Part shown: positions 1-64,000 of the stretch, piece by piece
Layout of the letters: the number at the start of each line of letters is the position of its first letter
How positions within the stretch are numbered: position 1 is the stretch's first letter
From: Falsirhodobacter halotolerans
GTDB lineage: Bacteria > Pseudomonadota > Alphaproteobacteria > Rhodobacterales > Rhodobacteraceae
Length of the DNA stretch: 64,000 nt
Reading direction: 5' to 3'
Assembly: GCF_022899245.1 (NCBI RefSeq)
Contig: NZ_JALJAZ010000001.1
Span: 1,705,501-1,769,500, forward strand
Made by a program: the position numbers and the translations under genes
The notes under the pieces: model-generated
Seen by the model: the letters and a program-made list of their open reading frames with translations, nothing else
Told to the model about the DNA's origin: nothing
Databases searched by the model: none

Positions 1-81
1 CTGCTGCAACGCGCGAGCAAACAATGGGTTCGGCGCATCGACGCGCACAGGGTATTGCAGTTTATTGTCGGTATAGAACAT
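1..81 (-). CDS. Manganese catalase, N-terminal fragment cut by window edge
   Basis: Non-haem dimanganese catalase, which disproportionates hydrogen peroxide in the cytoplasm. Only the first 27 codons are in the window; they read MFYTDNKLQYPVRVDAPNPL, the characteristic opening of this family, and the frame stays open to the edge. The ATG has AGGAAA about eight bases upstream. It is the last visible gene of a leftward run behind two DUF892 ferritin-like genes, a common stress-cluster pairing. The manganese ligands lie outside the window, so activity cannot be judged. Confidence 0.85.
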   Translation of the reverse strand, partial: MFYTDNKLQYPVRVDAPNPLFARALQQ

Positions 82-120
82 AGGAATTTCCTGTCTTTGC
101 CGTATGCAAATAGGGGCAGA

Positions 121-618
121 TCACGCCGCGTTCTGGGCCGCCGCGTTGATGACACCGTTCGCCAGATCCGAGAGCTTCTTATCCGTCGCCAACTCTTCCT
201 GCAGAGTGGCATCCAGCAGCTTTGCAGCGTCATCCATGCCAAGCTCGACAGCCCACGCCTTCAATGATCCGTAGCGCGAGATTTCGTAATGCTCGACCGC
301 CTGCGCGGCTGCCAGAAGGCCGGCATCATGGGCCGGGCTTCCTTTGAATTCTTCCATGATCTCCTGCGCTTCAGAGATAATCCCCTCGATCGCATCGCAG
401 GTCTTGCCCCGGGGGCGCTTGCCGATCATGTCGAACACCTGCGTCAGACGTTCGAGCTGGGTTTGCGTTTCGTCCTCATGCGTCTCAAATGCCGCCTTAA
501 GGTCGGACGATTGGGCCGCGCGCGCCATTTTACGCAGGTTCGTCGTCAGTTTTCGCTCAGCATAGTAGATGTCTTTCAGGGTTTCGTGGAACAGCGTGTC
601 GAGCGTTTTGTCAGCCAT
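121..618 (-). CDS. DUF892 ferritin-like protein (YciE/YciF family)
   Basis: Small four-helix ferritin-like protein of the DUF892 family, linked to stress responses; its biochemical role is not established. The 165 residues are almost wholly helical, with an N-terminal LDTLFHETLKDIYYAERKL segment and later His/Glu positions (HEDE near residue 47, EHYEISRYG near 110) that match the helix-borne metal-ligand pattern of the family. The start has a good AAGGAG site. It lies 17 bases downstream of a second DUF892 gene and upstream of manganese catalase, so the three probably share one transcript. Confidence 0.9.
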   Translation of the reverse strand: MADKTLDTLFHETLKDIYYAERKLTTNLRKMARAAQSSDLKAAFETHEDETQTQLERLTQVFDMIGKRPRGKTCDAIEGIISEAQEIMEEFKGSPAHDAGLLAAAQAVEHYEISRYGSLKAWAVELGMDDAAKLLDATLQEELATDKKLSDLANGVINAAAQNAA

Positions 619-635
619 TTGGGTCTCCTTCGGTA

Positions 636-1151
636 TCAGATGTCGGCGCGCTGATCGCTGGCCGACAGGGCGATGTATTGACGGACCACGTCGGGCAGAC
701 TGTCCTGAATCGCGGCGGCCATCCGCCGCTCTTCGTCAAGAGTCTGCTCAAGCAGCGGGATCGCGGCGGCGGCCCCGGCTTCCTCCGCCGTAGTGATCAG
801 GGCGGTGTATGCGGCGATCTCAAAATTCTCGAACGCGAAATTCGCCATCGAATTTTTCAAGATTTCGTCGCTGGCCATTGAATGGGTTACGGCAGCCATA
901 GATCCGGTGAATGACAGCGACACGTCCTTCAGCGTCGATGCGCCTTCGGCGACACCGTCCAGTATCTCATCCAGCCGCGCGATCTGGCCTTCCGTTTCGC
1001 GTATATGCCTGTCGAGCATCGCCGACACGTCGGGATAATGCTCCAACCGTTTTACTTGAGGTTCCATGATGGAAAGCGCCTGCTTTTCCATTGCGTGTGC
1101 ATTGCGCAGACCGTCGACAAAGATGTCGCGGGCCGAAGCTGTGCTGGTCAT
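636..1151 (-). CDS. DUF892 ferritin-like protein (YciF-like)
   Basis: Second DUF892 ferritin-like protein, 171 residues and the first gene of the stress run. An N-terminal segment (DIFVDGLRNAHAMEKQAL, from about residue 9) and later helices with ENFEIAAYTAL and LDEERRMA match the two-helix-pair layout and Glu/His spacing of the family. AAGGGGAG sits seven bases before the ATG. It differs clearly from its downstream paralogue, so this is an old duplication rather than a recent one. A GGAAC-N16-AGTT site upstream suggests general-stress control. Confidence 0.88.
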   Translation of the reverse strand: MTSTASARDIFVDGLRNAHAMEKQALSIMEPQVKRLEHYPDVSAMLDRHIRETEGQIARLDEILDGVAEGASTLKDVSLSFTGSMAAVTHSMASDEILKNSMANFAFENFEIAAYTALITTAEEAGAAAAIPLLEQTLDEERRMAAAIQDSLPDVVRQYIALSASDQRADI

Positions 1152-1175
1152 GATGATCTCCCCTTATGCCGAGTC

Positions 1176-1200
1176 AACTTAAGGTAGAGAGGAAGGTTCC
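1176..1200 (-). promoter_or_regulatory. EcfG-like promoter for the stress cluster
   Basis: On the minus strand GGAAC is followed after 16 bases by AGTT, one base off the alphaproteobacterial EcfG consensus GGAAC-N16/17-CGTT. The -10-like element lies 25 bases before the ATG of the first DUF892 gene, a workable distance. Catalase and DUF892 genes are typical members of this regulon. The site is inferred from sequence only. Confidence 0.5.
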
Positions 1201-1457
1201 TGCATTTGTGATTGAGGGCGTGAGCCGGAGGCCTGTTCAGCAAAGGTCCGCCCATCCAATATCCGGACGTCCTCATAACAGAGCCCCCGGGCATCTGACG
1301 ATCCTGCCCTCCCCGTCGCGAACGTCCTTTGACAAAGCGAACCATGTCAGGGCCGTCTCATCCTTCGGCGTGACTCAGACGCAAATCGCAATAAGCGGCA
1401 TGGGGTGGCTTCGCGGTGATTTCGGAACATTCGGCGGCGCGGGGGAGTCTGAGGCTT
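1201..1457. other. Intergenic region without a supported gene
   Basis: With the promoter-like site before it, this makes a gap of about 300 bases between the leftward stress cluster and the rightward cupin gene. Short open frames exist on both strands but have no recognisable product and no convincing ribosome site. I see no tRNA or strong hairpin. Confidence 0.5.
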
Positions 1458-2147
1458 ATGACCTTATGCCTCTCATCGATCCAATCCCTCGCCACCGCCA
1501 TGTTGGCCAGTTACCGCACAAAAGCCACGTCAGGTATTGGACCATCAGGGTCTCTCCATGAAACCGCGCGCCTGCTTGAACATGTAAACTGGAGGGCTGG
1601 CTTCGCCTCCGCGCCGACATCCGCAGCGCATTCCGTGCCCGCCCTGCGTCACCTTCCCATAGCTTTGGCCCGGATGGGCGAAGGCGCAAGCCCGGACATG
1701 CAGGAGGCCGTGCGCGCTGTCATCGGCTATGCCCTATGGCAGACCTTTTATGCCGACAGCGACTGGACGCGTCCGTTTCTGGCGGACATCGCCTGCGCCA
1801 CTCTCGTCGGTCCGGCTGGCATCGTGCGATCCGATGAAGTGGCCCTTGGCCTGTTTCTGCTCGGCCCCCATACAACCTATCATGAGCACGCGCATGGGCT
1901 GGACGAGGTCTATCACGTGGCTTCTGGGCGTGCGGAGTGGCGTTTCGATCATGAGCTTAACCGCCAAGCATTCGGACTAGGCGAGATCGTGCACACGGAG
2001 CGTGATCAGCGGCACGATATCCGCACCGGCACCGCACCCATCTTGTGCCCCTACACTTGGACGAATGATCCGGCAGCGGTAACCTATCACCGCATTGACA
2101 GACCCTGGGGCGTGGGCAAGGTGGTCGAGCCGCCGCTCGTCGGATAA
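1458..2147 (+). CDS. Cupin of the DMSP lyase family (DddL/DddQ-like)
   Basis: Single-domain metal cupin resembling dimethylsulfoniopropionate lyases, which cleave DMSP to dimethyl sulfide and acrylate. With the chosen start (229 residues) the first cupin motif has His142, His144, His146, Glu150 and Tyr152 in YHEHAHGLDEVYHVASG, and the second has His186 in QRHDIRTGTAPILCPYTW. The preceding LFLLGPHTTY also fits the family. ATG 1458 follows a GGGGGAG stretch; an in-frame GTG at 1416 is the alternative start. No acrylate-utilisation genes are adjacent, so DMSP is not proven as substrate. Confidence 0.72.
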   Translation: MTLCLSSIQSLATAMLASYRTKATSGIGPSGSLHETARLLEHVNWRAGFASAPTSAAHSVPALRHLPIALARMGEGASPDMQEAVRAVIGYALWQTFYADSDWTRPFLADIACATLVGPAGIVRSDEVALGLFLLGPHTTYHEHAHGLDEVYHVASGRAEWRFDHELNRQAFGLGEIVHTERDQRHDIRTGTAPILCPYTWTNDPAAVTYHRIDRPWGVGKVVEPPLVG

Positions 2148-2202
2148 GATCGATCCTACCTTGCGCGCTTTCGAGCACCTATGAAGGTCAGCTGGAGAAT
2201 TC

Positions 2203-2658
2203 ATGACATCATACGCCCCCTGCCCCACACGCAGGTCACGTTCCTTTACCGCCGGCCTGCCGCTTGGCATCGGTATGATGGCGGCCATCGACGAGATCGT
2301 GTTCCATCAGCTTCTGGCATGGCACCACTTCGTTGATCGGGGAACCTCTGCCTTTGCGCTCGTCTCGGACGGCATACTGCACGCAGGAGAGCTGATCTTC
2401 ATGGTCCTCGGCTTTTTCCTGTTCGGGCGTCTGTGGCGGGACCGTGCGTTGGACAAGCGATCCGCATGGGCCGGCTTCCTTACAGGGCTGGGAGGTTTCC
2501 AACTGTTCGACGGCGTTGTGAACCACAAGCTTCTGCGCCTGCACCAGGTCCGCTACGTTGAGACCCTCTGGCTCTATGATCTCGTCTGGATCGGCACGGG
2601 GGTCACGTTGCTTATGGCTGGACTTTGTCTTGCCCGCCGATTTCCCAGCTTACGATGA
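2203..2658 (+). CDS. DUF2243 family membrane protein
   Basis: Integral membrane protein of 151 residues with about four hydrophobic segments. The signature GIGMMAAIDEIVFHQLLAWHH near residues 22-42, followed by VSDGILHAGE, identifies the DUF2243 family; the repeated His and Asp/Glu suggest metal or haem contact, but no function is established. Its stop overlaps the start of the next gene in an ATGA arrangement, so it is translationally coupled to the CtaG-type assembly protein, a pairing that points to respiratory oxidase biogenesis. Confidence 0.88.
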   Translation: MTSYAPCPTRRSRSFTAGLPLGIGMMAAIDEIVFHQLLAWHHFVDRGTSAFALVSDGILHAGELIFMVLGFFLFGRLWRDRALDKRSAWAGFLTGLGGFQLFDGVVNHKLLRLHQVRYVETLWLYDLVWIGTGVTLLMAGLCLARRFPSLR

Positions 2659-3449
2659 CCGGACACCATCATACCGTTCCGCAGGATGCGTCCGTCATGG
2701 CGATCCTTTTCATGCTTCTACCGATTCTTGTGCTGGCGGCATACGCCATCGCCGCAAAGCGCGACGGCACGTGGCCCGCCCTGCGGGGTTGGAGCTTTAC
2801 CCTCGGCATCGCGATGATTGTGGCAGCCATGTCATCCCCGGTGCAGGATTGGGCCCATAGGGATCTGCGAGGTCACATGGCACAACATCTTCTGCTCGGG
2901 ATGTTCGCGCCTTTGGCATTTGCACTTGGCGCGCCGGGAACATTGCTTTTGCGTCGCGTTCCGGTAGGCGTCGCGCGGATGATTGTGGCTTTTCTGGGAT
3001 CCGTGCCCGTGCGGGCAATTCTGCATCCGGTCACCACAGCTGTCCTGAATGTCGGCGGCATGTATGCCCTCTACCTCACGCCTTTCTTTACGACGTCGAT
3101 GTCCGATCCGGTCCTATACATCTTCATTCATGTGCATTTCGTCGTCGCGGGATACCTCTATGTCTGGTCCATAGCGGGACCGGATCCTGCACCACATCGC
3201 CCGGGCTTCGGGATACGCCTTGCCGTCCTGATCCTCGCTACCGGAGCGCACGCGACGTTGGGCAAGCTCATGTATCTTCATGCCCGACCCGCAGGAACCG
3301 GAGCTGACCTTGCCACCGTGCAGCAGGCCGCGCAGTGGATGTATTACGGCGGCGATCTCGCCGAAGGTCTTCTCGCCGCCGCATTCTTCGGCCTATGGTT
3401 CCGTCGCCAAGCCGGTTCGCGGCCGAGGGCGCTTTCGACAATGACGTGA
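2655..3449 (+). CDS. Cytochrome c oxidase assembly protein, caa3-CtaG type
   Basis: Polytopic membrane protein of the Caa3_CtaG family (not the Cox11-type CtaG), implicated in assembly or copper loading of haem-copper oxidases. In 264 residues it shows about seven hydrophobic segments and the family hallmark HRDLRGHMAQHLLLGMFAPL, plus later conserved His residues (FIHVHFVVAGYLY). The start was placed on the ATG that overlaps the upstream TGA; an in-frame ATG at 2625 would overlap DUF2243 by 34 bases. No oxidase structural genes are nearby. Confidence 0.85.
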   Translation: MTGHHHTVPQDASVMAILFMLLPILVLAAYAIAAKRDGTWPALRGWSFTLGIAMIVAAMSSPVQDWAHRDLRGHMAQHLLLGMFAPLAFALGAPGTLLLRRVPVGVARMIVAFLGSVPVRAILHPVTTAVLNVGGMYALYLTPFFTTSMSDPVLYIFIHVHFVVAGYLYVWSIAGPDPAPHRPGFGIRLAVLILATGAHATLGKLMYLHARPAGTGADLATVQQAAQWMYYGGDLAEGLLAAAFFGLWFRRQAGSRPRALSTMT

Positions 3450-3760
3450 ACAGGCCCAAGACCTACATGTTTGGTAACTGCGTTACCGGATGACACATTC
3501 GTTCTTGCCATTCCGCAGTTAATAAGTGAAATCCATTCCACATCAGCGAGCACCACACATAGTGCGTAGGGTCAGGACCCATTGATTTTGAGTCTCGCGC
3601 TGGTTCAGTCGGCCTCTAAAGCCTCGGTCTTCCTCCACCATTGGTAGAAAGGCTCCCGTAGCAAGACCATCGAAAACTGAGCCTTTCCAGCCGACTTCGT
3701 TTTTTGGCGAGTAGGGCTGCCGGACGTTTCCTCGATGCGTTCTGCACAGGATCATTGCCA

Positions 3761-3802
3761 GTGCTACACCCTGTGCTACACTTGTCACACCAAACTGTCA
3801 CA
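3761..3802. repeat. Tandem GTGCTACAC repeats followed by TGTCACA repeats
   Basis: GTGCTACAC occurs at 3761-3769 and 3773-3781, then TGTCACAC at 3783-3790 and TGTCACA at 3796-3802. The last two are the inverse of the GTGTGACA copies found about 170 bases downstream. Such clustered short repeats beside an integrase fit arm-type or accessory protein sites; that role is inferred. Confidence 0.6.
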
Positions 3803-3956
3803 TCGCGGACGAACCCGAACCTATAAATCGCAGCAAAATCAACATCTTATTGCTGAGGTCTTGCGGCATCCGGCCCCTACCGCCGGAGCCAAAATCCCAC
3901 TAACGTGTTGATTTGGTCTAGACACTCCGTCCTCCGGGACAGAACTGGTGAGATTT

Positions 3957-3986
3957 GTGTGACACCCTGTCACTCGTGTGACAGGG
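3957..3986. repeat. Direct GTGTGACA repeats and a 9-bp inverted repeat
   Basis: GTGTGACA is present at 3957-3964 and 3976-3983. A perfect inverted repeat overlaps the second copy: CCCTGTCAC at 3965-3973 and GTGACAGGG at 3978-3986, separated by TCGT. It sits 45 bases before the integrase-like start, so it may be an operator or recombinase-binding site. Confidence 0.65.
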
Positions 3987-4031
3987 ATCGGCGTATCCGC
4001 CTCCAGCTCTAAAGTTGGGGTGAGATAAGAG

Positions 4032-4646
4032 ATGTCCAAGAATTTGATCACGAGGTTCGGCTGGTATCATTACCGGCGGAGAATCCCCGCCCGTTCAGGA
4101 GGCGGTTTCCTCCAGATCCCCATGATGACCGACAAGCACGTGGAGGCTCGACGCCTGACGGCGGTTCTTTCCGTTGAGCAAGACCGGGCCTTCGGATCCG
4201 GACTGGGCCCTGCCGACGTCCGGCAGGCGCTGCATGAGATCGCCGTTCGTGAAGCTTCCCTCGCCCGCCTCGGTATCGCCTCGATCCCGGCTCACGCAGA
4301 GCCCCGTGCCCCCGCCCTACCGCCGGCGCCGCCCGGCTTTGATCCGGACATCTCCGCCGTCGTGGAGCGCCTCCTAGGGCGCAAGGCGGAAGACGGCGTA
4401 GGGGTCGCCCAAGCGACTCAGATCCGGGCTGTGGCGAAGGTGACGCCGACATCATCGCCGGCGAGAATGTCGATCACCGACCCTCATCTCGACGACGACG
4501 CCACGCCTCTCAGCCTGATCGAGGCTGACATCCGGGCATCCCGTGACATGGGAGCGATCATGATCCACGGTGGAGACGCCTTGAATAACTGGCCGGAAAA
4601 CGGCCGTCTGGCAACCGCAACCCCGAGATCGTCAGACAGATACTGA
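4032..4646 (+). CDS. Truncated integrase-like protein (DUF6538-type N-terminus)
   Basis: The first 50 residues (ITRFGWYHYRRRIPAR, then conserved Arg and Ala-Arg positions) match the DUF6538 arm-binding region at the front of many rhodobacterial tyrosine recombinases. The remaining 150 residues are low-complexity and variable, and the protein ends at 204 residues without the catalytic R-H-R-Y domain. Family members are usually about twice this length. It is therefore probably an inactive remnant of an integrated element. The repeats upstream and the barren stretch downstream agree with that. Confidence 0.6.
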   Translation: MSKNLITRFGWYHYRRRIPARSGGGFLQIPMMTDKHVEARRLTAVLSVEQDRAFGSGLGPADVRQALHEIAVREASLARLGIASIPAHAEPRAPALPPAPPGFDPDISAVVERLLGRKAEDGVGVAQATQIRAVAKVTPTSSPARMSITDPHLDDDATPLSLIEADIRASRDMGAIMIHGGDALNNWPENGRLATATPRSSDRY

Positions 4647-5019
4647 GGGCACCGCGGCGGGGGGCATCACGATCATTGTTGTCGCTGGAGGGCACGCATG
4701 ACGTGCCGACCATGTCTTCTCGTCGAATTGAAGATGAAGTGGGTATCGCTCATCCCCGATTGCATCAGGATGTGTCAAACCCCTCGGCACTTCAGGACAG
4801 AATCTTCGGCAAAGCAAAGTTCAATACGTTGCAGATAGAGAAGGTCGGACGTCGGTCCCATCCGCTCCGCCACAATTGCCTTACGCGTCGGCTTGTCGCC
4901 GCCCCCCGATTCATCCGTCAGCTGCAGGTTCGGACGCCACCCGTCCGCGTAATTCCCGCAACTTGGGACACACGCCAACCGGCGCGCGCCTTTTTCGTGA
5001 CGACATTCGGCCAGAAGGC
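4647..5019. other. Region without a supported gene downstream of integrase remnant
   Basis: About 370 bases between the truncated integrase and the convergent NDUFS4-like gene. Short frames are present on both strands but none has a recognisable product or a convincing ribosome site. No tRNA that could have served as attachment site was found by eye. It may contain decayed element sequence. Confidence 0.45.
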
Positions 5020-5331
5020 TCAGTGCGTCCACGGGCCCTTGCGGGTGGTGGAAAAGTTGTCGCCGTATCCGCCGGGACGGATGTTCGGCTTGCGGATCTG
5101 TTCGGGCTGCACCTCCACCTCGATGCCGTTCTCGCGGGCATAGGTCTCGGCCGCCTCGCAGGTGTCGAAGCGCAGGCGGACCTGACGCTGCGTGTCGTCC
5201 GAACTGGTCCAGCCCATCAGGGGGTCGATCTCGCGCGCGGTTTCGGGGGCGTAATCCAAAACCCACTGCTTCGTCTTGGCCTGTCCGGACTGCATGGCCG
5301 TTTTCGCTGGCTTGTAGATTCGCGCGCGCAT
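5020..5331 (-). CDS. Complex I accessory subunit, NDUFS4-like (ETC complex I subunit family)
   Basis: Homologue of the 18-kDa NDUFS4 subunit of mitochondrial NADH:ubiquinone oxidoreductase, one of the few accessory subunits shared with alphaproteobacteria. The 103 residues open with [16 protein letters not shown] and contain [18 protein letters not shown], a central [15 protein letters not shown] and the C-terminal [14 protein letters not shown], all family hallmarks. AGGGGA precedes the ATG. It sits at the nuoN-terminal matrix-side arm in the intact complex; the nuo operon is elsewhere. Transcribed divergently from uvrB. Confidence 0.92.
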
Positions 5332-5445
5332 GTCGTTCCCCTCTCGTTGCCGCCATATGTGTCCATCGGCCCCCACATGGCAAGGGTCGCATCTTGAACC
5401 GGAACAAAAAAGGGTCAAATGTCCCCTGCGACAAAGGACCGTTTC

Positions 5446-7626
<2,181 letters not shown>

Positions 7627-7638
7627 AGCATATGTGAT

Positions 7639-7664
7639 GGAACCTTGGCGACGCGCCCCGCGTT
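7639..7664 (+). promoter_or_regulatory. EcfG-type promoter of the entericidin-like gene
   Basis: GGAAC (7639-7643) and CGTT (7661-7664) separated by 17 bases match the EcfG consensus exactly. The -10 element ends 34 bases before the ATG of the lipoprotein gene. Entericidin-like genes are frequent EcfG targets in alphaproteobacteria, which supports the call. Confidence 0.7.
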
Positions 7665-7698
7665 CGGCCACGCAACGACATACAAAGGGATGTTTCAC

Positions 7699-7839
7699 AT
7701 GCGCAAACTGACGCTTCTTCCGATCCTCGCCCTCGCCGCTCTGGCCGCATGCAACACGGTCGAAGGTGCGGGCCAGGATATCTCCACCGCCGGTTCCGCG
7801 ATCAGCCAAAGCTCGCGCGAAGTGGCCGCACAGCCCTGA
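7699..7839 (+). CDS. Entericidin A/B-like small lipoprotein
   Basis: 46-residue lipoprotein. A hydrophobic signal (LTLLPILALAALAAC) ends in an LAAC lipobox with the lipidated Cys at about residue 18, followed by NTVEGAGQDISTAGSAISQSS, the typical entericidin pattern. In enterobacteria such proteins form a stress-induced toxin/antidote pair; in alphaproteobacteria they are mostly stress markers of unknown effect. AAAGGG lies nine bases before the chosen ATG. A strong terminator follows directly, so it is monocistronic. Confidence 0.85.
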   Translation: MRKLTLLPILALAALAACNTVEGAGQDISTAGSAISQSSREVAAQP

Positions 7840-7841
7840 GC

Positions 7842-7871
7842 AAAAAGGCCGGTCGCAAGACCGGCCTTTTT
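7842..7871. terminator. Bidirectional intrinsic terminator
   Basis: A perfect stem (AAAAAGGCCGGT with ACCGGCCTTTTT, loop CGCAAG) has an A-run on one side and a T-run on the other. It can therefore end both the entericidin-like gene and the convergent aldehyde dehydrogenase gene. Confidence 0.9.
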
Positions 7872-7875
7872 CAAA

Positions 7876-9309
7876 TCAATGCGCGGTCGACACGAACCGC
7901 GTGTCCAGATAGGCGGCCACCGCCTCCGACCCGCCTTCGGTGCCGTAACCGCTGTCCTTGATGCCGCCGAACGGAACCTCGGGCAAGGCCAAGCCCAGGT
8001 GGTTGATGGTCATCATCCCCGTCTCGACCTCGCGGCCGATCCGTTCCACCGTCTCATGCCCACGGGCATAGGCATAGGCCGCCAGACCGAACTCCAGCCG
8101 ATTGGCCTCGGCGATCATCTCATCGAGCGAGGCCATCTTGTTGACGATGGCGACCGGGCCGAACGGTTCTTCGTTCATGATGCGCGCCGATTGCGGCACA
8201 TCGGCCAGAACCGTCGGTTCGAAGAAATAGCCCTTGTTGCCGATGCGCTTGCCGCCCGTGACCAGTTTCGCGCCCTGATCGACGGCGTCGGAAATCAGTT
8301 CCTCCATCATCGGAATGCGGCGTTCATTGGCCAGCGGGCCCATCTCCACCCCGTCCTCGAACCCGTTGCCGACCTTGACCTTCTGCAGGCCCGACGAAAA
8401 CGCATCAAGGAAACTATCCCCGATCTTCTGATCGACAAGAAAACGCGTGGGCGACACGCAGACCTGACCCGCGTTGCGGGTCTTGTGCACGATCATCTGC
8501 GCCGCCGCCTTTTCCCAATCGGCGTCGCCCGCGATCAGGACGGGGGCATGGCCGCCCAGCTCCATCGTCGCGCGCTTCATGTGCTGCCCGGCCATGCCCG
8601 CCAGCAGCTTGCCGACCGGCGTCGATCCCGTGAAGCTGATCTTGCGGATGACGGGATGCTTGATCAGATATTCCGAAATCTCGGCCGGGACGCCATAGAC
8701 GAGGCCGATGACCCCGTTCGGCACGCCCGCATCGGCAAAGGCGCGGATCAGTTCGGCGGGGGATGCCGGCGTTTCCTCCGGGGCCTTTACGATGATCGAG
8801 CAGCCCGCGGCCAGCGCCGCCGACAGCTTGCGCACAACCTGATTGATGGGGAAGTTCCACGGCGTGAACGCGGCCACCGGCCCCACCGGATGGCGCACGG
8901 TCATCTGCTGCACCCCCGGCGCACGGGCCGGGATGATCTGACCGTATTGGCGACGCGCTTCTTCGGCGAACCAGTCGATCGTGTCGGCCGCGCCCAGCGT
9001 TTCCATCTTGGACTGCGCGACGGGCTTGCCCTGTTCGCGCGTCATCATGGCGGCGATGGTGTCGGCACGTTCGCGCAGGATTTCCGCCGCGCGGCGCATG
9101 ATCTTGGACCGATCGAAGGCCGACATCGCCTTCCATGTCGCGAAGCCGCGCAGCGACGCGTCCAGCGCCGCGTCCAGATCGGCTGTGCGCGCCCAGGCGA
9201 CGTGGCCGATGGTTTCCTCGGTCGCGGGGTCGACGACGGGAATGGTCTCCCCGCCACGCGCGGCGGTCCATGTGCCATCGATGAACAGCTGAGTATCGGG
9301 ATACGTCAT
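7876..9309 (-). CDS. NAD(P)-dependent succinate-semialdehyde dehydrogenase-type ALDH
   Basis: Cytosolic aldehyde dehydrogenase that oxidises an aldehyde, probably succinate semialdehyde, to the acid. The 477 residues have the normal ALDH length, with the FTPWNFP oxyanion Asn152, the cofactor stretch [10 protein letters not shown], Glu250 in MELGGH and catalytic Cys284 in GQVCVSPTR. The start is the ATG preceding [12 protein letters not shown]; an upstream in-frame start would add an atypical Arg-rich leader. No transaminase is adjacent, so GABA catabolism is only one possible context. It shares a terminator with the convergent lipoprotein gene. Confidence 0.85.
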
Positions 9310-9450
9310 GTGACCTGCTTTCCATATGCGGCGCCGACGCCGCTCTGTTCCGGGACGGGGTGAACGTGGTCCCTGCATCCGCCCGCGTCAACCCGATTTG
9401 ACGCACAGGTCGCCAAAGCTATGTGACAGGCATCCCAACGAGGTTTCCGC

Positions 9451-10200
9451 GTGCATCCTGTGAACGTCCTGCCCGAAGACTGGTCAACCCTTTTGGCGAA
9501 CCGCGACGGGGGGGATCGAAGGGTTTCCGGGCCGACGGGGCGGATCTATGGCCCGCTGGCCGGGCGCGGCGGCGCGTTCGTTCTGGCGCAGGTCGGCCAA
9601 TCGCTGGACGGGCGCGTCGCGACCGAAGGCGGGGACGCGCGCGACATCTCCGGGCCGGCGGGCCTTGCGCATCTGCACCGTCTGCGCGCCCTGTCCGATG
9701 CGGTGATCGTGGGCGCGGGCACGGTAACGGCGGACGACCCCCGCCTGTCGGTGCGGCTGGTCGATGGCCCCGATCCGGTGCGGGTGATCATCGACTGTCA
9801 TGCCACGGTCCCCGATACGGCGGGGATTTTCCACGACGGCGGGGCCCCGGTGTTCATCGTCACCTGCGCCACGTCGTCCCGCACCTACCCCGCCGGGGTG
9901 ACCGTGCTGCCCTTGTCGCAAGCGGAGAACGGCCTTGATCCACGCGATATCCTGGCCGCGCTGGCGGCGCATGGCCTGCACCGGATACTGGTCGAAGGGG
10001 GCGCGCGCACCATCGCGCGGTTCATGACCGCCGGATGCCTCGATCGTCTGCATGTGACCGTGGCCCCCCTGATCATCGGCGCGGGGCCCGCCGGCCTGTC
10101 GCTGCCGCCGGTGGCGTCCCTGACGGCGGCGCAGCGCCCGACGATGGAGGTTCACGATCTGGGGGGCGATATCCTGTTCGATTGCGCCCTCCGCCCCTGA
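9451..10200 (+). CDS. RibD C-terminal-type reductase (diaminohydroxyphosphoribosylaminopyrimidine reductase-like)
   Basis: Stand-alone reductase domain like the C-terminal half of RibD, a DHFR-fold enzyme that reduces a ribosylamino-pyrimidine to the ribityl form with NADPH. In 249 residues the core motifs are SLDGRVATEGGDARDISG, LRALSDAVIVGAGTVTADDPRLSVR, a RVIID strand and RILVEGGARTIA. There is no N-terminal deaminase domain. Start is GTG with GAGG eight bases before. It converges on, and ends three bases from, the methyltransferase of a cluster containing RibA and a 6-PTPS homologue, so it may act on a RibA product in a branch pathway. Confidence 0.85.
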   Translation: MHPVNVLPEDWSTLLANRDGGDRRVSGPTGRIYGPLAGRGGAFVLAQVGQSLDGRVATEGGDARDISGPAGLAHLHRLRALSDAVIVGAGTVTADDPRLSVRLVDGPDPVRVIIDCHATVPDTAGIFHDGGAPVFIVTCATSSRTYPAGVTVLPLSQAENGLDPRDILAALAAHGLHRILVEGGARTIARFMTAGCLDRLHVTVAPLIIGAGPAGLSLPPVASLTAAQRPTMEVHDLGGDILFDCALRP

Positions 10201-10203
10201 CGC

Positions 10204-10983
10204 TCAGGCCGGATGGGGAATGGCCAGAACGTCCAGATGGCCGATCAGCGCGAGGCAGGGGCCGTCCACCTGCGCAAGACGGAAATCGAGCCAGTCGGCC
10301 ACGCCCTCCACCCGCCCCGTTTCGGCCACGGCATCCGCGATGCCGCGCAGCAGATCGCGCTGCAGCGCGGCCTGCCCCTCCCCCAACCGCCAGGGGCTGG
10401 GACCGGAGAGGACCTGAAACCCCATATCATCGGCCACCCGAAGCAAGGTGCCGCCCGCGCTGGCCCCCAAGGCGGGACCGAACCCCTTGTCGCCCTGCTG
10501 ATGGTGGTTGAAGGCCACCGTCACCTCCGCATCCAGCGGATGCGCGACCGACCAGGTCATGGTCCCGTCGTAAGACAGCGCAGCATAGAACGCCGCCCCC
10601 TCGCGCCGCAGGCGGATCAGAAGGCGTTGCATCCAGGCATGGGAACACAGGTCGATCAGGGCCGAGGCGGTGACGAAACCGCCCGTGGGGATCGGAACCA
10701 CGTCGATGCCGGTCAGATCGACCTCCATCGTGTCGATCTCGGGGTGGCGGGTGCGGGCCGCCTGCAGCAATGCGCGGTCGCGGTCGGCCACCGTCCAATG
10801 GGCCTGCAGCGGCAAATGCGGCGCGATGGTGCGTAGGCTGGATCCCGTCCCGCCCCCCAGATCCAGAATGCGCGGCGTATCGGCCTGCCCGACGGCAAGG
10901 GCAAATGCGCCCAGTATGTCGGCATTGCGGGCGACTGCGTCGGCGGGTTCGCGAAGGTCCAGCCATTGGGTGGTGAAGGTCAT
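10204..10983 (-). CDS. Class I SAM-dependent methyltransferase
   Basis: Cytosolic Rossmann-fold methyltransferase of 259 residues. Motif I is ILDLGGGTGSSLRTIAPHLP at about 39-58, followed by an acidic residue at the end of strand 2 (TVADRDRALL) and DTMEVDL. The acceptor is unknown. It is the last gene of a four-gene leftward operon and overlaps the glycosyltransferase by four bases. The operon context (glycosyltransferase, 6-PTPS homologue, dehydrogenase) suggests it tails a small-molecule product. Confidence 0.85.
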   Translation of the reverse strand: MTFTTQWLDLREPADAVARNADILGAFALAVGQADTPRILDLGGGTGSSLRTIAPHLPLQAHWTVADRDRALLQAARTRHPEIDTMEVDLTGIDVVPIPTGGFVTASALIDLCSHAWMQRLLIRLRREGAAFYAALSYDGTMTWSVAHPLDAEVTVAFNHHQQGDKGFGPALGASAGGTLLRVADDMGFQVLSGPSPWRLGEGQAALQRDLLRGIADAVAETGRVEGVADWLDFRLAQVDGPCLALIGHLDVLAIPHPA

Positions 10984-11990
10984 GAACGCTCCGTGATGAA
11001 ATGGGCAATGCGGGCGGCGGTGTCAGACCAGCCCGGCAGACATGCGCCGGCAGCCGCGGATCCGGCCGCATAGGCGCGGCGGCGCGCGGAGTCGGCCAGC
11101 AGGGCGCGCAGGGCGGCGGCAAAGGCGTGCGGATCGTCCGGCGGAACCAGATGGCCTGCCGTGTCCGGCACCACGTCGGGCACCGCGCCCGCATGGCAGG
11201 CGACGATGGGAAGGCCCTGGGACATCGCCTCGGCAAAAACCATGCCATAGCCTTCGAACCGGCTGGCCAGCGCAAAGATATCGGCGGTCGCCAAGGCCGC
11301 GCGCGTGTCCTCCACCCCGCCCGCCAGATCAATGCGCGCGGCCAGCCCCGCCTGCCGGATGCGATGATGCAGATCGTCCGCCACGGCCGGATCCAGCGCG
11401 GCGCCGATGATCGTCGCCCGCCACGGCAGATCGGCCAGCTGTGCCAGCGCGTCGATCAGCACATCATGTCCCTTGCGCCGGATCAGGGTGCCGATGGACA
11501 GGATATGCGGCGGATCGCCCTGCCCCAAGGCCAAGGGCGCGGGATCGGTGCCGGGGATCGCGACCAGCGCATCCTCCACCCCGAACATCCGCGAAACGTC
11601 CCGCGCCGTGGCGGGGGAGGTGACGATCACCCCCCGCGCATGGCGCAGGGCCGCACGCTCCGACATCTCGAGCGCCGGATCGGCCCCGTCTTCCAATGCC
11701 AAGGGATGATGCACCAGCGCGAACAGGCGCAGCCGCGCCGCATCCCGCGCGGCCCAGGCATCCAGCACCCCGAAGGCCAACCCGTCGATCAGGACCGTCG
11801 TGCCGTCCGGCACGCCCGAGAGCGCCCGTTCCGCCGCAGCAAGATCGCGCGGATAGGGAAACCCCGCGCCCAAGGGCAGCAGATCGACCGTCCATCCCAG
11901 ATCGCGCAGCCCCGCCACGACCCGCCGGTCATAGCCGTATCCCCCCGTCCGCAATTCCAGATCGCCGGGATAGGCGAAGACGATCCTCAC
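10980..11990 (-). CDS. Glycosyltransferase family 4
   Basis: GT-B fold retaining glycosyltransferase of 336 residues. The N-terminal half opens with VFAYPGDLELRTGGYGYDRR (acceptor side); the C-terminal nucleotide-sugar half has ILSIGTLIRRKGHDVLI, ALASRFEGYGMVFAEAM with the E-x7-E pair, and GAVPDVV. It starts at GTG, which overlaps the 6-PTPS stop by four bases, so translation is coupled on both sides. Donor and acceptor are unknown; lipid, pterin or ribityl-pyrimidine acceptors are all compatible with the neighbourhood. Confidence 0.88.
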   Translation of the reverse strand: MRIVFAYPGDLELRTGGYGYDRRVVAGLRDLGWTVDLLPLGAGFPYPRDLAAAERALSGVPDGTTVLIDGLAFGVLDAWAARDAARLRLFALVHHPLALEDGADPALEMSERAALRHARGVIVTSPATARDVSRMFGVEDALVAIPGTDPAPLALGQGDPPHILSIGTLIRRKGHDVLIDALAQLADLPWRATIIGAALDPAVADDLHHRIRQAGLAARIDLAGGVEDTRAALATADIFALASRFEGYGMVFAEAMSQGLPIVACHAGAVPDVVPDTAGHLVPPDDPHAFAAALRALLADSARRRAYAAGSAAAGACLPGWSDTAARIAHFITERS

Positions 11991-12379
11991 ACCGCCCCCT
12001 CATACCAACCGCGCGCCGCGTGGGATTCATGCAGCAGAACCCGGATGCGCCGGATGCGCGCCGCCCCCGGCCCGAACGCATCCAGCCGCGCCTTCAGTTC
12101 GGTGAAAATGTGATGACACAGGAATTCGGTCGTCGTCACCTTGCCGCGAAACGCCTCGACCTCGTCAAGGTTCTGGTAGTTCAGCGGGGCCAGCGTCTCG
12201 GACAGGATCGTCGTCGCCGCCCCGATGTCCACGGCCAACCCGTCCTCATCCAGATCTTCGGTGAAAAAGGCGGCATCGACCACGAAGGTCGCGCCGTGCA
12301 TCCCCTGGGCGGGGCCGAAGACGGGGCGGGGCAGGCTGTGCGCGATCATGATGTGATCGCGGACTTCGACGGCAAACAT
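11987..12379 (-). CDS. Divergent 6-pyruvoyl-tetrahydropterin/6-carboxytetrahydropterin synthase homologue
   Basis: T-fold protein of the PTPS/QueD family, 130 residues. Family features: His14 in MIAH, His28 in MHGATFVVDAAF, the VDIGAA and LNYQNLDEVEAF blocks, TTEFLCHHIF and the C-terminal Glu in LHESHAARGWYE. However, canonical members have Cys-x3-His-Gly-His here; this one has Ala24 in place of the catalytic Cys and Ala30 in place of the third zinc His. It may use another ligand or catalyse another reaction. AAAGGA precedes the ATG. Second gene of the operon, 24 bases after the MDR dehydrogenase. Confidence 0.85.
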   Translation of the reverse strand: MFAVEVRDHIMIAHSLPRPVFGPAQGMHGATFVVDAAFFTEDLDEDGLAVDIGAATTILSETLAPLNYQNLDEVEAFRGKVTTTEFLCHHIFTELKARLDAFGPGAARIRRIRVLLHESHAARGWYEGAV

Positions 12380-12403
12380 GGCAGTCCTTTCAGGTATGAG
12401 GGG

Positions 12404-13357
12404 TCAGTAGCGGATGCGGTGGCACAGCGTGGCGGGATCGTCGATGACCTCGCCATAGACTTCGGCAATCTCGTCGAAGGCCGTTTCGTTGGAAATCAGG
12501 GCGTCCAGACGCGGGTCGCACAGCAGTTCCAGCGCCTTCGACATGCGGCGGCGGTGCGGCCAACGGGGGCGTTGCCACGGCGCGACCTGCCCCACCTGCG
12601 AGCTGATGATCTTCAGCCGTCGCGAATGGAAGGCCCCGCCAAGGGGAATGCTGGCGCGCCGGTCGCCATACCAGCTGGCCTCCACCACCCGCCCCTCATC
12701 GGCCATCGTCTCGATCGCCTGCGACAGGGCGGCGTCGGCGGCGGTGGCGTTGATCGCCACATCCGCGCGTTCCTGCGGCGACCCGCCGGTCAGGCCCAAC
12801 GCCTCCAGAACGCGGCCACGGGTGGAATCGATCTCCACCACCCGCAGATCCACCCCCGGCACCTGCCCCACCAGATGCGCGACCAGAAGACCGACGACAC
12901 CCGCGCCGAAGACATTGACCCGGTCCCCCGGCATCACGCCCGCATCCCAGACGATGTTCAGCGCGGTTTCCATATTCGCGGCCAACACCGCGCGGTCGGG
13001 CGGCAGATCGCCCGGCAGCGCGATCAGATCGGTCGAAGGGACCTGGAACACGTCCTGATGCGGATGCAGGCAGAAGACCGTCCGCCCCTCATCGGTCTGG
13101 CCAACCACGGCATAGCCGTATTTGACGGGAAACGGCAGATCGCCCCCCTGATGCGGCCCGCGCATCCGCGTGAATTCGCTTTCGGGAACACGGCCGGAAA
13201 ACACCAGCGCCTCGGTCCCCCGGCTGATGCCGGAGGCCAGCGCCCGCACCCGCACCAGCCCCTCGGCCGGGGTCAGCGCCTCGGACCGGATTTCGCACCG
13301 GCGCGGGGCGGTGAACCACAAGGCGCGGGCGGGGATCGAGGCGCGGTCGTCGGGCAT
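12404..13357 (-). CDS. Zinc-less medium-chain dehydrogenase/reductase
   Basis: MDR-superfamily oxidoreductase, 317 residues, first gene of the leftward operon. The Rossmann motif VNVFGAGVVGLLVA identifies the nucleotide-binding half. The usual catalytic-zinc motifs are changed: ASGISRGTE replaces CGICGTD, and KYGYAVVG replaces GHE..G.V. This resembles BchC-like and other zinc-independent members. The start was set at the ATG of MPDDRASIPARAL with AGGAAC nearby. It probably supplies a redox step in the cluster's product pathway; the substrate is unknown. Confidence 0.82.
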   Translation of the reverse strand: MPDDRASIPARALWFTAPRRCEIRSEALTPAEGLVRVRALASGISRGTEALVFSGRVPESEFTRMRGPHQGGDLPFPVKYGYAVVGQTDEGRTVFCLHPHQDVFQVPSTDLIALPGDLPPDRAVLAANMETALNIVWDAGVMPGDRVNVFGAGVVGLLVAHLVGQVPGVDLRVVEIDSTRGRVLEALGLTGGSPQERADVAINATAADAALSQAIETMADEGRVVEASWYGDRRASIPLGGAFHSRRLKIISSQVGQVAPWQRPRWPHRRRMSKALELLCDPRLDALISNETAFDEIAEVYGEVIDDPATLCHRIRY

Positions 13358-13440
13358 GGGTGTTCCTAATTCGGGTCCGTCCCTCGCAGCTAGCGCGCGA
13401 CGCGACCTTCGCAAGATCGCGTGGGCGCGTCGATTTCAGG

Positions 13441-13466
13441 GGAACCCAATCCCGCCTTCGCGCGTA
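13441..13466 (+). promoter_or_regulatory. Possible EcfG-like promoter upstream of ribA
   Basis: GGAAC (13441-13445) and CGTA (13463-13466) are 17 bases apart, one base off the EcfG consensus, and end 32 bases before the ribA ATG. No FMN riboswitch-like structure is visible in the 140-base divergent region. Confidence 0.4.
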
Positions 13467-13497
13467 GTGTCAGAAGGCCATTTCGGAGGAAAATGCC

Positions 13498-14613
13498 ATG
13501 ACCGTCCACGACCGTCAGACCCGAGTATCCCACGCGGTCAATCATGGCCTGTTTTCCGGCCCGGCCATCCATTTCGAACGCGCGGTGTCCGAACTGCGTT
13601 ATGGCCGTCCGGTGCTTTTGCGCGACGGCGCGACCGCCACGGCGATCATGGCGCTGGACGCCGCATCGCCGGATCAGTTCAACCGGATGGCGGACGCGGC
13701 GGAGGGGCGACACGACCTTTTCCTGAGCGGGCAACGCGCGGTGCGCATGGATGTCGCCTCCTCCTCCGGCATCCTTCTGCCGCTTTCGGGCGTCGGGCAT
13801 GACGCGGCGGTGCGTCTGGCCTATCGCCGGGGGGCGACCTTGCCGGGCACATGGCGTCCGGCCCCCGCCTTGATGCGCGCCGCGTCGGACCTGACGGACA
13901 GCGCGCTTCTCCTGCCCGCCCTCGTTTGCGCCGCGCCGACGGCCGCCTTTGCCGGTTGCGCCGAAATCTCGGTCGAGGATCTGCGCCGCACCGCGTCCGC
14001 CCGCACCCAGTTCGAGATCGTCGCCCGCACCCCCGTGCCCCTGCGCGATCTGGGCATGTGCGATTTCGTTGTGTTCCGCGGCGGTCTGGCCCAGCGCGAT
14101 CAGGTGGCCATCGTCGTCGGCACCCCCGACCTGTCCAAACCGGTTCCGGTGCGGATCCATTCTTCCTGCATCACGGGCGATCTGGCGGGATCGTTGAAAT
14201 GCGATTGCGGCGATCAGCTGCAAGGCGGTCTCGCCGCGCTGAAAGAGGCGGGGGGCGGTGTCCTCATCTATCTGGATCAGGAAGGACGTGGCACCGGGCT
14301 GCGGGCAAAGATGCGCGCCTATGCCCTGCAGCATGATGGTCTGGACACATTGGACGCGGATGCCGAGTTGGGCTTTCACGACGATCACCGCCGGTATGAG
14401 GCCGCATCGGCCATGCTGCGGGCGATGGGCATCGCCTCCGTCGATCTGCATACCAACAACCCCACCAAGGTCGCGGCCCTGCAGAAGGACGGGATCGACG
14501 TGGCCAGCCGCAAGGGCGTTCCCGCCCGCATCACGTCCGAAAACCTGAACTATCTGCGGACCAAGAGCCTTCGGGCCGGTCACATCATCGATTATCTTCC
14601 GGTCGGGGGCTGA
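13498..14613 (+). CDS. ribA: GTP cyclohydrolase II with N-terminal extension
   Basis: Converts GTP to 2,5-diamino-6-ribosylamino-pyrimidinone 5'-phosphate, formate and pyrophosphate, the entry step to riboflavin. The C-terminal 190 residues hold the full active site: zinc cysteines Cys224, Cys235 and Cys237 in SSCITGDLAGSLKCDCG, the YLDQEGRGTGLRAKMRAY block and TNNPTK. The N-terminal 180 residues are an extension seen in related alphaproteobacterial RibA proteins, without intact RibB motifs that I recognise. GGAGG precedes the ATG. It shares an operon with a CDP-alcohol phosphatidyltransferase and diverges from the MDR/6-PTPS operon, so it may serve that cluster rather than bulk riboflavin synthesis. 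Confidence 0.93.
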   Translation: MTVHDRQTRVSHAVNHGLFSGPAIHFERAVSELRYGRPVLLRDGATATAIMALDAASPDQFNRMADAAEGRHDLFLSGQRAVRMDVASSSGILLPLSGVGHDAAVRLAYRRGATLPGTWRPAPALMRAASDLTDSALLLPALVCAAPTAAFAGCAEISVEDLRRTASARTQFEIVARTPVPLRDLGMCDFVVFRGGLAQRDQVAIVVGTPDLSKPVPVRIHSSCITGDLAGSLKCDCGDQLQGGLAALKEAGGGVLIYLDQEGRGTGLRAKMRAYALQHDGLDTLDADAELGFHDDHRRYEAASAMLRAMGIASVDLHTNNPTKVAALQKDGIDVASRKGVPARITSENLNYLRTKSLRAGHIIDYLPVGG

Positions 14614-14616
14614 GCC

Positions 14617-15360
14617 ATGGCCGACGTGACCCTTGGTCCACCGGATCGGGTTACCCCCCTGCCCGGCGCACTGCTGACCTTTGGTGTGGCCGGGATCGGG
14701 CTGATCACCGCCGTTCTGACGGCGCTGAACTGGGAGGGCGGCGCCCTGGCATTGGTCATGGCGCTTTATGCGGCGGCATCGATGCTGACCGTCCAAGCGC
14801 TGGCGGGGCATGGACCACGGCCCTTCGGATGGGCGAATGTGGTGACGACCTTCCGGCTGGCCGCCACCTGCTTCGTGGCGGCCGCCCTGATCACCGCTGC
14901 CCGGGATCTGGATACGGGACCGGTGTGGATCGCCATCGGCGTCACCCTTGTCGCTCTGGCCCTGGACGGAATCGACGGATTTCTCGCCCGCCGCAGCGGC
15001 CTCTGCTCCCCCTTTGGGGCCCGTTTCGACATGGAGGTGGATGCGGCGCTCATCCTGCTTCTTTCGGTCGCGGCGTGGGAATTGGGCAAGGCGGGCGGTT
15101 GGATTGTCGCGATCGGCGCGATGCGCTATGTCTTCGTTGCGGCGCAGGCCGTCATCCCCAAACTGCGCGCGCCCCTGCCCCCGTCCTTCCTGCGCAAGGC
15201 GGTGTGCGTGGTGCAGGTCTCGGCCCTGTGCATCGCGGTGACCCCGGTCGTCCCGCCCGCGATTTCCGCCCCGTTGGCCGGAATCGCGCTTGTCGCCCTC
15301 AGCTGGTCGTTTCTGCGCGACACCGTTTATCTGCTGCGCGGCGGGGATCAGGCGTTCTGA
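14617..15360 (+). CDS. CDP-alcohol phosphatidyltransferase family membrane protein
   Basis: Polytopic membrane enzyme that moves a phospho-alcohol or phosphatidyl group from a CDP-linked donor to an alcohol acceptor. The diagnostic signature D-x2-DG-x2-AR-x8-G-x3-D-x3-D is complete (Asp117, Asp120, Gly121, Ala124, Arg125, Gly134, Asp138, Asp142). About seven hydrophobic segments flank it in 247 residues. The start codon follows ribA by three bases, so the two are one operon. The odd pairing with RibA suggests the lipid or alcohol substrate relates to the neighbouring pathway. Its 3' end overlaps the convergent oxidoreductase by 13 bases. Confidence 0.88.
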   Translation: MADVTLGPPDRVTPLPGALLTFGVAGIGLITAVLTALNWEGGALALVMALYAAASMLTVQALAGHGPRPFGWANVVTTFRLAATCFVAAALITAARDLDTGPVWIAIGVTLVALALDGIDGFLARRSGLCSPFGARFDMEVDAALILLLSVAAWELGKAGGWIVAIGAMRYVFVAAQAVIPKLRAPLPPSFLRKAVCVVQVSALCIAVTPVVPPAISAPLAGIALVALSWSFLRDTVYLLRGGDQAF

Positions 15361-16703
15361 TCCAACGCCTTCGCGATATCCGACAGCGCGCCGCGCAGCC
15401 CTTCTTCCAGTGTGGGATGATAAAGCGGGTGATCCAGCAGATCCCGCGCCGTCATCTTCGCCGCAATCGCCAGTGACAGAAATTGCGCGATATGTTCCCC
15501 ATCGGACATGCACAAGGTCGCGGCGCACAACCGTCCCTGCGTATCCGCGACGATGCGGGCGAAACCATAGGCCTCCCCCTCGATCTTCGCCCGCCCCTGA
15601 TCGCCATAGTCGGCCAGGCCGACCAGCGCCCGCCCCTCCGGGGCTGTCCCGACCTGCGCGACATTCGGCTGGGTGAAGGTGACGGCCAGCGACACGGGGC
15701 GCGGTTCGGATTTCACATCGGGATAGCGGGCGGCGTTGCGGCCGGCCAACTCGCCTTCGCGCGTGGCTTCATGCAGAATGGGGCGGTCGTGATTGGCGTC
15801 GCCCGCGACGAACACGGGCGCAGTGCCACATTGCATCGTTTCGGCGTCGAACACCGGCACCCCATGATCGTCCAACTCCAGTCCCGCCGCCTCAAGGTCC
15901 AACCCCTCCAACGCGGGCGGGCGACCGGCGGCCATGAGAATCTTGTCGAACGTCTGTTCCCGCCCATCCCATTTCAGAACCGCAGCGCCGTCCTGCCTCC
16001 GGGCCGACAGATCGACCTTCCGGTGAATGGCCATCTCGCTGTCCAGAATGTCGGCAAGGCGATCGCTGTCCTCCTCGTCCAAACCGGCCAGCGACCCGCT
16101 GCTGTCGAACAGCGCGACATTGACCCCCAGCCGGGCAAAGGCCTGCGCAAGTTCGATCCCCACGGGGCCCGCGCCCACCACCGCCAGCGATGCGGGCAGG
16201 TCGTCAATCTCGAACACCGTCTCATTGGTCAGGATATGGTCCTTCACCGCCGCAAAGGCCTTGGGCGTGGCCGAGACGGCGCCCGTCGCGATGATGACGC
16301 TGCGGGCCTGGATCTCCGCCCCCGTGTCGGTGATCAGGCGCGTGGGGCCGGTGAACCGTGCCGTCGCGCGCAGAAGGCGTTCGGGCGGAATGTCCTCCAT
16401 CCCCTTCAGGGTGGCCGCGACGAAATCGTCCCGCATCCGCCGCACCCGCGCAAGAACGGCCGGGCCGTCGATGGCGGGGGTGGCGTGGACCCCGAACGTC
16501 GCCGCGTCGCGCACCGCCTGCGCGGCATCCGCCGCCGCGATCAACAGTTTGGACGGCATGCAGCCCACGGCGGCACATGTCGTGCCCCGAAACTGCGGGT
16601 CGATCAGCAGCGTCGTGGCCCCCGCCTCACGCGCGGATCGTTCGGCGGCAAGACCTGCGGTTCCGGCACCGATGATGGCGACATCGCATTGAATGGGGGG
16701 CAT
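15348..16703 (-). CDS. FAD-dependent pyridine nucleotide-disulfide oxidoreductase (dihydrolipoyl dehydrogenase-like)
   Basis: Flavoprotein disulfide reductase, 451 residues. It has the FAD GAGTAG fingerprint at 12-17, the redox disulfide Cys43-x4-Cys48 in TTCAAVGCMPSK, a second Rossmann motif AVVGAGPVGIELA, and a C-terminal dimer domain ending in YHPTLEEG, where the His-x4-Glu pair is in place. This pattern fits dihydrolipoyl dehydrogenase or a mercuric-reductase relative; no 2-oxoacid dehydrogenase genes are adjacent. AGGAG precedes the ATG. It is divergent from a small hydrophilic gene across a symmetrical promoter-like palindrome. Confidence 0.85.
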   Translation of the reverse strand: MPPIQCDVAIIGAGTAGLAAERSAREAGATTLLIDPQFRGTTCAAVGCMPSKLLIAAADAAQAVRDAATFGVHATPAIDGPAVLARVRRMRDDFVAATLKGMEDIPPERLLRATARFTGPTRLITDTGAEIQARSVIIATGAVSATPKAFAAVKDHILTNETVFEIDDLPASLAVVGAGPVGIELAQAFARLGVNVALFDSSGSLAGLDEEDSDRLADILDSEMAIHRKVDLSARRQDGAAVLKWDGREQTFDKILMAAGRPPALEGLDLEAAGLELDDHGVPVFDAETMQCGTAPVFVAGDANHDRPILHEATREGELAGRNAARYPDVKSEPRPVSLAVTFTQPNVAQVGTAPEGRALVGLADYGDQGRAKIEGEAYGFARIVADTQGRLCAATLCMSDGEHIAQFLSLAIAAKMTARDLLDHPLYHPTLEEGLRGALSDIAKALDQNA

Positions 16704-16723
16704 TGGGATCTCCTTTCCCGAAC

Positions 16724-16779
16724 AACCCCGCCGGATGCAGGTCAGTTCCCGTGGGAACCATCCCCCGCCGGGCCGGGTT
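16724..16779. promoter_or_regulatory. Palindromic divergent EcfG-like promoter pair
   Basis: GTTCCC at 16745-16750 and GGGAAC at 16753-16758 form two back-to-back GGAAC elements. Each is followed, on its own strand, by a 17-base spacer and GGTT (16776-16779 on plus, 16727-16724 on minus), one base off CGTT. The pair lies between the oxidoreductase and the 49-residue gene, at workable distances from both starts. Confidence 0.5.
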
Positions 16780-16800
16780 TTCCCGCGAAAGGAGGCCCCC

Positions 16801-16950
16801 ATGCCCGACGATCCCCACCAACGCGCCCAAGAAATTCAGGACGAGCGTGCAAAAGCCGCAAAATCCGAAGACGAACGCCGCAAGATCAAGGAACAGCCCG
16901 TGGAGCCGTTGCTGGACGAACCCGGGAAAAAGACCCGCGAATGGGACTGA
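16801..16950 (+). CDS. Small hydrophilic protein, function unknown
   Basis: 49-residue, highly charged protein without membrane segment or Cys (HQRAQEIQDERAKAAKSEDE, then a Pro/Glu-rich tail ending in REWD). It is probably a helix followed by a disordered tail. An excellent AAAGGAGG lies six bases before the ATG, so it is likely translated. I do not recognise a family. The upstream GGAAC-N17-GGTT site places it among candidate general-stress genes, many of which are small proteins of this kind. Confidence 0.7.
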   Translation: MPDDPHQRAQEIQDERAKAAKSEDERRKIKEQPVEPLLDEPGKKTREWD

Positions 16951-17037
16951 CTTGCGAAAGCGTGATCGCCCGCCCCTCGCAATTCCGGCGCGCGTCCCTT
17001 TAATCTTGGACCTCATCCGCATCGCGAAAGGACCCTG

Positions 17038-18303
17038 ATGGGCGACACGCATCTGTTGGCCGGGGACCGCTATGCGCGCGAACTGGAACGCCACCTGACC
17101 TGGCTGGACACGTTCACACCCACGGCCTTGGGTGTGTTGTCCACCGCATCGGGGATCTACACCTATCTTGGTGTGCGGTCGCTTCTGGATGATCCGGGGG
17201 CGCTGACGACGATGGCGGCACTGGCCTATTCCATCGCCGTGTCGGTCGCGATCTTCGTCTTCTGGTCCTATGTCATCCGGCTTCTGCCGGCCTTGCGCAG
17301 TGCGGCGTCGCGCGTGGGCCTCTTTCTCAGCATGGCGTTGGGCTGCGTGGCGATCATCGCGATGTCGTCCTGGCTGAACGCGGCGGCGCTGGCCGGATCG
17401 GCGGCGGTCGAACAGCATATGGCCCAGACGACCCAACGCTATCAGGCGGCTTTGGAGCGGGTTCATGCCAATGCCGTGGCGGGCCAGTCGCTGGCGCGCG
17501 ATGTCGCCCGGGTGCGCCAGTCCTTCGACGACCTGTCGGAACAGGAGGCGGGCGGCACCCTGTCAGGCTTTGCGGGCCGGGGGGCCGTGTTCCGCGTGCT
17601 CACCCAGAAAGGGGCGGAGCTGGAGGCGCTGGAAACGCAGATCCTTGGCGCCGAGGAGCCCATCGCCGTGGCCTTTGCCCAAGGCAACGCGATCCTGTCG
17701 CGGATGCGGGGCTTGGGGGTTGAACCGGGTGGGATCGAGAACCGGACCGTCCGCTTTTCCGAAGAGGCAGTCAACCTGGCCGGTCTGATCGCCCAGTTGC
17801 GCCAGTTGAACCCGGCCCCGCTGGTCGCCCGGGCGGCGCAGGATCTGTCCGAAGCGGCGATCCTGCCGGAACTGGACGGCTCCACCGCCGAGACGCGCGC
17901 GGGCCAGTCCAGCACGATCACCTCCGTCCTGTCTCTGGTGGATCAGCGCGCCTCCACCCTGCTTGGCGCCGCGAACGAGGTCATCTCGGCCCCCGGCCCC
18001 GAGGAGGTCGCCTATACCCCCATCTCCACCGCCGACGCGGTGATCCTCTATGCCGGAAACTTCGTGCCCGCCTGGGCCGGGGCCATCGCCATCGACCTTC
18101 TGCCCGCCGTTCTGGTGTTCATCCTGATGGTGACCCAAGCCGCGATCCGCAGCGGCCGGGGGGAAACCGTCACCGACGATTCCATGACGGTGGGCGAATT
18201 GCGCGCGGCGCTGGCGGCGGCGGATGCGCTGCAGGGGCCGGCATCCACCCCGCGCCCCGCGCTGATCCGCCCCGCCCCTCCCCCCCCGGAGGTGGAGCCG
18301 TAG
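17038..18303 (+). CDS. Membrane protein with long periplasmic or cytoplasmic helical domain, unknown
   Basis: 421 residues. Three hydrophobic segments at about 28-47, 58-84 and 93-118 are followed by roughly 210 residues of Ala/Gln/Glu-rich, coiled-coil-like sequence, a fourth membrane segment near 340-370 and a Pro-rich tail. I do not recognise a family. AAAGGA precedes the ATG. One base separates its stop from the start of a ClpP-like protease gene, so the two are co-translated and probably work together at the membrane. Confidence 0.8.
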   Translation: MGDTHLLAGDRYARELERHLTWLDTFTPTALGVLSTASGIYTYLGVRSLLDDPGALTTMAALAYSIAVSVAIFVFWSYVIRLLPALRSAASRVGLFLSMALGCVAIIAMSSWLNAAALAGSAAVEQHMAQTTQRYQAALERVHANAVAGQSLARDVARVRQSFDDLSEQEAGGTLSGFAGRGAVFRVLTQKGAELEALETQILGAEEPIAVAFAQGNAILSRMRGLGVEPGGIENRTVRFSEEAVNLAGLIAQLRQLNPAPLVARAAQDLSEAAILPELDGSTAETRAGQSSTITSVLSLVDQRASTLLGAANEVISAPGPEEVAYTPISTADAVILYAGNFVPAWAGAIAIDLLPAVLVFILMVTQAAIRSGRGETVTDDSMTVGELRAALAAADALQGPASTPRPALIRPAPPPPEVEP

Positions 18304-18304
18304 T

Positions 18305-19033
18305 ATGGCGGGACTTGCGACCCCGCGGGGGGCGATCCGGGCCATCCTGATCGGGCAGATCGTGCTTGGTGGCGCGCTGGTGGCGCTTGATCTGTGGAAC
18401 GCGGCACCCCCCGCCACGCCGGGCATGTTCGCGCCCCCGTCCACCGGGCCCAGCGTGCGCCCCTATCGCCCTGATCTGCGACCGGCCTCTCCGGGCAGTC
18501 CGGCGATGAACCCGATGCCCGACCGGCTGGAGTTCACGGCGGCGGGCGACCGGATCACGATCACCGGCCAGATCGCCCCCGGCGATGCCGACCGGTTTAC
18601 CGCCTGGCTGGACGACACCCGCCCCGACGCGGCAGGCGTCGATCTGGACAGTTCCGGCGGATCGGTCACGGACGCGCTGGCCATCGGCCGGACGATCCGC
18701 GCACGATCCTTTGACACGCAGGTCGCGGATGGCGCGGTGTGCATGTCCGCCTGCCCCTACATGCTGGCGGGCGGCACGGCGCGCGGCGTGGCGGAGGGCG
18801 GCCTTGTGGGTGTGCACCAGCACTATTTCGGCGAAAACTCGATCCTACCCGCCTTCATGGCCGTGCAGGACGTGCAGCGCGGGCAGGCGGCTGTCATGGA
18901 TTACCTGACAGAGATGGGGGTGGACCTGCGCTTGATGAGCCATGCGCTGAAAACCCCGCCGAAAGAGATCAACATCCTCGATCCCGATCTCATGGCCGAG
19001 CTGAACCTGACGACATCCGCCGATAACGGATGA
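18305..19033 (+). CDS. ClpP-like exported/membrane-anchored serine protease domain protein
   Basis: 242 residues. A single N-terminal hydrophobic segment (about 11-30) acts as signal anchor; a Pro-rich linker to about 70 precedes a crotonase/ClpP-fold domain with GVDLDSSGGSVTDALAIGRTIR, the nucleophile-type Ser148 in AVCMSACPYMLAGG and His171 in VGVHQHYF, in the same order as ClpP Ser-His. No AAA+ partner is encoded nearby. Its partner is the four-segment membrane protein immediately upstream. The last 44 bases overlap the convergent serine hydrolase gene. Confidence 0.78.
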   Translation: MAGLATPRGAIRAILIGQIVLGGALVALDLWNAAPPATPGMFAPPSTGPSVRPYRPDLRPASPGSPAMNPMPDRLEFTAAGDRITITGQIAPGDADRFTAWLDDTRPDAAGVDLDSSGGSVTDALAIGRTIRARSFDTQVADGAVCMSACPYMLAGGTARGVAEGGLVGVHQHYFGENSILPAFMAVQDVQRGQAAVMDYLTEMGVDLRLMSHALKTPPKEINILDPDLMAELNLTTSADNG

Positions 19034-20489
19034 CCCGCGCGCGAGAGAGGGAGAGTTCGACCTCCCCCTCCGCGATGCGGCGCAGGCAGATGCGCCGCCC
19101 CATCGCGCGGAACAGCCACCGGCCATTCCCCAGTGACGTCAGATCGGATGTTTCGCGTGTCGGGCCACGGCCCCAGATCACCGTCTCCCCTTGCACGGCA
19201 AAGGTCGCGCCGTCGCAGATCCACAGCCCATCCAGCCGCCCCGCCGCCGGATCGGCCCGCGCCGGGATCAGGCGGACGGGCACGTGGCCGACCTCGCCCA
19301 CCAAGGCATCCCCTTCGGCCCGCAGTTCGATACGGGCCTGCGCGGCGGGGGCGACGATGCCGGTCTGGGTCGCAAAGATCGCCTCGTCGGCATCGCGGAC
19401 GGTCAGGGGGCCGGTCGCCCGCACCTCCACCCACAGATTTCCGGTCTCGGCCACATAGAGGCCGGGGGTGGCCCAATCGCGGGCCGGAAACGGCGCTGCA
19501 GGGGCGTCCCCCAGCAGCGCCGCCATGACCGCCTGCGCGATATCGCCCGCCGCCGCGTCGTCGCGGTTGCAGACCACGGCCACCCCCGCGCCCGTCTCCA
19601 TATCCACCAGGAACGCGGACTTGTATCCCGCCTGCGATCCGCCATGCCCCGGAACCCGACGGCCCCCGATCCATGTGTCGCGCAGGCCCAGACCATAGCC
19701 CGTCGCCCGCCCATCCGCCAAAGGCACCGGCGCGGCCAGATCCGCAAACACCGCCGACGCGGACAGATCGCGCACCCACAAGGCCAGATCGCGTGCCGAT
19801 CCCGACAGCGACCCCGCCGCCGACAGGTGCATCCCCTGCCCCCCTTCGGCCCATCCCCCGGGCACGGGCACATGGCCGGGAACCAGACCTTCCACCGGAT
19901 CGGTCCAATACTCCGACGCCCGCATCGTCAGGCCCAGCCGCATTGCCTGAGCCGCAACCCAATCGGCAAAGCGATGCCCGCGCGCGGCCAGCGCCGCCTC
20001 CACCAGACGATAGCCCGCGTTGGAATAGGCGACCTCCGTCCCCGGGGCGGCGTTCAGGTGCGGGATCGCCGCACTCCACTCCAGAAGGTCATTTGCGCGA
20101 GTGATGTCACCGGGGCCGAACCCCATCAGCGTCAACGCCTCACGCGTGTCGGGCAAGCCCCCCTGCATCGCCAGCGCCTGACGGAGCGTCACCGCCCCCG
20201 GAACGGGATGCATCTGCGGCAAAAAGGACACCAGCGGCGCGTCCAGATCCACCCCCGTCTGCATCACGAAGGCCGCGAAGACGTGCTTGGTCACCGAGGC
20301 CCAGCGAACCACCGTATCAGCGGTGAACGCCGCCCCGCCCGGATGCGCCGCCCCCGAGGTTGCGACACATCGGATGCCCAACCGATCGAACCCGACCACG
20401 GCACCGCCGGGATCGCCCTCGGGCCAGCCCATCATCTTGTGCGCGCGGCCCTCGGCGGCCATCCAATCCATTGCCATCACATCCCCCAT
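18990..20489 (-). CDS. Serine hydrolase, beta-lactamase/D-aminopeptidase family
   Basis: Penicillin-binding-fold hydrolase of 499 residues. The catalytic tetrad motif SVTK is at 65-68, YSN at 155-157 and a GHGGSQAGY third motif near 300. The class C-like domain is followed by about 150 residues of beta-rich sequence, as in D-aminopeptidase-type proteins. There is no signal peptide, so it is probably cytosolic and acts on D-amino-acid peptides or esters rather than antibiotics. In-frame ATGs at 20477 and 20471 have a better GGGGA spacing than the one used. Single gene. Confidence 0.85.
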   Translation of the reverse strand: MGDVMAMDWMAAEGRAHKMMGWPEGDPGGAVVGFDRLGIRCVATSGAAHPGGAAFTADTVVRWASVTKHVFAAFVMQTGVDLDAPLVSFLPQMHPVPGAVTLRQALAMQGGLPDTREALTLMGFGPGDITRANDLLEWSAAIPHLNAAPGTEVAYSNAGYRLVEAALAARGHRFADWVAAQAMRLGLTMRASEYWTDPVEGLVPGHVPVPGGWAEGGQGMHLSAAGSLSGSARDLALWVRDLSASAVFADLAAPVPLADGRATGYGLGLRDTWIGGRRVPGHGGSQAGYKSAFLVDMETGAGVAVVCNRDDAAAGDIAQAVMAALLGDAPAAPFPARDWATPGLYVAETGNLWVEVRATGPLTVRDADEAIFATQTGIVAPAAQARIELRAEGDALVGEVGHVPVRLIPARADPAAGRLDGLWICDGATFAVQGETVIWGRGPTRETSDLTSLGNGRWLFRAMGRRICLRRIAEGEVELSLSRARVIRYRRMSSGSARP

Positions 20490-20532
20490 CTTTCGGTTCT
20501 GATACCGCGTGGGGAAGGGGGTGCAACGAAAA

Positions 20533-20558
20533 ACGCCCCCGCATCAAGGCGGGGGCGT
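20533..20558 (-). terminator. Intrinsic terminator of the small stress-type gene
   Basis: Perfect 10-bp stem (ACGCCCCCGC with GCGGGGGCGT, six-base loop) followed on the minus strand by TTTTTCG. It lies eight bases beyond the stop of the 52-residue gene. Confidence 0.88.
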
Positions 20559-20565
20559 GAGGATC

Positions 20566-20724
20566 CTAGTAATTCGCCGGCGGATCGCTTGCGGGGAAGG
20601 ATTCGTCGGATTCCTCATCCTCCTTTTCCCATTCCTTCGGCGGGTTCTCCATTTCCTTGGGTCCGGCGGGGCGCACGTCGTCGCCCGGCTTTGCGCCCGG
20701 CACGTTTTCCTTGTCGTTGGTCAT
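20566..20724 (-). CDS. Small acidic protein with C-terminal ESFPASDPPANY motif
   Basis: 52-residue, strongly acidic, probably disordered protein. The C-terminal SDESFPASDPPANY resembles the tail of short uncharacterised proteins found widely in alphaproteobacteria; I know of no function. AGAGGAG precedes the ATG, an exact EcfG-type promoter lies 30 bases upstream, and a strong terminator follows, so it is its own transcription unit and a likely member of the general-stress regulon. Confidence 0.8.
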   Translation of the reverse strand: MTNDKENVPGAKPGDDVRPAGPKEMENPPKEWEKEDEESDESFPASDPPANY

Positions 20725-20754
20725 GACAATCTCCTCTCTCGGGGTGCCGGGATC

Positions 20755-20779
20755 AACGTGCGGTGCGGCGCGCGGTTCC
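20755..20779 (-). promoter_or_regulatory. EcfG-type promoter of the 52-residue protein gene
   Basis: On the minus strand GGAAC, a 16-base spacer and CGTT match the EcfG consensus exactly. The -10 element ends 30 bases before the ATG. It begins just beyond the stop of the upstream HNH gene, so it gives the small gene independent transcription. Confidence 0.7.
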
Positions 20780-20780
20780 C

Positions 20781-21074
20781 TTATCGTCGGCGCGTGCCGC
20801 CGGGGATGCGCGACAGGAATCCGGGCGGACGGCGGCGCACCCACGCCACGAAGGCCGCGATCCTGGGATGGGTCAGCAGCGCGTCGATCGTGGCGAAATT
20901 GCGCGCCAGGTCCGCCTCGGACAAGGCCGCATGGATTTCCTTGTGGCAGATGTGATGCAGCAGCACCGTCGGCCCCTTGGCCCCGCCTTTCAGCTTGGGC
21001 GTCAGGTGGTGCAGGCTTTGCGGCACGTCCGACGGGATCGGGCGGCCGCAGAGGGGGCAGATCGGATCGCTCAT
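20781..21074 (-). CDS. HNH endonuclease-domain protein
   Basis: 97-residue protein with a compact zinc-finger HNH nuclease fold: Cys6-x2-Cys9 (CPLCGRPI), HHLTPKLKGG at 22-31 and LLHHICHKEIH at 38-48, which together give the beta-beta-alpha metal site. A basic C-terminus (WVRRRPPGF, GGTRRR) could bind DNA. Such small proteins occur outside restriction systems and mobile introns as well; here no methylase or intron is nearby and the role is unknown. Confidence 0.82.
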   Translation of the reverse strand: MSDPICPLCGRPIPSDVPQSLHHLTPKLKGGAKGPTVLLHHICHKEIHAALSEADLARNFATIDALLTHPRIAAFVAWVRRRPPGFLSRIPGGTRRR

Positions 21075-21100
21075 CCCCCCAATATGGGGTGCCTTGGGGG

Positions 21101-22156
21101 TCAGACCAACGGCGCGGGCCGCGCGATACCCGTCTTGTCGGACACCCGCCCCAATTTCGCCCAAAGATCATCCGACAGGGCCACACCCCTGTCCAGCGCC
21201 GCCCGGCGTTTGCGCGCGGCGGAATCGCCGGGAACGCGAACCGGGCCGTCATTGCCCTTGGCCGGCGGATTGGTGCGGCAGGCGTTCGCGGTGAATTCGG
21301 ACTGTTCGGCAAAAGCCTCCAGCCCCATGAAGGCGTTCGGGTCGATCACCTGCAAAAAGGCGTTCTGCGTCAACCCGCCCGGCGGCGTATCGGCCCGCCC
21401 CTTGCCCGACAGCCCCTGCCCCAGAAGATCGACCATCAGCGCCAGACCGAACCCCTTGTGCCCTTTCAGCGCACCGCCCAGGGACATCAGCGTTCCGCCG
21501 TGATCGGTGACCTGTGCCGGATCATCCGTCGGCTCCCCCTCCGCCGTCAGCGCCCACGGCTCGGGGAACCTCTCGCCCTTTTTTGCCAGGGTCTGCGTCA
21601 TGGTCGTGGTGGTGATGGAGCTGGAGACATCGACCAGAACCGGGTCGGATTTCGTGGGAAAGCCCATGGCGATGGGGTTCGGCGTCAGAAGCGGCACCCG
21701 CCCGCCATAAGGCGCCACCCGCGCCGCCGCGGGATTGGAGCAGGAAATCTGCGCGATATACCCCCGCTCGGTCACGCGCCGAAGATAGGCCGACAGCGCG
21801 CAGGTGTGATGGCAGTTGCGCAACGCGACGGAGACGACGCCGTGATCGGCCACCCGATCCATCGCCTGATCAAGGGCCTTCAGAAACAGCCACGCGCCGG
21901 GCAGAAGATTGCCGTCCCAGACGAAGGTCGACCCCTTGTCGACCAGCACGTCGTAGCTGCCCTTGCCGTTCAGCGTTCCGTCGGCCAACGCATCGACATA
22001 CCACGAGATCAGGCTGACCCCATGCGTGTCATGGCCGATCATGTCACCCTCCACCAGAATTTCGGCGGTGGCGGCGGCTTTGTCTTCTTCCATCCCGGAA
22101 CGGACAAGGATCGTATGGGCATAATCGGTCAGGGCGGTGGCGTCGATGAAGGGCAT
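21101..22156 (-). CDS. Ldh family NAD(P)-dependent oxidoreductase (malate/L-lactate/ureidoglycolate type)
   Basis: Member of the type-2 malate/lactate dehydrogenase family, which oxidises 2-hydroxy acids or reduces imines with a fold distinct from the Rossmann type. The 351 residues contain GHDTHGVSLI near 41-50 with the catalytic-region His, VALRNCHHTCALSAYL, and the cofactor region LTPNPIAMGFPTKSDPVLVDVS. It is the last gene of the sugar-acid operon, behind the binding protein and a hairpin. It may oxidise or reduce a sugar-acid intermediate. Confidence 0.85.
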   Translation of the reverse strand: MPFIDATALTDYAHTILVRSGMEEDKAAATAEILVEGDMIGHDTHGVSLISWYVDALADGTLNGKGSYDVLVDKGSTFVWDGNLLPGAWLFLKALDQAMDRVADHGVVSVALRNCHHTCALSAYLRRVTERGYIAQISCSNPAAARVAPYGGRVPLLTPNPIAMGFPTKSDPVLVDVSSSITTTTMTQTLAKKGERFPEPWALTAEGEPTDDPAQVTDHGGTLMSLGGALKGHKGFGLALMVDLLGQGLSGKGRADTPPGGLTQNAFLQVIDPNAFMGLEAFAEQSEFTANACRTNPPAKGNDGPVRVPGDSAARKRRAALDRGVALSDDLWAKLGRVSDKTGIARPAPLV

Positions 22157-22177
22157 GGGAACCTCGCGGGAAGGACT

Positions 22178-22202
22178 TCGCGCCCGGACAGGCCGGGCGC
22201 GA
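22178..22202 (-). other. Intercistronic hairpin between binding protein and Ldh genes
   Basis: A perfect 10-bp stem (TCGCGCCCGG with CCGGGCGCGA, five-base loop) without a T-run lies just after the stop of the binding-protein gene. Such hairpins often stabilise the upstream mRNA and raise binding-protein yield within an operon. Confidence 0.7.
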
Positions 22203-22207
22203 CGATG

Positions 22208-23713
22208 TCAGCGGAACTTGATCTGGGCCAGTTGCAGTTCCGAATTGGCTGCGATGGTCGGCGTGAAGTCCAGGCGCGGCGACACGCGGGTGAAGCCCAC
22301 CATGTGGAACATCGGCACATTGGCGATGATCTCATGTTCGGCCTTCCAGAACACGTCGGCCCACATCTTCGCACGCTCCTCCCCCGCGGCCACGGTGGCT
22401 TCGGCGATCATGCGATCCAGATCGGCATCCTCCACCATCGACTGGATGCCGTTCGATGCGTATTTGCCATAGGCCGTGAAGACCGGGTCGCCGGTGGCGT
22501 TGTCGTGCATCGCCTCGACCAGCGTGGGAACGCCGTCCTGGTTGAAGGGCCGCACGAAATAGGTGTTGTGCACCGAGACGTCGTTCATCTGAAGGCGGAC
22601 GTTCATGCCCACCTCCTGCCACATGGCCATCATGGCTTCCATCACCTCGGTCCCGTTCGGGAACAGGTTGTTCCGACCGACGATCAGAACCTCGGTGTCC
22701 AGCGGCACGCCGTCGGCGCGGGCCTCCTCGATCAGGGCGCTGGCGCGTTCGGGGTCATAGGGCCACGGCTCCATCTCCTTGTTGTAGCCGATGGTGGTCG
22801 GCACGACGAGCTGGCTTGCGATCTGCGATTCCTCGGGCAGAAGGGTTCCGATCATCGCCTCACGGTCGATGGCCAGGTTCAGCGCCTCGCGCACGCGGTG
22901 GTCGTCCAGCGGCGGGGTGCGCGTGTCGATCCGCATATAGGTGGTTTCCGAGTTCGGATAGGCGAAGTCGGTGTCGGGGTTCGTCGCGTCCTGCATGGCG
23001 ATCGCGGGCACGATGTCGGCCTCTCCCGTTTCCACCATCGCGGCGGCCACGGCGCTGTCGGCCCGCCAGACATAGGTGGCCTGCTCCACCTCCGGCTCCT
23101 CGCCCCAGTAATCGGGATTGCGCTTCAGGACGATCGACTGGCCCACATTCCATTGGTCGAAGATATAAGGGCCGGTGCCGACCGGTTGGCGCGTCAACTC
23201 CCCCTCGGGCGTGGCGGTGGCCGATGCGATGGGCATCACCGTCATCAACAGCGGCAGGATCGGCGACGGAGGATTGGTGGTGATGTTGATGGTGTGGTCG
23301 TCCACGATCTCGGTCGTGAAGTCCATGCCGCCGAAATACTTGCCGCCCACTTCGCAGGTCAGTTCCGGCTTCTTGTTGCGTTCCAGCGTGAAAGCGACAT
23401 CCTTGGCGGTGAAGGGCGATCCGTCATGGAACGTCACCCCGTCGCGCAGCTTGAACTGCCAGGTGTCGTCGTCGGTCTGGCTCCATTCGGTGGCCAGACG
23501 GGGCTTCAACCCGCCGTTGACGTAATCGAATTCCACCATCATCTCGTTCACGTTTTCCGAGACGACGCGGCCCACATTCTGGCGCGCGGCCATGCACGGG
23601 TCCACAAGGTCGACGTTCTGCGACAGAACGACGGTGATGTCGCGGTCCTGCGCCAGGGCACCCGTCGCCATCAGAGCGCAGGTTGCCGCCAATCCGGTAG
23701 CTTTGAAATTCAT
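22208..23713 (-). CDS. ABC transporter substrate-binding protein, family 5 (Opp/Dpp type)
   Basis: Periplasmic solute-binding protein of 501 residues. A signal peptide (MNFKATGLAATCALMATGALA) is cut near residue 21. The mature part carries family-5 hallmarks: LRDGVTFHDGSPFTAKDVAFT, VGTGPYIFDQW, LKRNPDYWGEEP and REALNLAIDREAMI. Family-5 proteins bind peptides but also oligosaccharides and other organics. It is embedded in the dehydratase operon, while its permeases and ATPase are in the second operon of the same locus, so the substrate is probably a sugar acid-like compound rather than a peptide. Confidence 0.9.
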   Translation of the reverse strand: MNFKATGLAATCALMATGALAQDRDITVVLSQNVDLVDPCMAARQNVGRVVSENVNEMMVEFDYVNGGLKPRLATEWSQTDDDTWQFKLRDGVTFHDGSPFTAKDVAFTLERNKKPELTCEVGGKYFGGMDFTTEIVDDHTINITTNPPSPILPLLMTVMPIASATATPEGELTRQPVGTGPYIFDQWNVGQSIVLKRNPDYWGEEPEVEQATYVWRADSAVAAAMVETGEADIVPAIAMQDATNPDTDFAYPNSETTYMRIDTRTPPLDDHRVREALNLAIDREAMIGTLLPEESQIASQLVVPTTIGYNKEMEPWPYDPERASALIEEARADGVPLDTEVLIVGRNNLFPNGTEVMEAMMAMWQEVGMNVRLQMNDVSVHNTYFVRPFNQDGVPTLVEAMHDNATGDPVFTAYGKYASNGIQSMVEDADLDRMIAEATVAAGEERAKMWADVFWKAEHEIIANVPMFHMVGFTRVSPRLDFTPTIAANSELQLAQIKFR

Positions 23714-23802
23714 GTCCGATCCTCCCTTTATGGCCGAACCCTCCCCGGTCCGGCCGTTCTGTATCCGTAGTGCAGTCCTTCGTTCGTCCGTTTGGCAAAG
23801 GG

Positions 23803-23827
23803 TCCGGCGCGAAAGACCCGCGCCGGA
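23803..23827 (-). other. Intercistronic hairpin upstream of binding-protein gene
   Basis: A perfect 9-bp stem (TCCGGCGCG with CGCGCCGGA, seven-base loop) lies in the 123-base gap between the semialdehyde dehydrogenase and the binding protein. Together with the hairpin after the binding-protein gene it brackets that cistron. Confidence 0.65.
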
Positions 23828-23836
23828 CATGATGGC

Positions 23837-25351
23837 TCAGGCCAGATCGCCTTCGATCAGGGCGTCGGGCAGGTTCTGGAACGCCACGGGGCGCAGGAAG
23901 CGGCGGATCGACAGGGTGCCGACCGAGGTGGCGCCGAAGTTGGTGGACGCGGGATAAGGCCCGCCATGCACCATGCTGTCCACGACCTCCACCCCCGTGG
24001 GGAAGCCGTTGATCAGGACACGCCCCGCCTTGCGCTCCAACACCGGCAGCAGCGCGCGGGCGGCGTCGGTGTCGCCGTCATCCATCAGGATCGTCGCGGT
24101 CAACTGGCCGCTCAGCCCCTTGGCCAGACGCACCATCTCGTCGGGAGAGGAGGTGCGGACCACCAGACCCAAGGGGCCGAACACCTCCTCGCCCAGGGTA
24201 TGATCCTCAAGGAAAGCGTTCGACGACACTTCATAAAGGTTGGGCGCCGCGCTGCGCCCGTCAGAGGTGGTGGAGACCACCGGCCGGACGGAATTGCGCG
24301 TGTCGAACCGGTCCTTGCCCTGACGATAGGCGTCGGCGATGCCGTTCGTCAGCATCGTCTGCGGCGCCGCGGCCTTCAGCGCCTTGGCGGTCGCGTCGAT
24401 GAAGGCATCCCCCTCGGCCCCGGTGGGAACCACCGCAATGCCGGGATTGGTGCAGAACTGCCCCGCCCCCATGGTCAGCGATCCGGCCCAGCCTTCGCCC
24501 ATCTGCGCGCCGCGGGCGGCCAGCGCCCGGGGCAGCACGAACATCGGATTGACGGATCCCAGCTCTCCGAAGAAGGGGATCGGCTCGGGCCGTTGGGCGC
24601 AGAGATCGAACAGTGCGCGCCCACCGCCAAGGCTGCCGGTAAAGCCCACGGCCTTGATCAACGGGTGCTGCACCAGCGCCGTGCCGACCTCGCGGCGCCC
24701 GCCCTGGATCAGGCTGAACACGCCCGGATGCACACCGGTCTTCCTGATGGCCGCGTTGACGGCCTCGGCAACGATCTCGCCCGTGCCGGGATGGGCCGAA
24801 TGGCCCTTGACCACGACCGGGCAACCGGCGGCCAGGGCGGCGGCGGTGTCCCCCCCGGCGGTGGAGAAGGCCAGCGGGAAGTTCGACGCGCCGAACACGG
24901 CCACCGGCCCGATCGGGCGTTGGACCATGCGGATTTCCGGGCGTGCGGCGGGCTGACGGTCGGGCTGCGCCCCATCCGTGCGGCGGTCCAGATAGTCGCC
25001 CTTGCGGATGTGGTCGGCGAACAGGCGCAGTTGGCCCGTCGTGCGGCCCCGTTCGCCCTGCAGACGGGCGGTCGGCAGGCCGGTTTCCTGGCTGCCGATT
25101 TCGGTGATGGCGTCGGCGCGGGCCTCCATCTCGTCGGCGATGGCCTCAAGGAATTCGGCGCGCTTTTCCCGAGGAAGGTAGCCGTAGGTCCAGAACGCCT
25201 CCTCCGCCGCCTCGCAGGCGCGGTTGACCAGATCCACCGTCCCGACCGAAAAGTCGTGGACGGGTCCGGTGGCGGGTTCCGACTTGAAGGTGGCATCCGT
25301 GCCGACCCACTCGCCCGCGATCAGGTGTTTTCCATGCGGGGTGAATGTCAT
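23837..25351 (-). CDS. Alpha-ketoglutarate semialdehyde (2,5-dioxovalerate) dehydrogenase
   Basis: NADP-type aldehyde dehydrogenase of the KGSADH branch, 504 residues, oxidising 2,5-dioxopentanoate to 2-oxoglutarate as the last step of non-phosphorylating pentose, hexarate or hydroxyproline breakdown. Catalytic Asn157 (GASNFP), Glu263 (FFGELGSVNP) and Cys300 (GAGQFCTNPG) are present; the FGASNFPLAFSTAGGDTAAALAAG stretch is typical of this branch. GAGGAG precedes the ATG. It lies 10 bases behind the RraA-like gene in the dehydratase operon, which strongly implies a sugar-acid route into the TCA cycle. Confidence 0.88.
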   Translation of the reverse strand: MTFTPHGKHLIAGEWVGTDATFKSEPATGPVHDFSVGTVDLVNRACEAAEEAFWTYGYLPREKRAEFLEAIADEMEARADAITEIGSQETGLPTARLQGERGRTTGQLRLFADHIRKGDYLDRRTDGAQPDRQPAARPEIRMVQRPIGPVAVFGASNFPLAFSTAGGDTAAALAAGCPVVVKGHSAHPGTGEIVAEAVNAAIRKTGVHPGVFSLIQGGRREVGTALVQHPLIKAVGFTGSLGGGRALFDLCAQRPEPIPFFGELGSVNPMFVLPRALAARGAQMGEGWAGSLTMGAGQFCTNPGIAVVPTGAEGDAFIDATAKALKAAAPQTMLTNGIADAYRQGKDRFDTRNSVRPVVSTTSDGRSAAPNLYEVSSNAFLEDHTLGEEVFGPLGLVVRTSSPDEMVRLAKGLSGQLTATILMDDGDTDAARALLPVLERKAGRVLINGFPTGVEVVDSMVHGGPYPASTNFGATSVGTLSIRRFLRPVAFQNLPDALIEGDLA

Positions 25352-25361
25352 GCGTGTCTCC

Positions 25362-26072
25362 TCAACGACCGTTCTTGGCTCGCCACTCGGCGAATAGGGT
25401 CAGGTTATTCTGATCTGTCGCGGGGTAAAGCCCAATTATCGTATGACCATTGCGAACTTGTGTGATGACAAAATCCTCATAGGCCGTCATCTCCACCGCC
25501 TCATCCGCAATTTCCGCAGCAATATCAGCGGGTATGACGATGACGCTGTCATCATCCCCCACCAGGATATCACCGGGAAACACGGCCACATCGCCGCAGC
25601 CGATCGGCACGTTGATGTCGATCGCCTCGTGCAAGGTCAGGTTCGTGGGGCTGGATGGGCGGTTGTGATAAGAGGCGAAGTCCAGGCCGGCAATCCCGCC
25701 CGAATCCCGGAACCCGCCATCGGTCACAACCCCTTCCGCCCCACGGGCCGCCAGACGGGTGATCAGGATGTCGCCTGCACTGGCCGCACGCGCGTCCTTG
25801 CGGCTGTCCATCACCAGAACGTGGCCCTCGGGACAGGTTTCGATCGCCACACGCTGCGGATGGTCGGGATTGCGGAACACGTCCATCTTGTTGCGATCCT
25901 CACGCGCGGGCATGTAGCGCAAGGTGAAGGCAGGCCCCACCATGTTCTTGCCCCGCGCGCGCAAGGGGCGCACATCCTGGATCGTCTGGTTTCGCAACCC
26001 CCGTTTGAACAGTGCCGAACACAGGGTGGCGACCGAAACGCCCATCAGTTTCTCTTTGACCTGCGGATCCAT
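25362..26072 (-). CDS. RraA-family protein (aldolase/decarboxylase-like)
   Basis: 236-residue member of the RraA fold family, which includes 4-hydroxy-4-methyl-2-oxoglutarate aldolases and oxaloacetate decarboxylases as well as RNase E inhibitors. The conserved metal/pyruvate site appears as GDILITRLAARGAEGVVTDGGFRD (Gly-x-Arg and Asp), preceded by HVLVMDSR and followed by VFPGDILVGDDDSVIVIP. Being placed between an IlvD/Edd dehydratase and KGSADH, a catabolic lyase or dehydratase step on a 2-keto-3-deoxy acid is more likely than RNase regulation. Confidence 0.83.
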   Translation of the reverse strand: MDPQVKEKLMGVSVATLCSALFKRGLRNQTIQDVRPLRARGKNMVGPAFTLRYMPAREDRNKMDVFRNPDHPQRVAIETCPEGHVLVMDSRKDARAASAGDILITRLAARGAEGVVTDGGFRDSGGIAGLDFASYHNRPSSPTNLTLHEAIDINVPIGCGDVAVFPGDILVGDDDSVIVIPADIAAEIADEAVEMTAYEDFVITQVRNGHTIIGLYPATDQNNLTLFAEWRAKNGR

Positions 26073-26081
26073 GACGCCCTC

Positions 26082-27812
26082 TCAGTTGATGACCGGATCG
26101 GGGGTCTTGCCGCCGAACTCGGTTTTCAGGAAATCGAAATCGCAGCCCTTGTCTGCCTGCTCGATATGCTTGTTGAACATATAGCCATAGCCGCGGGTGT
26201 AATGGCTTTCCGGCGCGGTCCACGCGGCGCGGCGGGCGGCGATCTCCTCCTCGCTCACCTGCATGTTCAGGCTGCGGTTGGGAATGTCCAATTCCACCAT
26301 GTCGCCGGTTTTCAAAAGGGCCAGCGGTCCGCCCACATGCGCCTCGGGCGAGACGTGGAGGACGCAGGCGCCAAAGCTGGTGCCCGACATGCGCGCATCC
26401 GAAATCCGCACCATGTCCCGCAGGCCGAGTTTCAGCAGCGCCTTCGGCATCGGGATCATCCCCCATTCCGGCATTCCCGGCCCGCCCTGCGGCCCCGCCC
26501 CGCGCAGCACCAGAACCGTGTCGGGCGTCAGCGGGTAATCGGGGTCGTCGATGATCTTCTTCAGATCGGGATAGCTGTCGGCCACCAGTGCCGGGCCCAC
26601 GTGACGGTGGAACTTCGGATCGCAGGCGGCGGGCTTGATCACCGCCCCGTCGGGGCAGAGATTGCCCTTCAGCACCGCAAGCGAGCCTTCGTGATAGACA
26701 GGGTTCGACAAGGGACGGATTACGTCGTCGTTCCAGATCTTCACATCCTCCAGCCCGTCCACCAGCGGTTTGCCGGTGACGGTGATGGCGGTCGGATCCA
26801 GCTTGTCGCCCAGCTGCTTCATCAGCGCGCGCAGACCGCCCGCGTAATAGAAGTCCTCCATCAGATACGTCGTTCCGGAAGGACGGATGTTGGCCAGAAC
26901 CGGCGTCGTGCGTCCCACGCGGTCCAGATCCTCCAGCTTCAGATCCACCCCGGCGCGGCGGGCCATGGCGATGATGTGGATGATGGCGTTGGTGGAACAG
27001 CCCGTCGCCATCGCCACCGTTACCGCGTTTTCCACGGCGGCGGGGGTGATGATCTTGTCGGGCGTCAGGTCTTCCCAGACCATGTCGACGATGCGGCGGC
27101 CGCATTGCGTGCTCATCCGTTGGTGGCCCGCATCGGCGGCGGGGATCGACGACGCGCCGGGCAGCGTCAGCCCCATCGCATCGGCGATCGCCGTCATCGT
27201 GCTGGCGGTGCCCATCGTCATGCAATGGCCGTAGGAGCGCGCGATCCCGCCCTCGATCCCCGTCCATTCCTCTTTGGTGATGGTGCCGGCACGGCGTTCA
27301 TCCCAGTATTTGAACCCGTCGGTGCCCGACCCAAGGTATTTGCCCGCGTAATTTCCGCGCAGCATCGGCCCGGCGGGAAGATAGATGAAGGGGATGCCCA
27401 TGCTGACGGCCCCCATCGTCAGGCCCGGCGTGGTCTTGTCGCACCCCCCCATCAACACCGCGCCGTCCACGGGATGAGAGCGCAGAAGCTCCTCAACCTC
27501 CATCGCCAGCATGTTGCGATACAGCATGGTCGTCGGCTTCACGAAATTCTCGGACAGCGACAGGGCCGGAAGCTCCATCGGAAAGCCGCCCGATTGCAGG
27601 ACGCCGCGCTTCACCCATTCCACGCGGTCCTTGAAATGCATGTGGCAGGGCTGCGCATCCGACCATGTATTGATGATCGCGATGATCGGGCGCCCTTCCC
27701 AATCGGCAGGGTCGTATCCCATCTGCATCGTCCGGGACCGGTGCCCGAACGAGCGTTGGTCATCGGGCAACATCCAGCGGGCCGAACGCAGGTCGGCATA
27801 GGTCTTCGGCAT
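26082..27812 (-). CDS. IlvD/Edd family dehydratase (aldonic acid dehydratase, L-arabinonate type)
   Basis: Iron-sulfur dehydratase of 576 residues that removes water from a 2,3-dihydroxy acid to give a 2-keto-3-deoxy acid. Cluster ligands Cys56 (SDAQPCHMHF), Cys124 (GGCDKTTPG) and Cys197 (YGHCMTMGTAST) are intact. Length and sequence fit the pentonate/hexonate branch (L-arabinonate, D-xylonate) better than biosynthetic IlvD. The start is the ATG of MPKTYADLRSARW. It is the first gene of the operon, divergent from a GntR regulator, with an AT-rich palindrome in the promoter. Exact sugar acid unknown. Confidence 0.88.
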   Translation of the reverse strand: MPKTYADLRSARWMLPDDQRSFGHRSRTMQMGYDPADWEGRPIIAIINTWSDAQPCHMHFKDRVEWVKRGVLQSGGFPMELPALSLSENFVKPTTMLYRNMLAMEVEELLRSHPVDGAVLMGGCDKTTPGLTMGAVSMGIPFIYLPAGPMLRGNYAGKYLGSGTDGFKYWDERRAGTITKEEWTGIEGGIARSYGHCMTMGTASTMTAIADAMGLTLPGASSIPAADAGHQRMSTQCGRRIVDMVWEDLTPDKIITPAAVENAVTVAMATGCSTNAIIHIIAMARRAGVDLKLEDLDRVGRTTPVLANIRPSGTTYLMEDFYYAGGLRALMKQLGDKLDPTAITVTGKPLVDGLEDVKIWNDDVIRPLSNPVYHEGSLAVLKGNLCPDGAVIKPAACDPKFHRHVGPALVADSYPDLKKIIDDPDYPLTPDTVLVLRGAGPQGGPGMPEWGMIPMPKALLKLGLRDMVRISDARMSGTSFGACVLHVSPEAHVGGPLALLKTGDMVELDIPNRSLNMQVSEEEIAARRAAWTAPESHYTRGYGYMFNKHIEQADKGCDFDFLKTEFGGKTPDPVIN

Positions 27813-27864
27813 AGGTTTCCTCCCGTCGCGGCGCGATTCTCTCAAACCGTTCGACCGCCCCTAA

Positions 27865-27878
27865 ACTAATATATTAGT
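27865..27878. promoter_or_regulatory. Palindromic operator ACTAATATATTAGT, probable GntR site
   Basis: Perfect 14-bp palindrome in the divergent region between the dehydratase operon and the GntR gene, striking in such GC-rich DNA. The same sequence with one change occurs at 33135-33148 before the transporter operon. Size and symmetry fit a dimeric GntR/FCD regulator; binding by the adjacent regulator is inferred. Confidence 0.75.
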
Positions 27879-27967
27879 GCGTCAGATATATCAACAGCCA
27901 TTCGTTGCCTTCCCTCATACGCACATTCGGTCTAGGATGATGACCATGCCATATGCCGCGACACGCC

Positions 27968-28654
27968 ATGCCCACACTGACCCGTCTTGAACCGACCGCC
28001 GGCGGAACGGTCCAGCGCATCTATGACAGCCTGCGCCACCGGATCGTGATGCTGGACCTGCCGCCCGGCAGCGCCCTTTCCCGGCTGGACCTGACCGTGG
28101 AATACGCGGTCAGCCAGACCCCCCTGCGTGAGGCGTTGCAGCGTTTGGCGCAGGACGGGCTGGTCAGCATCCGCCCCCAATCCAAGACCGTGGTCAGCCA
28201 GATCGACACGAACCGCCTGCGCGAGGCGCATTTTCTGCGCGTGGCCTTGGAAACCGAAGTGGTTCGACGCATTGCCGAGGATGTGCCCCCCGATCTGGTC
28301 GCCAACCTGCGGTCGTTGGTGCGGATGCAGACGGCCATCGCCCATGACAGCACGCAATACCGGATGTTCCAGGAACTGGATGAGCTGTTTCACCAGACGC
28401 TGTTCGCCGCCGTCAATCAGATCGACCTGAACCGTCTGGTGCGGGAACGGTCGGGCCATATGGAGCGGGTTCGGCAGCTTCATCTGCCCGAACATGGCAA
28501 GATCGAAAGCATCCTGTTCGACCACGGCGCTGTGGTGGATGCGATCGAGGCGGGCGATGCGCCGGCGGCGATGGCCGCCATGCGCAGCCATCTCAGCCGC
28601 ACGTTGCAGCAGGTGGAGGCGTTGCGCCAAGTGCACCCCGCCTATTTCGCCTGA
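27968..28654 (+). CDS. GntR family transcriptional regulator, FCD (FadR-like) subfamily
   Basis: 228-residue DNA-binding regulator. Residues 14-75 form the winged helix (IYDSLRHRIVMLDLPPGSAL, then SQTPLREALQRLAQDGLVSI); an all-helical FCD ligand domain follows, with Asp/His metal-site positions such as ELDELFHQ and a late RSHLSR. FCD regulators usually sense the pathway's organic acid and act as repressors. It sits between the two operons of the sugar-acid locus and both carry the same palindrome, so it most likely controls both and itself. Confidence 0.9.
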   Translation: MPTLTRLEPTAGGTVQRIYDSLRHRIVMLDLPPGSALSRLDLTVEYAVSQTPLREALQRLAQDGLVSIRPQSKTVVSQIDTNRLREAHFLRVALETEVVRRIAEDVPPDLVANLRSLVRMQTAIAHDSTQYRMFQELDELFHQTLFAAVNQIDLNRLVRERSGHMERVRQLHLPEHGKIESILFDHGAVVDAIEAGDAPAAMAAMRSHLSRTLQQVEALRQVHPAYFA

Positions 28655-29602
28655 TCAGTCGGGCCGGTTGGCGGGCGACAGAAGCGGCCGATCGTCGAAC
28701 CACGCCACAAGATTGTCCACGGCGCGCTGGTGCATCGCGTCGCGCGTTTCCTCCGTGCCGCTGGCGTGATGGGGATAGAGCGTGACATTGGGCAGGCCCA
28801 GCAGCGCGGGATTCGGGTTCGGCTCATCCATGAACACGTCCAGACCCGCCGACGCGATCGTGCCATTCCCCAGCGCCGCGATCAGGGCCTCCTCATCCAC
28901 CACCGTCCCGCGGGAGATGTTGACGAACGTCCCCGCCGGGCCCAGCGCCGCAAGCGTTTCGGCCGACACCAGATGCGCGGTGCCCTCGCCGCCCGCCGTC
29001 GCGGCGATCAGGATGTCCGACCATCCGGCCAGCCCCTCGGGCGTGTCGAAGAAGGCATAGGGCACATCCTTCGGCCCCCGCCCGAAATAGCCGATCTCCA
29101 GGCCCAGCGCCTCGCACCGCTTGGCAATGGCCGATCCGATGCGCCCCAGTCCCAGAATGCCCACCTTCTTGCCTGCGGTGGACACGGTCAGCGGGAACAT
29201 TCCCTTCTGCCCCCACGCGCCCGTGCGGACATAGGCGTCGCCCTCCACCAACCGCCGCCGGGTGGCCAGCATCAGCATGATCGCCGTATCCGCCACGTCG
29301 TCGGTCAGCATTTCGGACGTGCTGGTCAGCCACACCCCGCGGCGGCTCATCGCCTCCACGTCCATCGCCTCATACCCGGCCGAGGTGATGGAGACGATCT
29401 TCAGCGCGGGCATCTTGTCCAGAAACGCCTGATCCAGATGGAAATGGCCGTTGGCGAACATGGCCTGGCAGGTTGGCCCGACACGGGCCAGAAGGGCATC
29501 GGGATCATCGGCCTTGTTCAGCCAATGCAGGGTGAAACGTTCCTCCAACTGCGCCAACTGGTGCGGACGGGGGGCAAGGGTCATCAAAAGATCGGGCTTC
29601 AT
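28655..29602 (-). CDS. D-isomer-specific 2-hydroxyacid dehydrogenase
   Basis: NAD(P)-dependent dehydrogenase of the glyoxylate/hydroxypyruvate/2-ketogluconate reductase family, 315 residues. The dinucleotide motif GLGRIG is at 151-156; the catalytic Arg lies in NISRGTVVDEEAL, the Glu in MDEPNPNP and the acid/base His in YPHHASGT. The ATG overlaps the ATPase stop by four bases, so it is coupled to the transporter operon. It probably interconverts a 2-keto and 2-hydroxy acid derived from the imported compound. Its stop abuts that of the GntR gene. Confidence 0.87.
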   Translation of the reverse strand: MKPDLLMTLAPRPHQLAQLEERFTLHWLNKADDPDALLARVGPTCQAMFANGHFHLDQAFLDKMPALKIVSITSAGYEAMDVEAMSRRGVWLTSTSEMLTDDVADTAIMLMLATRRRLVEGDAYVRTGAWGQKGMFPLTVSTAGKKVGILGLGRIGSAIAKRCEALGLEIGYFGRGPKDVPYAFFDTPEGLAGWSDILIAATAGGEGTAHLVSAETLAALGPAGTFVNISRGTVVDEEALIAALGNGTIASAGLDVFMDEPNPNPALLGLPNVTLYPHHASGTEETRDAMHQRAVDNLVAWFDDRPLLSPANRPD

Positions 29603-31230
29603 ACGCAAAGCATACCTTCGTGTTCGCGGTCCTGCCGGCGGCGGGACTGCACTTCGGGGTCGGGGTCCAGACTGGAGGCGAGCAACCTGCGGGTATACTC
29701 CTGCCGGGGCGCGTCGAAGATCTGGCGCACCGGCCCCTCCTCCACGATCCGGCCGTTTTTCATGACGATCACGCGGTCGGCGAAATCGCGCACCACCGGC
29801 AAATCATGGGCGATGAACAGATAGGACAGGCCGAATTCCCGCCGCAACCCGTCCAGAAGCGCGATCACCTGCGCCTGGATCGACACGTCCAGCGCCGATA
29901 CCGCCTCGTCGCAGATGATCAGCTTCGGTTCCATCGCCAGCGCCCGCGCAATGGCGATCCGCTGCCGCTGCCCGCCCGAGAATTGGTGGGGATAGCGTTT
30001 CGCCATTTCCGGCGTCAGGCCGACCTTGGTCAGCAGTTCGGCAACCCGGCCCTTCCACTCCCCCTTGGGCAGGATCTCGGGATGGATCACCCACGCTTCG
30101 GAGATCAGCTGGAACACCGTCATGCGCGGGTTGAGCGACTGCGTCGGGTCCTGAAACACCATCTGGATCTCGCGCCTCAGACGATACAGGTCGGCAGGCG
30201 GCATCGTCACCAGATCCTTGCCGCGATAGATGGCCTGCCCGCCATCCGGCTCCTCCAGCCGCAAGAGCGCGCGGGCGAGCGTGGATTTGCCCGATCCGGA
30301 CTCGCCCACCACAGCCACGGTTTCGCCGGGCATGATGGTGAAGGTGGCCCCCTTCAGCGCCTTGAACGCGCCATAGGATTTGTCCAGACCGTCCACCCGC
30401 AACAAAGGCTCCCCCGCGCGGGCGCGCTCCTCGGGCATCGCCCCCTTGCCGGGGGCCGCCCCGATCAGCTTCCTGGTATAGGCGTGCTGCGGATTTCGAT
30501 AGACCTCCGCCGCCGCACCCGTTTCCACGATCCGCCCCGCATTCATCACGACGACGCGGTCCGCCACCTCGGCCACGACGCCAAGATCATGGGTGATCAG
30601 AAGCACACCCATCCCCGTCTCGGCCTGCAATTCCTCGATCAGACGCAGCACTTCGGCCTGCACGGTGACGTCCAGCGCGGTCGTGGGTTCATCGGCGATC
30701 AGGATATCGGGCTTCATCGCCACGGCCATCGCGATCATCAGCCGCTGCCGTTGGCCGCCCGAAAACTGGTGCGGATACTTGCGCAAGGCGGCCTCCGGCT
30801 CGGGCATGTCCACGCGGTGCATCAGATCCAACGCCCGGGCGCGGGCCGCATCGGGGGACGTGCCGTGCACTTGCAAAATCTCGGCAATCTGCCACCCCAC
30901 GGTATAGACGGGGTTCAGATGGGCCAGCGGATCCTGAAAGATCATGGCGATGCGCTTGCCATTGATGCGGCGACGCTCCTCCTCTGTCATCCGCAGCAGG
31001 TCCTTGCCATCCAGCATGATCGTCCCCGACGTGATCTTGCCCGGCGGCATGTCGATCAGGTTCATCACGGCGGATGCAGAGACCGATTTCCCCGATCCCG
31101 ACTCGCCCAGGATCGCCAGCGTCTCGCCACGATCCAGATGCCAGCTCACGTCCTCCACCGCGCGGACGGTGCCTTGGGCCGTGTGAAATTCCACCGACAG
31201 GTTGCGCACCTCCAGCAAATGATCAGCCAT
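29599..31230 (-). CDS. ABC transporter double ATP-binding protein (Opp/Dpp DF fusion)
   Basis: Cytoplasmic ATPase with two complete nucleotide-binding domains in 543 residues. Each has a Walker A GESGSGKS, a LSGGQ-type signature FSGGQRQR and Walker B ([24 protein letters not shown]). The AYTRKLI and EYTRRLL ends are the oligopeptide-type C-terminal motifs. It energises the two permeases upstream, with which it overlaps by eight bases. The single fused subunit is common in proteobacterial Opp-type importers. Confidence 0.93.
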   Translation of the reverse strand: MADHLLEVRNLSVEFHTAQGTVRAVEDVSWHLDRGETLAILGESGSGKSVSASAVMNLIDMPPGKITSGTIMLDGKDLLRMTEEERRRINGKRIAMIFQDPLAHLNPVYTVGWQIAEILQVHGTSPDAARARALDLMHRVDMPEPEAALRKYPHQFSGGQRQRLMIAMAVAMKPDILIADEPTTALDVTVQAEVLRLIEELQAETGMGVLLITHDLGVVAEVADRVVVMNAGRIVETGAAAEVYRNPQHAYTRKLIGAAPGKGAMPEERARAGEPLLRVDGLDKSYGAFKALKGATFTIMPGETVAVVGESGSGKSTLARALLRLEEPDGGQAIYRGKDLVTMPPADLYRLRREIQMVFQDPTQSLNPRMTVFQLISEAWVIHPEILPKGEWKGRVAELLTKVGLTPEMAKRYPHQFSGGQRQRIAIARALAMEPKLIICDEAVSALDVSIQAQVIALLDGLRREFGLSYLFIAHDLPVVRDFADRVIVMKNGRIVEEGPVRQIFDAPRQEYTRRLLASSLDPDPEVQSRRRQDREHEGMLCV

Positions 31231-32149
31231 TCTTGCGCCCCCCCATTTCCAGCCGCCACCGTTGCGCCGGATCCAGCGCGATACGCAGCCAGTTGGAGAT
31301 CAGGTTCAGCGACAGCGTCGTCAGGATGATCGCAAGGCCCGGCCAGAAGGACAGCCACCACGCGTTCGTCAGATAGGCGCGCCCCTGCGACACCATCAGC
31401 CCCCACGTCACCTCGGGCGCCTGAATGCCGATGCCAAGGAACGAAAGCGAGCTTTCGGCCAGCATGACGAAGGCGAAATCCAGAGTGCCGATGGTAACCA
31501 GCGTCGGCAGGATCACGGGCAGGATATGGCGGAAGATGATCCGGTTGGTGGAGGCGCCCATCACCTTGGCCGCCTGCACGAACATCCGCTCCCGGATCTC
31601 CAGCACCTCGGCCCGGGCGGTCCGCAGGTAAACGGGGATGCGCGTGATCGCCAGGACGATGATGATGTTGGTGATCGACGGCTCCAGCATGTAAAGCACG
31701 ATCACCGCCAGCAGCAGTGACGGAAAGGACATGATCACGTCCGCCAGCCGCGGAATGATCTGCCCCAGACGCCCGCGCGAATATCCGGCGATCATTCCCA
31801 GCGTCGTGCCGATGATCATGCTGCACACCACCGCGCCCGCGGCGACGGCCATCGTGTTCTGCGCGCCAAGGATCACGCGCGGCAGCAGCGGCCGGCCCAG
31901 CGAATCCGCGCCCAGCATCATGGCCCAGCCCAGATCCCACTGGAACGGCGGGGCATTGCGCCCGCGCAGGTTCATCTTGTCGGCCAGACCGTCCATCAGC
32001 ATCGGCCCGAACAGCGCGCACAGCACCACGATCAGCAGGAAGATCATGGCGACAAAGGCGAACTTGTCGGCCCAGAGAAGGGACAGGAAGGTGGCGAACG
32101 GCCCCCGCGGGCGCGCATCGGTCTTGGTCATCGTTTCGCTTGCACTCAT
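31223..32149 (-). CDS. ABC transporter permease, DppC/OppC type
   Basis: Inner-membrane permease of 308 residues with about six membrane segments. An N-terminal cytoplasmic stretch precedes the first segment; GADSLGRPLLPRVILGAQ is the DppC hallmark, and the EAA loop reads EIRERMFVQAAKVMGASTNRIIFRHILP. The start lies three bases after the partner permease. An in-frame ATG six codons later is possible. It forms the channel together with the DppB-like neighbour. Confidence 0.92.
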   Translation of the reverse strand: MSASETMTKTDARPRGPFATFLSLLWADKFAFVAMIFLLIVVLCALFGPMLMDGLADKMNLRGRNAPPFQWDLGWAMMLGADSLGRPLLPRVILGAQNTMAVAAGAVVCSMIIGTTLGMIAGYSRGRLGQIIPRLADVIMSFPSLLLAVIVLYMLEPSITNIIIVLAITRIPVYLRTARAEVLEIRERMFVQAAKVMGASTNRIIFRHILPVILPTLVTIGTLDFAFVMLAESSLSFLGIGIQAPEVTWGLMVSQGRAYLTNAWWLSFWPGLAIILTTLSLNLISNWLRIALDPAQRWRLEMGGRKNG

Positions 32150-32152
32150 GGA

Positions 32153-33067
32153 TCAATACCGGATGCGCGGATCAAGCAGGGCATAGGCCATGTCGATCAG
32201 CAGGTTCATGATGAAGATGGCCAGCGCCGACACCATGATCGCCGCCAGAACCACCGCGAAATCGCGCTGAAGAATGCTGTCGATCATCAGCTTGCCGATG
32301 CCCGGAAAGCCGAAGATCGTCTCCACCACCACGGCGCCGTTCAGGATGGCCGCCGCCTGATCGCCGATGACCGTGATCACCGGCAGCAGGCCGTTGCGCA
32401 GGCCGTGCACGAAGATGATGGGCCGAGATTTGACGCCCTTGGCCTTGGCCGTCTTGATATAGGGGGCCGAAAGGGCGGTGATCATCGACCCGCGCACCAC
32501 CTGAAGGATCAGGCCGAAGGGGCGGATGAACAGCACGCCGACCGGCAGGATCCAGTGCCAGACGGTCCCCGTGCCCGATGTGGGAAGCCAGTGCAGGTTC
32601 ACGGCAAAGATCACGATGGCCACGATGGCGATCCAAAAATCCGGCGCCGACGCCCCGACAAGCGAGAAGAAGGTGGCGATCCGGTCGAACACCCCGCCCA
32701 CGTTGAACGCGGCAAGCGAGCCGATCACGATGGCCGCGACCGTCACCAGCGTCATCGTCACCACGGCCAGGCTGAGCGTCCAGGTGAACCCCTGAAGCAC
32801 CACGTCGATGGCCGGACGCGATTGCCGGATGGACTGGCCGAAATCCAGATGCAGCAGATCCCAGACATAGCGTCCGAACTGCACGATCAGCGGATCGTTG
32901 AACCCGTTAAGCTCGCGGAACTGGTCCCGCATTTCCTGATTGGCGTCGATGGGCAGATAAAGATCCGTGGGATCCCCCGTCAGACGCGACAGAAAGAATA
33001 CCAGAACGACAAGCCCCACCAGCGAAATCGCGCTGGCAATGGCCCGTTTGCCTAAGAATGGTCCCAT
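32153..33067 (-). CDS. ABC transporter permease, DppB/OppB type
   Basis: First gene of the transporter operon, 304 residues, six membrane segments. It has the DppB N-terminal pattern (FFLSRLTGDPTDLYLP, then DLLHLDFGQSIR) and the EAA loop YIKTAKAKGVKSRPIIFVHGLRNGLLPV, ending in YALLDPRIRY. An AGGGAGGAG site precedes the chosen ATG, and a copy of the locus palindrome lies 68 bases upstream. The binding protein for it is encoded in the neighbouring dehydratase operon. Confidence 0.92.
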   Translation of the reverse strand: MGPFLGKRAIASAISLVGLVVLVFFLSRLTGDPTDLYLPIDANQEMRDQFRELNGFNDPLIVQFGRYVWDLLHLDFGQSIRQSRPAIDVVLQGFTWTLSLAVVTMTLVTVAAIVIGSLAAFNVGGVFDRIATFFSLVGASAPDFWIAIVAIVIFAVNLHWLPTSGTGTVWHWILPVGVLFIRPFGLILQVVRGSMITALSAPYIKTAKAKGVKSRPIIFVHGLRNGLLPVITVIGDQAAAILNGAVVVETIFGFPGIGKLMIDSILQRDFAVVLAAIMVSALAIFIMNLLIDMAYALLDPRIRY

Positions 33068-33134
33068 GCCGACCCTCTCCTCCCTCGGGTGCGCCGTGCC
33101 GTGCGACCGGGCCTCCATTCCCGATTCGCACCGC

Positions 33135-33148
33135 ACTGATATATTAGT
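33135..33148. promoter_or_regulatory. Second GntR-type operator, ACTGATATATTAGT
   Basis: Thirteen of 14 bases match the perfect palindrome at 27865-27878. It lies 68 bases upstream of the first permease gene. The match ties the transporter operon to the GntR regulator of the same locus. Confidence 0.72.
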
Positions 33149-33215
33149 ATTACAGTATTGAAAGGTGCCCGACCAGAGATTCGTTGCGGCCCCCTGCCAG
33201 CGATCCACAGGTGGG

Positions 33216-33277
33216 GGGGGCCGGAGGGCGACGCTCTGTCAATTCGCCCCTCGACCGGGCCTCACCCTCCGGCCCCC
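33216..33277. repeat. 13-bp perfect inverted repeat with 36-base loop
   Basis: GGGGGCCGGAGGG at 33216-33228 and CCCTCCGGCCCCC at 33265-33277 can form a large stem-loop. It lies 12 bases beyond the pyc stop and upstream of the transporter promoter. No T-run follows on either strand; it may still end pyc transcription or shield its 3' end. Confidence 0.6.
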
Positions 33278-33289
33278 GAACGCGGACCA

Positions 33290-36200
33290 TCACCCCATCT
33301 CCAGCATCAAATCCTTGGCGTCGATCTGGGTGCCGGGCGTCACGTGCAGCGCGGTGACCACCCCGTCGCGGTCGGCATGAAGCGCGGTTTCCATCTTCAT
33401 CGCCTCGATCGTCAGCAGCAGATCGCCCGCGCGGACCGACTGGCCCTGGGTCACGGCCACGCTGGCAACGACCCCCGGCATCGGGGCGGCCACATGGGCG
33501 GGATTGCCCTCCTGCGCCTTGGGACGGGCGGTGGCCTTGGTGCTGGCACGGTTGGGCACGCGGATGATGCGCGGCTGGCCATTCAGTTCGAAGAACACCC
33601 GCACGTCGCCATCTTCCCCCTCCTCGCCGATGGCCTGCAGGCGCAGTTCCAGCGTCTTGCCCGGCTCCAGCTCCACCGATGTCTCCTCCCCCGCCGCCAT
33701 GCCATAGAAGAACACCGGCGTCGGCAGCGCCGAGACGGGGCCATACACCCGCAGCCGTTTGGCGTAATCGACGAAGACCTTGGAATACATGAGATAGGCT
33801 GCCAGATCCTCGTCCGTCGGATCGGCGGGGTCGTCCTCGGTCCCCACCGCCTCGGCCAGGGCGGCGCGGGCGGCCTCCAGATCGGCGGGGGGCAGATGCG
33901 CGCCGGGGCGGTCGGTGGAGGCCACCTCGCCCTTCAGCACCTTGGCCTGCAAGGCGGGGGGCCAGCCGCCGGGGGGCTGGCCCAGATTGCCGCGCATCAT
34001 GTCGATCACGCTGTCGGGAAAGCTGACCTCGACCTTCCGATCCTCCACCTGCGCACGGGTCAGGCCTTGGGCCACCATCATCAACGCCATGTCGCCCACG
34101 ACCTTGGAACTGGGCGTGACCTTGACGATATCGCCGAACATGGCGTTCACGTCGGCATAGGCCTGGGCCACTTCGTGCCACCGCTCCTCCAGCCCCATCG
34201 ACCGCGCCTGCGCCTTGAGATTGGTGAACTGCCCCCCCGGCATCTCGTGCAGCCAGACTTCGGATGCCGGGGCCTCCAGCCCCGCCTCGAACGCGGTGTA
34301 TTGATGGCGCACCGCCTCCCAGTAGTTGGAGACCGCCCGCACCGCGCCAATGTCCAGCCCCGTGTCGCGGTCGGTATGGCGCAGAACCTCCACGATGGAC
34401 CCGAGCGCGGGCTGCGACGTGCCGCCCGAAAAGGCGTCCATCGCCGCGTCCACCGCGTCCACCCCCGCCTCGGCCGCAGCCAGGATCGTGGCCCCGCCCA
34501 GACCGCCGGTGTCATGGGTGTGGAAATGGATGGGCAGGCCCACCTCCTCCTTCAACGTGCGGATCAGGTGGCGGGCGGCGGCGGGCTTTAGCACCCCCGC
34601 CATGTCCTTCACCCCCAGCACATGCGCCCCCGCATCCCGCAGATCGCGGGCCAGACCGACGTAATACTTCAGGTCGTATTTCGCCCGGTCGGGGTCCAGC
34701 AGATCGCCGGTATAGCACAGCGTGCCTTCGCAGATCTTGCCCGCCTCCTGCACGGCATCCATCGCGACGCGCATGTTCTCCACCCAGTTCAGGCTGTCGA
34801 ACACCCGGAACAGATCGACCCCCGACGTGGCGGCCTGGCGCACGAAGCGTTCCACCACATTGTCGGGATAGTTGGTATAGCCGACCCCGTTCGCCCCGCG
34901 CAGCAGCATCTGCGTCAGGATATTGGGCATGGCGGCGCGCAGCCGGTGCAACCGGTCCCACGGATCCTCCTGCAGGAAGCGATAGGCCACGTCGAACGTC
35001 GCCCCGCCCCAGCATTCGACGCTGAACAGCCCGCCAAGATTTGCGGCATAGGCGGGGGCGACGCGGACCATGTCGTCGGTCCGCATCCGCGTGGCCAGAA
35101 GCGACTGATGCCCGTCGCGCATGGTGGTGTCGGTGATCAGCAGCCGCGTCTGGTCCCGCATCCAGTCGGCCACGCCCTGCGGGCCGTGCATCTCCAGCAC
35201 TTGCCGCGTGCCGGGGGGCGGATCGCCCGCAAGGTCGGGCACGCGCGGGCGCCGCGCTTCCGCCGCAGGCTTGGGACGGCCCGCCGTTTCGGGATGCCCG
35301 TTCACAGTGATGTCGGCCACATAGGTCAGAAGCTTCGTCGCGCTGTCGCGGCGGCGGGGGAAATCGAACAGATCCGGCGTCGTGTCGATGAACTTGGTCG
35401 TATAGGCGTCCGACAGAAAGGTCGGATGCTTCAGTAGGTTGATGACAAAGTCGATATTCGTGCTGACCCCTCGGATGCGGAACTCGCGCAGCGCGCGGTC
35501 CATCCGGGCAATCGCGGCCTCTGGCGTCTGCGCCCAGGCCGTCACCTTCACCAGCAGCGAGTCGTAATGCCGCGTCACTACCGACCCGGAATAGGCGGTG
35601 CCCCCGTCCAGCCGGATCCCCATGCCCGTCGCGCTGCGATAGGCGGTGATGCGGCCGTAATCGGGGATGAAATTGTTCTGCGGATCCTCGGTCGTCACGC
35701 GGCACTGGATCGCGTGCCCGGACAGGTGGATATCGGATTGGGCCGCCGCCCCCGTCGCCTCGGCCAGCGTGGCCCCTTCGGCGATGCGGATCTGCGCCTG
35801 CACGATGTCGATGCCGGTCACCTCCTCGGTCACCGTGTGCTCCACCTGAACGCGGGGGTTCACTTCGATGAAGTAGAATTTGCCCTCGTCCATATCCATC
35901 AGGAACTCGACCGTTCCGGCGCAGGTATAGCCCACATGCGCGCAGATGCGGCGGCCCAGATCGCAGACCTCGGCCCGCTGCGCGTCGGTCAGATAGGGGG
36001 CGGGCGCGCGTTCCACCACCTTCTGGTTGCGCCGCTGCACCGTGCAATCCCGTTCATACAGATGATAGATGCCACCCTGCGCATCGCCCAGGATTTGCAC
36101 CTCCACATGGCGCGCGCGCTGGATCATCTTCTCCAGATACCCCTCGCCGTTGCCGAAGGCGGCTTCGGCCTCGCGCCGCCCCTCGCGCACCTTCTGCTCC

Positions 36201-36751
36201 AGTTCGGCGGGGGTCAGGATCGGGCGCATCCCGCGCCCGCCCCCGCCCCAGCTGGCCTTGAGCATGAGGGGATAGCCGATCGTCTCCGCCTCGGCGCGGA
36301 TCGCGGCGAAATCCTCGCCCAGAACGCCGGTGGCGGGAATGACCGGCACGCCCGCCGCCACCGCCACCTGCCGCGCGCTGGCCTTGTCGCCCAAAGCGCG
36401 CATCGTCGCAGCGGACGGGCCGATGAACACGATCCCCGCCGCATCGCAGGCATCGACGAAATCGGGGTTCTCCGACAGCAGGCCATAGCCGGGATGGATC
36501 GCGTCCGCGCCCGACATCTTCGCCACACGGATGATCTCGGGGATCGACAGATAGGCCCCCACCGGCGACAGCCCCTCACCGATCCGATACGCCTCGTCCG
36601 CCTTGAAGCGGTGGAGCGAGAGCTTGTCCTCCTCGGCATAGACGGCGACCGTGGCCTTCCCCATCTCGTTCGCCGCCCGCATCACGCGGATCGCAATCTC
36701 GCCCCGGTTCGCAATCAGGATCTTGGAGAATGTCTGCCGCATGGTCGTCAT
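33290..36751 (-). CDS. pyc: Pyruvate carboxylase
   Basis: Biotin-dependent anaplerotic enzyme making oxaloacetate from pyruvate and bicarbonate. The 1153 residues show the full order: biotin carboxylase with the ATP-grasp (LMLKASWGGGGRGMRPI) and FIEVNPRVQVEHTVTEE, carboxyltransferase (TTMRDGHQSLLATRMRT, metal site HFHTHDTGG) and a C-terminal biotinyl domain with Lys1119 in EAMKMETA, 34 residues from the end. ATG 36751 follows GAGGTA; an alternative ATG is three codons later. It is divergent from a TRAP transporter. Single gene. Confidence 0.97.
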   Translation of the reverse strand: MTTMRQTFSKILIANRGEIAIRVMRAANEMGKATVAVYAEEDKLSLHRFKADEAYRIGEGLSPVGAYLSIPEIIRVAKMSGADAIHPGYGLLSENPDFVDACDAAGIVFIGPSAATMRALGDKASARQVAVAAGVPVIPATGVLGEDFAAIRAEAETIGYPLMLKASWGGGGRGMRPILTPAELEQKVREGRREAEAAFGNGEGYLEKMIQRARHVEVQILGDAQGGIYHLYERDCTVQRRNQKVVERAPAPYLTDAQRAEVCDLGRRICAHVGYTCAGTVEFLMDMDEGKFYFIEVNPRVQVEHTVTEEVTGIDIVQAQIRIAEGATLAEATGAAAQSDIHLSGHAIQCRVTTEDPQNNFIPDYGRITAYRSATGMGIRLDGGTAYSGSVVTRHYDSLLVKVTAWAQTPEAAIARMDRALREFRIRGVSTNIDFVINLLKHPTFLSDAYTTKFIDTTPDLFDFPRRRDSATKLLTYVADITVNGHPETAGRPKPAAEARRPRVPDLAGDPPPGTRQVLEMHGPQGVADWMRDQTRLLITDTTMRDGHQSLLATRMRTDDMVRVAPAYAANLGGLFSVECWGGATFDVAYRFLQEDPWDRLHRLRAAMPNILTQMLLRGANGVGYTNYPDNVVERFVRQAATSGVDLFRVFDSLNWVENMRVAMDAVQEAGKICEGTLCYTGDLLDPDRAKYDLKYYVGLARDLRDAGAHVLGVKDMAGVLKPAAARHLIRTLKEEVGLPIHFHTHDTGGLGGATILAAAEAGVDAVDAAMDAFSGGTSQPALGSIVEVLRHTDRDTGLDIGAVRAVSNYWEAVRHQYTAFEAGLEAPASEVWLHEMPGGQFTNLKAQARSMGLEERWHEVAQAYADVNAMFGDIVKVTPSSKVVGDMALMMVAQGLTRAQVEDRKVEVSFPDSVIDMMRGNLGQPPGGWPPALQAKVLKGEVASTDRPGAHLPPADLEAARAALAEAVGTEDDPADPTDEDLAAYLMYSKVFVDYAKRLRVYGPVSALPTPVFFYGMAAGEETSVELEPGKTLELRLQAIGEEGEDGDVRVFFELNGQPRIIRVPNRASTKATARPKAQEGNPAHVAAPMPGVVASVAVTQGQSVRAGDLLLTIEAMKMETALHADRDGVVTALHVTPGTQIDAKDLMLEMG

Positions 36752-36953
36752 TACCTCGGATTGTGTGGATGAATCTTTGGGCGATAAGGAAAATGTCACC
36801 GACACGGGGCCAATCCGCAACCGCGAAGATCGGGGGGACGTCATTTCGTGGCCGCCCTGCCCATCCCGCCCCCGCGGACGGGTCATCTATTGGGGTTGTC
36901 AGTCCCGGGACAAAGCGGTCACATTGGCGTCATCTGATTTGCAGGAGGGACGG

Positions 36954-37964
36954 ATGAAACTCTTTTCGATGAAATCGCTGGTCGGGGCCGCCTTTGCCGC
37001 CGGACTTCTGGCGCCGGGCGCCATGGCGCAGGACATGCAATTCTTCCGCATCGGCACGGGGGGCACGGCGGGCACCTATTATCCCATCGGCGGGCTGATC
37101 GCGAACGCGATCTCCAACCCGCCCGGATCCCGCGCCTGCGAAGACGGCGGCTCCTGCGGCGTGCCGGGCCTGATCGCGACGGCGGTCGCCTCGAACGGAT
37201 CGGTGGGCAACGTCAACTCGATCAACGGCGGCACGCTCGAGGCGGGGTTCAGCCAGTCCGACGTGGCCTATTGGGCGCAGACCGGCACCGGGCTTTGGGA
37301 AGGGCAGCCGGCGGTGGAAAAGCTGCGCCTTCTGGCCAACCTCTATCCCGAAAGCATCCATCTCGTGGCCCGCGCCGATGCGGGCATCACCTCGGTCGCG
37401 GACCTGAAGGGCAAGCGCGTGTCGCTGGACGAACCCGGCTCGGGCACGCTGGTCGATGCCAAGATCATCCTTGAGGCATTCGGGCTGAGCGAGGCCGACA
37501 TCTCGCCCGAATACCTCAAGCCCGACCAGGCCTCGGACCGGATGCGCGACGGGGCGATGGACGCGTTTTTCTTCGTGGGCGGCTATCCCGCCGGGGCGAT
37601 CGCGGAACTGGCCAGCCAGAACGACGTGACGATCGTGCCGATCACCGGCCCCGAAGTGGACGCCCTGCGCGACCAATACACCTTCTTCGCCGCCGACACC
37701 GTTCCCGCGAACACCTATGACGGGCAGGATGCGGACGTGCCGACGATTTCGGTCGGGGCGCAGATGGTCACCTCGTCCGACCTGTCCGACGATCTGGCCT
37801 ATGGCATCACCAAGGCGCTGTATAACGAGAACACGCAAAAGCTGTTCGCGGCCGGGCACGCCAAGGGCCGTCTGATCACGCTGGAATCGGCCACCCAAGG
37901 CGCGGGCATCCCGTTCCATCCGGGTGCGGAACGCTTCTATCGCGAAGTGGGCGCGCTGGAATAA
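36954..37964 (+). CDS. TAXI family TRAP transporter solute-binding protein
   Basis: Periplasmic binding protein of 336 residues with a signal peptide ending at about AMAQ (residue 25). FRIGTGGTAGTYYPIGGLIANAIS is the TAXI signature, and GKRVSLDEPGSGTLVDAKIILEAF is also typical. TAXI systems import dicarboxylates or glutamate-like acids driven by an ion gradient. AGGAGGGA precedes the ATG. The fused permease follows after an 82-base gap that can form a hairpin. Confidence 0.93.
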   Translation: MKLFSMKSLVGAAFAAGLLAPGAMAQDMQFFRIGTGGTAGTYYPIGGLIANAISNPPGSRACEDGGSCGVPGLIATAVASNGSVGNVNSINGGTLEAGFSQSDVAYWAQTGTGLWEGQPAVEKLRLLANLYPESIHLVARADAGITSVADLKGKRVSLDEPGSGTLVDAKIILEAFGLSEADISPEYLKPDQASDRMRDGAMDAFFFVGGYPAGAIAELASQNDVTIVPITGPEVDALRDQYTFFAADTVPANTYDGQDADVPTISVGAQMVTSSDLSDDLAYGITKALYNENTQKLFAAGHAKGRLITLESATQGAGIPFHPGAERFYREVGALE

Positions 37965-37985
37965 TCCCGCGTCGCATCGGCCAAC

Positions 37986-38016
37986 GGGGCGCGGGCGGAC
38001 GCATCGTCCGCGCCCC
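37986..38016 (+). other. Hairpin between TAXI binding protein and permease
   Basis: GCGGACG at 37995-38001 pairs with CGTCCGC at 38005-38011 across CAT, and the stem can extend outward through GGGGCGC and GCCCC with a bulge. Lacking a T-run, it probably modulates rather than stops read-through into the permease gene. Confidence 0.5.
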
Positions 38017-38046
38017 TATCCATGACATCCGCACGGGGACACGGGG

Positions 38047-40098
38047 ATGAACCAAGACGAACGCCACCTGACGGACGCGGAACTGCGGGCGCTGGAAGAA
38101 GATTACGACCCCGAAGCGCGTTACCGCACCGTCCTTCGACCGGTCGCCATCCTGTCCGGCGTCATCCTGTTCCTGTTGTCGGTCTATCACTTCTATACCG
38201 CGGGCTTCGGCATTCCGCGCGCAACGACCCATCGCGGCCTGCACATGGGCGTGTCGCTGTTCGTGATCTTCCTCAGCTTTGCCGCCTTCTCCAGCGGGCG
38301 GGAAAAGACCACGGGCTTCGTGCTTCTGGGCGTGCCGGTGCTGGACTGGGTGTTCGCCATCGCGGCCGCCGTCAGTTCGTTCTACGTGCCCTGGATCTAT
38401 GACCAGCTGGCCTTCCGCATCGGCAACCCGCTGCAGATCGACATCGTCATGGGCACGGTGCTTCTGGTCACCCTGCTGGAGGCGGTGCGCCGGTCGATGG
38501 GCTGGCCGCTGCCGGTGATCGCCCTCCTGTTCATCGGTTACGCCTATTTCGGGCAGTCGATGCCCGGCATCTTCGTGCATCCGGGGGCGGACTGGTCGGG
38601 GATCATCAACCACCTCTATCTGTCGTCGCAGGGCATCTATGGCACGGCCCTCGGGGTCATCGCGACCTATGTGTTTCACTTCGTGCTGTTCGGCGTCATG
38701 GCGCAGCGCATCGGCCTGGGGCAGTTGTTCATCGACCTCGCCACCGCGCTGACGGGGCGATATTCGGGGGGGCCGGCCAAGGTGTCGGTCGTCTCCTCGG
38801 CGCTTCTGGGCTCCATCTCCGGGTCGTCGATCGCCAACACGGTTACCACCGGCGCGCTGACGATCCCGGCGATGATCCGCATCGGGTTCAAACGCCATTT
38901 CGCCGCGGCGGTAGAGGCGGCCTCCTCCACCGGCGGGCAGATCACCCCACCCGTCATGGGGGCCGTGGCCTTCCTGATGGTCGAATATCTGGGCATCCCC
39001 CTGCGCACGATCCTGATCGCGGCCATCGTCCCCGCCTTCATGCATTTCTTCGGCGTGCTGGTGCAGGTGCATCTGGAGGCGAAACGTCTGGGCATTCGCG
39101 GCCTGCGCAAGGAAGAGTTGCCCAACGCCATCAAGGTCCTGCGCGAAGGCTGGCTGTCCATGCTGCCGCTGATCCTGCTGGTCTGGATGCTGATGTCGGG
39201 GCGGACGCCGTTCCTTGCGGCCTTCTGGGCGATCACCGCCTGCATCGTGGTTTTCGCGGTCCAGCGCGTCATGGCCTCCGGCCTTGCCACGGGGGCGCAG
39301 GAATTCGCGGTCGGCATCTATGACGGGTTCGTCGCGGGGGCCAGAAGCTCGCTTGCCGTGACGGCGGCGGCGGCGCTGGTGGGCGTGGTCATCGGCGTTG
39401 TCACCCTGACCGGGGTCGGCTTCAAGATCGCCTTCATGGTCACGTCGGTCGCGCAGGATTGGGCGCAGTCGGCCCATGCCTTCCTCGGCTTCCTGCCGTT
39501 CGAGCTGTTCACCGTCCAGACGCTGGCGCTGCTGTTCACGCTGCTGATGACCGCCGTGGTCTGCATCCTGATGGGCTGCGGCATTCCCACGACCGCCAAC
39601 TACATCATCATGGTCGCGGTGGCCGCGCCCGTGCTGGGGATGATGAATGTCGAACCCCTGGTCGCGCATTTCTTCGTCTTTTACTATGGCGTTCTGGCGG
39701 ATGTGACGCCGCCGGTGGCGCTGGCCGCCTATGCCGCGTCGGGAATTGCGGGGGCGAACGCGTTCAAGGCGGGCAACACCGCGTTCCGCCTGTCGATGGG
39801 CAAGGCGCTGGTGCCGATCATGTTCGTCTTCTCCCCCTCGCTGCTGCTGGTGACCCAAGGGTTCACTTGGGGCGCCTTCGCGTTGGCCTTCACGGGGGCC
39901 GTTCTGGGGATCGTGTCGCTCTCGGCGGCCATCACCGGCTGGCTGATGGGGCCGCTCCTGAAGATCGAGCGGGCGCTTCTGCCCATCGCCGCCCTCTTGA
40001 TGATCGCGCCCGAGATCGTGTCCACCCTGATCGGGGTCGCCATCCTTGGGGGCGTTGCGCTTCGCCAGGGGCTGTCGCGCAAGTCCCTCCCCGCCTGA
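38047..40098 (+). CDS. TRAP transporter fused permease (4TM/12TM, DctQM)
   Basis: Inner-membrane protein of 683 residues combining the small (DctQ) and large (DctM) TRAP permease subunits, as is usual for TAXI systems. After a charged N-terminus it has around 16-18 hydrophobic segments; the DctM part shows AKVSVVSSALLGSISGSSIANT, TGGQITPPVMGAVAF and MGCGIPTTANYIIM, with ADVTPPVALAAYAASGIAG near the end. It works with the binding protein upstream. The substrate is unknown; a carboxylate is likely. Confidence 0.93.
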   Translation: MNQDERHLTDAELRALEEDYDPEARYRTVLRPVAILSGVILFLLSVYHFYTAGFGIPRATTHRGLHMGVSLFVIFLSFAAFSSGREKTTGFVLLGVPVLDWVFAIAAAVSSFYVPWIYDQLAFRIGNPLQIDIVMGTVLLVTLLEAVRRSMGWPLPVIALLFIGYAYFGQSMPGIFVHPGADWSGIINHLYLSSQGIYGTALGVIATYVFHFVLFGVMAQRIGLGQLFIDLATALTGRYSGGPAKVSVVSSALLGSISGSSIANTVTTGALTIPAMIRIGFKRHFAAAVEAASSTGGQITPPVMGAVAFLMVEYLGIPLRTILIAAIVPAFMHFFGVLVQVHLEAKRLGIRGLRKEELPNAIKVLREGWLSMLPLILLVWMLMSGRTPFLAAFWAITACIVVFAVQRVMASGLATGAQEFAVGIYDGFVAGARSSLAVTAAAALVGVVIGVVTLTGVGFKIAFMVTSVAQDWAQSAHAFLGFLPFELFTVQTLALLFTLLMTAVVCILMGCGIPTTANYIIMVAVAAPVLGMMNVEPLVAHFFVFYYGVLADVTPPVALAAYAASGIAGANAFKAGNTAFRLSMGKALVPIMFVFSPSLLLVTQGFTWGAFALAFTGAVLGIVSLSAAITGWLMGPLLKIERALLPIAALLMIAPEIVSTLIGVAILGGVALRQGLSRKSLPA

Positions 40099-40105
40099 GG
40101 GCACT

Positions 40106-40135
40106 GCCCGTGCCGCACTTTGCGGCGGCACGGGC
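40106..40135. terminator. Hairpin between TRAP permease and convergent ABC-2 permease
   Basis: Eleven-bp perfect stem (GCCCGTGCCGC with GCGGCACGGGC, eight-base loop) placed between two convergent stops. No T-run follows, so it is a weak or factor-assisted terminator at best. Confidence 0.55.
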
Positions 40136-40146
40136 CACGGGGCGCC

Positions 40147-40904
40147 TCAGTCGCGCAACCGCCAGCCGGTGGCGAATATCCAGCGGATGATCGCGGCACA
40201 GATCACGACCATGATCCCCACCGCCACAAGCGACACGCCCACCGGCACATCCGCGAACCCAAAGAACGACCACCGGAACCCGGAAATGAGGTAGAGGACG
40301 GGGTTCAGCTTCGCGACCCCCTCCCAGAACGGCGGAAGCATGTCCGAGGAATAGAAGGCCCCGCCCAGAAACACCAAGGGCGTGATCACCATCATCGGCA
40401 CGATCTGCAACTGCTCGAACGATTTCGCCCACAGGCCGATGATGAAGCCCAGAAGGCTGAAGGCCAACGCGGTCAGGAACAGGAAGGTCAGCATCCAGAA
40501 CGGGTGCATCACATGCATTCCGACAAAGAAGAAGCTGGTCCCAAGGATGATCATCGCGATCAGGATCGCCTTCGCCGCCGCCGCGCCGACAAAGCCCACC
40601 GTCACCTCGATCCACCCGACCGGTGAGACGAGGTATTCATAGATCGTGCCGCTGAACTTCGGGAAATAGATGCCGAAACTGGCATTGCTGACCGATTGCT
40701 GCAGCACGGTCAGCATCATCAGCCCCGGCACGATGAACGCGCCATAGGGCACCCCCTCCACCGACTGGATGCGCCCGCCGATCGCCGCCCCGAACACGAC
40801 GAAATACAGCACCGTGGACACCACGGGCGAAGCGAGCGATTGCCAGATGGTGCGGAAGAACCGCGCCATCTCATGGTTGAAGATCGCAAGGGACGCGGTC
40901 CAGT

Positions 40905-40908
<4 letters not shown>
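40147..40908 (-). CDS. ABC-2 type exporter permease
   Basis: Membrane component of an ABC-2 efflux system, 253 residues, six hydrophobic segments. It shows the family's cytoplasmic N-terminal helix (LAIFNHEMARFFRTIWQSLASPVVST), YLVSPVGWIEV and the PLVFLGGAFYSSDMLPPFWEGVAKLNP region. It overlaps the ATPase gene by four bases. The substrate (drug, lipid or polysaccharide) cannot be told from sequence. Confidence 0.9.
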
Positions 40909-41843
<935 letters not shown>

Positions 41844-41947
41844 GGGTCGTCCTTTTGGAAGCGTCGCGTGATACATAGCGACGGGGGCGCGCAAGGCGAA
41901 GGGGGCCGCGACGGTATCTTGCCCCCCGCATTCCGTGACGGGCCGTC

Positions 41948-41972
41948 GGAACATATTCCGCGCACACCTGTT
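41948..41972 (+). promoter_or_regulatory. Possible EcfG-like promoter of the receiver gene
   Basis: GGAAC (41948-41952), 16 bases, then TGTT (41969-41972): one base off consensus and 39 bases before the ATG of the receiver-only response regulator. Confidence 0.4.
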
Positions 41973-42011
41973 GGTTGAACAGGCCCACGTCGCGGCGTGC
42001 AGAAAGTGGTC

Positions 42012-42392
42012 ATGTCTTATCGTATCCTGATCGTCGAGGACGACACCATCATTGCCCTGGATCTGGCCCTCACGCTGGAGGAGGCGGGATTCGAGACCGT
42101 GGGCATCGCCATGGACATGCAGTCGGCGCTGCGGCTGGCTGAACGGTACCCGGTCGATCTGGCGACGATGGACGTGCAACTGGCGCGTGGCACGAACGGT
42201 GTGGACACGGCGATGCGGCTTCGGCACGCCTTCGATATCCCCTCGGTCTTCCTCAGCGCCAATCTGGACCGAACCACGCGCGCGCAGGCCGCCAAGGCCC
42301 GTCCCGTGGGGTTCATTGACAAGCCCGCCGGGGCAGATGCGGTCGTCACCTTCGTGGAAACGCATTTCGCTGCGCAGACGATGCCGCAGTGA
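42012..42392 (+). CDS. Single-domain response regulator (receiver only)
   Basis: 126-residue phospho-acceptor domain with no output module. The acidic pocket Glu9-Asp10-Asp11, phosphorylation site Asp54 (ATMDVQLARG), switch Ser82 and Lys104 (FIDKPAG) are all present, so it should be phosphorylatable. Such stand-alone receivers act in phosphorelays, chemotaxis or, in some alphaproteobacteria, the general-stress cascade. No histidine kinase is adjacent. The start is the ATG of MSYRILIVEDD rather than the one five codons upstream. Confidence 0.9.
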   Translation: MSYRILIVEDDTIIALDLALTLEEAGFETVGIAMDMQSALRLAERYPVDLATMDVQLARGTNGVDTAMRLRHAFDIPSVFLSANLDRTTRAQAAKARPVGFIDKPAGADAVVTFVETHFAAQTMPQ

Positions 42393-42432
42393 CCCCAAAG
42401 GCATCGCCAACGACGGCCCGACCCGATAGAAG

Positions 42433-42711
42433 ATGCGGACGCCCCACGATCCCGGACCGTCCATGCCCCCGTTTCTGATCTTTGCCAGTCTTGTCGGCGG
42501 CTCTGCCGGATTTCTGCTGTTGGGACCTGACTTCGCCGCCAGCCATTCGATGAAAGAGCAGATCGCCCTTGGCCTTCTTGCCGTCGTGATGATCGGCACG
42601 TTGTTCGGGATGCGCATCCAGACCATGATCGGCTTTGTGCTGCGGATGGTGGTGCTGGCGCTGGTGTGGCGGTTCGCGGCGCAGCTTCTGCGCCTTGTGC
42701 GGCTGCGGTAA
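42433..42711 (+). CDS. Small two- to three-segment membrane protein, unknown
   Basis: 92 residues with hydrophobic stretches at about 13-32, 44-61 and 65-85 and a basic C-terminus (LLRLVRLR). I recognise no family. An in-frame ATG at 42463 (MPPFLIFASLVGG) could be the true start, as the first ten residues are polar and Pro-rich. The next gene starts three bases after its stop, so the pair is probably co-transcribed. Confidence 0.65.
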   Translation: MRTPHDPGPSMPPFLIFASLVGGSAGFLLLGPDFAASHSMKEQIALGLLAVVMIGTLFGMRIQTMIGFVLRMVVLALVWRFAAQLLRLVRLR

Positions 42712-42714
42712 GCT

Positions 42715-44043
42715 ATGGCCAAGGCGCTGAACACCAAGAATCTGGTGCCCCTTGGGGCGGCGCGTCTGGCGGACCTGCTGATGGAGGTGACGAAGGGCCG
42801 TGCTGATCTGCAGCGCCGCCTGCGGCTGGAACTCAGCGCGCATCAGGGGCCGGAGGATGTCGCGCGCGACCTGCGCAAACGCTATGCCGCGATCCGACAG
42901 GCCAAGGGCTATATCCCGCGCAAGACCCATCGCACTCTGGCCAAGGAGTTGCGCAGTTTCCTCGCCCTAATCGACGGCACCATCGCCCCCGCCAACCCGG
43001 ACCTGGCCTTCGATCTCTTATGGGAACTGCTGTATCTCGCGCCCGGCGTTCTGGCCCGCGGCCGCGACGCGGCCGGAATTCTGGCGCAGCCGTTCGAGGA
43101 GGTGATGCCCCTTGTCGCCCGGCTGGCCCCTGCCCTGTCCCACCCCGCCGAGGGGCTGGCAGATCTTGTCTTCGACGCGGTTCGCCAAGACACCGGGGGG
43201 CGGTTCGACGGAAGCGTCGCCGCGCTTGCCCCGGCCTTGGGTGCGGCGGGTCTGGCGCGGCTGGATCGGCTGGCGAGTGACGCGACGTCGGCCTCCAAAA
43301 TCGGTCGCGCCCGCCTGCTGGTCCTGCGGCGCGCCATCGCGGCGGCGCGCGGGGATGTCGATGCCTATATCGCGCTGTTCACAACGGCCCAGCGCGCCGA
43401 TCCGGCGACGGCCCTTGATATCGCCGCCCGCCTGATGGACGCCGAGCGGCCCGAAGAGGCGCTTGCCCATCTGGACCACGCCCCCCGCACCCCCGTGGTG
43501 GAGGACGGGATCATCGCCGCGCTTGCCGCGCTGAAGCGCAAGGAGGCGCTGGCGGCGTTCCTGCGGGACAGTTTCGCCGCCCGGCCCGATGCGGATCGCC
43601 TGCGCGCCCATCTTCGCCTGCTGCCGGATTTCGAGGATATCGAGGCCGAGGACGCGGCGCGCCGTCTGGCCCAGGACCATCCCGACCGCAACGCCGCCCT
43701 GGCCTTCTTCATGGACTGGCCCGACCACGATGCGGCGGCCCGCCTGATCCTGACGCATCCCGATGCGCTGAATGGCCACGCCTCCGCCCTTCCCACCTAT
43801 GCCGACGCGCTGGTCACCCGTGCGCCGCTGGCGGCGGTGATCCTGTGGCGAAAGGCGATCCGCGCCGGCTTGGGTCGCGGCACCGCAGCCGAGGACCGGC
43901 AGGCCGCCGCCCGGCTTCTGGCCTGCGCAGAGGCCGATGCGCGGATCGTGGAGTATGACCCGGTGCCGGATCACCTGAGTTTCGTGGCCTCGCTGCGCAG
44001 GACCTATGGGCGGCGAAAGGCCTTCTGGGCGCGGGTGCAATAG
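42715..44043 (+). CDS. DUF6880-like protein, function unknown
   Basis: 442-residue soluble protein, Ala/Leu/Arg-rich and almost entirely helical. The N-terminus (LNTKNLVPLGAARLADLLMEV, then RRLRLELSAHQGPEDVARDLRKR) resembles the DUF6880 family, and the C-terminus ends in RRTYGRRKAFWARV, also typical. Repeated helical pairs suggest a TPR-like solenoid. No catalytic motif is visible. It follows a small membrane protein by three bases. Confidence 0.8.
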   Translation: MAKALNTKNLVPLGAARLADLLMEVTKGRADLQRRLRLELSAHQGPEDVARDLRKRYAAIRQAKGYIPRKTHRTLAKELRSFLALIDGTIAPANPDLAFDLLWELLYLAPGVLARGRDAAGILAQPFEEVMPLVARLAPALSHPAEGLADLVFDAVRQDTGGRFDGSVAALAPALGAAGLARLDRLASDATSASKIGRARLLVLRRAIAAARGDVDAYIALFTTAQRADPATALDIAARLMDAERPEEALAHLDHAPRTPVVEDGIIAALAALKRKEALAAFLRDSFAARPDADRLRAHLRLLPDFEDIEAEDAARRLAQDHPDRNAALAFFMDWPDHDAAARLILTHPDALNGHASALPTYADALVTRAPLAAVILWRKAIRAGLGRGTAAEDRQAAARLLACAEADARIVEYDPVPDHLSFVASLRRTYGRRKAFWARVQ

Positions 44044-44060
44044 ATCGCCGCGGGGCGCCG

Positions 44061-45398
44061 TCACACAGATCGGCGGGCGATGACCCAGCGAAGGATGTCG
44101 ATCAGCAGGAAGGCCGCAAGGCTGATGCCCAGCACGGGCAGCGCCCAGCCAAGCGCCACGGCCCCCACCGCCCAAAACATGCGGGCAGGCACGGACAGGC
44201 GCATCCACGCGGCGGTCAACGGCAGGCCCCCGGCAGCGGGGCGGCGGGTCCACCACATCGCATAGCCATAGGCGATGGAGATCATCAGGCCCACGGCCAC
44301 CAGCCCCATGACGATCTGGTTCGCAACCCCGAACAGGATGCCCATATGCGCGTCGATGCCCCAGCGGATCAGCTTCGGCACCAAGGTGAACTCCGCAAAG
44401 TCGGCGCGGCTGGTGACGGCCATGGTCGCAGGGTCCAGCGCGATGGTGTCGACCTGCGTGGGCCAGCTGCGGTCGTATTCCCGCACCGACCAGGCCTGGC
44501 CGGGTTTGGGCAGGCGGATTTCCAGGAACGGGCTGTCGATGCCGGCCTTGCGGGATGCAGCCTCCACCGCGTCCAGCTGATCCAGACGATCCTCGCGCGC
44601 CGACAGGTCCATGTGATGGTGCGCATGGGCGTCCATCGGCATGGTGGCCCCGTCCAATGCGGTGCTGGCCGAGGGCGTGACCCAGCCGATGGCGTTGCGC
44701 AGGTCGGTGATCCGCTGCCCGCCCGCCTGCGACCACGTGAGGCCGGTGATCGAGATGAACACCAGCACCACCGACAGCACCACCCCCAGCGTGGCATGAA
44801 TCCAGCGGCGACGCTGCGGCGGGGGCATGTCGGCCACCGCGCGGCGGCGCTTCGGGCCGGTCGCCCACAGCGCCACGCCCCCCAGAACGGCCACCCACAG
44901 CCACGAGGCCGCAAGCTCGCTGTAATATCGCCCCCAGTCGCCCAGCAGCAGGTTGCGGTGCAGGTAATCCAGCGTGATGCGGAAGGGCAGGATGCCGCTG
45001 GTGCCATAGGTGGTCATGTCGCCCCGGATTGCCAGCGTGACCGGATCGACGAAGATCGTCCGGTTCTCGGACGGGCCCAATGCGGGATCGGAGAACATGA
45101 TCCGCGTCGTGCGCCCCTCGCCCGTGGCGGGGCGGACGGCGGACACGTCCAGATCCGGCACCACGGCCCGCGCCGCCAGCGCCTGATCGGTCAGGCTGCG
45201 GGCCGCACCCGCGCTGTCGGTGTAAAGGGCGTCGGCGTAAAGCCGATCTTCGATCTGCGGGGTCAGGACGTAAAGCAACCCCGTCAGGGCGGCGATGAAG
45301 ATGAAGGGGCCGACAAACAGCCCGATGTAGAAATGGAGGCGCAGCAGAAACGGCCGCAGCGCGGTGGCGCCGCGCGGCTGATCGGGGATATGGGACAT
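44061..45398 (-). CDS. PepSY-associated transmembrane protein (ferric/metal reductase-like)
   Basis: Inner-membrane protein of 445 residues in the PepSY_TM family, often linked to siderophore reduction or copper handling. The first membrane segment (FLLRLHFYIGLFVGPFIFIAALTGLLYVL) is the family hallmark; further segments lie near 150-170, 190-215 and 345-420, with large periplasmic PepSY-like domains between, one carrying a His-rich HAHHHMDLSA. Conserved membrane His residues could bind haem. It lies 45 bases behind a small Cys/His-rich exported protein. Confidence 0.87.
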   Translation of the reverse strand: MSHIPDQPRGATALRPFLLRLHFYIGLFVGPFIFIAALTGLLYVLTPQIEDRLYADALYTDSAGAARSLTDQALAARAVVPDLDVSAVRPATGEGRTTRIMFSDPALGPSENRTIFVDPVTLAIRGDMTTYGTSGILPFRITLDYLHRNLLLGDWGRYYSELAASWLWVAVLGGVALWATGPKRRRAVADMPPPQRRRWIHATLGVVLSVVLVFISITGLTWSQAGGQRITDLRNAIGWVTPSASTALDGATMPMDAHAHHHMDLSAREDRLDQLDAVEAASRKAGIDSPFLEIRLPKPGQAWSVREYDRSWPTQVDTIALDPATMAVTSRADFAEFTLVPKLIRWGIDAHMGILFGVANQIVMGLVAVGLMISIAYGYAMWWTRRPAAGGLPLTAAWMRLSVPARMFWAVGAVALGWALPVLGISLAAFLLIDILRWVIARRSV

Positions 45399-45443
45399 GA
45401 AAAGGGCCTGAGAATGGGAACCGGAAGGGTGGAACGGTCGGTC

Positions 45444-45803
45444 TCAGGCCTGCGGGGGGCCGCGTGTGGGGGTGGCGGGGTCGTGCGGGCGCGCCGCCGC
45501 CCGCCGGATCTGCGGCAGGATGATGGCCGCCACCCGCGCCCGTTCGGCCCGGATCAGCGGCAGGTTCACATCCGGCAGATTGGACGCCGCCACCAGATGA
45601 CACAAGGAACAGCCCGCCTCATGCGCATGGTCGGGGGTATCGTGGCACAGGTCGGACAGAAGCCCGCCCTGAAGCTGATACGCGCTCAGATACATATCGG
45701 TCACCGAAGGGGCCGCACGCCCCACCGTGCCCGTCGCGAAGGCGACGGTCAGCAGGGTTACCGCCACCAGACCCAGGATACGGAAGGCTGCAAAAGCACG
45801 CAT
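45444..45803 (-). CDS. Small exported Cys/His-rich protein (DUF2946-like)
   Basis: 119 residues with an N-terminal signal or anchor (about 6-30) and a short motif CHDTPDHAHEAGCSLCHLV near 53-71, where three Cys and four His could bind copper, iron or haem. Layout and CxxC position resemble DUF2946 proteins found beside TonB receptors and PepSY proteins. An in-frame ATG six codons upstream (45821) is an alternative start; neither has a strong ribosome site. Probably an operon with the PepSY protein. Confidence 0.68.
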   Translation of the reverse strand: MRAFAAFRILGLVAVTLLTVAFATGTVGRAAPSVTDMYLSAYQLQGGLLSDLCHDTPDHAHEAGCSLCHLVAASNLPDVNLPLIRAERARVAAIILPQIRRAAARPHDPATPTRGPPQA

Positions 45804-46018
45804 ATCCCCTGCATGACGCATTCCGGCGCGAAGACAACGGGCAAATTGTCCCAACAGGCGTTGCCCCGGCCCTGCGCCTTTCCCCGTGGACCGCCCCCCT
45901 TTTCGGGTGATCGCCGTCTGGACATCCGTGCGGGGGCCGGTGACATTGACGGCCGGGGCGCCAGTCCGCGCCTGCCACCCCGCCGCGGCACGCGTCACAC
46001 GTTCAGGAGGAGGACACG

Positions 46019-46918
46019 ATGGCACATGATCTCGACACGGCCCTGACGGGCATTTCCGGCATTCTGGTGACACCCTATGACGACCAAGGCGATCTGGCGC
46101 CTGCGAAACTGCAGCCCGTGATCGACCACGCCGTCCGGGCCGGGGTGCATATGCCGGTGGTGAACGGAAACACCGGCGAATTCTATGCCCTGACCACGGA
46201 CGAGGCCGTGACGATGGTGCACGAGGTCGTGGCAATGGTGGGGGGGCGCGCCCCGGTTCTGGCTGGCGTGGGGCGCGGGCTGCGCGATGCCTGTCGGCTG
46301 GCCGGGGACTCCGCGAAAGCCGGGGCCACCGCGCTGATGATCCATCAGCCGCCGGATCCCTTCGTCTCGCCGCGCGGGACAGTGGATTACATCCGGGCCA
46401 TCGCCGACGCGTCCGGTGGCCTGCCGATGATGCTTTATCTGCGCAACGACGCGATCGGCACCGACAATATTCGCGCCCTGTGCGAGGTCGAGGGGGTGAA
46501 GGGCGTGAAATGGGCCACCCCGAACCCGTTGCGGCTGGCCGAAGCGAAGGCCGCCTGCGATCCGTCGATCGTCTGGGTCGGCGGGCTGGCCGAGGTATGG
46601 GCGCCGGCCTTTTATGCCGTGGGGGCGCGCGGCTTCACCTCGGGGTTGATCAACATCTGGCCCGAACATTCGATGGCGATCCATGCCGCGCTGGAGGGGG
46701 GCGATTATGCGCAGGCCAACCGCCTGATCCGCCGGATGAAGCCGTTCGAGGATGTCCGCGCCGAGGAGATGAACGGCACGAACGTGACCGGCGTCAAGGC
46801 CGCGCTTCAGGCGATCGGACGGGACTGCGGGCCCACGCGCGCCCCATCGGCCTGGCCGCTGACGGCGGCCCAGACGCGGACGATGAACGATTTCCTGGCG
46901 GCGAACGATCTGACCTGA
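46019..46918 (+). CDS. Dihydrodipicolinate synthase (DapA) family lyase
   Basis: Schiff-base TIM-barrel enzyme of 299 residues in the DapA/N-acetylneuraminate lyase superfamily. Catalytic Lys164 (GVKWATPNP), Tyr140 (MMLYLRND) and the GNTGEF loop at 50-55 are in place. Divergence from true DapA and the lone setting suggest a catabolic 2-keto acid lyase or dehydratase, for instance 5-keto-4-deoxyglucarate or 2-keto-3-deoxy-pentonate dehydratase. AGGAGGAGG precedes the ATG. It could complement the sugar-acid locus, which lacks such an enzyme, but is 13 kb away. Confidence 0.85.
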   Translation: MAHDLDTALTGISGILVTPYDDQGDLAPAKLQPVIDHAVRAGVHMPVVNGNTGEFYALTTDEAVTMVHEVVAMVGGRAPVLAGVGRGLRDACRLAGDSAKAGATALMIHQPPDPFVSPRGTVDYIRAIADASGGLPMMLYLRNDAIGTDNIRALCEVEGVKGVKWATPNPLRLAEAKAACDPSIVWVGGLAEVWAPAFYAVGARGFTSGLINIWPEHSMAIHAALEGGDYAQANRLIRRMKPFEDVRAEEMNGTNVTGVKAALQAIGRDCGPTRAPSAWPLTAAQTRTMNDFLAANDLT

Positions 46919-46999
46919 ACGTCCCGCCGGTCCTTCCGGTGCGGCCCACGGGGCGCCGGATGGACCGGGCCGGTCGGTTCAGAAAATCGGTCGAATTTC

Positions 47000-47024
47000 G
47001 GAACCGGATCTGGGATCGCCCGTT
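47000..47024 (+). promoter_or_regulatory. EcfG-type promoter of the PRC-barrel gene
   Basis: GGAAC (47000-47004), a 16-base spacer and CGTT (47021-47024) match the EcfG consensus exactly, 43 bases before the ATG. Confidence 0.7.
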
Positions 47025-47067
47025 ATCTCCCCGATCGGCAGGAGCCGAGAAACCTAAGGAGACCAAG

Positions 47068-47556
47068 ATGATCAAGCTGCTTTCCTCCACCGCCGTCGTT
47101 GCCATGCTGGCCGCCCCCGTCGTCGCACAGACGGCCACCACGACCGCGCCGGAAGCCACCACGACCGCACCGGCAGCCGCCACGACCGGGACGTCGGACA
47201 TGGGCTTCAACTACACCGTCGAAGCCGGTGACAAGTCGGCAGAAACCTTCATCGGCAAGCGTCTGTACGTGTCCGAGGTCGAGGTCGACATGAACGCCGA
47301 CATGACCGAAGTCGACCAGGACTGGGACGATGTGGGTGAGATCAGCGATCTGGTCATCGGCGAAGACGGCATGGTCAAGGCCGTTCTGACCGACTTCGGC
47401 GGCTTCCTCGGTATGGGCGAGAAGACCGTGGCCGTGTCCATGGACGACCTCGCGGTGATCCGTGACGGCGACTCGCAGAACGACTACTTCATCGTGCTGC
47501 AGTCGGACCGCGCCTCGCTGGAGAACGCGCCTGAATTCAAGTGGCCGGAAATGTAA
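47068..47556 (+). CDS. Exported PRC-barrel domain protein
   Basis: 162-residue periplasmic protein. A signal peptide (MIKLLSSTAVVAMLAAPVVA) is followed by a Thr/Ala/Pro-rich low-complexity linker to about residue 45, then one PRC-barrel domain (FIGKRLYVSEVEV, WDDVGEISDLVIGEDGMVKAVLTDFGGFLGMGEKTVAV). PRC-barrel proteins are frequent in alphaproteobacterial stress regulons; their ligand is unknown. AAGGAG precedes the ATG. An exact EcfG-type promoter and a strong terminator bound it as one unit. Confidence 0.88.
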   Translation: MIKLLSSTAVVAMLAAPVVAQTATTTAPEATTTAPAAATTGTSDMGFNYTVEAGDKSAETFIGKRLYVSEVEVDMNADMTEVDQDWDDVGEISDLVIGEDGMVKAVLTDFGGFLGMGEKTVAVSMDDLAVIRDGDSQNDYFIVLQSDRASLENAPEFKWPEM

Positions 47557-47580
47557 TCGACCCCACATGGTCGGATCGGA

Positions 47581-47605
47581 AAGCGCGGCTTCGGCCGCGC
47601 TTTTT
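47581..47605 (+). terminator. Intrinsic terminator with TTCG tetraloop
   Basis: AAGCGCGGC and GCCGCGCTT form a perfect 9-bp stem around TTCG, followed by TTT. It lies 24 bases beyond the PRC-barrel stop. Confidence 0.9.
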
Positions 47606-47631
47606 GATTCCCGCATCATGGCCGGCGTGGC

Positions 47632-48612
47632 TCAGCCCTGCTTCTGCCCTGCCTCGCGCGCAGACATGGGCGGATGGCCCTTTTCGCCCCGCGGCCATCC
47701 TTCGCGCTGATCGCCGCGCGTGCCGTCGGTCGCCTCCGTCTGATCATGAAACAGCATCACCTGCGTCGGATAGGCCATGTCGATGCCCGCCTTGTCCAAG
47801 GCGTATTTGATCCGCTCCAGCAGCACCGCCTTCACATGCACCACATCGGTGCGCCGTGAATTCGTCCACCACCGCACCCGCAGATTGACGGTCGAGGATG
47901 CCAAATCCCAGACCAGAACCTCGGGGGCCGGTTTCGCCTCCACCGTATCCAGCCCTTCGAAACAGGCCAGAATGACCTTGCGGGCCTGTTCGATGTCATC
48001 CCCGTATCCGATGCCGACATCGTAATCGCTGCGCCGGGTTTCATGGGCGGTGTTCACCGTCACCGCCGTCGAATACACGTCGGCGTTCGGAATGATCGCA
48101 TCCCGCCCATCATAGGTGGTCAAAATCGTCGCCCGCGTCTCGATCCGTTTGACGGTGCCCTCATAGCCGTTGACGACGATCTGGTCCCCCGGACGGAACG
48201 GCTGCCCCAGAAGCAGCAGAAGCCCCGCAAGCCAGTTCTGCAGAATATCCTTGAACGCAAAGCCGATCGCCACCGACCCGATGCCAAGGCCCGCGATCAG
48301 ATCGCCCGGACGCAAGGACGGGATCACGATGGTCAACCCCAGCAGGATGCCCATCAAGATGATGACCCATTTCAGGAACGATCCGAGGACGTCGCCCAGA
48401 TTGCCCCTTTGGCTGTGATTGGCCCATGTCCGTACCGCGCGCGCCACGATCAGGCCAAGGATGACGAATATCCCGATCAGCACCGCCGCGACGACGATAT
48501 TCGGCAACAGCTTCTGAAAGCCGATGACCCATGTGGAAATCTTGGAGAATACGAAGACCGGATCCAGTTGGACCGCCTCTTCCATCGTCTCCGGTGCTGT
48601 CGTCTCGTCCAT
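47632..48612 (-). CDS. Mechanosensitive channel of the MscS family
   Basis: Inner-membrane osmotic safety valve of 326 residues with two to three N-terminal segments (to about 100). The pore helix/hinge region GLGIGSVAIGFAFKDILQNWLAGLLLLLGQPFRPGDQI is diagnostic, and the C-terminal cytoplasmic cage domain follows, with a charged extra tail after residue 280. The start is the ATG of MDETTAPETMEEAV. It is convergent with the PRC-barrel gene and lies 63 bases downstream of an antiporter gene; both fit osmotic and ion stress. Confidence 0.92.
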   Translation of the reverse strand: MDETTAPETMEEAVQLDPVFVFSKISTWVIGFQKLLPNIVVAAVLIGIFVILGLIVARAVRTWANHSQRGNLGDVLGSFLKWVIILMGILLGLTIVIPSLRPGDLIAGLGIGSVAIGFAFKDILQNWLAGLLLLLGQPFRPGDQIVVNGYEGTVKRIETRATILTTYDGRDAIIPNADVYSTAVTVNTAHETRRSDYDVGIGYGDDIEQARKVILACFEGLDTVEAKPAPEVLVWDLASSTVNLRVRWWTNSRRTDVVHVKAVLLERIKYALDKAGIDMAYPTQVMLFHDQTEATDGTRGDQREGWPRGEKGHPPMSAREAGQKQG

Positions 48613-48675
48613 CGTCCGCCGCCCCCTGCCCATCAAGAGGGGCAGTATGCGGCATTTCAGGGCGTGGCGCCATAT

Positions 48676-49941
48676 TCACGGGCCCGGGGAATGCGCCCGA
48701 TCCCGCATCAACCGCCGTGCAAGGGGGCCAAGCGTCAGGCCCTGCACCAGAATGGAGAAGACCACCACCGCATAGGTCGCAGCCAGGATCGGATCCTTCC
48801 AGTCGGAGGCGGGCAGCGACAGGGCGAGCGCGACGGAAATGCCGCCCTTCAGCCCGCCCCAGGTCATCAGCGGCACCACGTCCCGCCCCTCCCGCCGGAT
48901 GGGATAAAGCAGGAGGATCGGCAGCGCCACGGAGGCCAGACGGGCCGCAAGCGCAAGGCCGATTGCCGCCCCCATGAACAAAAGCGTGGTGCGTGTGACG
49001 TCAAGCTGGAAGATCTCCATCCCGATCATCAGGAAAAGGGCGGCGTTCAGGATCTCGTCGATCAGTTGCCAGAAGCCATCGACATAGCGGCGCGTCTCGT
49101 CCGACATCGCGTCCCGCCGGCCGACATTGCCAATCATCAGGCCCGCCACCACCGCCATGATCGGGGCCGACACGCCCAACGCCAACGCAAGTTCATATCC
49201 GCCCAAGGCCAGCGCCAAGGTCAGCATCACCTCCAGCGCGTAATCGTCGATCCGCCGCATCAGCCGAAAGACGCCCCAGCCCAGTGCAAGGCCCAGAACG
49301 CCGCCGCCCACCGCCTCGCGCAGGAACAGCGTCACGGCGGATGCCAGATCGAAGGCCCCCGCCCCATGCGCATCGGCGGCGGGAAACGCCAGCCCGATCA
49401 GCAGCAGGAAGACGACATATCCCACGCCGTCGTTGAACAGCGATTCCCCGGCGATCTTGATCTCAAGGCTGTTGCGTATCTTCGCCTCGCGCAGGATACC
49501 CAGCACCGCCACCGGGTCCGTCGGGGAAATCAGCGCGCCGAACACAAGGGCGATCAGAAGCGGCATCCCCGTGACCCAGGAAAAGCCCAGCCCGACGATG
49601 ACGGTCGACAGGGCAACGCCCAGTGTCGCCATCAGAAACACCGCCAGCGCCTCGCGCCGCAGATCGCTCAAGGACACGTGCAGCGCCCCGGCGAACAGCA
49701 AAAGGCCCAGCATTCCGTCCAGAAGCGATCCCGACAACTCCATCGCAGACACAAGATCGCGCGTCTGTTCGGCCAGATGCAGGCCGGGATGAAGATGGTC
49801 GATGCCCAGAACGATCATCGACCCCACAAGCGCGATCACCATGATCCCGATCGAGGATGGCAAGCGAAGGAAGAAATAGTTCACGCAGCCCGACGCGGCC
49901 GCCAGCACAAGGATAATCGACGCGATCTGAAGCGGGGTCAT
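48676..49941 (-). CDS. Na+(K+)/H+ antiporter, CPA1 NhaP-like
   Basis: Inner-membrane exchanger of 421 residues with about 12 segments. It has the CPA1 hallmarks FGALISPTDPVAVLGILRE and GESLFNDGVGYVVFLLL, which carry the ion-binding Asp residues, and a late MTWGGLKGGISVALALSLP segment. There is no large C-terminal regulatory domain. The start is the ATG of MTPLQIASIILVL. It precedes the MscS gene in the same direction. Confidence 0.92.
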   Translation of the reverse strand: MTPLQIASIILVLAAASGCVNYFFLRLPSSIGIMVIALVGSMIVLGIDHLHPGLHLAEQTRDLVSAMELSGSLLDGMLGLLLFAGALHVSLSDLRREALAVFLMATLGVALSTVIVGLGFSWVTGMPLLIALVFGALISPTDPVAVLGILREAKIRNSLEIKIAGESLFNDGVGYVVFLLLIGLAFPAADAHGAGAFDLASAVTLFLREAVGGGVLGLALGWGVFRLMRRIDDYALEVMLTLALALGGYELALALGVSAPIMAVVAGLMIGNVGRRDAMSDETRRYVDGFWQLIDEILNAALFLMIGMEIFQLDVTRTTLLFMGAAIGLALAARLASVALPILLLYPIRREGRDVVPLMTWGGLKGGISVALALSLPASDWKDPILAATYAVVVFSILVQGLTLGPLARRLMRDRAHSPGP

Positions 49942-50068
49942 GCGGGCTTCCTGCGAATGCGGGCAAAGTGCCGCCGTGAAGCGCGTTACATGGCGCGCCG
50001 GTCCGCAATGACAAACGTCCATGCCTCAGGACAGTCGCCAACGCCCGCGAACCATGCGAAACGGCCTG

Positions 50069-50099
50069 TTTTTTGTTCAACAAAAAAACAAGTCTTGTT
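50069..50099. promoter_or_regulatory. Nested AT-rich palindromes upstream of the peptide ABC operon
   Basis: TTTTTTGTT and AACAAAAAA flank a single C (50069-50087); an overlapping palindrome AACAAG-T-CTTGTT spans 50087-50099. Such AT-rich symmetry is rare in this DNA. It lies about 95 bases before the first gene of the operon and is a candidate operator; no regulator gene is adjacent. Confidence 0.55.
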
Positions 50100-50194
50100 G
50101 GTGGGGCGGTTGCCAGCGACCCGTCAATATTGCATAGCTGCCATGTGCCAAATGGCGAGAGCCATGGGGCGAAGCGAACCATGTCGAGGGGCCG

Positions 50195-52024
<1,830 letters not shown>

Positions 52025-52049
52025 CATGCCAACATCAACAGGGACGACC

Positions 52050-53561
52050 ATGAAAAAGAACTTCGCCGCCACCGCGCTTGCGCTTCTCATGCTGGCCACG
52101 CCCGCCTTTGCGGAAGGCAAGCTGACCGTGTCCTCCCCCCAGGATCCGGGAAGCTGGGACCCGATCGACACGTTCCTTGTGAACTGGGCGTCGGTGGGCA
52201 CGAACATCTATGACGGGCTGACGTGGCGCGGGCCGGATCTGGAACTGCAACCCGGCCTTGCCACCGCGTGGGAGGAACTGGACGACGGCACCCGCATCCG
52301 CTTCACCCTGCGCGAGGGCGTGACCTTCCACAACGGCGAACCCTTCAACGCCGAAGCGGTGAAGTTCACCTTCGACCGCCTGCTGGGCGAAGAAGGCGGC
52401 AAGGGCCCGCAGCAATCGAACTACACCGCGATCGAGAGCGTGGAGATCATCGACGACATGACCGTCGATTTCCATCTGAAGGCGCCCGATCCGGTCCTCC
52501 TGACCAAACTGGCCGGATATGGCGCGATGATCGTGCCCCCGAAATATGTCGAGGAGGTGGGCGAGGAAGCCTTCAACCTGAACCCCGTCGGCACGGGCGC
52601 GTTCAAGTTCGTTTCCTATGAACCCCGCATCGGCATCCGGCTGGAGGCGAACCCCGACTATTGGGGTGGCGCGCCGAAGATCTCGGAACTGGAATACCGG
52701 TTCATCACCGAACCGTCGACCGCCTTGGCCGAACTGCAATCGGGCGGCGTCGATCTGGTGATCCCGCCGACCATCCCGATCGGCATGATCTCCACCATCG
52801 AAAATGCCAGCAATCTGGAACTGGTCACCACGCCGGGCCCGACGGTCTATTCCCTGCGCTACAACACCCGCGACGGCATCACGGCGGATGAGCGTGTGCG
52901 CCGCGCCCTGACCATGGCGGTGGATCGCGACACCATCGTGAACTCCATCCTCGGGGGGCAGGCCAGCGTCATATCGCAGTTGCAGGGCAAACAGTCCTTC
53001 GGCTACAACCCGGATCTGGAACCCCTGCCCTTCGATCCCGCCACGGCGATGGAGTTGTTGAAGGAAGCGGGCGTGCCGCAGGGCGCGCAGGTGCAGATAG
53101 ACGTGCGCGGCAACGACGCGACCTTCAACGAGGTGGCGCAGGCGGTGTCGGCCTATCTTGGGATGGTGGGCATCAACGCGACGATCCAGCCGCACGAGAC
53201 GAACGTGCTTCTGAACGACATCATCCCGCAGGGCAAGACCGGCGCGATGTTCCAGCAAAGCTGGGGCGGATGGACCTTCGATTACGACAACACCGCGTAT
53301 TCGATGTATCACTCGGGCGAAAAGTGGAACCCCTATGACAGCGATCCCGAACTGGACGCGCTTTTGGAATCCCAACGCCCCATGACCGACCGGGCCGAGC
53401 GGGAGAAGGTTCTGCAAGAGATCGCGGCCTATGCCTACGAACGTGATCTGGAAATGCCGATCTACAACCTGAACGCCATCTACGCGATCAACACCCGCGT
53501 GAAAGGGTTCGTTCCGGCCCCCGACAGCCGGATGAAACTGAACGACGTCACCGTCGACTAA
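52050..53561 (+). CDS. ABC transporter substrate-binding protein, family 5
   Basis: Periplasmic binding protein of 503 residues with signal peptide MKKNFAATALALLMLATPAFA. Family-5 hallmarks are LREGVTFHNGEPFNAEAVKFTFDRLL, VGTGAFKFVSYEP, LEANPDYWGGAP and RRALTMAVDRDTIV. It starts 26 bases after the ATPase gene and is followed by a GC hairpin before the permeases, likely favouring its expression. With the peptidase at the operon end, short peptides or acyl-amino acids are likely ligands. Confidence 0.92.
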   Translation: MKKNFAATALALLMLATPAFAEGKLTVSSPQDPGSWDPIDTFLVNWASVGTNIYDGLTWRGPDLELQPGLATAWEELDDGTRIRFTLREGVTFHNGEPFNAEAVKFTFDRLLGEEGGKGPQQSNYTAIESVEIIDDMTVDFHLKAPDPVLLTKLAGYGAMIVPPKYVEEVGEEAFNLNPVGTGAFKFVSYEPRIGIRLEANPDYWGGAPKISELEYRFITEPSTALAELQSGGVDLVIPPTIPIGMISTIENASNLELVTTPGPTVYSLRYNTRDGITADERVRRALTMAVDRDTIVNSILGGQASVISQLQGKQSFGYNPDLEPLPFDPATAMELLKEAGVPQGAQVQIDVRGNDATFNEVAQAVSAYLGMVGINATIQPHETNVLLNDIIPQGKTGAMFQQSWGGWTFDYDNTAYSMYHSGEKWNPYDSDPELDALLESQRPMTDRAEREKVLQEIAAYAYERDLEMPIYNLNAIYAINTRVKGFVPAPDSRMKLNDVTVD

Positions 53562-53567
53562 TCGAAC

Positions 53568-53588
53568 GGCCGCCCGGTTCGGGCGGCC
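53568..53588 (+). other. Intercistronic hairpin after the binding-protein gene
   Basis: GGCCGCCC and GGGCGGCC form an 8-bp perfect stem with a five-base loop six bases past the stop, with no T-run. It is in the same place as the hairpin after the other family-5 binding-protein gene in this window. Confidence 0.7.
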
Positions 53589-53604
53589 CAAGCAGGGGGC
53601 GGGC

Positions 53605-54528
53605 ATGGCCGGTTTTCTTTTGAAGCGATTGCTGCAATCGGTGTTCGTGGTCATGGTCGTGACCCTGATCGTGTCGGTGGCCGTGCGGATGACGGGCGAT
53701 CCGGCCCTGATGATCACCTCGGGCGCGACCAACGTGACCGAGGCGGACCTGGCCCGCATCCGCGAGGGGCTTGGCCTGAACGAGCCGTTTCTTCACCAAT
53801 ACATGAACACCCTTGCCGGCCTGTTCACCTGGGATTTCGGCCGCAGCTTCGTGGGCGGGACGCAGGTGTCCACCCTGATCGCGGGCGCGCTTCCCGCCAC
53901 GCTGGCGCTGGCCTTCGCCTCGCTTCTGGTGTCCATCGCCATCTCGATCCCGCTGGGGATCCGGGCGGCGGTGAACCGGGGGCGCGCCAGCGACCAGATC
54001 ATCCGCATCCTGTCGCTGATCGGCCTGTCCTTTCCGAACTTCTGGCTGGCGACGATGCTGGTTCTGCTGTTTTCCATCACCCTGCAATGGCTGCCCCCGT
54101 CGGGCATGAACGGGCTGGCCAGCTTCGTGATGCCCGCGGTGACGATGGGCGTGATCCTGACCGCCACCAATGTCCGTCTGGTGCGGACCACGATGCTGGA
54201 GGTGTTGAACAGCCAGTATATCATGGTCGCCCGCGCCAAGGGGTTGAGCGAGCGCAAGGTTCTCTACAAGCACGCGCTTCGGAACTGCGCCATTCCGCTT
54301 GTCACCTATCTGGGCCTGCAATTCGGCGGCCTTCTGGGCGGCGTCGTGGTGGTGGAGCGGGTGTTCAACTGGCCCGGCATGGGCTCGCTCGCCTTCGATG
54401 CGGTGTCGGCGCGCGATTATCCGGTGCTGCAATCGGTGATCATGGTGCTGTCGCTGATGATCGTGTCCGTCAACCTTCTGGTCGACATCGCCTATGGTCT
54501 GATCGACCCGCGCATCCGGACGGAGTGA
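53605..54528 (+). CDS. ABC transporter permease, DppB type
   Basis: 307-residue permease with six membrane segments. The FLLKRLLQSVFVVMVVTLIVS opening, the GLGLNEPFLHQYMNTLAGLFTWDFGRSF block and the EAA loop YIMVARAKGLSERKVLYKHALRNC are DppB hallmarks; it ends in YGLIDPRIRTE. AGGGGGCGGGC lies before the ATG. It pairs with the DppC-type permease four bases downstream. Confidence 0.92.
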   Translation: MAGFLLKRLLQSVFVVMVVTLIVSVAVRMTGDPALMITSGATNVTEADLARIREGLGLNEPFLHQYMNTLAGLFTWDFGRSFVGGTQVSTLIAGALPATLALAFASLLVSIAISIPLGIRAAVNRGRASDQIIRILSLIGLSFPNFWLATMLVLLFSITLQWLPPSGMNGLASFVMPAVTMGVILTATNVRLVRTTMLEVLNSQYIMVARAKGLSERKVLYKHALRNCAIPLVTYLGLQFGGLLGGVVVVERVFNWPGMGSLAFDAVSARDYPVLQSVIMVLSLMIVSVNLLVDIAYGLIDPRIRTE

Positions 54529-54532
54529 GCTG

Positions 54533-55363
54533 ATGACCCTGAAACGCTTCGCCTCGCTTGAATTCATCCTGGGTGCCGGACTGGTTTTCGTGATCACCGC
54601 CGCCGTGCTGCTGTCGGGCTGGCTGTTCCCCAATGTCGGGGCGATCGACCTGATGGCGCGGCTGGTGCCGCCCTTCACCCGCGCGGACCACATCCTTGGC
54701 ACCGATCCCCTGGGCCGCGACGTGCTGGCCCGCGTGGTGGCGGGGGGCTGGATCTCGTTGCAGGTCGGGTTCGTCTCGGTTGCGGGGTCGGTCATCCTCG
54801 GTGTGCTGGTGGGGCTGATCGCGGGATATTACCGCGGGTTCTGGGACGTGCTGGTCATGCGCTTTGCCGATGTGCAACTGGCGCTGCCGTTCATCCTTCT
54901 GGCCATCACCTTCATCGCGATCATCGGCGGCAGCCTGACCAACACGATCCTGCTTCTGATCGTGTCGCAATGGGTGCAATACGCCCGCCTTGTCCGCGCG
55001 CAGGTCCTGACACTGCGGGAGAGGGAGTTCATCCTGTCCGCCCGCGCGACCGGCGTGAAGAACCGCCACATCATCCTGCGCCACATCCTGCCCAACCTGC
55101 TGGGGCCGGTGATCGTGCTGATGACGCTGAACGTTGCCAACAACATCCTGCTGGAAAGCAGCCTGACCTTCCTTGGCCTTGGCGTGGATCCGACGATCCC
55201 CAGCTGGGGCGGGATGCTGGCAGACGGGCGCACCTATCTTCAGACGGCATGGTGGGTCAGCGTCTTTCCGGGCCTTGCGATCCTGCTGACCGTTCTGGGC
55301 CTGAACCTGCTGGGCGACTGGCTGCGCGACACACTGGACCCGACGGGGCGGACGAACCGATGA
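54533..55363 (+). CDS. ABC transporter permease, DppC type
   Basis: 276-residue permease, six segments. HILGTDPLGRDVLARVVAGG is the DppC signature and the EAA loop reads REREFILSARATGVKNRHIILRHILP. The N-terminus is shorter than in the other DppC-type protein of this window. Its last codon overlaps the peptidase start (ATGA), so import and hydrolysis genes are translationally coupled. Confidence 0.92.
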   Translation: MTLKRFASLEFILGAGLVFVITAAVLLSGWLFPNVGAIDLMARLVPPFTRADHILGTDPLGRDVLARVVAGGWISLQVGFVSVAGSVILGVLVGLIAGYYRGFWDVLVMRFADVQLALPFILLAITFIAIIGGSLTNTILLLIVSQWVQYARLVRAQVLTLREREFILSARATGVKNRHIILRHILPNLLGPVIVLMTLNVANNILLESSLTFLGLGVDPTIPSWGGMLADGRTYLQTAWWVSVFPGLAILLTVLGLNLLGDWLRDTLDPTGRTNR

Positions 55364-57036
55364 TCTTTCAGGCCACCTATCCCCGCACGTTGACCGACCT
55401 TCTGGACCGCATCGACACCGGCCGGGTGGAGGCGTGGACATTCGACGACCGCGCCACCCGAATGCGGGCGGAGCAGGCCTTCGCCGTCAAGGGCGTGACG
55501 GCGCGGATCCGCAGCGCCTACAAGCCGCTGGTCCATTTCTTTCTGGAGGAGGTCGGCCCCGGCCTGATCAAGGCCGAGATCGCCTATCCCCGGCATCCCT
55601 CGGCGGTGCCCAACCGGTTCCTGCTGGAGACCTATCCCCTGTCCGCCCTTCTGCCGGGGGTGGAGGTGACCTTCACACCCGGCGCGGGGCCGGATTACGA
55701 TGTAACCCTGACCTTTCCCGACCGGACAGAGACGCACCGCGTCCGGGCGCCCAACCGCGTCCACGTCGATGCCGTGGGGGAGACGCTGCTTTCGCCCACC
55801 GGCTGGCTGGTCCATGACGGCACGGACGAGGCGCTGGAGACCGAGTTCGAGGCGCTGTTCCACGACACCATCGCCGCCATCGCCGCGCAGGATTGGGGCG
55901 AGGAACCCTATTTCGACGAGTTGAACATCGCCGTCACCCTGCCCGTCGCCGACGACCCCCTGCCCCATGCCGATGAAGTCGTCAGCCTGCGCGAGGCGCT
56001 GCACGAGGATCTCTATTTCACCCTGCTGGAGGTGTTTCAGCGCCGGTCGGGGCGCCCCTTGGGCGATCGCGGGCTTCAGCCGGGTCAGATCGTGCCCGAA
56101 GTGCGCTTCGGCCCTGAATCGGCCGTGCGGGTGGAGGTGCGCCCCCTGTCCCGCGAGGATCGGACGGGCGAGGCGCAGGACCTGGACACGGCGACCGCCC
56201 CCCTGCCGGTGACGCAGATCGCCGATATCCTGACCTCGCTGAACGGGACGGCCTTTCAAGCCGATACACGTTCGGGCCGCCAGGTGACGGCCATGCGGGT
56301 CACGGGGACCGGCGCCCCGATCATGATCAGCGCCGGACAGCACGCGAACGAGACGACGGGCATCGTCGGCGCCCTGCGGGCGGGACGGCGGCTGGCCGAA
56401 CAGGGGGCGGCCTTCACCCTGTCGCCGCTTGAAAACCCGGACGGCTATGCCCTGCATCAACGCCTGATCGCGGACAATCCGCGTCACATGCATCACGCCG
56501 CCCGCTACACGGCGCTTGGCGACGATCTGGAATATCGCGCCGGGGCCTATGAGAAAGCCATTCGGCTGCAGGCCGAGGCGCTGACCGGCGCGGCGCTGCA
56601 TGTCAATCTGCACGGCTATCCCGCGCATGAATGGACGCGGCCCCTTTCGGGATATGTGCCGCGCAATTTCGCGATGTGGACGATCCCGAAGGGCTTTTTC
56701 CTGGTCCTGCGGCATCACGCGGATCACGCACAGGCGGCCGAACGCCTGATCGACGGCGTGACGCGGCGGCTGGCGGACGTGCCGGGGCTGATTGAGGACA
56801 ACAACGCCCAGATCGCCCTTTACGAGGTTCACGCCGGCGAAACCGGATACAGGATGATCAACGGCTTTCCCTGCCTCGTTCATGCCGACGACCGGCATTC
56901 GGTGCCGCTGACCCTGATCACCGAATATCCGGACGAGACGATCTACGGCGCCGCCTTCCGCGCCGGACATGAGGCGCAGATGCAGACGGTTCTTGCCGCA
57001 CATGCCGTCTGGCAGGAGATGTCCGGGGGCGTCTGA
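55360..57036 (+). CDS. M14 family metallocarboxypeptidase-like enzyme
   Basis: 558-residue zinc hydrolase of the M14/aspartoacylase-like superfamily. Zinc ligands are His328 and Glu331 (GQHANETTG) and His418 (HVNLHGY); Glu522 (LITEYPDET) is the catalytic base. The first 300 residues are a beta-rich domain I do not recognise. No signal peptide, so it acts in the cytoplasm on what the coupled ABC importer brings in, cleaving a C-terminal residue or an acyl-amino acid amide bond. The substrate is unproven. Confidence 0.83.
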   Translation: MIFQATYPRTLTDLLDRIDTGRVEAWTFDDRATRMRAEQAFAVKGVTARIRSAYKPLVHFFLEEVGPGLIKAEIAYPRHPSAVPNRFLLETYPLSALLPGVEVTFTPGAGPDYDVTLTFPDRTETHRVRAPNRVHVDAVGETLLSPTGWLVHDGTDEALETEFEALFHDTIAAIAAQDWGEEPYFDELNIAVTLPVADDPLPHADEVVSLREALHEDLYFTLLEVFQRRSGRPLGDRGLQPGQIVPEVRFGPESAVRVEVRPLSREDRTGEAQDLDTATAPLPVTQIADILTSLNGTAFQADTRSGRQVTAMRVTGTGAPIMISAGQHANETTGIVGALRAGRRLAEQGAAFTLSPLENPDGYALHQRLIADNPRHMHHAARYTALGDDLEYRAGAYEKAIRLQAEALTGAALHVNLHGYPAHEWTRPLSGYVPRNFAMWTIPKGFFLVLRHHADHAQAAERLIDGVTRRLADVPGLIEDNNAQIALYEVHAGETGYRMINGFPCLVHADDRHSVPLTLITEYPDETIYGAAFRAGHEAQMQTVLAAHAVWQEMSGGV

Positions 57037-57184
57037 CCCCACGCCTGCCCGGCCCGACAGGTTGCGCCGCCACGGCATCAATTGCATCCGGGGTCCGGTT
57101 CCGTAAACTGGCGCGCGACGGTGATGATATCGGGCGCGTTTGCAACGCCCGGGGCCGCCTGGATGTCAAGATCACGGAGGCCCC

Positions 57185-58618
57185 ATGGCGACGCTGTTTC
57201 TTTGCCTGCATATCCTGATCGTCCTGATCTTCACATGGCGCATCCTGCTGCGGGACAATCTTACCCCGCAGGCGCGGCTGGCCTGGTTCACCGTTCTGAT
57301 CGTGCTGCCCTATGTCGGCAGCGTCATCTATCTTCTGTTCGGGGAAATCACCGTGGGCCGGAAGGCGGGCGACCGTTACCGCCGCGCCTTCGATCGGATC
57401 CGCACCCAGAAGGCCCACCTCATGGGACAGGTGGAGGATACGGACCGCCTGATCGATCTGCCCTATCGTCCGGCGTTTCGCTATGCCGGGTCGATCAACG
57501 GGTTCCATGCGGTGGCGGGGAACCGGGCCACGGTGATGGCCGATGCCGCCGCCACGAATGCCCACCTCGTCGCGGATATCGATGCGGCGCAAAGCCATGT
57601 CCACGTGCTCTATTACATCTGGCTGAACGACACGACCGGCACGCAGGTGGCGCAGGCGCTGATCCGCGCCGCAAAACGGGGCGTCGTCTGCCGGGCGATG
57701 GCGGACGGGTTGGGATCGCGCGCGCTGATCACGTCGCCTTTGTGGCGGCAGATGGCGGATGCGGGCGTGAAGATGGCGGTCGCCTTGCCGCTGGACCGTC
57801 CGATCCACACGATCCTGACCAGCCGTATCGATCTGCGCAATCACCGCAAGATCACGGTCATCGACGGCAAGATCACCTATTGCGGCAGCCGAAATTCCGC
57901 CGACCCGGAGTTTCGGATCAAGGCCCGCTTTGCCCCATGGGTCGATATCATGCTGCGGTTCGAAGGGCCGATCGTCGCGCAGAACGACCTGCTGTTTCTC
58001 AGCGACTGGATGCAGGCCACGGGGGACGCGCCCGAGGATGCGGCGCGGATCGCCCCGCCGGCAGAGGGGGGCTTTCCCGCGCTGGTGATGGGCGCCGGTC
58101 CGACCGAACGTCCGGGGGCCACGCCGCAACTGTTTTCGGCGCTGATCGCGGGGGCGCAGGACAGGCTGACCCTCTCCACCCCCTATTTCGTGCCGGACGC
58201 GACCGTGCTGGAGGCGCTGTGCGCCGCGGCCCATCGCGGGGTGGCGGTGAGGCTGATCTTCCCCAAGGTCAACGACAGCTGGATCGTGGCAGCGGCAAGC
58301 CGCAGCTATTATTCCAGATTGCTGACGGCGGGCTGCGTCATCCATGAATTCAAGGGCGGCCTTCTGCATTCCAAGACCCTGACGCTGGACGGCATGGTCA
58401 GCCTCGTGGGGTCCTCCAACCTCGATCTGCGCAGTTTCGATCTGAACTTCGAAAACAACATCCTATTGCAGGATCCGGGCGTGACCCGCGCCGTTCAGGA
58501 CCGTCAGCAGGACTATATCGCCCGGTCGGACCTTGTGAGCTTGGATCAGGTGACCGCCTGGCCGGCCTGGCGGCGGGTGTGGAACAATGTTATTGCCACG
58601 ATCGGCCCAGTGCTCTAG
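57185..58618 (+). CDS. Cardiolipin synthase (phospholipase D superfamily)
   Basis: Membrane enzyme of 477 residues that joins phosphatidylglycerol molecules to cardiolipin. Two N-terminal segments (1-22, 33-53) precede two PLD motifs, His220-x-Lys222-x4-Asp227 (NHRKITVIDG) and His395-x-Lys397-x4-Asp402 (LHSKTLTLDG), each followed by the expected GSRN/GSSN. The ISLLFGEI-like FGEITVGRK after the second segment is typical of bacterial Cls. GGAGG lies before the ATG. An MscS gene follows after 36 bases. Confidence 0.92.
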   Translation: MATLFLCLHILIVLIFTWRILLRDNLTPQARLAWFTVLIVLPYVGSVIYLLFGEITVGRKAGDRYRRAFDRIRTQKAHLMGQVEDTDRLIDLPYRPAFRYAGSINGFHAVAGNRATVMADAAATNAHLVADIDAAQSHVHVLYYIWLNDTTGTQVAQALIRAAKRGVVCRAMADGLGSRALITSPLWRQMADAGVKMAVALPLDRPIHTILTSRIDLRNHRKITVIDGKITYCGSRNSADPEFRIKARFAPWVDIMLRFEGPIVAQNDLLFLSDWMQATGDAPEDAARIAPPAEGGFPALVMGAGPTERPGATPQLFSALIAGAQDRLTLSTPYFVPDATVLEALCAAAHRGVAVRLIFPKVNDSWIVAAASRSYYSRLLTAGCVIHEFKGGLLHSKTLTLDGMVSLVGSSNLDLRSFDLNFENNILLQDPGVTRAVQDRQQDYIARSDLVSLDQVTAWPAWRRVWNNVIATIGPVL

Positions 58619-58654
58619 CCCGTTCGAAGGCCGCAATCGCCACGGGCAGAACCG

Positions 58655-59473
58655 ATGAACTGGAAAACGATACAGGGTTGGCTGACGCATCTGCATCCCG
58701 ACAAATGGTCAGGTGCGCTGATCATCCTGCTGATCTTCCTCGCCCTCGGACTTCTGTCGTCCCACCTTCTCAAACGCGCCATCCGCCTTGTGGTCGCGCG
58801 GGATCGCGACCACCGGCTGGATCGCATGTCCGTCGGGTTTCTGGCCAAGGTCGCAAGCGCCTTCGTCTGGATCATGATCCTGATGCTTTATGCGCACATG
58901 ATCCCTGCCCTGGACCGCCTTGCCACGGCGCTTCTGGCCAGTGTCTCGGTCGCTTCGGTCGTGTTCGGATTGGCCGCCCAATCGACGCTGTCGAATTTCG
59001 TGGCCGGGTTCAGCCTGATCTTCTACCGCCCGTTCCGGTTGGGCGACAAACTGAAGATCACGGCCCCGGGCGGGGTGGAAAGCGGCGTGGTGGAGGATGT
59101 GTCGCTGGGCTATACCGTTCTGAAGACCTCCGACAATCGCCGGGTCATCATGTCGAATGCGTCGATCTCCAGCACGACGATGATCAACCTTTCCGCCGCC
59201 GACCAGCGGACGATATGCGTCATCCCGTTCTCGATCGACCAGGATGCGGATATTGACGCCGCCCGCGCCCTGATCCTGCAATCGGCGGCGCAAAGCAAGG
59301 CGATCGAGGAGGTTCTTGGCTGTCCGGTGACCGGTCTGGGCCCTGCGACCGTGGATCTCAGCCTGCGCGTTCGCTGCGCGACCCCCGACATCGCGGCCGA
59401 GGTGTATACCGACATGCTGGAGGCGGTGAAAAAGCGTTTCGCGGCGGCCGGGATGACGGTCCAGAGTTCCTGA
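58655..59473 (+). CDS. Small-conductance mechanosensitive channel (MscS)
   Basis: 272-residue MscS-type channel, close to the minimal E. coli length. Three N-terminal segments end in the pore helix ATALLASVSVASVVFGLAAQSTLSNFVAGFSLIFYRPFRLGD; VEDVSLGYTVLKTSDNRRVIMSNASI marks the beta domain. It differs from the other MscS protein of the window in the pore helix and lacks its extra tail. Probably co-transcribed with cardiolipin synthase, whose product influences such channels. Confidence 0.92.
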   Translation: MNWKTIQGWLTHLHPDKWSGALIILLIFLALGLLSSHLLKRAIRLVVARDRDHRLDRMSVGFLAKVASAFVWIMILMLYAHMIPALDRLATALLASVSVASVVFGLAAQSTLSNFVAGFSLIFYRPFRLGDKLKITAPGGVESGVVEDVSLGYTVLKTSDNRRVIMSNASISSTTMINLSAADQRTICVIPFSIDQDADIDAARALILQSAAQSKAIEEVLGCPVTGLGPATVDLSLRVRCATPDIAAEVYTDMLEAVKKRFAAAGMTVQSS

Positions 59474-59505
59474 GGCCGAACCGCCCCCGCCCCGCATGAC
59501 CGGGA

Positions 59506-59545
59506 CGGCGCGACCGGATCGACCGACCGTCGCGCCGCCCCTTTT
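59506..59545 (+). terminator. Probable terminator after the MscS gene
   Basis: CGGCGCGAC and GTCGCGCCG make a 9-bp perfect stem with a 14-base loop, followed by CCCCTTTT. It sits between two convergent genes. Confidence 0.7.
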
Positions 59546-59551
59546 CATCGA

Positions 59552-60934
59552 TCAGGCCAGCAGGCGCATCAGGGCCGGCACGCTCAGCACCGCGGCGTAA
59601 TAGCCCATGAACTGCACCCCCGTATTCATGCCCAGCACGCGATACAAAAGCCCCCCGACAAGGCCGACGGTCAGGATGACGAACACCGCCAGAAAGCCGC
59701 CTTCCCAAAGGCCGATCACCAGCACGAGGCCGACGAAGGTGCCGATGATCGCCTCGTGGCTGATCTTGCGCGACACGAACACCGCCGCCTGCCGCGCAAA
59801 GTTCATGGCGAAGGGATAGGCGATCAGGGCCGCCAGGGCGACGGCCAGAAGGCCATAGAACAGGAACTCCGGCACGGTCAGCAGGGTGTGCAGGTTGTTC
59901 ACCTCTCCCGTCGTCGCATCCACGGTGAAGCGGGGCGGCGCGTTGAACAGCGGGGCCGCCGGACCTGCCGCGACAGGGCTGAGCGGCAGCCCGAACGCGA
60001 TAAGGGGGATCAGCGCCTCGGCGATGTAGGTGGATTCGGTCACGCCGTTGCGAACCGCCAGAACCGAGGTCAGGCGGTGATAGGCATGTTTCACGCGCGC
60101 GCCCACGGCCTCGCCCGCGATGACCGTCACGGCGACGGGGCTGAAGACGAAGGTGGCACTGCTGACCGCGGCGGCGATGGCCGTTGCGCGGGTCTGGAAC
60201 CCGTCCAGCACGCGGAACGGGTTCGGGAAATACCCGTGCCAGCCCTTCACATCGGGCGCCAGCGTCATCTGGCGATAGGCGCTGCGGTTCATGCGCCGCG
60301 CTTCCATCGGCGAGGCGGCGGAGAACAGCTCGGCCACAAGCGGGCCGATGGCGATGCCAAGGAAATAGCTGATGGCAAGACGCATATCCTGCGTGCCGGT
60401 GAACGCCTGCAACGCCACGATGACCAGTGTGAACGGCACAAGACCCGCAACCGCCGACCACCGCCCCGCCGAGAAATAGGCGATCAGCACGGCGGCGATC
60501 AGGAATATCCACGGTGCGGCGGCGGTGATATAGCTGCCGAACGGCGCGAGGATGACGGCGAACAGCACCGCGACCGGCACCGCGATGAAGGCGGAGATCA
60601 CCGCCCCCGCCAGCATTTTGCGCAAGGCGATATGCGGGGCGCCCAGATTGCGCATCGCCGTCGCCTGCTGAAGAAGCGGGATGGCCAGCGTGTCGCCCGG
60701 AATGCCCAGAAGCGCGGTCGGCACGGCATGGGTCATGTGCTTGGAAACCGCCGCCGCCATCCAGAAGGTCAGGATGGCCGCGGGCGGCGCGCCCAGCATC
60801 ACCACAAGAAGCGTCACCGGCGCGATGGTCGCGGTTTCGTCCGTGCCGGAGACAAGGCCGATGGCCGAAAACAGCACCGCCCCCAGAACGCCGAACCCGA
60901 CGGCGGTCAGAATCTCAAGAAGGAGTCCGTCCAT
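59552..60934 (-). CDS. Tripartite tricarboxylate transporter permease, TctA-like
   Basis: Inner-membrane permease of 460 residues with about 11-12 hydrophobic segments, resembling the large TctA subunit (THAVPTALLGIPGDTLAIPLLQQ and TESTYIAEALIPLIAFGLPLSP are the two Gly/Pro-rich repeats). The N-terminus differs from standard TctA (IGLVSGTDETATIAP). It follows the small membrane protein by one base. No TctC-type binding protein is in the window. Its position behind an HMG-CoA reductase suggests a substrate such as mevalonate or hydroxymethylglutarate. Confidence 0.82.
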   Translation of the reverse strand: MDGLLLEILTAVGFGVLGAVLFSAIGLVSGTDETATIAPVTLLVVMLGAPPAAILTFWMAAAVSKHMTHAVPTALLGIPGDTLAIPLLQQATAMRNLGAPHIALRKMLAGAVISAFIAVPVAVLFAVILAPFGSYITAAAPWIFLIAAVLIAYFSAGRWSAVAGLVPFTLVIVALQAFTGTQDMRLAISYFLGIAIGPLVAELFSAASPMEARRMNRSAYRQMTLAPDVKGWHGYFPNPFRVLDGFQTRATAIAAAVSSATFVFSPVAVTVIAGEAVGARVKHAYHRLTSVLAVRNGVTESTYIAEALIPLIAFGLPLSPVAAGPAAPLFNAPPRFTVDATTGEVNNLHTLLTVPEFLFYGLLAVALAALIAYPFAMNFARQAAVFVSRKISHEAIIGTFVGLVLVIGLWEGGFLAVFVILTVGLVGGLLYRVLGMNTGVQFMGYYAAVLSVPALMRLLA

Positions 60935-60935
60935 C

Positions 60936-61373
60936 CTAGACCTCCCCCCCGACCCGTGCAGCGCTTTTGCGATTGGCGAACACGTCGTAAAGCCCGGTTT
61001 CGTGCAGTTCCTTCACCACGGCGGGCGGAAGATCGGCCATGTCGCCGATGGTGCCGCCTTCCGCCTCGATCTGGTCCAGAACCTGATGCTGCCATTCGGC
61101 GCTGCCGGCCCCCAGTTCTTCGGTCAGAACGCGCTTGGGCGCATAAAGTCGCGCGCAGATCAGGCCGCCGGTCAAGCAGCCCAGAATGCCCAGCAGCATC
61201 GCCAGGGCCCGCCCGATCTGCGGCGTTTCCGCCATGGGCGTGATGACCAGCAGCCCGATGCCGTAAAAGGCAAGGCTGACCGCCCCGCCGATGATGATCG
61301 CCCGCCCCAGATGCCGGCGCGACACCACGTCGCCCCACACCTCGGCCAGCTGGCCGTCCGATGTCGATGTCAT
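60936..61373 (-). CDS. Small two-segment membrane protein, possible TctB-like partner
   Basis: 145 residues with two hydrophobic segments (about 23-47 and 57-75) and a soluble acidic C-terminal half (QIEAEGGTIGDMADLPPAVVKELHE). I recognise no family. It occupies the place of the small TctB subunit next to a TctA-like permease but is not obviously homologous to it. One base separates it from the permease, so they are translated together and probably form one transporter. Confidence 0.75.
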   Translation of the reverse strand: MTSTSDGQLAEVWGDVVSRRHLGRAIIIGGAVSLAFYGIGLLVITPMAETPQIGRALAMLLGILGCLTGGLICARLYAPKRVLTEELGAGSAEWQHQVLDQIEAEGGTIGDMADLPPAVVKELHETGLYDVFANRKSAARVGGEV

Positions 61374-61441
61374 GATCTTCTCCCTTGTCCCCTCCGCAGG
61401 CCGCCCCGCACCCCTCCGTGCGGGGGCGGCCCTGTCGTCAT

Positions 61442-62743
<1,302 letters not shown>

Positions 62744-62801
62744 CAGGTAATCTCCTCCCTCTGTGCAGGGGCCGGCGGACCGGCCCTTGCGTCCGCCCCA
62801 A

Positions 62802-62866
62802 ACTGTCATGCTATATTGGCGGCGATCAAGGGACAGTTCTGCGGATTATCGGGGGGGACTGTCATG
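62802..62866. promoter_or_regulatory. ACTGTCATG direct repeats in the divergent MocR/HMGR region
   Basis: ACTGTCATG occurs at 62802-62810 and again at 62858-62866; a partial inverse copy GACAGT lies between at 62832-62837. MocR regulators commonly bind direct repeats in the promoter they share with their target. The second copy ends 20 bases before the MocR start codon. Confidence 0.65.
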
Positions 62867-62886
62867 ATTTTCAAAGGGGACGATCC

Positions 62887-64000
62887 GTGGCCAGCCGCGT
62901 GGACAAATTGGTCGATGACGTGATCCGGCAGGTGGCGGCGGGCGTCTATCGGAACGGCCAGCGGCTTCCCTCGGTCCGACAGGGCGCTGCGTTGCATGGC
63001 GTGTCCAAGAACACGATGGCCGAAGCCTATGACCGGCTGGTCGTGCGGGGTGTCGTGACGGCCCGCACCGGGTCCGGCTTTTATGCCACGGGCGAATGGC
63101 CGACGGCCCCCGTGCCGACGACCCCCCATGTCGCCGAGGCCATCGGCATCGTCTCGCTTTTGCGCGAGCAGTTGGACCAGCATTACGAGGTCCGCGCCGG
63201 GGATGGCCGCCCCCCGGCGTCGTGGATGGAAGGCTCCGAGATCGGCCGCTTCATGCGCAGTTCGCGCAGCAGCGAGATGGAATACGGCTATGGCAGTCCG
63301 TGGGGTCTGGCCGGTCTGCGCCAGTGGCTGCGAATGTCATTGGCCGAACGGCAGATCCCGGTGGCCGAGGATGGGATCGCCCTGACCCACGGGATCAATC
63401 ACGGGCAGGATCTGATCATCCGTCATCTGCTGGAACCCGGCGATACGGTCTTTGTGGACAGCCCCGGATACTATCCGTTGTTCGGCAAGCTGCGGCTTGC
63501 GAATATCGTCGTCGTGCCGATCCGTCGCGGCCCGGACGGCCCCGATCTGCGCGATCTTGCGGACGCGCTGGAGCGTCACCGGCCCAAGATCTATTTCACC
63601 CAAAGCCAGGCCCACAATCCAACCGGCAGCGGCCTGTCGCCCGCGCAGGCGTTCAGCATCCTGCAGATGGCCGAACTGCACGATTTCCGCATTGTCGAGG
63701 ATGACGTCTTTGCCGATATCCTGCCGCCGACGCTGCCGCGCCTCGCCGCTTTCGGCAAGGCGGAGCGGGTGATCTATCTCGGGTCGTTCTCCAAGACGCT
63801 CTCGGCCGGGCTGCGCTGCGGCTATGTCGCGGCGGCGCCCGATATCGTGCGCCGGATCGTGGACATCAAGATGCTCACGACCGTCTCCACCTCCGCCCAT
63901 GTGGAGCAGCTGATCCTGAACCTGATCGAAGGCGGGCATTACCTGCGCCACCTTCGTCGCCTGCGCGCCCGCATCCATGAAGGGACGAAGGATTCGGTGA
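62887..64000 (+). CDS. MocR-type regulator (GntR helix-turn-helix fused to aminotransferase fold), cut by window edge
   Basis: PLP-binding transcription regulator, 371 codons visible. Residues 1-67 are the GntR winged helix (GQRLPSVRQGAALHGVSKNTMAEAYDRL); from about 110 a fold-type I aminotransferase domain follows with GYGSPWGLAGLRQWL, Asn244-Pro-Thr-Gly, Asp272 and the PLP Lys303 in GSFSKTLSAGLRCGY. The GTG start has AAAGGGGA eight bases before. It is divergent from the HMG-CoA reductase operon and probably activates it in response to a ligand that need not be an amine. The C-terminus is outside the window. Confidence 0.9.
   Translation, partial: MASRVDKLVDDVIRQVAAGVYRNGQRLPSVRQGAALHGVSKNTMAEAYDRLVVRGVVTARTGSGFYATGEWPTAPVPTTPHVAEAIGIVSLLREQLDQHYEVRAGDGRPPASWMEGSEIGRFMRSSRSSEMEYGYGSPWGLAGLRQWLRMSLAERQIPVAEDGIALTHGINHGQDLIIRHLLEPGDTVFVDSPGYYPLFGKLRLANIVVVPIRRGPDGPDLRDLADALERHRPKIYFTQSQAHNPTGSGLSPAQAFSILQMAELHDFRIVEDDVFADILPPTLPRLAAFGKAERVIYLGSFSKTLSAGLRCGYVAAAPDIVRRIVDIKMLTTVSTSAHVEQLILNLIEGGHYLRHLRRLRARIHEGTKDSV

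What the first reader, a model, noticed from the sequence alone, without database searches (positions are those of the whole stretch)
9451..15360. Cluster combining RibA, RibD-like reductase and a 6-PTPS homologue with glycosyl-, methyl- and CDP-alcohol transferases
Seen: seven genes in 6 kb. A coupled leftward operon (MDR dehydrogenase, 6-PTPS homologue, GT4, methyltransferase) diverges from a coupled ribA/CDP-alcohol phosphatidyltransferase operon and converges on a stand-alone RibD reductase domain. Known: RibA opens GTP to a pyrimidine that RibD-type reductases take to the ribityl form; PTPS makes pterins from dihydroneopterin triphosphate. Inference: a branch pathway makes a pterin- or ribityl-pyrimidine-derived compound that is reduced, glycosylated, methylated and perhaps linked to a lipid or CDP-alcohol. 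I know of no described pathway with this gene set.
Basis: partly seen in the sequence, partly recalled or inferred. Interest (0 to 1): 0.8.

Follow-up and report, generated by a model that had tools for sequence, protein, structure and literature searches.

The report
Orphan pathway branching from riboflavin synthesis
A cluster of seven genes that recurs in distantly related bacteria probably takes an early vitamin B2 intermediate and turns it into a sugar-bearing, methylated and perhaps membrane-anchored compound that has not been identified.

Summary
The set is not an accident of one lineage: in an even draw of the phylum the PTPS homologue has the dehydrogenase beside it in 26 of 26 loci, the glycosyltransferase in 25 and the RibD reductase in 22; 20 random regions gave two glycosyltransferase hits only. 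The PTPS homologue is no PTPS by its motifs: it is subfamily PTPS-IV (FGPAQ; SCO6650, PDB 3d7j). That PTPS-IV neighbours PF00925 and RibD_C is already in print; I found no reported product. Best reading: RibA makes the diamino-ribosylamino-pyrimidinone phosphate, the stand-alone reductase makes it ribityl, PTPS-IV binds it or a derived pterin, and the product is redox-modified, glycosylated, methylated and probably joined to a lipid. The chemistry is inferred. Cluster RibAs fall in separate parts of the RibA tree, which favours a GTP-derived precursor. RibA and the CDP-alcohol gene are in fewer than half of the loci. CofG and CofD are missing here, against F420.

The parts
9451..10200 (+). Stand-alone RibD-type reductase domain, no deaminase domain (probable DARPP reductase)
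   Evidence: PF01872 150.7 bits and no other Pfam family; nearest solved relative 6p8c, annotated 2,5-diamino-6-ribosylamino-4(3H)-pyrimidinone 5'-phosphate reductase; deaminase motif absent in 84 of 84 cluster RibD frames, window included, and found in the genome's full-length RibD as positive control
10204..10983 (-). Class I SAM methyltransferase, distinct conserved family
   Evidence: PF13649 27.1 bits; alignment A2 of 19 with 24 invariant columns; near PTPS in 90 of 95 and 18 of 26 loci
10980..11990 (-). GT4 glycosyltransferase (GTG start, overlaps the PTPS stop)
   Evidence: PF13692 105.9 bits; 83 of 95 and 25 of 26 loci
11987..12379 (-). PTPS-IV subfamily protein, SCO6650 type, without PTPS/QueD catalytic and zinc motifs
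   Evidence: PDB 3d7j E 2.1e-52 by profile; AlphaFold2 model matches 3d7j with TM 0.94, rmsd 1.3; FGPAQ, and HGA in place of HGH
12404..13357 (-). MDR-superfamily 'zinc-binding alcohol dehydrogenase', BchC-like, SRGTE motif (a TTG start at 13414 is possible)
   Evidence: TIGR01202 46.6 bits, below cut-off; directly upstream of PTPS on the same strand in 81 of 95 and 26 of 26 loci
13498..14613 (+). GTP cyclohydrolase II (RibA), cluster-specific branch
   Evidence: PF00925 167.3 bits; CDCG motif and the Tyr aligned with E. coli Tyr105 kept; groups with cluster RibAs of Rhizobiales and Xanthomonas, not with the genome's other RibA
14617..15360 (+). CDP-alcohol phosphatidyltransferase with intact D..DG..AR...G...D...D motif
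   Evidence: PF01066 70 bits; motif in 51 of 52 cluster members

Best explanation
The seven genes are one compact copy of a widespread pathway centred on PTPS-IV that appears to move between lineages. Proposed order: (1) RibA opens GTP to 2,5-diamino-6-ribosylamino-4(3H)-pyrimidinone 5'-phosphate (DARPP). (2) The stand-alone RibD reductase turns the ribosyl into a ribityl chain without prior deamination, as in archaea and fungi (recall), so the 2-amino group stays. (3) PTPS-IV, which keeps the T-fold and the glutamate expected to anchor a 2-amino-4-oxo-pyrimidine, binds this compound or a pterin made from it and catalyses a zinc-independent step such as ring closure or rearrangement. (4) The BchC-like dehydrogenase oxidises or reduces a side-chain alcohol or ketone. 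(5) GT4 adds a sugar and the methyltransferase a methyl group. (6) The CDP-alcohol transferase makes a phosphodiester, most likely to a diacylglycerol-type lipid, giving a membrane-anchored head group. Shown: gene families, conservation as a unit, kept or lost motifs, separate housekeeping copies. Inferred: every substrate and the order of steps.
For: Unit conservation across classes and phyla with a negative control. Pairwise distances of PTPS, MDR, GT4, MT and RibD correlate at r 0.57-0.82 over 62 loci, against at most 0.21 in 200 shuffles per pair, so the genes have largely shared one history. Cluster RibAs fall in separate parts of the RibA tree: a cluster-only branch (33 rows), 10 rows inside the branch of housekeeping RibAs of the family, and a Streptomyces form on a long, unsure branch; repeated recruitment of one activity argues that DARPP matters. 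The Streptomyces cluster RibA has Met where E. coli has Tyr105 and sits beside a creatininase-family gene; from recall, that change gives the formylated product, and archaeal ArfB, also of the creatininase family, deformylates it to DARPP, so the exception may point to the same intermediate. RibD, without deaminase (84 of 84), is present in 22 of 26 loci, while RibE, RibB and RibH were found in 0 of 127 cluster loci by tblastn with this genome's own proteins at E 1e-5, so the set is not a riboflavin operon. In longer clusters a flippase-like LPG_synthase_TM protein and a sulfatase-like membrane protein accompany the CDP-alcohol gene, which favours a lipid-linked, exported product.
Against: RibA lies near PTPS in only 11 of 26 and 30 of 95 loci, the CDP-alcohol gene in 12 of 26 and 35 of 95 (some loci are short contigs). 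In 4 of 9 tested genomes with a cluster RibA it is the only RibA found at E 1e-20, so there it may also serve riboflavin. In the same genus, G150 has the cluster without its own RibA. OpgH, FkbM and cytochrome b561 genes recur too, and this reading does not explain them. The two creatininase-family proteins scanned score far below the ArfB cut-off (37.0 and 24.4 against 180 bits) and highest with MftE, also below its cut-off; other creatininase genes sit beside Tyr-type RibAs or without any RibA in reach. Two Streptomyces PTPS-IV genes stand alone. The flippase-like and sulfatase-like genes are not in the window. No substrate has been tested.
Confidence: 0.5

Rival explanations
1. The cluster makes a soluble glycosylated pterin cofactor or pigment (functionally like cyanobacterial biopterin glucoside, recall); the CDP-alcohol gene is an occasional passenger.
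For: The CDP-alcohol gene is present in only 12 of 26 and 35 of 95 loci; among 51 GT4-type hits, UDP-glucose:tetrahydrobiopterin glucosyltransferase 5zer also matches (24.5 bits).
Against: That match is weak and far from the best (6kih, 68 bits). PTPS-IV lacks the catalytic residues of 6-pyruvoyl-tetrahydropterin synthase. RibA rather than FolE was the cyclohydrolase seen in the clusters; FolE was not itself searched for in them. A flippase-like membrane protein is present in 11 of 26 loci.
Confidence: 0.2
2. PTPS-IV works on the FolE2 product or another pterin, and RibA and RibD are in the cluster only to boost riboflavin or FAD supply for its oxidoreductases.
For: RibA is not constant (11 of 26); the genome has FolE2; 4 of 9 tested genomes have only the cluster RibA at E 1e-20.
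Against: RibD without a deaminase domain (84 of 84) cannot by itself feed bacterial riboflavin synthesis (recall), which already has a full RibD and a ribE-ribB-ribH set here. RibE, RibB and RibH: 0 of 127 cluster loci. RibD is among the most constant members (22 of 26).
Confidence: 0.17
3. The cluster belongs to F420 (deazaflavin) biosynthesis, as PMC5041015 says of PTPS-IV from unpublished work.
For: The statement in PMC5041015 (passage seen); F420 also starts from a ribitylaminopyrimidine (recall).
Against: This genome, rated 100% complete, has no match for CofG (TIGR03550) or CofD (PF01933); the set holds a glycosyltransferase and a methyltransferase that F420 synthesis does not use (recall).
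Confidence: 0.03
4. The seven genes are neighbours by chance in one lineage.
For: Patchy occurrence: 16 of 198 family genomes, 27 of 398 phylum genomes, own genome included in both.
Against: Conserved adjacency across orders and phyla against a negative control.
Confidence: 0.01

Closest known systems
PTPS-IV subfamily of COG0720; S. coelicolor SCO6650 (PDB 3d7j)
   Same: Signature FGPAQ, no HGH zinc motif, same fold (TM 0.94, 52% identity); neighbourhood with PF00925 and PF01872 in print (PMC5445326 section 19)
   Different: The printed section names PF00925 'FolE2' and does not describe the MDR, GT4, methyltransferase, CDP-alcohol and flippase-like partners (its supplement was not seen); I found no reported function. 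The genes around SCO6650 itself were not looked at here
Archaeal and fungal order of riboflavin synthesis (reduction before deamination; recalled)
   Same: Supply of DARPP and a stand-alone reductase domain
   Different: No deaminase domain on the RibD and no RibE, RibB or RibH in the cluster loci; further genes glycosylate, methylate and probably lipidate
Toxoflavin-type clusters (recalled, not tested)
   Same: GTP cyclohydrolase II, RibD-like protein and methyltransferase in a cluster outside vitamin synthesis
   Different: No PTPS-IV, GT4 or CDP-alcohol transferase (recall)
BchC (bacteriochlorophyllide dehydrogenase)
   Same: Best NCBIfam match of the MDR protein; SRGTE motif in 114 of 121 cluster frames, its likeness to BchC recalled
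   Different: 46.6 bits against a cut-off of 291.25; not a BchC

Membership tests
6-pyruvoyl-tetrahydropterin synthase (PTPS-II) | CxxxxxHGH motif (catalytic Cys and zinc His pair) | tested here: not met
   HGH in 0 of 130, HGA in 130 of 130 frames. 80 of these loci were found with patterns covering part of this stretch, but HGA is also in 16 of 16 and 26 of 26 found without them
QueD (PTPS-I) | CxxxHGH motif; score over the TIGR03367 cut-off | tested here: not met
   33.3 bits against a cut-off of 89.25; a separate QueD-like gene lies on contig C3 (85.7 bits, just under the cut-off, only the matched stretch given)
PTPS-IV | FGPAQ signature | tested here: met
   In the window protein and in 129 of 130 frames; 16 of 16 and 26 of 26 in the sets found without that pattern
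PTPS-IV | Gene neighbourhood with PF00925 and PF01872, as reported in PMC5445326 | tested here: met
   Both in the window; RibD 22 of 26 and RibA 11 of 26 in the independent sample
GTP cyclohydrolase II | Zinc cysteines and catalytic Tyr/Arg of E. coli RibA (roles recalled) | tested here: met
   C-TGD-GS-CDCG and the RAY-LQ tyrosine kept, alignment to 2bz0. TIGR00505 score 175.7, below its cut-off of 205.85
Bifunctional RibD | N-terminal deaminase domain | tested here: not met
   Only PF01872 found; motif absent in 84 of 84 cluster frames, found in the genome's other RibD, which has PF00383
CDP-alcohol phosphatidyltransferase | D..DG..AR...G...D...D motif (recalled) | tested here: met
   51 of 52, alignment A3 of 13
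BchC | Score over the TIGR01202 cut-off | tested here: not met
   46.6 against 291.25 bits
F420 biosynthesis | CofG and CofD in the genome | tested here: not met
   No match for TIGR03550 or PF01933
DARPP reductase | Reduces DARPP with NAD(P)H | not testable with these tools
   Needs an enzyme assay

The most novel reading that the evidence does not exclude
An undescribed class of membrane-anchored redox or light-absorbing compound exists in many bacteria: a glycosylated, methylated ribityl-pterin (or ribityl-diaminopyrimidine) joined to a phospholipid tail, made from the first riboflavin intermediate by a pathway that spread between phyla, with PTPS-IV as a zinc-free ring-forming enzyme of a kind not yet known.
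Probability: 0.25. Interest if true: 0.88.

Novelty: new variant of a known kind. Interest (0 to 1): 0.6.

Why it matters
PTPS-IV has had a solved structure since 2008 (3d7j, release date) and a printed neighbourhood since 2017, yet I found no reported function in the library searched. Defining its wider gene set turns it into a testable pathway: a second use of the riboflavin entry point in bacteria from Rhodobacterales to Streptomyces, with a probable new lipid-linked or glycosylated compound. It also shows that several PTPS-IV proteins in public records are labelled 6-carboxytetrahydropterin (queuosine) synthase against their motifs.

Tried and rejected
Rejected: chance neighbours (control); F420 synthesis in this organism; queuosine synthesis (motifs, and a separate QueD-like gene); PTPS activity (motifs); the RibA and RibD here being the genome's only copies; a riboflavin operon. 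Absence of FolE first suggested that RibA plus PTPS-IV might replace it for folate; FolE2 is present, so I dropped this.

A mistake of mine, mended: the deaminase motif used was wrong (it also missed the genome's own full-length RibD, which was among its 85 frames). One search repeats the test with a wider motif that does find that control and finds none in the 84 cluster frames. Several of those frames run long before the reductase domain because they were taken from stop to stop.

Led nowhere: literature searches for the gene set gave no paper on it; the two listed were not opened. One search, for SCO6650 and SCO6655, listed one metabolic model not opened; one search listed a plant RIBA paper not opened; Phillips 2012 is not held. 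Profile searches against solved structures gave only weak generic matches for the methyltransferase, generic MDR enzymes and generic CDP-alcohol transferases. A scan of the divergent region found no promoter-like site and two terminator-like ones. GC content around the cluster is within the range of the window, so composition gives no sign of recent transfer.
Full report
OBSERVATION. The seven genes are present as stated. The leftward operon reads MDR dehydrogenase, PTPS homologue, GT4, methyltransferase, with 4-base overlaps at PTPS/GT4 and GT4/MT and 24 bases between MDR and PTPS. It diverges from ribA and the CDP-alcohol phosphatidyltransferase gene (3 bases apart), and converges on the RibD reductase gene. 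The likely MDR start is the ATG at 13357. Two of the family names are weak by curated cut-offs (MDR below that of PF00107, methyltransferase only just over that of PF13649).

NOT THE HOUSEKEEPING COPIES. The window lies in a genome of 3.08 Mb in 3 contigs, rated 100% complete. It has another GTP cyclohydrolase II at C1:2355614 (TIGR00505 215.4 bits, over the cut-off), a full-length RibD at C1:1397939 (TIGR00326 343.7 bits, PF00383 deaminase present), and around C1:1647 kb a lumazine-binding (RibE-type), RibB-type (with a divergent RibA domain), lumazine synthase (RibH) and NusB run. It has FolE2 but no match for FolE, and a separate QueD-like gene (85.7 bits against 89.25, only the matched stretch given). 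The window RibA is 58% identical to a Martelella (Rhizobiales) cluster RibA and 54% to a Xanthomonas one, but 36% to the genome's other RibA. In the tree of 60 RibA sequences it sits in a starred group of cluster RibAs.

A CONSERVED UNIT. Occurrence is patchy: 16 of 198 family genomes at E 1e-39 or better, own included (two further genomes had weak hits, E 2e-7 and 5e-5, left aside), and 27 of 398 phylum genomes, own included. Within the genus the MDR gene is in 5 of 7 genomes. In 95 loci (15, 80) the families occur near PTPS as: MT 90, MDR 88, GT4 83, RibD 57, CDP-alcohol 35, RibA 30 (by tblastn, MDR 87 and CDP-alcohol 36); some loci are short contigs. All seven are found in 14 of 95. In the independent phylum draw (26 loci, own locus excluded): MDR 26, GT4 25, RibD 22, MT 18, CDP-alcohol 12, OpgH 12, RibA 11, flippase-like 11, FkbM 8, cytochrome b561 7, creatininase 6, sulfatase-like 5; all seven in 1 of 26. 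In 20 random 20-kb regions from 11 cluster-bearing genomes only two GT4 hits appeared. MDR lies directly upstream of PTPS on the same strand in 26 of 26 and 81 of 95. Distances of five core proteins over 62 loci correlate at r 0.57-0.82 against a largest shuffled value of 0.21; shared species history contributes to this. RibE, RibB and RibH of this genome find no match at E 1e-5 in 127 cluster loci (95, 26 and 6 plasmid loci). The set reaches Thiodictyon, Methylosinus, rhizobial plasmids and a Streptomyces plasmid with CDP-alcohol, MDR, PTPS, GT4, MT, creatininase and RibA in one run, no RibD listed. An Arthrobacter plasmid has MDR, PTPS and GT4. Two Streptomyces plasmids have PTPS-IV alone.

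WHAT THE PTPS HOMOLOGUE IS. It is PTPS-IV. The profile hits PDB 3d7j (SCO6650) at E 2.1e-52, next best 2.1e-5. The AlphaFold2 model (mean pLDDT 93.0) superposes on 3d7j at TM 0.94, 52% identity. FGPAQ is the PTPS-IV mark named in PMC5445326 (section 19 read whole). HGH is HGA in 130 of 130 frames and the CxxxHGH form in 0 of 130; in the sets found without a pattern on that stretch HGA is in 16 of 16 and 26 of 26. The LDH stretch of PTPS is LNY in the window; an LDH string occurs somewhere in 3 of 130 frames. The glutamate of the ESH stretch, which in this fold should anchor the pterin ring (recall), is invariant in 16 of 16; the full ESH string is in 114 of 130. From recall, the 3d7j paper reports no PTPS activity and no bound zinc; I saw only the PDB title and date.

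RIBA IN THE CLUSTER. The tree shows three placements: a cluster-only branch of 33 sequences (Alphaproteobacteria, a Xanthomonas and four genomes of another class of the phylum; support 97/77, so not starred), 10 cluster sequences of the window's family and near kin inside the branch of its housekeeping RibAs, and the Streptomyces sequence on a long branch whose place is unsure. The labels need 4 changes on the tree (at least 3 forced by starred branches) against 14.2 shuffled. So RibA was recruited more than once, or moved out and in. Two rows were dropped before the tree: L063, poor, and L186, the RibB-type protein. Of 9 genomes whose cluster region holds a RibA, 5 have a second one elsewhere and 4 (G409, G393, G209, G488) do not at E 1e-20. 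Of the other 15, 13 have RibA only elsewhere, G074 has one copy about 12 kb from PTPS and another far off, and G291 has no hit. Of 45 cluster RibA frames 44 keep the Tyr of E. coli Tyr105; the Streptomyces one has Met and lies beside a creatininase-family gene. From recall (Spoonamore, Bandarian), Met there yields the formylated pyrimidine, and archaeal ArfB, of the creatininase family, deformylates it. Against this: the two creatininase-family proteins scanned score highest with MftE and far below the ArfB cut-off; four further ones lie in loci with Tyr-type RibAs, and others in loci with no RibA in reach.

MECHANISM. Shown: families, motifs, conservation. Inferred: GTP to DARPP (RibA), to the ribityl form (RibD without deaminase: motif absent in 84 of 84, control found), PTPS-IV binding and a zinc-free step, redox by MDR, glycosylation, methylation, phosphodiester to a lipid. 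The lipid step rests on the intact CDP-alcohol motif (51 of 52) and on flippase-like and sulfatase-like membrane partners in longer clusters. None of these partners is in the window next to the cluster, which makes the lipid step the weakest part here.

KNOWN OR NEW. In print: PTPS-IV as a subfamily, its FGPAQ mark, and its neighbourhood with PF00925 (there called FolE2) and PF01872 in a node of 561 sequences (PMC5445326). PMC5041015 (passages) says PTPS-IV is involved in F420 synthesis, from unpublished work; this genome lacks CofG and CofD. Searches for the wider set or for PTPS-IV found no other description, in an open-licence library only. So the kind is known in outline; the fuller gene set, the controls and a coherent pathway proposal are the addition; the product is unknown.

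Noticed in passing
L030, L034, L038, L098, L151 and others, near the MDR gene: A glucans biosynthesis glucosyltransferase (MdoH/OpgH) gene lies in 39 of 95 and 12 of 26 cluster loci; no explanation.
   Followed up: partly
L025, L042, L047, L087, L150: Cytochrome b561, FkbM methyltransferase, sulfatase-like and LPG_synthase_TM (flippase-like) genes recur in longer clusters but were not seen beside the window's cluster.
   Followed up: partly
L146 (15001-15426), L153 (12001-12399): PTPS-IV genes alone on Streptomyces plasmids, without the partners, with BTAD-type regulators in the region.
   Followed up: no
L024 (genome G150, same genus): The cluster is present without its RibA, and the genome has one RibA elsewhere: perhaps a natural loss.
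   Followed up: partly
G101:C1:2718187-2719365: The housekeeping-type RibA match of this genome holds one TGA and one TAG, perhaps an artefact of the match edge or a broken gene.
   Followed up: no
Annotated plasmid records behind L147, L148, L150, L151, L152: PTPS-IV proteins are labelled 6-carboxytetrahydropterin synthase (queuosine), which their motifs do not support.
   Followed up: yes
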